A program made the translations under genes and the position numbers. DNA of 35,323 nt, from the NCBI GenBank assembly GCA_024682995.1, contig JAIKYR010000031.1, positions 1-35,323 of the forward strand, written 5' to 3'. Source of the stretch: Bacteroidales bacterium (GTDB taxonomy: Bacteria > Bacteroidota > Bacteroidia > Bacteroidales > WCHB1-69). Below, piece by piece: positions 1 to 35,323 of this stretch. How positions within the stretch are numbered: the first letter of the stretch is position 1; each line of letters begins with the position of its first letter. The notes beneath the pieces are model-generated. The model saw only the letters and a list, made by a program, of their open reading frames with translations, searched no databases and was not told where the DNA came from.

Positions 1-1
1 C

Positions 2-91
2 ACTTTCTTCTTGGGCACCTATCCCGGCCTTACCGATGAAATGTTCAAGTACGCAGAAGAGAAATTGGATGAATTCGTGAAACAATATTAA
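2..91 (+). CDS. rfbH: C-terminal end of an RfbH-type CDP-4-keto-6-deoxyglucose 3-dehydrase (partial)
   Basis: Only the last 29 codons are present; the frame is open from base 2 and stops with TAA at 89-91. The translated tail contains FFLGTYPGLTDEM followed by an acidic helix ending EFVKQY. This is how the RfbH/DdhC/AscC (E1) group of the DegT/DnrJ/EryC1 PLP enzymes normally ends (F-x-G-x-YPGLT-x-EM). E1 removes the C3 hydroxyl of CDP-4-keto-6-deoxyglucose using PMP and a [2Fe-2S] cluster, and needs a reductase partner (E3). The next gene starts 4 bases downstream and encodes such a reductase, which supports the call. The catalytic part lies outside the window, so the assignment rests on the tail motif plus context. 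Confidence 0.72.
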   Translation, partial: TFFLGTYPGLTDEMFKYAEEKLDEFVKQY

Positions 92-95
92 CATT

Positions 96-779
96 ATGTT
101 GGCAAAAAAATACTTATCAGAGGTCGTTTCCATAGCGAACCCATTCAAGGGTATCTATACCGTGGAATTCAAGTCGCTGGAAAGGCCTTACAAATATGCC
201 CCGGGGCAGTTCCTCCATATCGCCATTGACGAGGAATACGACGGCATCGGACAGTGGCCGGAATCGCGCTGCTTCTCCATGCAGAGCGACCCTGCCGAGG
301 ATGTCATCCGCATCACCTACGCCGTGAAAGGAAACTTCACACAGGAGATGGAAAAGACCTTGGCAGTGGGCAGGGAAGTGTGGCTCAAACTTCCGTTTGG
401 CGAACTCTTCACACAGCCGCACAACAAAACCAATACCGTGTTCATTGCCGGCGGCACGGGCGTGACGCCCTTCCTTTCGCTCTTCACCCACGAATCATTC
501 AGGGACTATGCGGACCCGAAGATTTATCTGGGTTACAAAAACGAAGACTACTACATCTACCAAAAAGAGTTCGCCGCCATCCAGAACGACAATGCCCGAA
601 TCACCATCTTTTACGAAAACAAGGATGGCATAATCGACATTGCGAAGATTCACGAGCAGAACGGCAACGATAGCAGCTATTTCATCTCCGGCCCTCCCGT
701 GATGATCAAAATTTTCAAGGAAAAGCTCATCGAACTCGGCGTGCCGAAGGAGCATGTGCTCACAGACGATTGGGAATAA
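96..779 (+). CDS. FAD/NAD(P)H reductase, CDP-6-deoxyglucoseen reductase-like, without Fe-S domain
   Basis: A 227-residue protein of the ferredoxin-NADP reductase fold. The FAD-binding beta barrel fills about residues 1-105, with the flavin motif R58-C-F-S61 and PGQF at 36-39. The NAD(P)-binding half follows, with the pyridine-nucleotide loop GGTGVTP at 119-125 and a C-terminal FISGPP segment. Following RfbH by 4 bases, it most likely passes electrons from NAD(P)H to the E1 dehydrase during C3 deoxygenation. Classical E3 proteins (AscD/DdhD, roughly 330 residues) carry an N-terminal plant-type ferredoxin domain with four Cys. Here that domain is absent and the only cysteine in the protein is C59. 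Electrons would have to pass directly from flavin to the dehydrase cluster or through a separate ferredoxin. The ATG at 96 is the first in frame after the upstream stop. Confidence 0.75.
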   Translation: MLAKKYLSEVVSIANPFKGIYTVEFKSLERPYKYAPGQFLHIAIDEEYDGIGQWPESRCFSMQSDPAEDVIRITYAVKGNFTQEMEKTLAVGREVWLKLPFGELFTQPHNKTNTVFIAGGTGVTPFLSLFTHESFRDYADPKIYLGYKNEDYYIYQKEFAAIQNDNARITIFYENKDGIIDIAKIHEQNGNDSSYFISGPPVMIKIFKEKLIELGVPKEHVLTDDWE

Positions 780-809
780 TTTGGAACGTTAATACAACTT
801 TTTAATAAA

Positions 810-1586
810 ATGAACTTACAAGAACGTCAAATGCTGGACTCCTTACTTGAATTAAAGGAAGTATATGGAGTTTATGGAATAAAAGCGGAATTTGAGGCCG
901 AAGGGGCCCGTATGGATGAACTTATCCGTCTTCGGGAACTGATATTGCGTGCCGATTTGAAATTTATCACCAAAATCGGCGGATGCGAAGCTGTGCATGA
1001 CATGCAACAATGCAAATTGCTGGGCGCCACGGGCGTCATGGCCCCGATGATTGAAACCCCCTTTGCGCTGAGCAAGTTCGTCGGCGCGGCAAAACGTGTT
1101 TATGGTGACGACATGGATTCTGTGGAATGGATCATCAATGCTGAAACGAAGACTTGCCATGCCAATTACAAAGAGATATTGGAAGTTGGCAGCGGGTTCT
1201 TGAAAACCGTCACCGTTGGTCGCAGTGATCTTTCTGCCTCTATGGGGATTGCGCGCAAGGATATTGAAACAGAACCTGTCTTCGAAGCCACACGAGATTT
1301 GTTGCAACAATCACGCCAGGCGGGAATCACCACCAATTTTGGTGGCAATATTGGTGTTGAAAGTATTCCGTTCATTGTCAGGATAAGTGACGTGGCTGAT
1401 CGTTTTGAAACACGCAAAGTAGTGATTTCCATTGAAAAAGATGAAAACAAGTTAAAACAAACCATCCACAAAGCCTTGGATTTTGAACTTCAATGGCTTT
1501 TATATAAAAAATCCTACTATACCCGCCTCTCCTCCGAGGACGAGGCCCGCATAGAGCGTATGCGTTATCAATTAAACAAAGATTAA
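810..1586 (+). CDS. HpcH/HpaI-family class II aldolase / citrate lyase-like protein
   Basis: 258 residues with the single TIM-barrel layout of the HpcH/HpaI family, whose members make or break C-C bonds adjacent to pyruvate or oxaloacetate using a divalent metal. Visible landmarks are KAEFEAEG at 25-32, PMIET at 79-83, the metal-ligand strand INAETKT with E112, and GRSDLSASMG with D140. The E112-D140 spacing is close to that of the two metal ligands in HpaI. The gene stops 2 bases before the PfkB kinase start, so the two are almost certainly co-translated. Paired with a 2-keto-3-deoxygluconate-kinase-like protein, it could split a 2-keto-3-deoxy acid or its phosphate to give pyruvate. It could equally build a sugar-acid precursor. 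The substrate cannot be read from sequence. Confidence 0.75.
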   Translation: MNLQERQMLDSLLELKEVYGVYGIKAEFEAEGARMDELIRLRELILRADLKFITKIGGCEAVHDMQQCKLLGATGVMAPMIETPFALSKFVGAAKRVYGDDMDSVEWIINAETKTCHANYKEILEVGSGFLKTVTVGRSDLSASMGIARKDIETEPVFEATRDLLQQSRQAGITTNFGGNIGVESIPFIVRISDVADRFETRKVVISIEKDENKLKQTIHKALDFELQWLLYKKSYYTRLSSEDEARIERMRYQLNKD

Positions 1587-1588
1587 GT

Positions 1589-2611
1589 ATGGACAAAGTC
1601 GTTACTTTTGGTGAATTGATGTTGAAACTCTCCCCGGAAGGATATGGGAGACTTATCCAAGCACATCAACTCAATGTGGGGTACAGCGGGGCGGAAGCCA
1701 ACGTGGCCGTTTGTTTGGCCAACTTCGGACAGGCTGTTTCTTTTGTAACAGCTGTACCTGATAATATTTTAGGCGATGCCGCGATTAATGCCATGCGACA
1801 TTATGGGGTAGATGTCTCCAACATCATTCGCAATGACGGGCGCTTAGGCATCTATTTTTCAGAAAAAGGCGCAAGCCAACGCCCTTCGAAAGTGGTGTAC
1901 GACCGGAAACATTCCGCCATCGCCTTGGCAACGGCATCCGATTTTGACTGGGATGCCATCTTCCATGATGCCACATGGTTCCATTTCACGGGCATCACCC
2001 CCGCTTTGAGCGACAATGCCGCTGCCAATTGCCTTGCCGCCTGCAAAATGGCAAAATCCAAAGGCATGACCATCAGTTGCGACCTCAATTATCGGTCAAA
2101 ACTTTGGAGCAGGGAAAAAGCCACTACGGTAATGACCGAGTTATGCCAATATGTGGATGTTTGCATAGCTAATGAAGCGGATGCCGCTGACGTGTTCGGG
2201 ATCAAAGCCGAACAGTGCGATGTGGACAAAGGCATCCTTAATGAACAATCCTACCTTTCTGTAGCCCAACAGTTACAAAAGAAGTTTGGCTTCAAACAAG
2301 TGGCCATCACATTACGGGAATCCATCTCTGCCAGCGACAACAACTGGTCGGCCATCCTGTTGGATGACAACATAATCCATACAAGCCACAAATATCCCAT
2401 TCATATCGTTGACCGGATAGGCGGTGGCGACTCCTTTGGTGCAGGTCTCGTTTACGCCATATCAGCGGGTTATGACCCACAGCACGCTTTGGAGTTCGCA
2501 GTGGCAGCCAGTTGCCTGAAGCAAACCATTGAAGGGGATTTCAACCTCGTGACAATCGACGAGGTTGAATCTCTTGTTAATGGAAACCAATCGGGTAGAA
2601 TATCAAGATAG
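1589..2611 (+). CDS. PfkB-family sugar kinase, 2-keto-3-deoxygluconate kinase-like
   Basis: 340 residues of the ribokinase/PfkB fold. The N-terminus (TFGELMLKLSPEG) and the glycine-rich GYSGAEANVAVCLANFG segment are typical of 2-dehydro-3-deoxygluconokinase (KdgK)-like members. The C-terminal anion hole and catalytic motif IGGGDSFGAG is intact, with D281 as the expected base. The kinase would phosphorylate a 2-keto-3-deoxy sugar acid or a related sugar with ATP in the cytoplasm. It sits 2 bases after the HpaI-type aldolase and 19 bases before the ThDP enzyme, in the middle of a nucleotide-sugar operon, which is not a usual setting for hexuronate catabolism. Other PfkB substrates (a ketose, or a deoxy sugar made in this pathway) are possible. 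Confidence 0.72.
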   Translation: MDKVVTFGELMLKLSPEGYGRLIQAHQLNVGYSGAEANVAVCLANFGQAVSFVTAVPDNILGDAAINAMRHYGVDVSNIIRNDGRLGIYFSEKGASQRPSKVVYDRKHSAIALATASDFDWDAIFHDATWFHFTGITPALSDNAAANCLAACKMAKSKGMTISCDLNYRSKLWSREKATTVMTELCQYVDVCIANEADAADVFGIKAEQCDVDKGILNEQSYLSVAQQLQKKFGFKQVAITLRESISASDNNWSAILLDDNIIHTSHKYPIHIVDRIGGGDSFGAGLVYAISAGYDPQHALEFAVAASCLKQTIEGDFNLVTIDEVESLVNGNQSGRISR

Positions 2612-2630
2612 ACCATATAAATGCCTTTTT

Positions 2631-4445
2631 ATGATTAAAGTTAGTGATTTTATTTTCCAATATCTGGTTGAAAAATACAATATCCATCATTGTTTTATGG
2701 TGACAGGCGGTGGAGCCATGCACCTGAACGACTCCATAGGTCACACTAAAGGCCTGACGTACATCTGCAACCATCATGAACAGGCATCTGCCATTGCCGG
2801 AGAGGGCTATTACCGGGCTTGCGGCCAACTGGCCGTCACCTGCGTCACGACCGGACCCGGCGGCACCAATGCTGTTACTGGAGTCCTTGGACAATATCTT
2901 GATTCCATTCCCGGATTGTATATTTCCGGCCAAATCAAGACTTCCACATACAAACACACTTACCCTTATCTGAATTTGCGGCAGTTGGGTGATCAGGAGG
3001 CGGATATCGTTTCCATTGTTACACCCATTACAAAGTATGCCAAGACCATTTATAATCCGTTGGATATAAAATACGAATTGGATAAAGCCATTGCCATCGC
3101 TTTGGATGGCCGGCCCGGACCCGTTTGGCTGGACATTCCCTTGGACGTGCAAGGCGCCACCGTTGACGAAACCCAATTCCGGGAGTTTGACGCCTCAACG
3201 GAGATAATTGACCCTGTCAAACATTCCTTGGTGGATGAACAAATCAAACAGCTTATAGAAAAAATCAAAGGTGCGAAAAGTCCTGTCATTTACGTGGGTA
3301 ATGGCGTTCGCCTGGCCAAACGTGAGAAGGAATTTGTCCGACTGGCAGAAATCCTGAACATTCCCGTTGTTACCGCTATCAGCGGTTCCGACATCATCTG
3401 GTACAATCATCCTCTTTGCTATGGCAAACCCGGCATTTGCGGCGACCGCATCGGGAACATCATGGTTCAAAATGCCGACCTGCTGATTGTCATGGGTACT
3501 CGCCTGAGCATCCGACAAGTGAGTTATGCGTATGACCTGCTGGCTCCAAATGCCTTCAAGGTGATGGTGGACATTGACCTTGCCGAGATGCAAAAACCCA
3601 CATTGAACATCGACATGCCCATCCATGTAAACCTTTCAAAATTTATGGATAAGATGCTTGTCGCTCTTGGAAACGAAACGACACTGCCCGATTTTAAAGA
3701 GTGGCGGGAATGGGGAAGAACCATTGAAAGCAAGCTGCCCACACTGTTTGACGACAATCCGGACTGCGAAGGATATGCCAATTCGTACAAGTTCGCCGAT
3801 GAACTCTTCAAACAACTGAAAGATGGCGATGTGGTTGTCACAGGCAATGGAACCGCCTACACCTGCACCTATCAGGCGATGCGCGTGAACATGGGCGTCC
3901 GCGTTTTTGCCAACCAGGGCTGTGCTGCCATGGGTTATGGATTGCCCGCTGCCATCGGGGCGTGTGTGAGCAACAACAATGGGAAAACCGTTTGCGTGAC
4001 GGGTGACGGTTCCATCCAAATGAACATTCAGGAACTTCAAACCATTGTCACAAACAAGTTGCCACTGAAAATCTTCGTGTTAGAGAATGAAAGCTACCTG
4101 GCTATCAAAACAACCCAAAAAGCTTTCTTTAACGGGAATTTCACGGGAAGCAACCCCACAAGCGGTGTGATATGCCCTGAATTGAAACGAATTGCGGAAG
4201 CATACGGAATCCCCTTCACACGGGTGTCAAGCAATGAGGGATTGCACGATGTCATTTCTCAAACGCTGAATGCGGAAGGAGCCATGATTTGCGAGGTGAA
4301 GATGCATCCCGAACAGACCCTCTTCCCGAAATCCGCATCCTTCATGGATAAGGCAACAGGGAAGATGACGTCCGCACCACTTGACAAAATGGCGCCGTTC
4401 ATGCCTGAGGAACTACAATCACAATGTATATTCACAAGCAAATAA
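2631..4445 (+). CDS. Thiamine diphosphate-dependent enzyme, acetolactate synthase-like (candidate YerE-type sugar acyltransferase)
   Basis: 604 residues from the ATG at 2631. An in-frame start exists at 2565 but would overlap the kinase gene and adds 22 residues (rich in N, R and Y) that do not fit the family start. The three ThDP-enzyme domains are visible: the N-terminal PYR domain with catalytic Glu50 in NHHEQASAIAGEGYYR; the central nucleotide-binding domain (about 200-340); and the C-terminal PP domain with the ThDP/Mg motif G458-D-G followed by QMNIQEL. These features match acetolactate synthase (IlvB). In the yersiniose pathway a flavin-containing relative, YerE, transfers a two-carbon unit from pyruvate to C4 of CDP-3,6-dideoxy-4-ketoglucose. 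The RfbH neighbour makes that role more likely than branched-chain amino acid synthesis, and no small ilvN-like subunit gene is adjacent. Substrate is inferred. Confidence 0.78.
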   Translation: MIKVSDFIFQYLVEKYNIHHCFMVTGGGAMHLNDSIGHTKGLTYICNHHEQASAIAGEGYYRACGQLAVTCVTTGPGGTNAVTGVLGQYLDSIPGLYISGQIKTSTYKHTYPYLNLRQLGDQEADIVSIVTPITKYAKTIYNPLDIKYELDKAIAIALDGRPGPVWLDIPLDVQGATVDETQFREFDASTEIIDPVKHSLVDEQIKQLIEKIKGAKSPVIYVGNGVRLAKREKEFVRLAEILNIPVVTAISGSDIIWYNHPLCYGKPGICGDRIGNIMVQNADLLIVMGTRLSIRQVSYAYDLLAPNAFKVMVDIDLAEMQKPTLNIDMPIHVNLSKFMDKMLVALGNETTLPDFKEWREWGRTIESKLPTLFDDNPDCEGYANSYKFADELFKQLKDGDVVVTGNGTAYTCTYQAMRVNMGVRVFANQGCAAMGYGLPAAIGACVSNNNGKTVCVTGDGSIQMNIQELQTIVTNKLPLKIFVLENESYLAIKTTQKAFFNGNFTGSNPTSGVICPELKRIAEAYGIPFTRVSSNEGLHDVISQTLNAEGAMICEVKMHPEQTLFPKSASFMDKATGKMTSAPLDKMAPFMPEELQSQCIFTSK

Positions 4446-4459
4446 AGCCTTCTTTTATC

Positions 4460-5350
4460 ATGCAGAACCTCATCGTCACAGGTGCTACCGGGTGTGTGGG
4501 AAGTGCGGTCGTCAGACAAGCGCTTGCTCAAGGTATGAACGTGACATGCATCGTCCACAAGGGTTCCCAAAGGCTGTCGAATCTTCCGGAAAGTGAGCGG
4601 ATGCACATTGCAGAATGCAACCTCACGGATTATTCCTCGCTGGAATTACAAGGCCAATACGATGCGTTCATACACCTGTCATGGGAAAAGACCTACGGCG
4701 CCTCCCGCGACGATGCTGATATCCAAACCCGCAACATCCAATACACCCTCGACGCCGTCAAATTGGCTCACCGTTGTGGCTGCAAAGTCTTTGTAGGTGC
4801 CGGTTCGCAGGCGGAATATGGGGTGCAGTCGCAAAACCTTACGCCAAACCTGCCCGTCAGCCCCGAAAGCGGATATGGCATTGCCAAATACGCGGCAGGA
4901 AAGCTGTCGTCCATGCTGTGCAAAAGCCTGGGTATCCGTCACAACTGGGTGCGTATTCTCAGCGTTTTTGGCCCGAATGACGGAGAAAACACGCTGATCA
5001 GTTACGCCATCAGGGAGCTGAAAGCCGGACGTTCCCCCGAGCTCACAAAATGCGAGCAGATTTGGGACTACCTTTATGCCGACGATGCCGGCGACGCCAT
5101 TCTGTCAGTTGCCGCCAACGGCGTTGACGGCAAAACATACCCTTTGGGGTCAGGACAAGGAAGAAAGTTGTCAGAATACATTGAGGAGATCCGCCAGATC
5201 ATCAATCCTTCCGTTAAAGTCCAATATGGTGTTAAAGACTATTATCCGCATCAGCCGATGCACCTGGTGGCCGACATCAGCGAGCTGACCAACGACACGG
5301 GCTGGCAACCACGAACGTCCTTTGAAGAGGGCATCCGCTCTTTTGTATAA
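4460..5350 (+). CDS. Extended short-chain dehydrogenase / NAD(P)-dependent epimerase-reductase
   Basis: 296 residues from the ATG at 4460. A more upstream in-frame start at 4424 overlaps the preceding gene and would put 12 extra residues before the Rossmann strand. The N-terminus MQNLIVTGATGCVG gives the extended-SDR dinucleotide loop GATGCVG (8-14). The active site is seen as S116 in GAGSQAEYG and Y139-G-I-A-K143. The C-terminal part (SELTNDTGWQP followed by FEEGI) is typical of nucleotide-sugar epimerases and dehydratases. Starting 14 bases after the ThDP enzyme, it is probably the last step of the nucleotide-sugar operon. In a yersiniose-like route it would reduce the newly attached acetyl ketone (YerF role). 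It could instead be a 4-keto-reductase or epimerase on the CDP sugar. Confidence 0.8.
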   Translation: MQNLIVTGATGCVGSAVVRQALAQGMNVTCIVHKGSQRLSNLPESERMHIAECNLTDYSSLELQGQYDAFIHLSWEKTYGASRDDADIQTRNIQYTLDAVKLAHRCGCKVFVGAGSQAEYGVQSQNLTPNLPVSPESGYGIAKYAAGKLSSMLCKSLGIRHNWVRILSVFGPNDGENTLISYAIRELKAGRSPELTKCEQIWDYLYADDAGDAILSVAANGVDGKTYPLGSGQGRKLSEYIEEIRQIINPSVKVQYGVKDYYPHQPMHLVADISELTNDTGWQPRTSFEEGIRSFV

Positions 5351-5377
5351 AGCCAACAAAATTTTCAGTTTTTTTTA

Positions 5378-5405
5378 TTTGCAATTTGTTTTTTCCGTAT
5401 TTTTG
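5378..5405 (+). promoter_or_regulatory. Bacteroidota-type promoter upstream of AAA ATPase
   Basis: TTTG at 5378-5381 and TATTTTTG (TAnnTTTG) at 5398-5405 are separated by 16 bases, slightly short for the -33/-7 pair. The element sits just after the end of the SDR gene and about 80 bases before the AAA ATPase start, so that gene probably has its own transcript. Between promoter and gene lies GGCGTTACGCC (5431-5441), an inverted repeat with a single central base. Confidence 0.5.
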
Positions 5406-5484
5406 CAGCGTTAACACCATTACGCTTTAAGGCGTTACGCCTCAAGGCATAATAGAGTTGTTGGACTACAAAATCATGTTGATT

Positions 5485-6615
5485 ATGAATCCATTCCGAT
5501 ATGGTCGCATCGTTTACGGCGACTATTTTTATGACCGAAAGGAGGAGCTTGCCCACATTACTGCCACACTCAATGGTGGCAATAATGTTGTTTTATTTGC
5601 CCCACGCAGATACGGAAAGACCTCCTTGGTGTTCAAGGTGATGGATTCTTTGTCAACGGAAGGGACAATCTGCATCTATTTTGATTGCTCGACGGCTTTC
5701 TCTCTCGAATCATTTGCTGAACTGTTTGTCCGGGCGGTAGCTGCAAAGCAAAGTAACTGGCAACGTTTTTTGACAATGCTGTCCGGTTTGGTGAAAACAC
5801 TACGCCCAACCATTTCCATAGACGAATCCGGATTGCCACAACTCAGTATCGAATTCACGGAACCCAAAATATCGGTCGGGACATTGGCTGACATTTTCAA
5901 CCTGCCCGAAAAACTGTCAGAGGATACGGGGGTACGGGTTGTGGTCGTTTTTGACGAGTTCCAGGACATTCAAAAATTCAGCAAATATGGTCTTGAGAAC
6001 ATACTGCGCAATAAAATCCAACAGCAGAAACATGTCAACTACCTGTTTTTAGGCAGCAAAACCCATATTTTGTCGGACATGTTCAACAACAAGAACCGGG
6101 CGTTCTACAATTCCTCCTATCATTACCAGCTAAGCAAACTTCCCGAACAGGAGACCATTGCCTTTTTGAAAGACCGATTCTCTCAATCCGGCATTTTAAT
6201 TGGAGATGCTGAAGCAAAGCAGATTATTGATGAAACAGATAACGTTCCCTATTACATCCAATTGCTCGCATCGGAAATATGGCAATGCACCATTACGGAA
6301 AAAGCAGTCGTAACACCGGAAATCATCCGGCAATGCGCACAACAAATCATCATTGTCAAGGATGATTATTACAATGAGTTGTTCGGGAGATTGTCGGAAA
6401 CGCAATGCAAATTGCTTATTGCTCTCACTAAAGAGCAGACCGGTATTTTTTCAGCATCGTATATCCGTAAATATCATCTGCATGCCAGTTCGAGTGTACA
6501 AAAGGCATCCTCGGCATTGGTGGAAGACGGGATCATCGACAAAGAATCCGACAAATATCATATTTGTGATCCGTTTTTCAAACGATATATCCAACAAACA
6601 TTCTCTCAGAAATAG
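5485..6615 (+). CDS. AAA-family ATPase of archaeal-ATPase (PF01637-like) type
   Basis: 376 residues from the ATG at 5485. This start gives MNPFRYGRIVYGDYFYDRKEEL, the usual beginning of this Bacteroidota family; TTG/ATG codons at 5458 and 5476 are alternatives. A P-loop is seen as FAPRRYGKTSL (38-48, Lys45), Walker B as VVVVFDEFQDI with D157-E158, and a sensor-like segment follows at YLFLGSKTH. The last about 90 residues look like a winged-helix domain. Such proteins occur in many scattered copies in Bacteroidota genomes and their function is not established; regulatory, STAND-like and selfish roles have all been considered. It has no obvious link to glycan synthesis, is flanked by its own promoter, and splits the sugar operon from the glycosyltransferases. 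This suggests an inserted accessory gene. Confidence 0.75.
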   Translation: MNPFRYGRIVYGDYFYDRKEELAHITATLNGGNNVVLFAPRRYGKTSLVFKVMDSLSTEGTICIYFDCSTAFSLESFAELFVRAVAAKQSNWQRFLTMLSGLVKTLRPTISIDESGLPQLSIEFTEPKISVGTLADIFNLPEKLSEDTGVRVVVVFDEFQDIQKFSKYGLENILRNKIQQQKHVNYLFLGSKTHILSDMFNNKNRAFYNSSYHYQLSKLPEQETIAFLKDRFSQSGILIGDAEAKQIIDETDNVPYYIQLLASEIWQCTITEKAVVTPEIIRQCAQQIIIVKDDYYNELFGRLSETQCKLLIALTKEQTGIFSASYIRKYHLHASSSVQKASSALVEDGIIDKESDKYHICDPFFKRYIQQTFSQK

Positions 6616-6642
6616 TTTCACACGTAAAAGTCAACATCATCA

Positions 6643-7605
6643 ATGAAAAAAATCAGCATACTGATTCCCTGTTATAACGAAGAGGAAAACGTTGTGCCAA
6701 TGAGCAAAGCCGTGGTAAACGAACTGACCACGAAACTGCCACAATATGACTATGAACTCATTTTCATTGACAACGACTCGCAGGACAATACCCGACCGTT
6801 GCTCCGCGAGATTTGCAAAAACAACCCGAAAATCAAAGCCATCTTCAATGCCAAGAACTTCGGGCAATTCAACAGTCCTTACTACGGCATGCTTCAAACC
6901 ACAGGCGACTGCACCATTACGATGTGCTGCGACTTTCAGGATCCGGTTGATTTGATTCCCAAGATGGTAGAAACATGGGAAAAAGGGGCAAAAATCGTCT
7001 CCTGCATCAAAACCAAAAGTAAAGAGAATCCCATAATGCGCTTTTTTCGCACCATCTACTACAAAATCATCAAGAAAATGTCATCTGTGGACCAGATTGA
7101 GCATTTTACCGGCTTTGGTCTTTATGACAAAAATTTTATCGAGGTGTTACGCAATCTGAAAGACCCCACCCCGTTCATTCGCGGCATTGTGGCTGAGCTG
7201 GGTTACAAACGGGTGGACATTGAATACACCCAGGCAAAGCGACGTGCCGGGAAAACACACAATAATTTCTTCACCCTGTTTGATGCGGCCATGCTCAGCT
7301 TCACCAGCTACACCAAGGTAGGCCTGCATCTCGTCACCTTCGCAGGATTAATCCTGTCCAGTCTGTCAATATTGGCGGCATTAGTTTACCTTGTGCTGAA
7401 GCTGATTTATTGGGATTCCTTCTCCGCCGGCCTGGCACCGCTGATCATCGGCTTGTTCTTCATCAATGCCGTAGAATTGCTCTTTATCGGCTTCGTAGGC
7501 GAATATGTGATGAGCATCAACACCCGCGTGATGAACCGCCCGCTGGTCATTGAAGAGGAACGGATCAATTTTGATGACAACCAAAATGATAGCCCTTCGG
7601 AATAA
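6643..7605 (+). CDS. GtrB-like family 2 glycosyltransferase with two C-terminal membrane helices
   Basis: 320 residues. The GT-A domain starts at residue 1 (KKISILIPCYNEEENV) with the nucleotide-binding D43-N-D45 and a metal/acceptor motif CCDFQDP at 96-101. Close GtrB/ArnC/DPM relatives usually read DADLQDP here. Two membrane spans follow at about 225-250 and 258-285, and a short charged cytoplasmic tail ends the protein. This is the architecture of polyprenyl-phosphate glycosyltransferases such as GtrB, which load a sugar from a nucleotide donor onto undecaprenyl phosphate at the inner face of the cytoplasmic membrane. The nearby GtrA flippase and polytopic GT-C-like proteins make a complete Gtr-type set. 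Donor sugar unknown; a product of the upstream operon is one possibility. Confidence 0.83.
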   Translation: MKKISILIPCYNEEENVVPMSKAVVNELTTKLPQYDYELIFIDNDSQDNTRPLLREICKNNPKIKAIFNAKNFGQFNSPYYGMLQTTGDCTITMCCDFQDPVDLIPKMVETWEKGAKIVSCIKTKSKENPIMRFFRTIYYKIIKKMSSVDQIEHFTGFGLYDKNFIEVLRNLKDPTPFIRGIVAELGYKRVDIEYTQAKRRAGKTHNNFFTLFDAAMLSFTSYTKVGLHLVTFAGLILSSLSILAALVYLVLKLIYWDSFSAGLAPLIIGLFFINAVELLFIGFVGEYVMSINTRVMNRPLVIEEERINFDDNQNDSPSE

Positions 7606-7671
7606 TGAATTAGGACAGTATTATGAAAAATGTCTTAACGAAAAAATGCATAACAAAGAGATATAAATATT

Positions 7672-10440
7672 ATGAGTTCTAAAAAATCAAAAAAGCAGGT
7701 TAAAAGCAATAATCCAATTTTGGGAAAACCACACACCAACGATTTGAATAACGCAAACAATGAACTTGTCTCCAACATTGTTCAATGGTCATTTTGTATT
7801 ATCGGGACCATTTTCCTGTTTTCATGTTTAGGTTTACTAATCACCAAAATATACCACCCGGAAACAGAAAGCATTGTAAAGGCCGCGTTAGAAAAATGTA
7901 TTGTGACGGACTTCCAACCAGAACCCGTGGAGGCCTTGTTGTTCCGAACAGGACTGATCTTTATCCCCTGCTGTCTTCTTGCCCTTTACTTTCTCACCAC
8001 TCGCCCATTTTTCAAAAAAATAACCCAAAACAAGGGTGTGGCCTACGCACTGATCCTATTAGCCTCAGCCGGCATCGCGTTCCTGGGATATTATGTGTTT
8101 GCTCAAGACAATCCTACCTATCTTGAAACGGTTGGACGGTTACACAACGAACGGGACCGTCTGGCGGTCACCAATTATGACTTCTTCTTCAAAGACACCT
8201 TCCTTGAGACTCACATGGCCCAATATTTCCTGCTATGGGTATCCTTGTTACTCTTATTCTATCTGTTTGTGGTCAAGTTTGTTCGGGGAATCGGATCCAA
8301 GGTGTATAAAATTTTATCTTCCGCTGTGCTTTTTTTGTTTGCTGGAATCATCCTGATTCAGATTTTCAGCATGATGCACTTCGATATGCCGTTAAATTGG
8401 GAAAACCAATTTGACTTCAACGTTGTTTTTTACTCGGCCACCCAAGTGAATGCGGGCAGTCAGCTGCTGACGGACGGTTTCACAAACACGTATGGCCTAT
8501 ATCCTCATTTTCTCCAACCTTTTTTCAAACTGTTTGGATTTTCCGTCCCCAACTTCACTCTTGTAATGAGTCTTCTTATTGTCTTCACCTTTGCTGCCAT
8601 TCTGATGTTTTTATATACAACCGTTCAAGACAAAATCATTGTGCTTCTTGGATTCGGGACATGCCTGTATTTCCCCTATCTGTTGAATCGGTTGGTTATG
8701 AATTTTGATTCCGCTTTTGCCATTTTCCCCATCCGAACCACCCCTGTGGCCTTTTTATTGTTGACCGTCTCCCTCTTCCTGATTGCAGAGCAGAAACAGC
8801 AGAAAAAATTCCAGCTTATCGTTTATTATTTAGGAAGTGTTTTAATGGCTTTTGGGGTACTATGGAACTTTGAATTCGGATTCGTATCTTATTTTTGCTG
8901 GCTTGTATTCTTATGCTACCTTGACTTTTTCTCCTCAGAAAAGAAAATCAACTGGAAAAGAATATTGTATCATTTCTGTATCTGGTTAGCTGCTTTATTT
9001 GTTGCCTTTATCATTTATGGTCTCATCCAGTTGGTTCAATACGGCCACTTCCCTGATTTAAGACTGCTGACCTCCACGCTCTCTGTTTTTGGAGGTATGG
9101 GATATTTCATGCTGCCCATGCCGCTGTTCCACCCGTGGATGTTGCTCGTCCTGGTGCATATCTTCTGTCTGGTGTATGCTATCAGCCGACTTTTCAAAAA
9201 GGACATCACCCCAAAATCTGCCGCCATATTCCTGATGGCTATTTTGGGATGCGGCCTCTTCGCATACTATCAGGGCAGAAGCCACAACTGGAATTTCACC
9301 ACCAGCTTGCTCCCGGGCCTCATTGAGCTCACACTGCTCACCGACGAATTATGGGCTACCTTCAAACGTACGAACAATTTCATCTTAACTCCGCTGCTGT
9401 ATTTGTGCTTTGCCTGTCTGTTCCTTTCAACCATCAGTCTCAGCGCCGCATCTTCCGACATTAGTAACTTGGCCAATCAAACCGTCCGCAAAGAATTGAA
9501 GCCTGCCTATGCCAAAGAGAAAAAATATATCAACAGCGTCAACCATTTCATCGATTCCTGCGATATCTCCTCCGACCGTGTCATATTGCTGTGTTCCAAC
9601 AAGTACCAAGGGTTGTTCATGCAGGATAAGCGGATGCGTTCCGCCGTCAATCCGGGAATTCTGGATTTGTTCTTTAAAACAGATGCCGAGCGATATGTGA
9701 CAGCCCTGGCAGACTCCGCTTACGATGTGTTTTTAGGCAGCAATTTCTACTACCCCTATCTGTCAGACATCCGCACTGTTTTGGCTTCAGAATACCAAGT
9801 GGTGGACCAGCTATATGACACAACCGCTCTGATTTTTGCCCATCTGCAGAAACGGAACGTTTCGACACCCAACACTGTTTTCTTCCCCAAGAACAAATCA
9901 ACCATTCTGCACGAGAAATTCACCAAAGACTCCACCAATTACCGTCAGTTGTGCGATCTGTCGCAAAACGGACGGGACAGCTTGGATATCCCATCCACCT
10001 TTACTGTGGAAATCCTCTTCCGTGCCGACAGTTTGCAATTCTACCAATACCCCGTACTATGTGCCAACAACACAGACAGTTCAGGCTTTGCAATATTCAA
10101 CACAAATAACAAGGGAAAAACGGACGAATACTATATCAACATTGGTGGTATCGGCTTCCCTATCCAGCTGAAGTCCAACCAATGGCATTACCTTACCGTA
10201 GTGTTTTCCGGACAACAAGTTTATGCCTTTGATAACGGGCAAATGAAAGCTGCCGTCACGTTCCCTTCCACCTATAAGAAATCCGAGAACAAGCTATATG
10301 TTGGAAACAACGGTTCCCTGCGACACTTCTCCGGTATCATCAATGAGGTCTCTATCTCCTCGGGTGCTATATCGGCACAAGAAATCGCAAACACCTGGCA
10401 GAAAATCAATTCCTGGATATCCCAAAACCGTCAGCAATAG
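7672..10440 (+). CDS. Polytopic membrane protein with C-terminal LamG-like domain, putative GT-C glycosyltransferase
   Basis: 922 residues. A Lys-rich cytoplasmic N-terminus (1-34) is followed by about twelve to thirteen hydrophobic spans up to about residue 595. There is a long early loop rich in charged and aromatic residues (HNERDRLAVTNYDFFFKD, about 158-175). After the last span comes a soluble, probably periplasmic segment. From about 763 to 915 there is a concanavalin/LamG-like beta sandwich (TFTVEILFRADSL, QWHYLTVVFSGQQVYAFDNG, FSGIINEVSISSGAIS). The topology and position between GtrB-like and GtrA genes suggest the enzyme that takes a polyprenyl-phosphate sugar and adds it to a surface glycan, with LamG as a glycan-binding part. 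No catalytic DxD or DE motif could be assigned with certainty, so this is inference. Confidence 0.6.
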   Translation: MSSKKSKKQVKSNNPILGKPHTNDLNNANNELVSNIVQWSFCIIGTIFLFSCLGLLITKIYHPETESIVKAALEKCIVTDFQPEPVEALLFRTGLIFIPCCLLALYFLTTRPFFKKITQNKGVAYALILLASAGIAFLGYYVFAQDNPTYLETVGRLHNERDRLAVTNYDFFFKDTFLETHMAQYFLLWVSLLLLFYLFVVKFVRGIGSKVYKILSSAVLFLFAGIILIQIFSMMHFDMPLNWENQFDFNVVFYSATQVNAGSQLLTDGFTNTYGLYPHFLQPFFKLFGFSVPNFTLVMSLLIVFTFAAILMFLYTTVQDKIIVLLGFGTCLYFPYLLNRLVMNFDSAFAIFPIRTTPVAFLLLTVSLFLIAEQKQQKKFQLIVYYLGSVLMAFGVLWNFEFGFVSYFCWLVFLCYLDFFSSEKKINWKRILYHFCIWLAALFVAFIIYGLIQLVQYGHFPDLRLLTSTLSVFGGMGYFMLPMPLFHPWMLLVLVHIFCLVYAISRLFKKDITPKSAAIFLMAILGCGLFAYYQGRSHNWNFTTSLLPGLIELTLLTDELWATFKRTNNFILTPLLYLCFACLFLSTISLSAASSDISNLANQTVRKELKPAYAKEKKYINSVNHFIDSCDISSDRVILLCSNKYQGLFMQDKRMRSAVNPGILDLFFKTDAERYVTALADSAYDVFLGSNFYYPYLSDIRTVLASEYQVVDQLYDTTALIFAHLQKRNVSTPNTVFFPKNKSTILHEKFTKDSTNYRQLCDLSQNGRDSLDIPSTFTVEILFRADSLQFYQYPVLCANNTDSSGFAIFNTNNKGKTDEYYINIGGIGFPIQLKSNQWHYLTVVFSGQQVYAFDNGQMKAAVTFPSTYKKSENKLYVGNNGSLRHFSGIINEVSISSGAISAQEIANTWQKINSWISQNRQQ

Positions 10441-10458
10441 GACAAACACATTTTTTCG

Positions 10459-10466
10459 TATCTTTG
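10459..10466 (+). promoter_or_regulatory. TAnnTTTG promoter element downstream of the LamG membrane protein
   Basis: TATCTTTG matches the Bacteroidota -7 element, 19 bases after the LamG gene stop. No TTTG is seen at the expected -33 distance. It could drive the GtrA gene or the AAA-ATPase remnant. Hypothetical. Confidence 0.35.
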
Positions 10467-10569
10467 CCGCTGATTATATTGCAGACAATTTGAGCCAACT
10501 TGTTTTGCCTATTAAAATACAGACACACAACAAGGTGTGAGAAAAAAGAGGGGACCTGCCGATATATTT

Positions 10570-10577
10570 TAAATTTG
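10570..10577 (+). promoter_or_regulatory. TAnnTTTG element directly before the AAA-ATPase remnant
   Basis: TAAATTTG ends only 5 bases before the ATG at 10583, so a transcript from it would be nearly leaderless for the remnant peptide and carry about 85 bases of leader for GtrA. It is probably the original promoter of the lost AAA-ATPase gene. No -33 partner was found. Confidence 0.35.
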
Positions 10578-10582
10578 CAGTT

Positions 10583-10666
10583 ATGGGAATTTACATCAAT
10601 CCGGGTAATGAGAACTTCCGTAAGGCACGGAATGAGGAGTATGTGGACAAATCCGGACTGAATACA
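10583..10666 (+). pseudogene. N-terminal remnant of a predicted AAA-ATPase (PF09820-like), in frame with GtrA
   Basis: The 28 codons preceding the GtrA start encode GIYINPGNENFRKARNEEYV and then DKSGLNT. This is the highly conserved opening of the AAA-ATPase_like/PD-(D/E)XK family abundant in Bacteroidales, whose members begin M-G-x-Y-L-N-P-G-N and continue to a Y-V/I-DK-T/S-GL motif. The rest of that family (P-loop, nuclease-like C-terminus) is missing and the frame runs straight into GtrA. Either this is a decayed gene end left by recombination, or the GtrA protein is made with 28 extra N-terminal residues. Identification is from memory of the family opening, not from an alignment. Confidence 0.65.
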
Positions 10667-11074
10667 ATGGATAAACTGATACAACTGATCAAAACACTTT
10701 ACGCCAAATATCGCAACTTCATCCTCTATTGCGTTATTGGCGTGATCAACACGGGAGTGGATCTGGGCGTGTTTTCGCTGCTCTGCCACTGGGGTGTGCA
10801 TTATCTGGTTGCCAACATCGTCAGCTACCACTGCGGCATCGTGTGCAGTTTCCTCCTCAACCGGAAAGTCAACTTCAAAGTCAAGGACAAGGTTTTCCGC
10901 CGCTTCCTCTCCTTCTACGGTATCAGCCTGGTGGCCGTGGCCGCCAGCGAAGGCATGCTCTACTTGTTTGTATCCGTCATGGGGCTTCATAGCATTGTGG
11001 CCAAGCTCATCTCCATGGTCATCATCGCCATCTGCCAGTTCCTCTTTGTCAAACGCTTTACTTTCAGAAAATAA
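10667..11074 (+). CDS. GtrA-family polyprenyl-phosphate-sugar flippase
   Basis: 135 residues from the ATG at 10667; a longer in-frame start at 10583 would add an unrelated 28-residue AAA-ATPase remnant. Four hydrophobic spans of the GtrA fold are visible: FILYCVIGVINTGVDLGVF, LVANIVSYHCGIVCSFLL, FLSFYGISLVAVAASEGML and IVAKLISMVIIAICQFLFV. The family's conserved elements G-x-x-N-T-x-x-D and FxxxRxFxF-like end (FVKRFTFRK) are present. GtrA proteins are thought to flip undecaprenyl-phosphate-linked sugars across the cytoplasmic membrane for use by GT-C transferases. The downstream GT2 begins 6 bases after the stop, so the pair is probably co-translated. Confidence 0.85.
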   Translation: MDKLIQLIKTLYAKYRNFILYCVIGVINTGVDLGVFSLLCHWGVHYLVANIVSYHCGIVCSFLLNRKVNFKVKDKVFRRFLSFYGISLVAVAASEGMLYLFVSVMGLHSIVAKLISMVIIAICQFLFVKRFTFRK

Positions 11075-11080
11075 TCCCCT

Positions 11081-11809
11081 ATGAAAACTATCATCATAAT
11101 CCCCTGTTACAACGAAGCCAACCGCCTGAACAAGGAGGCTTTTCTGCAATTCCTCGGCAATCACGAAGATGTGTTCTTCCTCTTTGTCAATGATGGTAGC
11201 AAGGACAACACCTTAGAGATGCTCGCGGCCTTCGCGAACGAGCACGAACACATCCATTATTTGGACGTACAGCCCAACGGCGGGAAAGCAGAAGCCGTGC
11301 GCCGGGGCATGCTCCACGCCGCCGAGCATTTCACCTGCGACTGCATCGGCTTCTGGGATGCCGACCTGGCCACCCCGCTGTATGAGATTGACAATTTTCT
11401 AGCACAAATGCAACGCGGTGATTTTGAAATGGTTACCGGCCTGCGCCTCATGCGCTTGGGTGCTGGCGTGAAACGCAAACAACTGCGCCACTACTTAGGA
11501 CGCTGCTTTGCCACCACGGCCTCCATCCTGCTGAAACTGCCCGTTTATGACACCCAATGCGGGGCCAAACTCTACAAAGCCTCCATTGTACCGACGCTCT
11601 TCTCCGATTCCTTCGTCACCCGCTGGCTGTTTGATGTGGAACTGCTGGCCCGCTTTATAAACGCCTACGGACGCGACAAGGCCATTCAGAATGTTTACGA
11701 ATACCCGCTCCTCGAGTGGGTGGATGTGGGCGGCTCCCAACTGAAATTCAAGGACTTCTTCAAAGCCCCCTACGAACTCTGGCAGATTAAAAGACGTTAC
11801 AAACTGTAG
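11081..11809 (+). CDS. Family 2 glycosyltransferase, dolichyl/polyprenyl-phosphate sugar synthase-like
   Basis: 242 residues forming one GT-A domain with no membrane helix. The opening KTIIIIPCYNEANRLNKEAF, the NDGSKDNT loop (37-44) and the metal motif D93-A-D95 in FWDADLATPL are those of the ALG5/DPM-like GT2 group. A later CGAKLYKAS and WLFDVELLAR (acceptor side, with a ...DVEL motif) also fit. It would transfer a sugar from a nucleotide donor to a lipid phosphate or directly to a glycan at the inner membrane face. Its start lies 6 bases after GtrA, which suggests that this GT2 charges the lipid carrier that GtrA flips. The upstream GtrB-like enzyme could serve a second sugar. Confidence 0.83.
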   Translation: MKTIIIIPCYNEANRLNKEAFLQFLGNHEDVFFLFVNDGSKDNTLEMLAAFANEHEHIHYLDVQPNGGKAEAVRRGMLHAAEHFTCDCIGFWDADLATPLYEIDNFLAQMQRGDFEMVTGLRLMRLGAGVKRKQLRHYLGRCFATTASILLKLPVYDTQCGAKLYKASIVPTLFSDSFVTRWLFDVELLARFINAYGRDKAIQNVYEYPLLEWVDVGGSQLKFKDFFKAPYELWQIKRRYKL

Positions 11810-11877
11810 GCATCCTTTTAAAGTCTCATAACAATCTAAAATCATTTTTCACACTGATTATAACATAAAACCATTAT

Positions 11878-14160
11878 ATGAAAGAATTTTGGACAAACAA
11901 CAAGAAAAACGCCTGGTTTTGGGCTTTTATCATCGTAGCGGCGGCACTGCTTTTCATCATGCCCCTTTTAAGCCTGGACGCCGGCAACACGGGAGATGAG
12001 GACGGCTTTCAGATTCCCCAAGGACAAAATGTCGTCAACTACTACAAAACCCACGGCGAAGATACCACGTGCCTGAATTTTAAAGATAATCTGCAATACT
12101 ACGGTTCCTCTTTCGATGTCATTACAGAATATATCAATCAGACATTCCACATTAAAGACATCAACATTTCACGCCATATCTGCAATTCCCTTTTGGGATG
12201 GTTGGCCATTCTCGTGGTAGGGCTGATTGCCTATCAGTTTGGCGGGTTCCGCGCCGGCGTGATTGCCATGATACTGCTGTTCCTGTCGCCACGATTCCTC
12301 GGCCACTCGTTCAACAACCCCAAGGATTTGCCCTTTGCCACGGCGGTCATTTCCGCCATCTTCGGCATGGTGCTCTTTTTCAAACAGTTCCCAAAGGTTA
12401 AATGGTACACCTACCTCATCCTCATCCTCTCCATCGCCTTCTCCATCAGCGTCCGTATCGGCGGTTTGATCCTCTTTGGCTACTTCGGACTCCTCGGTCT
12501 CATCTACCTTATTTTCCAATTTTCCAGTAAAAAGAAAAACGGCACCAAACTTCAAGGGAAAGACGCCGCAAGCCTCTATCAAATCTCTGTCAAGGATGTC
12601 TTCAAGTTGCTGGTTATGGGCATCGTCATCTGCGTTGTGGGATATTTTGCCGGACTTGTGCTTTGGCCGTTTGCCCTCCAAGCTCCTATCAAGAACCCCA
12701 TGGAGGCGTTCAAGCTGATGTCCTCCTTCGACATCTCCCTCCGCCAGCTCTTCGAGGGCACCCTGCAGTGGTCAGACCGGCTGCCGTGGTACTACACGCC
12801 CAAATACATCCTCATTTCCATCCCGATTGCCGTCATCATCGGCATAATCCTCTTCTTCATCTTCTGCTGGCGCAAAAAGGAGGAGCGTTTCTGGGCGTTC
12901 TTCATCTTCTTCACATTCTTCTTCCCCGTATTCTGGATTGTCTATACTCATGCCAACGTGTATGGCGGCTGGCGTCACGCCATGTTCGCCTACCCGCCCA
13001 TGGTGGTAGCCGCCGGTTGGGGATTTGATGGTCTCGTACGGTGGGCGGAATCGAAATTGGGAATTAACAATGAAAAATTAAAAATGGATAATGATTGTAG
13101 AGACGTGCCATGGCGCGTCTCTACAAAAGGGGTTATCGTGAACGTGGCCAGCGTGGTGATTCTGTTGGCGCTGCTCATCGGCCCTATCCGCCACATTATC
13201 GCCAACCACCCGTATGAATATGTCTATTTCAACGAGTTGGCTGGCGGATCCAAGAAAGCTTTCGGAAACTACGAGATGGACTACTACTACCACTCCACCC
13301 GCGAAGCCACTGAATGGATCCTCGCCAACGCCGAGCCCAAAACCGACGGTTCGAAAGTGCGCGTGGGCACCTGGCATACCGCCTCAGTATCCTACTTCCT
13401 GCGCAACGACACCGCCCGTTTCCAACCTGTCTTCATCCGCTGGTACGAGAAGGAAAACTCAGACTGGGACTACGCTGTATTCACCATCACCGGCATAAAC
13501 CCTGAATATCTCCGCAGCTCACATTTTCCGCCCAAAAACACGGTCAAGACCATCGAGGTGGACGGCAAACCCATCTGTATCGTTCTCAAGCGCGAAGACA
13601 AGTCTGATTACCAGGCCTTCAAATACAAGAACGAGGGACGGCTCGACTCCGCCTTCATCCTCTACCAGCAAGCCCTGCAACGCGACCCCGACAACCTCGG
13701 CGCTCTGCTCAACCTCGGCGAGCTCTACGTGCGCACCAACCGTCCCGACAGCGCACTGCATTTCCTCAACCGCTACACGGAAATCGACCCGTACGCAGAA
13801 GTGGCCAACTATATGACGGCATACGCCTACATCTACAAAGGCGACAATGACAAGGCCCTTGACATCACCCGTAAAATCCAGAAACACAATATCAAATACA
13901 CGGGTGCCTACTATCTGGCCATCCAAATATACATGCAGAAACGTGACTTCGTGGCCGCCAACAAGGAGTTCATGAAACTCATTGACATTGACCGCGTGGA
14001 TGACCAATTTGTGCAGGTATGGCTGCAGTTCAACCAGATGCAGAACATTGATGCGCAGCATGCCTACATCAAGCTCTACAAGGCCATGGCCAAGAGCTTT
14101 GAAAAACGAGGTAAGAAAAAGGAGGCTGAACAATACCGCAAACTGGCCGGCGGACGCTAA
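11878..14160 (+). CDS. GT39-like membrane glycosyltransferase with C-terminal TPR region
   Basis: 760 residues. About ten hydrophobic spans occupy residues 13-450. The first periplasmic loop carries D40-E41 in GNTGDEDGF, the acidic pair expected of PMT/GT39 GT-C enzymes. The second loop has LGHSFNNPKDLPFATA, also characteristic. The last about 180 residues (about 575-755) contain tetratricopeptide-like helix pairs (DSAFILYQQALQRDPDNLGA, LNLGELYVRTNRPDSALHFL). It should use a polyprenyl-phosphate sugar on the outer face of the cytoplasmic membrane. An insertion-like stretch at about residues 394-417 is encoded by a palindromic repeat (13057-13126) and falls in a loop just before the last strongly hydrophobic span. 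The gene converges on ispE with 11 bases between stops and no hairpin terminator. Confidence 0.75.
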   Translation: MKEFWTNNKKNAWFWAFIIVAAALLFIMPLLSLDAGNTGDEDGFQIPQGQNVVNYYKTHGEDTTCLNFKDNLQYYGSSFDVITEYINQTFHIKDINISRHICNSLLGWLAILVVGLIAYQFGGFRAGVIAMILLFLSPRFLGHSFNNPKDLPFATAVISAIFGMVLFFKQFPKVKWYTYLILILSIAFSISVRIGGLILFGYFGLLGLIYLIFQFSSKKKNGTKLQGKDAASLYQISVKDVFKLLVMGIVICVVGYFAGLVLWPFALQAPIKNPMEAFKLMSSFDISLRQLFEGTLQWSDRLPWYYTPKYILISIPIAVIIGIILFFIFCWRKKEERFWAFFIFFTFFFPVFWIVYTHANVYGGWRHAMFAYPPMVVAAGWGFDGLVRWAESKLGINNEKLKMDNDCRDVPWRVSTKGVIVNVASVVILLALLIGPIRHIIANHPYEYVYFNELAGGSKKAFGNYEMDYYYHSTREATEWILANAEPKTDGSKVRVGTWHTASVSYFLRNDTARFQPVFIRWYEKENSDWDYAVFTITGINPEYLRSSHFPPKNTVKTIEVDGKPICIVLKREDKSDYQAFKYKNEGRLDSAFILYQQALQRDPDNLGALLNLGELYVRTNRPDSALHFLNRYTEIDPYAEVANYMTAYAYIYKGDNDKALDITRKIQKHNIKYTGAYYLAIQIYMQKRDFVAANKEFMKLIDIDRVDDQFVQVWLQFNQMQNIDAQHAYIKLYKAMAKSFEKRGKKKEAEQYRKLAGGR
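13057..13126 (+). repeat. Palindromic repeat inserted in frame inside the GT39-like gene
   Basis: The segment begins with an A/T-rich part (GGGAATTAACAATG...) and ends with a 32-base near-perfect palindrome at 13095-13126. Its arms, TTGTAGAGACGTGCCA and TGGCGCGTCTCTACAA, differ from perfect pairing at one G-T position. The reading frame stays open through it, encoding INNEKLKMDNDCRDVPWR and nearby residues, which are far more polar and Asn/Lys-rich than the flanking membrane protein. The AT-rich half resembles the repeats at 17313-17358 and 17648-17699. Confidence 0.75.
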
Positions 14161-14171
14161 ACAGTCCAGGG

Positions 14172-14936
14172 CTATTTTCGGAACAACCCATAAACAGCGG
14201 TGCCACTTCCCGACATAGAGGCGTAGGTGGCACCGTTTTCGTAGAACGAGCGCTTGATTTCCGCCAACTCCGGATGCTGTTCGAAGATGCTGTCCTCGAA
14301 ATCATTATGCAGAAGGTCGCGCCATTGCGTCACCGGCGTGCGAATGATGTCGCACACATGTACGGCGGGCAATTTGGGCGTCACACCTGCGTAGGCTTCG
14401 CGCGTGGAAACCGAGACGTCCGGCTTGACAATCCGTATATCGTAGTCTGACAAGTCTAACTCGATCGGACGCATAATCTCCCCGCGTCCTGTGGCATAGA
14501 CCGGCGTATTTTGGATGAAAAAGGGCACATCACTGCCCAGCAGCGCCGCGTACTTCTCCAACGCTATGTTGTCGAGCGGAAGATTGAAATGCTGTGCCAA
14601 CATTTTCAGGGTGAAGGCCGCATCGGCGGAACCGCCGCCGAGACCGGCCCCTGTGGGGATATGCTTTTCCAAACGCAGTCGCACGCCACGGATGCCGAAA
14701 TCGCGCTGCAGCAGCCGGAAAGCTTTCACACAAAGGTTTTCGTCATCAGGGCCCACATCCTGCGCACTCTCGCATTCAAACTCAAAATCCCCATCCAAAT
14801 CCTCCAACATTAGCCGGTCCTGATAGTTGTCCACCGGATAAAACACCGTTTCCAAATCATGATAGCCATCCGTGCGCTTGCGGACAATATTCAGACCGAG
14901 GTTGATTTTGCAGTTGACGGACATCATACGTTTCAT
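14172..14936 (-). CDS. ispE: 4-diphosphocytidyl-2-C-methyl-D-erythritol kinase
   Basis: 254 residues of the GHMP kinase superfamily. The start MKRMMSVNCKINLGLNIVRK contains the IspE opening K-x-N-L-x-L; a start at the fourth or fifth codon is also possible. RTDGYHDLETVFYPV is the substrate-binding segment, PTGAGLGGGSADAAF the ATP-binding glycine-rich loop, and SGSGTAVYGLF the C-terminal GHMP motif. IspE phosphorylates the 2-hydroxyl of CDP-methylerythritol, the fourth step of the methylerythritol phosphate route to isoprenoids, including the undecaprenyl carrier used by the neighbouring glycan genes. Length and motifs are normal. It is divergent from era across a 164-base spacer with a TAnnTTTG element on each strand. 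Confidence 0.95.
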   Translation of the reverse strand: MKRMMSVNCKINLGLNIVRKRTDGYHDLETVFYPVDNYQDRLMLEDLDGDFEFECESAQDVGPDDENLCVKAFRLLQRDFGIRGVRLRLEKHIPTGAGLGGGSADAAFTLKMLAQHFNLPLDNIALEKYAALLGSDVPFFIQNTPVYATGRGEIMRPIELDLSDYDIRIVKPDVSVSTREAYAGVTPKLPAVHVCDIIRTPVTQWRDLLHNDFEDSIFEQHPELAEIKRSFYENGATYASMSGSGTAVYGLFRK

Positions 14937-15031
14937 AAAAGAATTTTGAAGGTTTGTAAATTATATTATTGCAACTCTTTGGGCTACAATGCCTGAATCC
15001 GACATCGCAGAAGCATTGGAATTAGAGACTG

Positions 15032-15039
15032 CAAAAGTA
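15032..15039 (-). promoter_or_regulatory. TAnnTTTG promoter element for ispE
   Basis: On the minus strand this reads TACTTTTG, followed by CAGTCTC, about 95 bases before the ispE start. No TTTG at a -33 distance is seen. It overlaps the same small region as the era promoter, so the two promoters fire back to back only 20 bases apart. Confidence 0.5.
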
Positions 15040-15059
15040 TGATTTTTTGAAAAAAGTCG

Positions 15060-15067
15060 TACTTTTG
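15060..15067 (+). promoter_or_regulatory. TAnnTTTG promoter element for era
   Basis: TACTTTTG followed by CGGCTGC, 33 bases before the era ATG. A TTTG lies at 15046-15049 but only 10 bases upstream, too close to be a standard -33 element. The extended sequence TACTTTTGC recurs, on the opposite strand, in front of ispE, rpsF, uvrB and the SUMF1-domain gene. Confidence 0.55.
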
Positions 15068-15100
15068 CGGCTGCAATAATAATCTACGAATCATCCTAAT

Positions 15101-16021
15101 ATGAATACAATTACGGACACGCTTACCGGCACTCCGGACCATCGAGCCGGCTTTGTCAACATCATAGGAAACCCGAACGTGGGCAAAAGCACGCTCATGA
15201 ACCAGCTGGTGGGCGAGAAAATCTCCATTATGACCTCCAAAGCGCAGACCACGCGCCACCGCATCAAGGGCATCGTGAACGGCGACAACTACCAGATTGT
15301 CTATTCCGACCTTCCCGGTGTACTCGAGCCTGCCTACATGATGCAAAAAATGATGATGCGTTTCGTGGTGGACTCACTGCAGGACGCTGATATAATCCTT
15401 TATATGGTGGATTGCGGTGAAATGAAGTATCATGCGGAACTCGTAGAGAAAATCAAATCTTTGGGGAGACCTATTATTCTAACTATTAATAAGATAGACA
15501 AATACACCGAAGAGCAGGTCGTGGAGACGGAGCAATTCTGGAAACAGTTGTTCCCAAATGCCGATGTGCTGACGGTATCGGCCCTCAAGGGGGTGCATAT
15601 CGACGAACTGCGGGAGAAAATCATTGAAAAGCTTCCGCTCTGCCCACCCTATTTCCCAAAAGATGCTTTGACCGACCGACCAATGCGCTTTTTCGTGTCG
15701 GAGCTGATTCGCGAACAGATTCTGCTGCAATACAAGAAGGAGATACCATATAGCGTGGAAGTGGTAGTGGACAGCTACAAGGAGGAGGAAGATATTATCC
15801 GCATCGGGGCCATGCTCTATGTGGAACGCGACACGCAGAAGGCCATCATCATCGGCAGCAAAGGCGCGGCCATCAAGAAGCTCGGCTCCGACGCACGCCT
15901 CTCCATCGAGGATTTCCTCCAGAAACACGTCTTCCTAGACCTGTCCGTGAAGGTGCTCAAAGACTGGCGTAACAGCGAGTTGCTGATGAAACGCTTCGGC
16001 TACGATGAGGGTGAAAGATAA
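15101..16021 (+). CDS. era: GTPase Era, 16S rRNA-binding ribosome assembly factor
   Basis: 306 residues. G domain: G1 GNPNVGKS (23-30), switch I around TTRHRIKG, G3 DLPG (70-73), G4 NKID, and G5 near SALKG. The G3 box usually reads DTPG in Era, so the Leu is a small deviation. The C-terminal KH domain is recognised by YSVEVVVDSY followed by the IIGSKGAAIKKLG loop and a C-terminal V-K-V-x-x-DW segment. Era binds the 3' end of 16S rRNA and promotes 30S maturation at the membrane/cytosol. The gene stands after its own promoter; hutI follows 39 bases downstream and may be co-transcribed. Confidence 0.96.
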   Translation: MNTITDTLTGTPDHRAGFVNIIGNPNVGKSTLMNQLVGEKISIMTSKAQTTRHRIKGIVNGDNYQIVYSDLPGVLEPAYMMQKMMMRFVVDSLQDADIILYMVDCGEMKYHAELVEKIKSLGRPIILTINKIDKYTEEQVVETEQFWKQLFPNADVLTVSALKGVHIDELREKIIEKLPLCPPYFPKDALTDRPMRFFVSELIREQILLQYKKEIPYSVEVVVDSYKEEEDIIRIGAMLYVERDTQKAIIIGSKGAAIKKLGSDARLSIEDFLQKHVFLDLSVKVLKDWRNSELLMKRFGYDEGER

Positions 16022-16060
16022 AAGGGAAAGATACTCATAAATTAAAAATACAAGTAAAAA

Positions 16061-17314
16061 ATGGCAATACTGGTAAAAAACATCAAGCAATTGGTTCAGG
16101 CTGAGCCGAAGAAGATAAAATTCCGTGCTGGAAAAGATATGCAGCACCTTCCCGTCATTGACAATGCCTATCTTTTGACAGTGGGTGACAAAATCAAGGA
16201 TTTCGGTCCGATGGAAGAGCTTTCCAAAGTCGATCTGGACAAGATAAAGGAACCGTTAGAGGTGATTGATGCCTCTGGCCGGATGGTGTTCCCGTCCTTC
16301 TGCGACTCGCACACGCATATCGTCTATGCCGGCAGCCGTGAGGTGGAATACATCGATAAAATCAAGGGCCTCAGCTATGAAGAGATAGCCAAGCGTGGCG
16401 GTGGAATCCTCAACTCCGCACAACGTCTGCACAACACTTCAGAAGATGAATTGTATGAACAGGCTTGGCAACGGCTGGAAGAGATGGCTTCCTACGGAAC
16501 GGGCGCGGTGGAAATCAAGAGCGGCTATGGTCTCTCCACGGAGGACGAGCTCAAGATGCTCCGCGTCATTCGCCGCCTCAAGGAGACCTCCCCGTTGACT
16601 ATCAAGGCCAACTTCCTCGGCGCACACGCGGTGCCATTGGCCTACAAAAACAATCCCGACGAGTATGTGGATTTGATCATCAATGAGATGATTCCGATGG
16701 TGGCCGCGGAAGATTTGGCCGACTATATCGACGTATTCTGCGACAAGGGTTTCTTCACCTGTGAGCAGACGGAGCGAATGCTGATGCAAGGTATCAAATA
16801 CGGGCTGCGGCCCAAGATCCACGCCAACGAGATGGCCTGCTCGGGCGGCATCCAGGTTGGCGTGAAGTACAACGCCCTTTCGGTGGATCATCTGGAATAC
16901 ACGGGAGATGAGGAGATTGCCGTTCTCAGAGGCAGCGAGACAATGCCTACCATCCTGCCGGGAGCCGCCTTCTTCTTGGGCATGGTGTGCGCCCCCGCTC
17001 GCAAGATGATGGAGGGCGGACTTCCTGTGGCCCTTGCCTCCGACTACAACCCGGGGTCCTGCCCGTCAGGCAACATGCAACTGGTGCTGGCCATGGGCTC
17101 CATCATGTACAAGATGCTGACGGAAGAGGCCATCAACGCCACCACCATCAACACGGCGTATGCGTTGGGCGAACATGAGACGGTGGGCACCATCACCAAG
17201 GGAAAGAAAGCCAACTTCTTCATCACCAAGCCAATGGACACCATCTATTACATGAGTTACGGCTTCGGCAGCAACAAGGTTGAGCAGTATTTTCTCAATG
17301 GGAAACGACAGTGA
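16061..17314 (+). CDS. hutI: Imidazolonepropionase
   Basis: 417 residues of the amidohydrolase superfamily. Metal ligands H84-T-H86 occur in FCDSHTHIVYAGSREVEY, the substrate Arg/Tyr segment follows, and the later motifs GAHAVPLAYK, HANEMACSGG, ALSVDHLEY and ASDYNPGSCPSGNMQ are diagnostic of HutI. It hydrolyses imidazolone-5-propionate to N-formimino-L-glutamate, the third step of histidine degradation. The other hut genes (hutH, hutU, formimidoyltransferase) are not adjacent, so here it is an isolated member of the pathway. No promoter-like TAnnTTTG is seen in the 39 bases before it. Its stop codon TGA (17312-17314) falls at the very edge of an A/T-rich repeat, so the last residues may have been set by repeat insertion. 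Confidence 0.95.
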   Translation: MAILVKNIKQLVQAEPKKIKFRAGKDMQHLPVIDNAYLLTVGDKIKDFGPMEELSKVDLDKIKEPLEVIDASGRMVFPSFCDSHTHIVYAGSREVEYIDKIKGLSYEEIAKRGGGILNSAQRLHNTSEDELYEQAWQRLEEMASYGTGAVEIKSGYGLSTEDELKMLRVIRRLKETSPLTIKANFLGAHAVPLAYKNNPDEYVDLIINEMIPMVAAEDLADYIDVFCDKGFFTCEQTERMLMQGIKYGLRPKIHANEMACSGGIQVGVKYNALSVDHLEYTGDEEIAVLRGSETMPTILPGAAFFLGMVCAPARKMMEGGLPVALASDYNPGSCPSGNMQLVLAMGSIMYKMLTEEAINATTINTAYALGEHETVGTITKGKKANFFITKPMDTIYYMSYGFGSNKVEQYFLNGKRQ

Positions 17315-17403
17315 ACAGTGGACAATTAACAATTAATAATTAATAGTGAATAGTGAACTTGGGGCGATGACATGGAACTTTTCTTAGTTTCTTAATTTCT
17401 TAG
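17313..17403. repeat. A/T-rich short repeats between hutI and the giant gene
   Basis: Two neighbouring elements. From 17313 to 17358 there is a GAACAGTGGACAATTAAC... element with runs of ATTAA and two copies of AGTGAA near its end. From 17380 to 17403 there are three tandem 8-base units, TTTCTTAG, TTTCTTAA and TTTCTTAG. The second block is bounded by GGAAC at 17374-17378 and GTTCC at 17403-17407, an inverted pair. No gene is seen in the spacer. Confidence 0.65.
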
Positions 17404-17433
17404 TTCCCCCACCTCAACAATTCAATAACGAAA

Positions 17434-17467
17434 AAAGGAGACGACCCCTTCCGGCATCGTCTCCTTT
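17434..17467. terminator. Bidirectional intrinsic terminator
   Basis: AAAGGAGACGA at 17434-17444 pairs perfectly with TCGTCTCCTTT at 17457-17467 across a 12-base loop. Read on the minus strand it follows the giant gene by 27 bases and is trailed by six T. On the plus strand it is followed by GATTTTT, so it can also end the hutI transcript. Confidence 0.85.
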
Positions 17468-17493
17468 GATTTTTCCGAATAACGTGTGTGCGC

Positions 17494-20400
17494 TTACTTC
17501 TTCACGAAGCTCTTCGTCACCACGCCCTTCTCGGTGCTGATGCGCACGAAGTACATGCCCGAAGCCAGTTCCCTCACATCCAGCTCAACCGTATTATCGC
17601 CCGCTTCAACCGTCTTCAGCAACTTGCCATACACATCATACACCTGAACATTGTTAATTATTAATTGTTCATTATTAATTATAAACTGTCCATTGTTCGG
17701 GTTAGGATAGAGGCTGGTAGCCAGTTCGTAGTCGGTGATGCCGTCAGCTAACGTGGAGAAATTAATCAGACTGGAGGCAGCCGTCTGGCCGTTTGCACAA
17801 TTCGCCACCACATATACAGCGTAGGTTGTCTGTGGCAGCAGGCCTGTAAGTACATACGGGTGTTCGCTCACTGTAACGGAGGATTCTTGTGACACACCAT
17901 TTTCTTTATAATTGATAGTCCAAGAGGTGGCGGTGCCGTTCTCCGTCCAGTTCAGTTTCACGCTGTTCTTTGTCATCTCCGTGGCCGTCAGGTTGGTAGG
18001 TTCTTGGCATCCAGTTGGCAAAGCCTCCGTGGTGAACGTCAACTCGGCAGACCAGTCGCTGCTGGCATTGTCACCGCACACAGCCTTGACCTCCACCTTG
18101 TACTCGGTTTCCGGATCAAGGTTGCCGAGTGTGTAATGATTCGTGGCTACAGGTTGCTGATTCCATGTCGTTTCACTGGTTTTTCTATATTGTAAAATCC
18201 AGGAAACAGCGTTTGTGGCATTCCAGGAAAGATCCACCGAAGAGGTGGTAATCGTGCCGACGTTCAATCCGGTGGGCACCAAGCATGCATCAGCCTGCAG
18301 CGTGGTGAACGTGAGCAGCGTACTCCAATCACTTTGTATGTTGTTAGCACAAAGCGCACGGACACGTACCTCATAGTCTGTTTGCTCCGTGAGGTTGGAC
18401 AACACGCAGTTCGGTGCACTAACATTCATAGTCTGCCAGGTGGCAGCCGCTTGAGTCTTGTAGTTCACCTCCCATTGACTAGCTCCATTAGGACTCCAGC
18501 TGATAGAAGCACTGTTGGCCGTCAAGTTGGAGTATGCCAAGTTGGTGGGCGCGTTGCAAACCACCAGCGGACGCACGGCGATGTCATCAACGCAGCAACG
18601 GTAGGCCAGCGTGGTGGATGTCGGATAAGTGTTCACCCATTTGAACGCGATACGGGCGCCAGCAGGCACGTTGGTGACATCCTGGAAAGTGACGGAATCC
18701 CGGGTTATCGTGGTGACAGGCGTGATATTGGCCACCGACACGAATGTATTGATGTCGTACGGATTCGTCACATATCCAACTTCCAAGCGCACATATGAGG
18801 CATCAGCAGTACCCATGCGTTTGGCAAAAGCAATGCTGATATTGGACAACGGCTCGCTGAATTCCGGCAATGCCACCAAAGTGGAATCCGTGGGATAAGC
18901 CTGCATCAGCAACGTGTTGGGCTCGCTGGAAGCAAATGCGTATGATGTAGAGGCAAGACGGGATATCACGTGCGGCTGCCATGCGGAAGCCTCAAAGGTG
19001 CTGTAACCGTGCCAGCAATCCGGAAGCACACCCTCTGTCTGATAGGTGGCATTTGTCGTAATGGCATCAAAGTTCTCAAGATAAGGCAGAGCTTGTGGAG
19101 CACACACCGTTTGGGCTGTGACAGCATCCGAATATGCGCTACCGTCGCTTGCGGTACAGTTCGCCATCACGGCAAATTCATACGTCGTACCCGCTTGCAA
19201 ACCGGTCACCACATACGGGTGGGTTGTCACATTCGGGAGATAGGAATACGTGCTTGTACCCGCTTCGGCATAACGCACGGTATAGCCTGCAGGAGAGGCA
19301 TTCCACGGGTCAGTCCAATCCAATGTCACCGTATTGCCAGTAACCTGAGTCACCATCAACCCTTGCGGATCGAAGCAGGCAGGAATTTCAGACACCACCA
19401 CATTATCCACATAGACAGTATTATAAGAATCCGTTCGAGATAAGAACGCTATGCATCTTCCATTACCATTGTACTGGCTGAACACCACACGTTTGGGATC
19501 AAAGATGCTGGGCAGAGGAGAAGACACCGTATCTACAGGCACAAAGGTGCTCAAGTCGTACGGATCCGTCATCACACCCACTATCAAAGAATAGTCAGCG
19601 GAAGAAGCTTTGTAGTCAAACTGTATTTGCAACGTGTTGATATTTCGGTTGAATGGCGGTGTCGTCGCCAATGTATAGCTGGTACTTCCAGAATAGAAAT
19701 ACAACGAACCCGAGGAAATATACGGATAAAGTGTAGTGGTAGAATAGGTGGTCTCTCTCTCCCAGCAATGCGGGAAAGCAGATGTTCCAGAGCCTTGATT
19801 TTCGAAGTCTTGCACATACGGCAGCGTATCAATAGGCGAGCAGTCGGTGCGGAATGAGTAAACCTGGCTCCAAGCACTGTTTTCGGTAGGGCTGCAGATA
19901 GAACGGACATATACGTCATAGTTGGTGCCCGGGGTAAGGCCGGTGATGGTGAGGCTGTCCTCGTAAGCCGTCACCGAGGTGGCACCTGCCACCAGCACGT
20001 CGGGACTGAAGCCTTCAGGACCGTAGGCCACTTCCCATTCGGTTTCACCACTGCCGTTACGCCATTTCAGGGAGGCCGAGGTCATGGTGATGTCGGTGGC
20101 CGTGAGGTTGGCCGGTTTCACACAACCCGGAGCATACGTCACCGACAGGTTGTCGATATACAACGTGGCCGCTGTCTGCACGGAACGGATAGCGATGAAC
20201 TTGCCCGTTCCGACATACGAGGTGAACGGGATGTGGAACTCGTTCCATACCGTGGTGCGGGCATTCACCGTTTCCACATGCTCAAACGTACTCATATCAT
20301 TCGGATTGCTCATCACACCCACTTCAACAGAATAGTTGATATTAGAGAATTTTCCGAAGAAGTTCAATTGCAACACATTGATATTGGCATCAAATTCAGG

Positions 20401-23400
20401 CAGAACAGCATAGTTGCTCGTTGTAGAGCTGGTGTAGAAATAGAGATAGTTGCCAATATAGACATACGAAGCGCTGTTGTTCGTATATAATGTTCCATTA
20501 CCTGTCTTGGTCCAACATTCCGGAACATTGCCCGATCCGGTGGACATATTGTCGAAATCGTGGGAATACGGTACCGGGAACGGAGCGCACGTTGTGGTGA
20601 AATTGCAGGCAAACGACCACGGAGAGGGTAATCCGTCCGGACAAATGTTGCGAACGTAGAACGTATAGTCCGTGTTGGGTTGCAGATTCTCCAAGAGGAA
20701 TGAGCCTCCCGGATTGTAGATTGTAATCGGCGTGGCCGTGTCGGGCAGGAAGCCAGGCTCGCCATATACATATTCACAACTGCTGACGTTCGGCGTGGAA
20801 TACCATACGATTTCGGCACTTTCCGATGAGACTCCGTGGACCGTGACATCCAACGGCATAAAACAACTTTCTGCCGTGTCAATCACCATATCATCTATTC
20901 TAACCGTGTTGGTCCGCTCCTTATCTCCGCACTTGATCGCGATAAAGCGGCCCGTGCCAGTATAATTGGCAAAATAGACGCTCATATCCTCCCATGTGGA
21001 CAATGTAGAAGGGCAAATGGCCTGAACCGGAACAAACGAGTTGGGATTCGCCGGATTATCCATCACACCCACCACCACTTTGTTTTCGGCGGTTGTGATT
21101 TTAGTCTTGAACGACATCTTCAATGTGGTGAGGTCGATAGAGGCGTCCAGCTCCGGCAGAATGGCTATGTCAAAATAGGTGGTTGTTGCATATAAATAGA
21201 GGGCTCCGGGAAGCGTGTTCACATTGCCAACCGCCGTATTGACATACGGATAGGTGGTCGTGGTGCCACTGTAATATTTGCTCCAACAGTCAGGCAGATT
21301 TGTGTAACGGCTAACACTTCCATCGAAATTCTCTGTATAAGGAATAGTCGTTATGGCATTGCAAAGAGTGGTGGTCGTAATCTCATCTGTATAGGCGCTT
21401 TCATCACCATAGCCGCACACAGATTTGATTTTGAACTGATAGATGGTACCGACATTCAACCCATGAAGCGTGTAAACCGTATCCGTAATACCCGGAACAG
21501 ATGTCCACTGGGAAACGGTGTCCTCTTTGTATGCGATTTCCCATTCCGTTTCCATAGCACCCGGGCTCCAAGAAAGCGTGATGGATGTCTGGGTCTGTTC
21601 TTCTACCGACACATTCACCGGTTTGTAGCAAGTGTGGATTTGGTCCAATGTAAAATTATCCAAATACATATTTGAAGTTATATTCGTGCCACCAAACTTA
21701 AAAGCGAGGAAACGGCCCGTGCCGGTATAGTTGGTGAATTCCACCAATTTCTCTTCCCACGTGTTCGTGGTGCTCACCTGAATTGTATCATACGGAACAA
21801 AAGTGTTGATATTCATGGAATCCGTCATGAATCCAATCATCAACATATAAGATGTGCTACTGCTTCTTACACGGAAAGTGGCAGCCAAACTCGAGATGTT
21901 GAAAGAATCGTCGATTCTGGGCGTGGCAAGAAAGTTCGAGTAGTACGTGTAATCGGATTGGCCACTCTGCGTACCACTGCTGAAATACACGGAAGCGGGT
22001 GCGGAGAAGTTTGTAGTAGTCAAATACGGATAGTAATTGTACGTGCCCGTGTTGGTGCAGCCATGCGTCCAACAGGTGGGATGCACATTGGAACCCGTTC
22101 CATACGTATCGAAATTGTCGGTGAATGGCAGCGTGGAGATGATACCGCACTCTGTCATAAACGAATATTCCAACGACCAGGGACTCGCACTGCCCATACC
22201 GCAGTCGGCCTGTACCTGGACAGTGTAATTCGTGGAGGGTATCAGGTTGGCAACCGGACAGTTGCTCGTGGTCAGCCCACTATATTCCGTCCAAGCCGCA
22301 TCATCATCGTTTGTAGGCTTTATGCGCAAGGTCCAGGATGACACATCGGGATTAGATTGCCAGGCAACATCCACACTCGTGGTCGTGGTATTGCTGAACG
22401 TCACATTTTCCGGTCTTGGGCAGTCGTTCGTGAAATCCAAGTTCAATTCATCAATATAATACAGGCCGGTACCGGTCGTGTTCAAACGGAAAGCGATATG
22501 GCGGTTGAAGCCTGTGGTCTGCACACTGTCGAAGCGGACTTCCACAAACTGATGTGAACCTGTAGCCGTAGGTACTGTATGAACCAATTCGAAGGTGGAG
22601 GTGTCAAACGGATTGCTCATGACACCAATCTCCAGATTGCCAGAAGTGACAGCCACCTGGTAAGCCCAGAAATTGAGGGTCAAGCTCTCTATATTGGCAT
22701 TGATCGGCGGGGTGGCCGCCCATGCGTTTTTACTGCTGAAACGCAAGGCCGCAGCGCCATCATGTGCATACGAAGTGGAGGTGTAAACCGACGGATAGGT
22801 CAGCGTGGCAGAGGAGGCATACGCCAGCGGACGGGTCCAGCAGTCCAGATAAGCATTATTGGCATAGGTGTTGAAATCCTGCACATACGGCACATCCAGC
22901 ACATCCGAGCACACGGTGGTGAATTCCTCCTCGAAGCAATAGGGGCTTACTCCGCTGGCACATGTCATCCTCACCTTGAATTTATACTTGTTGTCGTCGA
23001 TAAGGCCCGTAACCGTATATGTGGTATCGGTAATGTTGGTGATTTCCACCCAAGTGGCCGCCGGGTCTTCCGCATCAAGGTAGGCCAATGTATAAGAGAG
23101 GGGCGTGCTGCCGGCAGGCGCATTCCATGAACAGGAAATGCTGTTGTCACTACCATTTGTCTGCACCAGATTCTCCGGCATGGAACATCCTGGTATAGTG
23201 ACCGTCAAGTTGTCGATGAAAATTCCATTGTACCCATACGATGATCCCATAGGTGGCTTGGCTACTATAAAGGCAATGTAGCCGGCCGGGCCATTGTAAT
23301 TGGCCAACGACAAGGTGTACTCTTCATAATTCGTGGTTGTATTTTCAAGAGAATCCAATGGAATAAAAGTATTAAAGTCCACGGGATCTGTCACGATACC

Positions 23401-25446
23401 GATGACGACCTTGCTCTGATAAGTTGCACTGGAGGAAGATTTTCGAGACATAAAACTAAGTTCCAGTGTATTCAGCGGATTGGTAAATGCCGGCAACACC
23501 ACATAATTGGTACCACTGCTTGTGGCTGAATAGGAATACATATACAGATAATTGTTTCCGGAATATGCATTCGTGGTGGAGTTGTTGACATACGGGAAAT
23601 TCTGGTTGAGCAACGAATTGTCCTTGCGCCAGCAGTTCGGCACCGGATAGCCGCCGGCAGAACCGCCAGCGAAGCTTTCAAAGTCCTCTACATACGGGGC
23701 GGTTTTAGGCATACAAACCGTCACAAAGGAAAGCGACGTGGCATAGTAATAGTCGCTGCCACAGTTCGGACGCACACGAACATCCACAGTATAGGAGGTG
23801 GCATCGTCCAATCCGGTAATCGTGTAGAAGGTATCCGTAACGCCGGTCACATCCGTCCAGGTGGCATCACCCGGCATCTTATAACTGAAATCATAAGAAG
23901 ACACTCCCGTGGAACTCCAAGAGATCTGCACCGAATTGGTGGTCATACCCGAAACCTCCATCGTGGAAGGATACATACAATCCGACCAATACATGCCGAA
24001 GTCGTCCAAATAGGAAGTGGCCCCTGTGGATCTAAGCGTGATGTACCGACCTTGGGCCGTGGTGCCTGCCAGATTTATTATGGCTTGCTGCCAGTCGGTA
24101 TTTGCTGCCGGCGTGAAGGTTTGGACAGAGGTGAACGTATTAATATCCGTGGGATCGCTCATCACACCCACCTGGATGGCCGCCGACGATGTGGCCGACG
24201 ATTTTTTCAACCAAAACTGAACCGTCACATTTCTTGCCAGAGTGTCCGACAACAACGGCGGCGCGATGATATAAGAGCTGAGCGTTGATGACGCATACAT
24301 ATACACACTCGCGTTGCCGGAATAATGGTACGAAGTGTACAAATAGGGATAAGTTGTGGCGGTTGTGGTATATTTTCGGTTCCAGCAGGGCACCTCAAAA
24401 TGACCTGAACCCGTAGTGTAACCATCAAATTGCTCAGTGAACGGAAGCTGGGCTGCAACACAAGGATCAATGGGGACAAGAGGTGTGGCTTCGCATTCCG
24501 GTGACGACATAGCCGGGGTCCCGGTGCTGTAGATGGCCTCCACCGAATAACAATAGGAAGTGTTTTCCTGCAATCCAGTATCAATGAAAGAGAAGCCCTC
24601 AATCAGAGTGGTATCTACAAGAAGATAGTCACGATAGACTTTGAAACCCGACAGGTTGTCGGAGACGAACTCACCCTTTACCACAAACGGAATACCCATC
24701 TGTTCCAAGGAGGTACCATCCGTCAAAGCCGTCCAAATCCCATCACTTTTATTATATTGTATAGCATTGCCTGTGCTCAACTCGGTAAGGATGGAGCGAG
24801 GGGCAATCCAGGGAGTGTTGGAAGCCGTGAAGCTGACGGCCACCCAATACGTGCCGGCAGGCAACGGTGTGTTGATATTGGCCGTGATCCGCATGATCGG
24901 GCGGTCGGTGTTCGTCAAGGCCGTAGCCGTGGTACGATAGATGCCTGTCCACTCTTGTGCTGCCATACAGCTGACCGCACCGCTGGTCCACACCGGCACT
25001 GCCGTGGAGTCTATCGGCTGGGTGTCGTAAATGCGCACATAACAGCCAGTGAACGGCATGGAGGTGGGCGTGCTGCCCGTCACGTAGGCGAAGAAGTCGA
25101 TTTTGGAGACCACGGCCGCACCGTTCAAGGTAAACTCATCAGCCATCCAATACGAATCATCCAAATTGCTCAGATTGGCACTGGCATTGTAACCGTAGTT
25201 ACCTTGACCGCCATACATTGCGCTGACATCCGCACCATTCTCACCCGCCCCGGGACGAGTGACAAGATCAGCCTGATTGAAAAGATTCAGTCGGGAAGGC
25301 TGGGTGGTGCCATACGGCACATCCCATGTGATCTTCATCTGGGAGTGGGAAAGAGGTGTAACCACAACATTTTCAGGCGGATTTGTCTGGGCAAATCCCC
25401 AAACACTCATAAGAAGTGTTAAACAGAGTAAAAGCAGTTTTTTCAT
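17494..25446 (-). CDS. Giant T9SS-secreted modular protein with cleaved-adhesin (choice-of-anchor J) and fibronectin type III repeats
   Basis: 2650 residues. Signal peptide MKKLLLLCLTLLMSVWGFAQ. Residues about 25-325 hold an FN3-like domain interrupted by a beta-rich insert. Eight tandem modules start at about 328, 576, 843, 1098, 1361, 1619, 1868 and 2112, each about 245-265 residues. Each opens with Cys plus LPY/PFxxxFD, contains a signature G-V-M-S/T-D/N-P-x-D-x-x-TF, and ends in an FN3 domain opening C-x-x-P-x-N. Two further FN3 domains follow, then from about 2575 a T9SS type A sorting domain (YPNPNNGQF, VYDVYGKLL, GMYFVRIST, VTKSFVKK). Cleaved-adhesin domains are known from Porphyromonas gingipain/hemagglutinin proteins. 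The product should cross the outer membrane by T9SS and act at the surface, probably in adhesion. It is Thr/Ser/Tyr-rich with few Lys. Function beyond adhesion cannot be read. Confidence 0.88.
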   Translation of the reverse strand: MKKLLLLCLTLLMSVWGFAQTNPPENVVVTPLSHSQMKITWDVPYGTTQPSRLNLFNQADLVTRPGAGENGADVSAMYGGQGNYGYNASANLSNLDDSYWMADEFTLNGAAVVSKIDFFAYVTGSTPTSMPFTGCYVRIYDTQPIDSTAVPVWTSGAVSCMAAQEWTGIYRTTATALTNTDRPIMRITANINTPLPAGTYWVAVSFTASNTPWIAPRSILTELSTGNAIQYNKSDGIWTALTDGTSLEQMGIPFVVKGEFVSDNLSGFKVYRDYLLVDTTLIEGFSFIDTGLQENTSYCYSVEAIYSTGTPAMSSPECEATPLVPIDPCVAAQLPFTEQFDGYTTGSGHFEVPCWNRKYTTTATTYPYLYTSYHYSGNASVYMYASSTLSSYIIAPPLLSDTLARNVTVQFWLKKSSATSSAAIQVGVMSDPTDINTFTSVQTFTPAANTDWQQAIINLAGTTAQGRYITLRSTGATSYLDDFGMYWSDCMYPSTMEVSGMTTNSVQISWSSTGVSSYDFSYKMPGDATWTDVTGVTDTFYTITGLDDATSYTVDVRVRPNCGSDYYYATSLSFVTVCMPKTAPYVEDFESFAGGSAGGYPVPNCWRKDNSLLNQNFPYVNNSTTNAYSGNNYLYMYSYSATSSGTNYVVLPAFTNPLNTLELSFMSRKSSSSATYQSKVVIGIVTDPVDFNTFIPLDSLENTTTNYEEYTLSLANYNGPAGYIAFIVAKPPMGSSYGYNGIFIDNLTVTIPGCSMPENLVQTNGSDNSISCSWNAPAGSTPLSYTLAYLDAEDPAATWVEITNITDTTYTVTGLIDDNKYKFKVRMTCASGVSPYCFEEEFTTVCSDVLDVPYVQDFNTYANNAYLDCWTRPLAYASSATLTYPSVYTSTSYAHDGAAALRFSSKNAWAATPPINANIESLTLNFWAYQVAVTSGNLEIGVMSNPFDTSTFELVHTVPTATGSHQFVEVRFDSVQTTGFNRHIAFRLNTTGTGLYYIDELNLDFTNDCPRPENVTFSNTTTTSVDVAWQSNPDVSSWTLRIKPTNDDDAAWTEYSGLTTSNCPVANLIPSTNYTVQVQADCGMGSASPWSLEYSFMTECGIISTLPFTDNFDTYGTGSNVHPTCWTHGCTNTGTYNYYPYLTTTNFSAPASVYFSSGTQSGQSDYTYYSNFLATPRIDDSFNISSLAATFRVRSSSTSYMLMIGFMTDSMNINTFVPYDTIQVSTTNTWEEKLVEFTNYTGTGRFLAFKFGGTNITSNMYLDNFTLDQIHTCYKPVNVSVEEQTQTSITLSWSPGAMETEWEIAYKEDTVSQWTSVPGITDTVYTLHGLNVGTIYQFKIKSVCGYGDESAYTDEITTTTLCNAITTIPYTENFDGSVSRYTNLPDCWSKYYSGTTTTYPYVNTAVGNVNTLPGALYLYATTTYFDIAILPELDASIDLTTLKMSFKTKITTAENKVVVGVMDNPANPNSFVPVQAICPSTLSTWEDMSVYFANYTGTGRFIAIKCGDKERTNTVRIDDMVIDTAESCFMPLDVTVHGVSSESAEIVWYSTPNVSSCEYVYGEPGFLPDTATPITIYNPGGSFLLENLQPNTDYTFYVRNICPDGLPSPWSFACNFTTTCAPFPVPYSHDFDNMSTGSGNVPECWTKTGNGTLYTNNSASYVYIGNYLYFYTSSTTSNYAVLPEFDANINVLQLNFFGKFSNINYSVEVGVMSNPNDMSTFEHVETVNARTTVWNEFHIPFTSYVGTGKFIAIRSVQTAATLYIDNLSVTYAPGCVKPANLTATDITMTSASLKWRNGSGETEWEVAYGPEGFSPDVLVAGATSVTAYEDSLTITGLTPGTNYDVYVRSICSPTENSAWSQVYSFRTDCSPIDTLPYVQDFENQGSGTSAFPHCWERETTYSTTTLYPYISSGSLYFYSGSTSYTLATTPPFNRNINTLQIQFDYKASSADYSLIVGVMTDPYDLSTFVPVDTVSSPLPSIFDPKRVVFSQYNGNGRCIAFLSRTDSYNTVYVDNVVVSEIPACFDPQGLMVTQVTGNTVTLDWTDPWNASPAGYTVRYAEAGTSTYSYLPNVTTHPYVVTGLQAGTTYEFAVMANCTASDGSAYSDAVTAQTVCAPQALPYLENFDAITTNATYQTEGVLPDCWHGYSTFEASAWQPHVISRLASTSYAFASSEPNTLLMQAYPTDSTLVALPEFSEPLSNISIAFAKRMGTADASYVRLEVGYVTNPYDINTFVSVANITPVTTITRDSVTFQDVTNVPAGARIAFKWVNTYPTSTTLAYRCCVDDIAVRPLVVCNAPTNLAYSNLTANSASISWSPNGASQWEVNYKTQAAATWQTMNVSAPNCVLSNLTEQTDYEVRVRALCANNIQSDWSTLLTFTTLQADACLVPTGLNVGTITTSSVDLSWNATNAVSWILQYRKTSETTWNQQPVATNHYTLGNLDPETEYKVEVKAVCGDNASSDWSAELTFTTEALPTGCQEPTNLTATEMTKNSVKLNWTENGTATSWTINYKENGVSQESSVTVSEHPYVLTGLLPQTTYAVYVVANCANGQTAASSLINFSTLADGITDYELATSLYPNPNNGQFIINNEQLIINNVQVYDVYGKLLKTVEAGDNTVELDVRELASGMYFVRISTEKGVVTKSFVKK
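17648..17699 (-). repeat. A/T-rich repeat encoding the linker of the T9SS sorting domain
   Basis: On the minus strand this reads GAACAATGGACAGTTTATAA and continues with alternating AATTAATAATGAAC-type units. It encodes residues about 2583-2600 (QFIINNEQLIINNVQ), a low-complexity Ile/Asn-rich stretch within the C-terminal sorting domain. It shares the GAACARTGGACA start and ATTAATAATTAA runs with the non-coding copy at 17313-17358 about 300 bases away. Confidence 0.7.
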
Positions 25447-25513
25447 AATAATTTACTTTATTGTGTTATCTATTTGTTGCTCTTTATTTCTATTTGTTAC
25501 AAAAAACGAGGGA

Positions 25514-25521
25514 CAAAAATA
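25514..25521 (-). promoter_or_regulatory. TAnnTTTG promoter element for the giant T9SS gene
   Basis: Minus strand TATTTTTG, about 68 bases before the giant gene's ATG and just downstream of the terminator of the preceding peptidase gene. No TTTG at a proper -33 distance is visible. It places the giant gene in its own transcript. Confidence 0.5.
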
Positions 25522-25527
25522 CAAAAA

Positions 25528-25555
25528 AAACGGCACTGTGTAATGCCGTTTTTTT
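25528..25555 (-). terminator. Intrinsic terminator of the S46 peptidase gene
   Basis: Minus strand: AAAAACGGCA, an 8-base loop, then TGCCGTTTTT continuing into a T run. It lies 28 bases after the peptidase stop. The complementary strand also has a T run, so it would work in both directions. Confidence 0.85.
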
Positions 25556-25582
25556 AGTTCTAACAAATATTAGGAAATCCCC

Positions 25583-27727
25583 CTATTGCACAATTTTTAT
25601 TTCCTGCATCAGGTTTTGGGCGTTGGCCATCTTGTCGATGATGAAGAGCAGATAGCGCATGTCCATGCAGATGGTGCGCTGTACCTCGTTCTCAAAAGCA
25701 ATGTCACCACTCATGGCTTCCCAATTGCCGTCGAAGGCCAAGCCAATGAGATTGCCATTGGCGTCAATGACTGGGCTGCCGGAGTTGCCGCCCGTGATGT
25801 CGTTGGTGGTGATGAAGTTGACCACAAGGTCACCGTTCTCGTTGGCGTAGCGGCCGTAGTCGTGGTTTTCCCACAACCGGATAAGGTCTTTGGGCACGTC
25901 AAATTCCCAGTCGCCAGGCTTGTACTTGGCCATCACACCATCCAACGTGGTGATGTAGTTGTAGGTGACGGCATCCGCCGGCTGGCACTCCTGCACGCTG
26001 CCGTAGGTAAGGCGCATGGTGAAGTTGGCATCCGGATAGAAGTTACGGTCATTCTGCATCTCCATCAAACCCTGCATGTACAAACGGTTGGCGCGGTCGC
26101 AGTTCACCTCGTCGGCCTCATCTCCCAACTTCCAGTATGATTGCAAGATATCGTACATCAAAGCGTAAATGGGATCTTTCGTCAGCGACTTCGGATTCTC
26201 AATCCACGCATTCAGTTTGTCGGCATCCACAAAAATGGACTTGGCAAAGGCTTTATCCACAAATGCCGTAAAATCGCCTCCAGACTTGTCGCCCACATTC
26301 TTAATGAGGATCGGCAACTGGTCGTGGTTCACATCTTTATAGAAAAGATTCAAGAGAGCGATGGTGACGTCACGGTCCAATGCCTTGTTATAATCTTTAA
26401 AGAAATTATCAAAATCCGGTTTCATTTTTTTCGCATACGCGATGATTTTGTCTTTCGGAGCCGCTTTTGTCTCAATAGCCTTGTTCAGTGAACGGAATTT
26501 CAGGGCAAATGCCACGGCCTCACCCCCGCGCCAACCGGCTTCACGATGGTAGATGAGCGCTTTGGTGTAGCTTTTCTGATATTTCCAATATTTGTCAAGC
26601 TCATCTAAAACATTGATATACTTCTTCATCCGATCCTCACTACGGTACGTCCAGTTACGGAAATCCTGCTCCTGGGTCACACGCTTGTCATACACCTTGT
26701 TCTGCTTAAGCTGTTTCACCTGACCGATATAATATTTCCAGTAGTTGCTCACACCAGCCTGCTTGGAGGCGTATTGGATGAAAACGGCGGGGTCGGCATC
26801 CATGTGCTTGCGGTACTGTTCCAGCTTGGTGGTACGGCAATCCACAATAGCAGGGCCTTCCAATTCAATGATGTTTTTCACGGCACCGGAATAGGAGTAG
26901 CGGTCAGTGGAGCCGGGATAACCCAGGATCATAGTGTAATCGCCCGGCTGCACGCCTTTTAACGAAATCGGCAGATAGTGCTTCGATTTCATAGGCACAT
27001 TGTCCTTGCTATACGTGGCGGGCTTGCCGTCGGGGGATGTATAAACGCGGAAGATGCAGAAGTCGCCCTTGTGGCGTGGCCACGTCCAGTTGTCGGTGTC
27101 GGCACCATACTTGCCAATGCCCCAAGGCGGACAGGCCACAAGGCGCACATCCTTATATACGTCGTACTCAAACAGGATGTACTGGTTGCCGTGGTAGAAG
27201 GGGACGATTTCCACCTTAACATCGCGCTTTCCCTTGCGCTCGGCGGCGAGCATCTTACCGTTTTCCTCGATTTTCTTGGCGCGTTCCTCTTCCGACATAT
27301 TGTCGGTAACACCCTTCAGCACGATTGTCGTAACGTCTTCAATATAAGACAGGAACGATACAGTAAGGCCTTCATTGGGCAGTTCCTCATCTTTGCTGCG
27401 GGCCCAGAAGCCGTCCTGCAGGTAGTCGTGTTCCACGGAGGCGTGTGCCTGCACGTAGGAGAGGCCGCAGTGGTGGTTGGTAAGCAGCAGACCTTCAGGG
27501 GAGATCAGCTCGCCGGTGCAGCCGCCGCCGAATTGCACGATGGCGTCCTTGAGGCTGGGCTGGTTGAAGCTGAAGATCTGTTCAGCAGTGAGCTTGCAGC
27601 CAAGGCGCTGCATGTCAGCCAGATTCTGTCCGTTGATGGAATACGGGAGCCACATGCCCTCATCGGCACGGGCACCTAATACAAGCATCATCAAAGCGAT
27701 GCACAATAGGTTGATTTTATGTTTCAT
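25583..27727 (-). CDS. S46-family dipeptidyl-peptidase, DPP7-like
   Basis: 714 residues from the ATG at 27727; an upstream in-frame start at 27808 would add 27 residues before the signal peptide MKHKINLLCIALMMLVLGARA and is rejected. Chymotrypsin-fold landmarks are TNHHCG (83-88, catalytic His), the TDNWTWPRHKGDF segment (catalytic Asp region), and GGNSGSP with Ser at about 649. The residue before NWE in FDGNWEAMSGD (about 666) is Gly. In this family Gly at that position characterises DPP7 (hydrophobic P1), while Arg characterises DPP11 (Asp/Glu P1). The enzyme removes N-terminal dipeptides in the periplasm and feeds amino acid utilisation in asaccharolytic Bacteroidota. It is a single gene with its own TAnnTTTG element and terminator. 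Confidence 0.92.
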   Translation of the reverse strand: MKHKINLLCIALMMLVLGARADEGMWLPYSINGQNLADMQRLGCKLTAEQIFSFNQPSLKDAIVQFGGGCTGELISPEGLLLTNHHCGLSYVQAHASVEHDYLQDGFWARSKDEELPNEGLTVSFLSYIEDVTTIVLKGVTDNMSEEERAKKIEENGKMLAAERKGKRDVKVEIVPFYHGNQYILFEYDVYKDVRLVACPPWGIGKYGADTDNWTWPRHKGDFCIFRVYTSPDGKPATYSKDNVPMKSKHYLPISLKGVQPGDYTMILGYPGSTDRYSYSGAVKNIIELEGPAIVDCRTTKLEQYRKHMDADPAVFIQYASKQAGVSNYWKYYIGQVKQLKQNKVYDKRVTQEQDFRNWTYRSEDRMKKYINVLDELDKYWKYQKSYTKALIYHREAGWRGGEAVAFALKFRSLNKAIETKAAPKDKIIAYAKKMKPDFDNFFKDYNKALDRDVTIALLNLFYKDVNHDQLPILIKNVGDKSGGDFTAFVDKAFAKSIFVDADKLNAWIENPKSLTKDPIYALMYDILQSYWKLGDEADEVNCDRANRLYMQGLMEMQNDRNFYPDANFTMRLTYGSVQECQPADAVTYNYITTLDGVMAKYKPGDWEFDVPKDLIRLWENHDYGRYANENGDLVVNFITTNDITGGNSGSPVIDANGNLIGLAFDGNWEAMSGDIAFENEVQRTICMDMRYLLFIIDKMANAQNLMQEIKIVQ

Positions 27728-27748
27728 CTTGTCTGTAATTTGAAAGTG

Positions 27749-27756
27749 CAAAGGTA
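27749..27756 (-). promoter_or_regulatory. TAnnTTTG promoter element for the S46 peptidase
   Basis: Minus strand TACCTTTG, 21 bases before the chosen start. This placement supports the start at 27727, because the upstream alternative at 27808 would lie before the promoter. Confidence 0.5.
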
Positions 27757-27806
27757 GGAAAAATTTGGCAAACCCCACCTGGAATCCCACACATCCATCT
27801 TCGGGC

Positions 27807-27839
27807 ACAAAAAAAACTCTCCCCTTGCGGAGAGAGTTT
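27807..27839 (-). terminator. Intrinsic terminator of the rpsF-rpsR-rplI operon
   Basis: Minus strand: AAACTCTCTCC, tetraloop GCAA, GGGGAGAGTTT and a following T run. The 11-pair stem contains a single U-G wobble and is closed by a GNRA tetraloop. It ends about 24 bases after the rplI stop. Confidence 0.9.
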
Positions 27840-27862
27840 CGTATAGGTGAGAGCGTATAACA

Positions 27863-28321
27863 CTACTCTTGCTCGGCCACCACGTTGAGCTTGATGCTCA
27901 CCTTGTTGAAATCCTTGTGCAGGTTGACCATGGCGGTGTATTCGCCCAGTTCTTTGATGTGGTCTTCGTGCATGATGATCTTTCTGCGGTCGATGTCAAT
28001 GTCGTGCTGCTCTTTCAGTGCGTTGGCCACGGCGATGGACGTGACGGAACCGAAGATGGTGCCCTTTTCAGAAGCCTTGGTCGGAATTGTGACCTCAAGA
28101 CCCTCGATTTTACCGGCGAGGAACTCGGCCTCTTTTCTGATCTTTTCGGCTTTGAAAGCACGCTGTTTCAGCGTCTCTGCCAGCATTTTTTTCTTCGCGG
28201 GGGTGGCAAGCTCGGCCAGACCGTTCGGAATGAGATAATTACGAGCATAACCGTCTTTAACCTTTACGAGGTCATCGGCATAGCCTAAATTCTGTACGTC
28301 TTGTTTTAATATAATTTCCAT
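27863..28321 (-). CDS. rplI: 50S ribosomal protein bL9
   Basis: 152 residues. The N-terminal domain starts MEIILKQDVQNLGYADDLVK and carries the bL9 signature GYARNYLIPNGLAELAT. A long connecting helix (about 45-75) rich in Ala, Lys and Glu and a C-terminal RNA-binding domain (FGSVTSIAVANAL, LGEYTAMVNLH) follow. bL9 binds 23S rRNA near the L1 stalk and influences frame maintenance. It is the last gene of the operon, 14 bases after rpsR, followed by a strong terminator. Confidence 0.97.
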   Translation of the reverse strand: MEIILKQDVQNLGYADDLVKVKDGYARNYLIPNGLAELATPAKKKMLAETLKQRAFKAEKIRKEAEFLAGKIEGLEVTIPTKASEKGTIFGSVTSIAVANALKEQHDIDIDRRKIIMHEDHIKELGEYTAMVNLHKDFNKVSIKLNVVAEQE

Positions 28322-28335
28322 GTCAATTCCTCCTA

Positions 28336-28608
28336 TTAGTTAGATTTTAAATTGTCGGTTACGAACGGCAGAAGGGCCAAGTGACGGGCTCTCTTGACAG
28401 CCTGGGCCACTTTCTTCTGATATTTCAGGGAAGTACCGGTGAGACGACGGGGCAGAATCTTACCCTGCTCGTTCACGAACTTCTTAAGAAATTCGCCATC
28501 CTTGTAGTCAATGTACTTGATACCGCTCTTTTTGAAACGGCAGTATTTTTTCTTCTTAATATCAACTGCTACGGGAGCAATGTATTTGATGTCAGATTGT
28601 TGTGCCAT
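28336..28608 (-). CDS. rpsR: 30S ribosomal protein bS18
   Basis: 90 residues. The core [19 protein letters not shown], then the family signature [19 protein letters not shown] and [11 protein letters not shown], are all present. bS18 pairs with bS6 on the 30S platform; in Bacteroidota these proteins, with bS21, help to bury the anti-Shine-Dalgarno. That fits the absence of Shine-Dalgarno sequences before genes in this window. The gene starts 2 bases after the rpsF stop. Confidence 0.97.
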
Positions 28609-28610
28609 AA

Positions 28611-29057
28611 TTATTCTGCTTGTTCTGTTTGATTAGACTCGTTGTTAACTTCCTGAGGTTGTTCGGCTACGGGAGCTTCCTCTTTCACCTCTTCCTTCAC
28701 TTCCTCGGCAGCAGCTGCCTTGGCGTTGCGGTTCGCACGTCTTTTCTCCGCATAAGCGATAGCGTACTTGTCCATGCTCACGGTGAGGAAACGCATGATG
28801 CGCTCGTCACGACGGTATTGCAGTTCCAATGCCTCTACGACGGCGCCGTCTTCTGCCTTGAATTCGAAAAGGTGGTAGAATCCGGAGGATTTCTTCTGGA
28901 TGGGATACTCCAACTTGCGGAGGCCCCAGTTCTCCTGATGGACGATCTCAGCACCGTTGTCGGTGAGGATCTTCTCAAACTTTTGTACCGTTTCCTTCAT
29001 CTGATCTTCAGACAAAACGGGCGTCATAATGAAAACGGTTTCATACTGATTTGCCAT
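28611..29057 (-). CDS. rpsF: 30S ribosomal protein bS6
   Basis: 148 residues. The ferredoxin-like core begins [20 protein letters not shown] and includes the [22 protein letters not shown] strand/loop and [16 protein letters not shown]. From about residue 108 there is an Ala/Glu/Val-rich acidic tail ([19 protein letters not shown]) longer than in E. coli, a common variable feature. It is the first gene of rpsF-rpsR-rplI. The leader is about 50 bases from a TACTTTTG element, too short and A/T-rich to show an obvious S6:S18-binding structure. Confidence 0.97.
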
Positions 29058-29106
29058 AATTTGTTAAAGTTTGTTTGTTAAAAAATGTGTTTAAAATTTT
29101 GGGCGG

Positions 29107-29114
29107 CAAAAGTA
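29107..29114 (-). promoter_or_regulatory. TAnnTTTG promoter element for rpsF-rpsR-rplI
   Basis: Minus strand TACTTTTG followed by CCGCCC, 49 bases before the rpsF start. It lies in the 134-base spacer that also contains the region downstream of the uvrB stop. No convincing hairpin terminator for uvrB was found in this spacer, so uvrB transcripts may run into the operon. Confidence 0.5.
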
Positions 29115-29191
29115 CAAAAATTTTCTTATCTTCCAACAGGTTAGGAAGATTTATTTTCAACAGGCACAAAAAACGCAGATTATCCTCTGAA

Positions 29192-31225
29192 TCAGTACTC
29201 GCTAATACGCTGGTCTATCTCCTTTATCTGATCGCGGAGCAGAATTGCCGTGTCAAAATCCAAATCTTTGACAGCCTTGTCCATCTCTTTTCGGAGTTTT
29301 TTCTTTTTTTGTTCCAATTGTTCGACGTTGAGCAGGCGGATGTCGGGTTCGGCGGCCAACGCTCTTGGAGCCTCAAAGGTCTTGTATTCTTTGACCTTCT
29401 TGTCGCCCGACTGTGTGACGGCATCATTAATATTACCTGCCAAATAGACCTCCTCCGACTTGATCACCCCCTTGGGCGTGATGTGATGAGCCTCGTTATA
29501 AGCCATCTGCTTGGCCCGGCGGCGCGCGGTCTCGTCCATCGTGGCCTGCATCGACTTGGTGATTTTGTTGGCATAGAAGATAACGCGTCCGTTCACATGG
29601 CGCGCCGCACGGCCCGCCGTCTGCGTAAGCGACCGCTCGTTGCGTAGGAAGCCCTCCTTGTCGGCATCCATGATGGCCACCAACGAAACTTCCGGCAAAT
29701 CAAGGCCTTCGCGCAACAGATTCACTCCCACCAGCACATCAATAGCCCCGAATCGCAGGTCCTTGAGAATCTCCACGCGGTCCAAGGTCTCCACATCCGA
29801 ATGTATGTAGCAGGATTTTATCCCGATATTGATCAAATATGTATTCAATTCCTCGGCCATGCGTTTGGTCAGCGTGGTCACCAGCACACGCTCGCCCCTG
29901 TCAACGGTGTCTTCAATCTCGTTCAACAGGTCGTCCACCTGGTTGGTGGCAGGACGCACCTCGATAGGCGGGTCCAACAGGCCCGTGGGACGCACCACCT
30001 GCTCCACCACCACCCCACCGGAGCGCTGCAACTCAAAATCGGCCGGCGTAGCGCTCATGAAGATGGTCTGCCCGATCAGGCTCTCAAACTCCGCGAATTT
30101 CAACGGCCGGTTGTCCAACGCCGCCGGCAAGCGGAAACCATAGTCCACCAGATTGATCTTCCGCGAACGGTCGCCCCCGTACATGGCCCCGATTTGCGGC
30201 ACCGTGACGTGGCTCTCGTCAATCACCAGCACAAAATCATCCGGGAAAAAGTCCAAGATACAGAAGGGTCGTTCACCAGGCTTGCGTTTGTCGAAATAAC
30301 GCGAATAATTCTCAATGCCGGAACAATAGCCTAACTCCTTCATCATCTCCACATCATAATTCACACGATCATCCAACCGCTTGGCCTCCAAATGCTTGCC
30401 AATGGATTTCAAGTAGGCAATCTGCTCACCAAGGTCCAGCTTGATTTGGTCAATAGCTTCATTCATCGACTGTTGGGTGGTAACGAAGATGCTGGCTGGA
30501 TAGATGGTGACCTTCTCTACCTTGCCAATCACCCCGCCAGTGGCGGCCTCCAACTCGGCAATGGATTCTATTTCATCGTCAAAGAAGACGATACGGTAGG
30601 CGCAATCGCTGTATGGAGGATAAATGTCCACCGTGTCGCCCTTCACGCGGAACTGCGACGGCTGAAGGTCCAGCTCCGTGCGCGAATAGAGGCTGTTGAC
30701 GAACGTGAGCAACAGCTTGTTACGGTCAATCAGCATTCCAGTGTGCAGATGGATGACGTTCTTGGCAAAGTCATCGGGATTGCCGATGCCGTATATGCAG
30801 GACACCGAAGCGACAACAATCACATCGCGGCGGCCCGACAGCAGCGACGCCGTCGTGTGCAAGCGCAGTTTTTCAATCTCATCGTTGATGGCCAAGTCCT
30901 TCTCTATGTACGTGTTCGTCGTCGGGATGTAGGCCTCCGGCTGGTAATAATCGTAGTAGGAAACGTAGTACTCCACCGCGTTGTCCGGAAAGAACTGCTT
31001 GAATTCGCTGTACAGCTGCGCCGCCAAGGTCTTGTTGTGGCTGAGCACCAGGGCAGGACGGTTTACCTGCTGAAGGACATTGGCGATGGTGAACGTCTTG
31101 CCGGAGCCAGTCACGCCCAACAGCGTCTGCGCCTGGTCGCCGCGGTTGAGGCCGTCCACCAGTTGCCGGATGGCGGTGGGCTGGTCGCCTGAAGGTTTAT
31201 ATGAAGAGGAAAGTTTGAATTCCAT
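29192..31225 (-). CDS. uvrB: UvrABC system protein B
   Basis: 677 residues. Helicase motif I is GVTGSGKT (37-44), the beta-hairpin region carries YYVSYYDYYQPEAYIP, motif II reads VIDESHVTVPQ, motifs V/VI include LVGVNLLREGLDLPEVSLV and QTAGRAARHVNGRVI, and the C-terminal UVR motif (KKKLRKEMDKAVKDLDF) binds UvrC. UvrB loads at damaged DNA with UvrA and positions UvrC for incision in nucleotide excision repair. Length and order are normal. The gene is monocistronic, divergent from the M16 peptidase gene, with a TACTTTTG element on its own strand. Confidence 0.98.
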   Translation of the reverse strand: MEFKLSSSYKPSGDQPTAIRQLVDGLNRGDQAQTLLGVTGSGKTFTIANVLQQVNRPALVLSHNKTLAAQLYSEFKQFFPDNAVEYYVSYYDYYQPEAYIPTTNTYIEKDLAINDEIEKLRLHTTASLLSGRRDVIVVASVSCIYGIGNPDDFAKNVIHLHTGMLIDRNKLLLTFVNSLYSRTELDLQPSQFRVKGDTVDIYPPYSDCAYRIVFFDDEIESIAELEAATGGVIGKVEKVTIYPASIFVTTQQSMNEAIDQIKLDLGEQIAYLKSIGKHLEAKRLDDRVNYDVEMMKELGYCSGIENYSRYFDKRKPGERPFCILDFFPDDFVLVIDESHVTVPQIGAMYGGDRSRKINLVDYGFRLPAALDNRPLKFAEFESLIGQTIFMSATPADFELQRSGGVVVEQVVRPTGLLDPPIEVRPATNQVDDLLNEIEDTVDRGERVLVTTLTKRMAEELNTYLINIGIKSCYIHSDVETLDRVEILKDLRFGAIDVLVGVNLLREGLDLPEVSLVAIMDADKEGFLRNERSLTQTAGRAARHVNGRVIFYANKITKSMQATMDETARRRAKQMAYNEAHHITPKGVIKSEEVYLAGNINDAVTQSGDKKVKEYKTFEAPRALAAEPDIRLLNVEQLEQKKKKLRKEMDKAVKDLDFDTAILLRDQIKEIDQRISEY

Positions 31226-31244
31226 ATCGTTTTTAAAAAGGCGG

Positions 31245-31252
31245 CAAAAGTA
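31245..31252 (-). promoter_or_regulatory. TAnnTTTG promoter element for uvrB
   Basis: Minus strand TACTTTTG followed by CCGCC, 19 bases before the uvrB ATG. It is the same extended sequence as before rpsF. No -33 TTTG is visible and no LexA-like inverted repeat is seen. Confidence 0.5.
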
Positions 31253-31279
31253 CGATTTAATTCCCGAATTTGAAGGATA

Positions 31280-31308
31280 TTTGTGTTACGGAAAATGATG
31301 TATCTTTG
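31280..31308 (+). promoter_or_regulatory. Bacteroidota -33/-7 promoter for the M16 peptidase gene
   Basis: TTTG at 31280-31283 and TATCTTTG at 31301-31308, 17 bases apart, 14 bases before the ATG. This is the best two-part promoter match in the window. Confidence 0.6.
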
Positions 31309-31322
31309 CATTTTTAAAAAAA

Positions 31323-32573
31323 ATGGATAAGATAAAGCGAAAAGTATTGGACAACGGCCTGCGCGTGCTGGTTCACGAGGACCACACCACCCCGTTGGCA
31401 ACGTGCAACATAGTATATAATGTAGGCTCCCGCGACGAGCATCCCGACCACACTGGACTGGCCCATCTGATGGAGCATTTCATGTTCACCGGCTCTAAAA
31501 ACGTACCCGACTACGACAAAGCCCTGCAAAAGGTGGGAGCCATCAACAACGCCTACACCTCGCAGGACATCACCCATTATTATATAGTACTGCCCGCCAA
31601 CAACATCGAAACCGCCCTCTGGATTGAATCCGACAGGATGCTCGAACTGGCTTTCCGACAGCAGTCGCTTGACATCCAGAAACAGGTGGTAATTGAGGAA
31701 TTTAAGGAGAACTACCTCAATCGACCTTACGGCGACCTGATGATGCTGTTCAACCGGATGGCCTACGAACGGCACCCGTACCAGTGGCTGCCGATCGGGA
31801 AAAAAACCGAGCACATAGCCGAGGTTGATATGGCAATCATCAAGGATTTCTACTACCGCTTCTACCGTCCGAACAACGCCGTGTTAGTGGTGGCTGGCAA
31901 TGTGCGTTATGAGAAGGTTATTCCGCTGGTAGAAAAGTGGTTCTGCGACATTCCACCCGGCGATGCACCTAAGAAGAACTACCCTGAAGAATTACCGCAA
32001 AAGGAGTTGCGATTCCAAATGGTGGAACGCCCTGTACCCTCGGACATACTGGTGAAGGGTTGGCACATGTGCGACCGTATGCATCCCGACTACTATGCCT
32101 GCGATTTGTTGTCGGACATGTTCGGCACGGGCCAATCGTCCTATCTATATCAGCATTTAGTGACGGAGAAAAAGCTCTTCACCGACATTTCCGCCTCCAT
32201 CATGGGCACCACGGATGAGGGGCTGTTTCTCATCAGCGGACGACCTGTGGAGGGCGTTTCCATTGAGGACGCGGACACCGCCTTATGTGATTATCTCTAT
32301 GGTTTCAAACCTGATAAAAACTTCTCGTACGATTTGCAGAAGGTGCAAAACCGCGCCGAGGCCGTATTATTGCATAACGACCTTAAAATTGACGACCGGG
32401 CCTCCAACTTGGCCGTGGGTGAAACCATCTCCAACGTGGAGTATTTTCTCGACGAGCGCCAGCACTATTTTGATGTAACAGAAGAGCAGATGTGCCGTCT
32501 GATCTCGGAGATGTTGACAGAGAAAGAGAGCAACACGTTGTTTTATAAGGCAATGCAACCTAATAACGGCTGA
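31323..32573 (+). CDS. M16-family zinc peptidase (insulinase/pitrilysin-like)
   Basis: 416 residues. The inverted zinc motif H48-L-M-E-H52 is followed by the third ligand in VVIEEF at about E125, 77 residues after the first His, as expected for an active M16 domain. The second, non-catalytic M16 half begins at about residue 185 and keeps the YLYQHLVTEKKLF segment. With two half-domains in about 420 residues it resembles the M16B peptidases (processing-peptidase-like) that act as dimers. There is no signal peptide, so it is probably cytoplasmic. It stands alone between uvrB (divergent) and a convergent SUMF1-domain gene. Confidence 0.92.
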   Translation: MDKIKRKVLDNGLRVLVHEDHTTPLATCNIVYNVGSRDEHPDHTGLAHLMEHFMFTGSKNVPDYDKALQKVGAINNAYTSQDITHYYIVLPANNIETALWIESDRMLELAFRQQSLDIQKQVVIEEFKENYLNRPYGDLMMLFNRMAYERHPYQWLPIGKKTEHIAEVDMAIIKDFYYRFYRPNNAVLVVAGNVRYEKVIPLVEKWFCDIPPGDAPKKNYPEELPQKELRFQMVERPVPSDILVKGWHMCDRMHPDYYACDLLSDMFGTGQSSYLYQHLVTEKKLFTDISASIMGTTDEGLFLISGRPVEGVSIEDADTALCDYLYGFKPDKNFSYDLQKVQNRAEAVLLHNDLKIDDRASNLAVGETISNVEYFLDERQHYFDVTEEQMCRLISEMLTEKESNTLFYKAMQPNNG

Positions 32574-32617
32574 TTATTATCGCAACATCAATAAGGCGAA
32601 AAGAACTGACTATCCAA

Positions 32618-33382
32618 TCATTTAGTGGCCCCGTCCAAGACCAGACGGAATCCGACATAATTGTATTGGGCGTTAGGGATACTTTGGCTGCGGGCGGAAA
32701 CGCGACAAACATCCGAATAGCTGGTCATACAGCCGCCTCGATAGACTTTGGTTTCGCCCAAATTGTACCCGGTGGGATTCTCAAGAACCTTGCTTGAATT
32801 CCATTCATACATATCAAAACCATCGAAACACCATTCATACACGTTGCCAGTCATATCATAAACACCCAGCTCGTTCGGATGTTTTGTGCCGACGGCGTGG
32901 ATTGTTTTCCCACTGTTTTTCTTGCACCAGGCCACCTCTTCCAAATTGTCGGAACCGCTAAACTTGTAGTTTTGGGAAAATTGGCCTCCGCGGGCGGCAT
33001 ATTCCCATTCGGCCTCTGTGGGCAGGCGGTATTTCTTCCCCGTAAGTTCATTTAGCTTGGCAATGAAGGTCTGAGCGTCATACCAACTGACACGTGTAAC
33101 CGGCAAACTGTCACCAGAGACCTTGGAGGGGTTCTTGCCGCCCATCACCGACATCCAAAGTCCTTGAGTCACTTCGTATTTGGCGATATAAAAACCGTCA
33201 AGTTTTACCGGATGGGCTGGAGCCTCATTCACGAAACAGTCGGAATGCCGGCCGGTGCAACCCATCATAAACTCGCCGCCTTCTACATAAACCATTTCAA
33301 TGGCGGGAATTTGAGCGTAAACCGAAGACGCCAGCAGAACAGCGATTATGGTGATGAATAGAGATTTGTTTTTCATATTCAT
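32618..33382 (-). CDS. Secreted SUMF1/formylglycine-generating-enzyme-fold protein
   Basis: 254 residues with a signal peptide (MNMKNKSLFITIIAVLLASSVYAQ); the third codon ATG at 33376 is an equally good start. The rest is one FGE-sulfatase domain: MVYVEGGEFMMG, FYIAKYEVTQGLWMSVMG, PVTRVSWYDAQTFIAKLN, YRLPTEAEWEYAARGG, GVYDMTGNVYEWCFDGF and the C-terminal CRVSARSQSIPNAQYNYVGF. In true FGE two Cys near the end carry out oxidation. Here the Cys positions (GGCMTSYSDVC) do not line up clearly with that pair, so this is more likely a non-catalytic or differently acting member, of which Bacteroidota have many. No sulfatase gene is nearby. A periplasmic or surface location is inferred from the signal peptide. 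Confidence 0.85.
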   Translation of the reverse strand: MNMKNKSLFITIIAVLLASSVYAQIPAIEMVYVEGGEFMMGCTGRHSDCFVNEAPAHPVKLDGFYIAKYEVTQGLWMSVMGGKNPSKVSGDSLPVTRVSWYDAQTFIAKLNELTGKKYRLPTEAEWEYAARGGQFSQNYKFSGSDNLEEVAWCKKNSGKTIHAVGTKHPNELGVYDMTGNVYEWCFDGFDMYEWNSSKVLENPTGYNLGETKVYRGGCMTSYSDVCRVSARSQSIPNAQYNYVGFRLVLDGATK

Positions 33383-33441
33383 GTTGTTTTATTATTATTG
33401 TTTACAACAATAACATTTGATGATTATCAAATAAACAATGG

Positions 33442-33449
33442 CAAAAGTA
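33442..33449 (-). promoter_or_regulatory. TAnnTTTG promoter element for the SUMF1-domain gene
   Basis: Minus strand TACTTTTG followed by CCATTG, 59 bases before the gene start. The 212-base divergent spacer 33383-33594 otherwise holds only A/T-rich sequence and the opposite-strand element at 33540. Confidence 0.5.
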
Positions 33450-33539
33450 CAAAAATTACTGGTATTACGATTTGTTAAACTACTGGAAAAAATTATACGG
33501 ATATTTGGAATATAGTTTTCATGGGTTGGAAATAATATC

Positions 33540-33547
33540 TATTTTTG
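33540..33547 (+). promoter_or_regulatory. TAnnTTTG promoter element for the Sel1/TPR-TonB_C gene
   Basis: TATTTTTG at 33540-33547, 47 bases before the ATG at 33595. It supports that start over the upstream in-frame start at 33472, which would lie before the promoter. Confidence 0.45.
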
Positions 33548-33594
33548 CGCATTATTTGCAGTTCTTGGTTTCTCACATCCAAAATGATTGTTTT

Positions 33595-34308
33595 ATGAAA
33601 AAGATTTTTTCAAAAATTGCTTTGGTCACATTGTTGCTGGTGTTGTGCGGAAGTTCCGCTTTTGCCCAGCAGAGCAAATACACGAAAAAAGGCAACAAGG
33701 CGCTGGCCCAAAACGATGAGGAAAAGGCCGCCCACTATTTCTATTGCGGCGCGATGTTCGACCAGTCGAAAACCGCTTTTGACAAACTTGAGGCGATGGC
33801 GGATCGAGGCTCCCAAGATGCAAATATGCTGATGGGAGCTTTCTATCAGCAGGGGGTGATGGTGGAGAAGGATTTGGCGAAGGCAATCTCCCTTTACCAA
33901 AAGGCTGAGAAATTCAACTTGAAGTACCTTATTAAGGCGTTGGAGAACGAACTCAACAACGCATATGGAAACGATCCCGATTCCTTGGACAGAAACACCA
34001 TCTATACTTTGACTGAAAAAACACCGGAGTTTCCCGGAGGTATGGAGGCAATGATGGCAACACTATCGAGAAACACCATTTATCCGGAATATGCCCGCAA
34101 TTTGAAGTTAGCAGGCACCGTGTTGGTGAAATTTGTCGTGGAAAAAGACGGCAGGATGGATGGGTTTACGATTGTGGCGCCCTTGCATCCCATCCTCGAC
34201 AACGAAACCATCAGGAGCCTCAGCACGCTTCCCAAGTGGAAACCAGGCCTCCTGAACGGGAAGCCCGTGCGCTGCTACTATCAGATACCGATGACGTTTC
34301 GGATGTGA
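33595..34308 (+). CDS. Secreted Sel1/TPR-like protein with C-terminal TonB_C domain
   Basis: 237 residues from the ATG at 33595. A frame extension to 33472 would place 41 unrelated residues before a clear signal peptide (MKKIFSKIALVTLLLVLCGSSAFAQ). The middle (about 30-130) has short alpha-helical repeats of Sel1/TPR type (DANMLMGAFYQQGVMVEKDL, AKAISLYQKAEKF). The C-terminal 95 residues form a TonB C-terminal-like domain in the common Bacteroidota version, with PEFPGGMEAMMATL, TVLVKFVVEKDGRMDGF and a WKPGLLNGKPV end. There is no N-terminal membrane anchor or Pro-rich TonB spacer, so it is a periplasmic protein and not the TonB energy transducer. A role in envelope protein contacts is inferred only. 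Confidence 0.82.
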   Translation: MKKIFSKIALVTLLLVLCGSSAFAQQSKYTKKGNKALAQNDEEKAAHYFYCGAMFDQSKTAFDKLEAMADRGSQDANMLMGAFYQQGVMVEKDLAKAISLYQKAEKFNLKYLIKALENELNNAYGNDPDSLDRNTIYTLTEKTPEFPGGMEAMMATLSRNTIYPEYARNLKLAGTVLVKFVVEKDGRMDGFTIVAPLHPILDNETIRSLSTLPKWKPGLLNGKPVRCYYQIPMTFRM

Positions 34309-34365
34309 TTTTTGCGCCTCCTCTCTCCCCGCCATTCCCCGTCCATTTTTTTGACACTTCCGTCT

Positions 34366-34373
34366 TATTTTTG
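34366..34373 (+). promoter_or_regulatory. TAnnTTTG element upstream of the response regulator (distal)
   Basis: TATTTTTG; a TTTG at 34350-34353 lies only 12 bases upstream, too close for the standard spacing. One of two candidate promoters for the response regulator gene. Confidence 0.35.
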
Positions 34374-34426
34374 GACACAATGCGACTTTTCGTTTCCTGG
34401 CAACACTCTGTTATGGATATATTTCC

Positions 34427-34434
34427 TACTTTTG
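34427..34434 (+). promoter_or_regulatory. TAnnTTTG element upstream of the response regulator (proximal)
   Basis: TACTTTTG followed by GCGCG, 124 bases before the ATG at 34559. A transcript from here would begin with the hairpin-rich leader at 34466-34528. Confidence 0.45.
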
Positions 34435-34465
34435 GCGCGATATTTGATGCCGCTTCCTTAAACAG

Positions 34466-34528
34466 CCTCGGAGAGGCAAAACGCGCGAAGCGCAATTAAC
34501 ACCACACAAGCGAAGCGCAGTGTGGTGG
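34466..34528 (+). repeat. Three small hairpins and a direct repeat in the response-regulator leader
   Basis: Hairpin 1: GCCTC, loop GGA, GAGGC (34466-34478). Hairpin 2: GCGC, loop GAA, GCGC (34484-34494). Hairpin 3: CACCACAC, 12-base loop, GTGTGGTG (34501-34528, perfect 8-pair stem). The sequence GCGAAGCGCA occurs twice, at 34486-34495 and 34511-34520. No T run follows, so none looks like an intrinsic terminator. It may be a REP-like element or an RNA regulatory leader. Confidence 0.6.
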
Positions 34529-34558
34529 CTACAGGAACGATAACGAAAAACTGAATCA

Positions 34559-35323
34559 ATGCTCAACACCATCCTCATCGTCGATGACAACCGCAACGTC
34601 CTTGCGGCGCTGAAACTGCTGCTCGAGCGCGAGTTCCAGCAGGTGGTCGCGCTGCCGTCGCCCAACACCCTGCTACGGCAGATCGAGCAGTGCCGCCCTG
34701 ACGTCGTGCTGCTCGACATGAACTTCTCCGCCGGACTCAACACCGGCAACGAAGGCCTCTTCTGGCTCCGCGAGATCAAACGGCTCTTCCCACAGCTTCC
34801 TGTGGTGCTCTTCACCGCCTACGCCGACATCGAGCTGGCCGTGGCGGGCATGAAGGAGGGCGCCGCCGACTTTGTGGTGAAGCCGTGGGACAACGACCGC
34901 CTCATCGCCACCCTCATCCGCGCCTGTACTCCCGAAAAGAACAGTCCGAAACGGAAATCACAGGACGAATGCACCCTGTTCTGGAGCGATAGCCCGTCGA
35001 TGCGGGAACTGCGACTGATGGTGGAGAAAATCGCCCCCACAGACGCCGCCATCCTCATCACGGGTGAAAACGGCACGGGCAAGACGCTATTGGCCAAAGA
35101 GATACATCGTTTGTCCGCCCGCAACGACAAATCCTTCATGACCGTGGATTTGGGCGCGCTCACCGAAACGCTTTTCGAGAGCGAGCTGTTCGGGCACGTG
35201 AAGGGTGCCTTCACCGATGCGAAAACCGACCGCGCGGGCAAAATCGAAGAGGCCGCGGGCGGCACCCTTTTCCTCGACGAGATCGGCAACCTCGCCTTCC
35301 CGCAGCAGGCCAAGCTGTTGACG
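34559..35323 (+). CDS. NtrC-type sigma-54-dependent response regulator (3' end outside window)
   Basis: 255 codons are open from the ATG at 34559 to the window end. The receiver domain (1-120) starts MLNTILIVDDNRNVL, with acidic D9-D10, phosphoacceptor D53 in VVLLDMNF, a Thr in LFTAYAD and the Lys in VVKPWD. A short linker leads to the AAA+ sigma-54 interaction domain: Walker A GENGTGKT, ELFGHVKGAFTDAKTDR and Walker B GGTLFLDEIGNL. The sigma-54 contact loop reads GAFTDA where the textbook motif is GAFTGA, a variant I recall as frequent in Bacteroidota. When phosphorylated by a sensor kinase (expected downstream) it should remodel sigma-54 polymerase. The Fis-type DNA-binding domain lies beyond the window. 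Codon use is more G/C-rich than in the flanking upstream genes. Confidence 0.92.
   Translation, partial: MLNTILIVDDNRNVLAALKLLLEREFQQVVALPSPNTLLRQIEQCRPDVVLLDMNFSAGLNTGNEGLFWLREIKRLFPQLPVVLFTAYADIELAVAGMKEGAADFVVKPWDNDRLIATLIRACTPEKNSPKRKSQDECTLFWSDSPSMRELRLMVEKIAPTDAAILITGENGTGKTLLAKEIHRLSARNDKSFMTVDLGALTETLFESELFGHVKGAFTDAKTDRAGKIEEAAGGTLFLDEIGNLAFPQQAKLLT

Follow-up and report, generated by a model that had tools for sequence, protein, structure and literature searches.

Gene content and conservation of the locus

The window analysed here, a 35,323-nucleotide stretch (G000:C166:1-35323), begins at the start of its contig, so the upstream half of the operon described below is known from relatives only. 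The six-gene cluster reported in the first-pass annotation, from the tail of an RfbH protein to an extended SDR, is present at the coordinates in Table 1, with all genes on the same strand and separated by gaps of 2–30 bases. The gene order of the window is kept in two close relatives (L002 and L004), where it reads RfbF-RfbG-RfbH, flavin reductase, aldolase, kinase, ThDP enzyme, SDR and GT2 glycosyltransferase. Since the ThDP and aldolase genes are also neighbours in other families and in another phylum, a chance arrangement is excluded.

Table 1. Genes and open reading frames in the operon and downstream of it.
Feature	Position	Strand	Domain evidence
rfbH 3′ end (CDP-6-deoxy-4-keto-glucose 3-dehydratase, E1), stop included; remainder off contig	2..91	+	
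Flavin/NAD(P)H reductase, candidate E3 partner of RfbH	96..779	+	PF00175
Divergent HpcH/HpaI-like class II aldolase (candidate)	810..1586	+	PF03328, 42.4 bits (cut-off 25)
PfkB kinase, 2-keto-3-deoxygluconate kinase type (putative)	1589..2611	+	PF00294, 131.9 bits
YerE-like ThDP lyase (putative)	2631..4445	+	three TPP domains
Extended SDR, candidate side-chain ketone reductase (YerF-like role by analogy)	4460..5350	+	PF01370
AAA/ATPase_2 protein	5458..6615	+	PF01637
GT2 glycosyltransferase (ArnC/PgfS-like), proposed sugar transfer to polyprenyl phosphate	6643..7605	+	PF00535
922-aa ORF	7672..10440	+	
GtrA-like protein, possible flippase	10583..11074	+	PF04138, 93.5 bits
Second GT2 glycosyltransferase	11081..11809	+	PF00535

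The codons at positions 2–79 match positions 411–436 of 440 in the NCBIfam RfbH model (NF011936). All 26 residues are identical in the full-length RfbH of L002, and the RfbH of L004 scores 676.8 bits against a cut-off of 423. The flavin reductase is 99.6% identical in L002 and 50% identical to its counterpart adjoining RfbH in L048; no 2Fe-2S or ferredoxin domain was found in it at E ≤ 0.001 in the Pfam scan. A protein 58.5% identical to the SDR adjoins the aldolase in L007. The AAA/ATPase_2 gene occupies the same place in L004 and is missing there in L002, with a mosaic pattern of DNA identity, and its product is probably outside the pathway. The first GT2 glycosyltransferase matches NF047588 and NF007986, both under their cut-offs, and is 68–70% identical in L006, L007 and L009. 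The 922-aa ORF, which looks rich in hydrophobic stretches and has equal-length counterparts in L002 and L003, is possibly, by analogy, an outer-face glycosyltransferase.

The ThDP enzyme and its relatives

The glutamate of the HHEQA motif in the ThDP protein is residue 50 counted from the ATG (the domain search was run from position 2634, one codon past it), and the protein has a canonical GDG motif (GDGS). Its best match in the PDB, and nearest solved relative, is the ketone-accepting enzyme JanthE (8rph; 404 bits, 205 of 591 aligned positions identical), which has a CDG motif instead, whereas acetolactate synthases reach at most 244 bits. In a quick tree without a mixture model, in which long branches including that of JanthE were flagged, the protein falls with JanthE, the sole characterised member, in a 91-row group with a branch support of 100. 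L011 (same place as L057) and the short L055 and L058 were left out of the tree. Three IlvB proteins, from three genomes, lie outside the group; they score 720–724 bits with the NCBIfam acetolactate synthase model (TIGR00118, cut-off 538), while the window protein, at 330 bits, and the six of its relatives that were scanned are under the cut-off. The first-pass annotation had left open whether the protein would side with YerE or with anabolic IlvB; judged by similarity and tree position, it belongs to the YerE-like group of ketone-accepting lyases, apart from acetolactate synthase. Its gene adjoins CDP-3,6-dideoxyhexose genes, namely the RfbH tail in the window and RfbF, RfbG and RfbH in L002 and L004, and the two lines of evidence together support the C4-branched CDP-3,6-dideoxyhexose pathway that had been proposed.

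Membership of this group does not tell the donor, since YerE prefers pyruvate, transferring a C3 chain at most, and JanthE also accepts pyruvate, according to the available part of the text of PMC12247030. In the same text, ErwE prefers 4-hydroxy-2-oxo acids and does not use pyruvate, and MMAR_2332 is similar. JanthE accepts 4-hydroxy-2-oxovalerate with benzaldehyde, and its physiological substrates are stated as not identified in the accessible part of PMC12188165.

Aldolase, kinase and other candidate donor makers

The aldolase resembles the HpaI/YfaU class II pyruvate aldolases in its fold and in a YfaU-aligned Glu/Asp pair. Its AlphaFold model (pLDDT 89.7) has HpaI aldolases as best Foldseek matches in the PDB, at only 15–18% identity, and a sequence-only PDB search gave no match at E ≤ 0.1. 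Residues E112 and D140, invariant in 20 aligned rows (two of which represent one locus), align with E153 and D179 of YfaU in a weak match (E 0.009), positions which we take to bind metal. Catalysis in HpaI depends on an arginine and a His-Asp pair. In the aldolase these seem to be replaced, the sequence pointing to Lys55 in place of the arginine and to no histidine; an invariant KxExExE and K55 motif is its own. The kinase matches 2-keto-3-deoxygluconate (KDG) kinase 2afb with 374 bits over residues 3–340, and is under the cut-offs of the NCBIfam KDG kinase models (NF041332, 257.5/440; NF052444, 52/400; NF041633, 571/700).

Within the genus, the aldolase was found in five of 40 genomes: the window's own, three coordinate-matched to L002–L004, and G807 (L056). 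As far as their neighbours are annotated, the aldolases of the window, L002–L004, L056 and L005 (the last outside the 40-genome count) lie among polysaccharide and not uronate genes. A role of the aldolase and kinase in uronate catabolism, which the first-pass annotation had weighed for close relatives, was rejected on these neighbourhoods. In the phylum sample the aldolase is present in nine of 395 genomes, eight of which (the window's included) also have the ThDP gene, separated from it by less than 3.5 kb in each case (hypergeometric 8e-12, kinship ignored). In L006, L007 and L009 the aldolase lies beside the ThDP gene and no kinase was found in the stretch covered; the L008 contig breaks off past the aldolase. 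In other loci the donor maker is paired with a phosphatase instead of a kinase. Further afield, the aldolase is found by RfbF/RfbG on a Novosphingobium plasmid, with no ThDP gene found within 12 kb, and in Ilyobacter the genes around a relative encode an aconitase and dehydrogenases.

Donor makers were counted as the kinds of enzymes that make 4-hydroxy-2-oxo acids: HpaI-like aldolase, NeuB, DmpG with DmpF, and a DmpG-related HMGL-like protein. Loci were classified by custom profiles with Pfam confirmation for representatives, and the genome samples contain related genomes; the two phylum draws comprised 395 genomes each, the sameness of the set being judged from the genomes listed. The ThDP gene was found in 16 of 395 Bacteroidota genomes, in 13 of which an enzyme of donor-maker type is nearby. 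Among the 15 genomes other than the window's, seven have an HpaI-like aldolase within 5.5 kb of the ThDP gene, four have NeuB (L048, L051, L052 and L054) and one has DmpG (391 bits, cut-off 286) and DmpF (372.9, cut-off 282); one is on a 3-kb contig, and two have none in the stretch seen, which in one case is cut at the ThDP gene. The ThDP protein of the DmpG/DmpF locus (L053) is sister to JanthE in the tree.

In the G823 family an enzyme of donor-maker type is near the ThDP gene in 24 of 68 loci, as an HMGL-like protein of about 535 aa (22 loci, at most 5.3 kb centre to centre) or a strong NeuB match (two loci). Six more loci have weak NeuB matches only, perhaps ordinary sialic-acid-type NeuB. 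None of the three enzyme classes was found within 5.3 kb in 28 loci, although in one of these (L113) an HMGL-like gene lies 6.2 kb away; YerE-like enzymes therefore do not need a donor maker. Sixteen of the 17 closest matches to the HMGL-like protein in 220 genomes lie at most 2 kb from a ThDP match, distances that were compared by eye between two listings, whereas only seven of 40 matches to looser relatives are near one. The one HMGL-like protein of about 535 aa that was scanned is under the aldolase cut-off (89.7 bits against 286). On the ThDP tree (73 rows, leaving out 10 rows with truncated context, six with weak NeuB and one with weak HMGL matches), donor-maker presence changes five times, compared with 22.6 in shuffles, none of 500 being as low.

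Proposed pathway and alternative readings

The reactions and the donor proposed here are inferred from gene content, protein families, the conserved neighbourhood and the unrelated donor-making families that occur in it. RfbF, RfbG, RfbH and the flavin reductase would produce CDP-3,6-dideoxy-4-keto-glucose. The HpaI-like aldolase would join pyruvate and an aldehyde into a 4-hydroxy-2-oxo (2-keto-3-deoxy) acid, perhaps KDG, given that the partner kinase is of the KDG kinase type. Decarboxylation of this acid by the YerE-like enzyme would leave a hydroxyacyl chain, which the same enzyme would attach at C4 of the CDP-sugar. Reduction of the new side-chain ketone would fall to the SDR, and delivery of the sugar to the surface of the cell to the products of the downstream GT2 and GtrA genes. 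We consider it fairly probable that the product of the operon is a nucleotide-activated sugar, branched at C4 and akin to erwiniose and caryophyllose, with a side chain of more than two carbons and a donor from the aldolase.

The yersiniose pathway of Y. pseudotuberculosis (YerE, YerF) shares the acceptor, a ThDP ligase and an SDR, and the window differs from it in its additional aldolase and kinase. YerE-like ThDP enzymes also act in the formation of erwiniose in Pectobacterium atrosepticum (ErwE) and of caryophyllose in Mycobacterium marinum (MMAR_2332), and ErwE uses CDP-4-keto-3,6-dideoxy-glucose as acceptor, as proposed for the window (PMC12247030, available part). The likeness in donor, a 4-hydroxy-2-oxo acid for both enzymes, is one of description, the window's donor being inferred from gene context; the available part of that text describes no donor-making genes for either system, unlike the aldolase of the window.

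The aldolase and kinase could instead form a separate pathway that supplies the same polysaccharide with an ulosonic-acid-like or other unit, the ThDP enzyme taking pyruvate as its donor and giving an ordinary yersiniose-type octose; we regard this as unlikely. The two genes do occur without a ThDP gene, adjoining a CTP_transf_3 gene (a cytidylyltransferase distantly like PseF/KdsB) in L005, whose genome has no ThDP match, and adjoining aminotransferases and an ATP-grasp ligase in L056, with no ThDP gene in the 18 kb covered. Seven of the 68 G823-family loci (L114, L117, L119, L126, L131, L146 and L159) have a minimal RfbFGH-ThDP-SDR-GT2 set and lack a donor maker. However, searching with the L005 cytidylyltransferase gave no match in the covered loci that combine aldolase and ThDP genes, and the one match elsewhere, in L152, is at a locus without the aldolase. 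Between the window and L006–L009 the aldolases are 60–61% identical and the ThDP proteins about 40%, as if the aldolase had joined two ThDP lineages, and at other loci donor makers of unrelated families are found in this neighbourhood.

It is improbable that the pair is a dedicated source of pyruvate, with the kinase converting KDG to KDPG, the aldolase splitting KDPG and the ThDP enzyme forming a branched octose. The type of the kinase would suit this, and HpaI-type enzymes can cleave such acids. Against it, no kinase accompanies the aldolase in the covered stretches of L006, L007 and L009, and pyruvate is abundant in any cell. The genes near the ThDP gene elsewhere include DmpF/DmpG and NeuB; NeuB consumes PEP and is therefore no pyruvate source. 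The pyruvate supply was rejected on the NeuB and kinase evidence, and the branched octose from pyruvate suggested in the first-pass annotation becomes the less likely product; what stands of its donor hypothesis is the aldolase as a source of another acyl donor.

That the ThDP protein is the cell's housekeeping acetolactate synthase is already contradicted by its tree position and sub-cut-off score, by the absence of any ilvN-like family from the scanned proteins of the window and by the separate genes, at 27–28% identity and over the acetolactate synthase cut-off, in the L006, L007 and L009 genomes, even though the NCBIfam models that it matches best are named for acetolactate synthase and no other match over the cut-off was found in the window's genome (87.75% complete; controls 14/14).

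In this rumen bacterium the operon probably serves to attach a long hydroxylated side chain, which an aldolase of its own would assemble, to a sugar of the surface coat; related operons in distant bacteria contain other, unrelated enzymes with the potential for this role. A more tentative extension is a modular scheme of a YerE-like ThDP ligase, an exchangeable donor maker (HpaI-like, NeuB or DmpG/HMGL-like) and interchangeable trimmers (kinase, phosphatase or AroB-like phospholyase), which here might yield an unreported eleven-carbon branched sugar, a 3,6-dideoxyhexose bearing five carbons derived from KDG. Erwiniose, caryophyllose and similar long-branched sugars are known as chemical compounds, but the available parts of PMC12247030 and PMC12188165 do not say which genes supply their donor acid. 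A literature search returned no report of such a donor-making aldolase, though key studies lay outside its reach and earlier publication is possible. If neighbouring aldolases reveal the donor, genomes could tell how long the side chains of many unseen bacterial surface sugars are and how they are patterned, and matched aldolase/ThDP pairs would become available for tertiary-alcohol synthesis. One of the loci, L007, comes from the named strain Eubacterium ruminantium ATCC 17233, which makes the prediction directly testable.

Positions at which the ThDP protein differs between loci that have a donor maker and loci that lack one, for example Y413 of the window, were listed, and no inference is drawn from them. 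In a plasmid collection searched with the ThDP protein, the listed matches, wherever annotated, are ilv genes.

A YerE-like operon at the 5′-end of the contig

The six-piece operon proposed in the first-pass annotation (an RfbH tail, a reductase, an aldolase, a kinase, a ThDP enzyme and an SDR) was confirmed at positions 2–5350, and can confidently be regarded as a YerE-like branched-sugar operon. Position 1 is the first base of contig C166 in its genome. Downstream of the SDR lie genes for an AAA protein, an ArnC/PgfS-like GT2, a 922-aa ORF, a GtrA-like protein and a second GT2.

Coordinates of the operon genes in the window
Feature	Position	Strand
rfbH, last 30 codons including stop	2–91	+
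Flavin reductase	96–779	+
HpaI-like aldolase	810–1586	+
PfkB kinase	1589–2611	+
ThDP enzyme	2631–4445	+
Extended SDR	4460–5350	+

The full set of aldolase, kinase, ThDP and RfbH genes, whose co-occurrence elsewhere had been put forward as a check, is present in two same-genus relatives. L002, the contig of which extends further upstream, has the order RfbF, RfbG, AAA protein, RfbH, reductase, aldolase, kinase, ThDP, SDR, GT2. The order in L004 is RfbF, RfbG, RfbH, reductase, aldolase, kinase, ThDP, SDR, AAA protein, GT2, and it shares with the window the AAA protein followed by GT2 after the SDR. Across window positions 1–7700, DNA identity to L002 is 97–100% up to about 2700 and 82–93% beyond, while identity to L004 is 96–100% at about 5100–7200, including the AAA gene, and 71–93% before. 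This mosaic looks like recombination inside the polysaccharide locus of the genus. A classical E3 is expected to carry a ferredoxin domain. The putative E3 reductase of the window shows no such domain, and the stretch from RfbH to the aldolase in L003, a further relative, yielded none either.

The ThDP enzyme retains Glu50 and the canonical GDG motif, and is most unlikely to be an anabolic acetolactate synthase (IlvB). Among solved structures it comes closest to 8rph (404 bits, vs. at most 244 bits for acetolactate synthases), which PMC12188165 describes as the YerE-like enzyme JanthE. The clade check suggested earlier came out on the same side: a quick 94-row tree places the window protein in a group with JanthE, apart from three IlvB sequences. 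With the acetolactate synthase model (cut-off 538) the window protein scores 330 and the three IlvB 720–724. All six ThDP relatives scanned fall below the cut-off: five score 332–367, and L126 gives no hit at E ≤ 1e-90. No match in the window's genome (87.75% complete) passes this cut-off, which is exceeded in 14/14 control genomes.

Putative donor-making genes beside ThDP genes

HpaI, DmpG and NeuB belong to different families, yet their known products share a 3-deoxy-2-oxo-4-hydroxy acid pattern. Genes of these kinds, and HMGL-like genes, are proposed here as donor makers, that is, sources of a 4-hydroxy-2-oxo acid for the neighbouring ThDP enzyme. The ThDP gene occurs in 16 of 395 genomes in a Bacteroidota sample, and its surroundings were classified in the 15 besides the window's own. 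An HpaI-like aldolase lies nearby in seven (L043–L047, L049, L050), NeuB in four (L048, L051, L052, L054) and DmpG with DmpF in one (L053), while one 3-kb contig (L026) was left unclassified. Neither a donor maker nor rfb genes were found in the remaining two (L055; L058, where the contig begins at the ThDP gene). In L057, from G012, a further member of the order, ThDP and aldolase are adjacent. Both DmpG and DmpF of L053 exceed curated cut-offs, and its ThDP protein is the sister of JanthE in the tree. The product in DmpG's name, 4-hydroxy-2-oxopentanoate, is a donor named for ErwE of the erwiniose pathway in PMC12247030. The ketone employed with ErwE is dihydro-2H-pyran-3(4H)-one. In two loci a single ORF adjoining the ThDP gene fuses NeuB to a C-terminal cupin domain (L051, 7032–8570; L054, 8754–10340). 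A metallo-beta-lactamase-fold protein is encoded between RfbG and RfbH in L046 (10979–11731), with similar-size ORFs at that position in L047, L049 and L054.

In the family of Eubacterium ruminantium genome G823, 64 of 220 genomes carry the ThDP gene, and 68 loci were classified. An HMGL-like protein of about 535 aa lies within 5.3 kb (centre to centre) of ThDP in 22, and NeuB matches are strong in two and weak in six; one has a weak HMGL match, and nine were too short for classification. G823's own locus, L007, of strain ATCC 17233, has an HpaI-like aldolase. The HMGL-like proteins are putative aldolases, and the weak NeuB matches could represent NeuB of the common sialic-acid type. Compared by eye across the 220 genomes, 16 of the 17 closest HMGL-like matches have a ThDP match no more than 2 kb away; of the 40 looser ones, 7 have one within 5 kb. 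No donor maker was found within 5.3 kb in 28 of the 68 loci; seven of these are minimal RfbFGH-ThDP-SDR-GT2 loci (L114, L117, L119, L126, L131, L146, L159), which would fit pyruvate as donor. Donor-maker presence requires five changes on the ThDP tree (73 rows; shuffled mean 22.6; 0/500 shuffles as low), a difference that reflects clustering rather than independent gains, because the shuffles ignore kinship. In five loci (L116, L118, L127, L128, L138), genes for two proteins of about 438 aa and one of about 405 aa separate RfbH from ThDP and may be a further source of donor; one 438-aa representative has a weak AMP-binding match. Three YerE-like ThDP genes (L135, L144, L145) lie within 35 kb on contig 1 of G929 (1327899–1362609).

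The simplest account is that the HpaI-like aldolase would make the donor of the ThDP enzyme. As its partner is a kinase of the 2-keto-3-deoxygluconate (KDG) type, our guess is KDG as donor acid and an eleven-carbon sugar as product. Overall, the operon probably makes a sugar with a long branch, using a donor formed by the aldolase. The caryophyllose branch is given as 1,3,4,5-tetrahydroxyhexyl in PMC5706390. An aldol formed from pyruvate would leave just such a deoxy position at C2. No published account of donor-making genes was found in the literature searched, which omitted key papers.

The aldolase, its partners and other settings

The window aldolase matches Pfam PF03328. HpaI pyruvate aldolases are the best PDB matches (15–18% identity) of its structural model, built from nine sequences (mean pLDDT 89.7). 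Residues E112 and D140 align with YfaU E153 and D179, positions which we take to be metal binding, and are invariant along with K25, E27, E29, E31 and K55 (20 rows, two of them one locus). The HpaI catalytic set comprises an Arg and a His-Asp pair. As these seem from the alignment to be absent, aldolase chemistry is no more than likely. The gene is rare, occurring in 5/40 genomes of the genus, 2/393 of the order and 9/395 of the Bacteroidota sample (own genome counted in each), and in 1/220 of the G823 family, the centre genome included.

The nearest solved relative of the kinase is the KDG kinase 2afb (374 bits over residues 3–340). The window kinase falls below NCBIfam cut-offs and is the sole match in its genome at E ≤ 1e-10. 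If the ThDP enzyme takes the free acid, phosphorylation should be unnecessary. The kinase accompanies the aldolase in L002–L005 and L056, and was not found in the stretch around aldolase and ThDP in L006, L007 or L009; the contig of L008 stops behind the aldolase. The partner differs elsewhere: L043, L046 and L057 have a HAD phosphatase, 14 G823-family loci have a HAD_2 protein, and others have an SDR together with a putative phospholyase resembling AroB (TIGR04425). The last, an AroB-related putative sugar phosphate phospholyase with a short SDR, adjoins the aldolase or NeuB in L045 (3772–4830) and L048 (12983–14062), and speculatively could give the branch precursor a terminal methyl group.

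Aldolase and kinase also occur with no ThDP gene nearby, beside a cytidylyltransferase that distantly resembles PseF/KdsB in L005 (9242–11790), whose genome has no ThDP match, and next to aminotransferases and an ATP-grasp ligase in L056 (7256–12600). The pair can therefore serve other products. The neighbourhood of an Ilyobacter relative looks like acid metabolism. On a Novosphingobium humi plasmid (L012, 10037–12807), where neither RfbH nor ThDP was found within 12 kb, RfbF, RfbG and the aldolase stand in a row.
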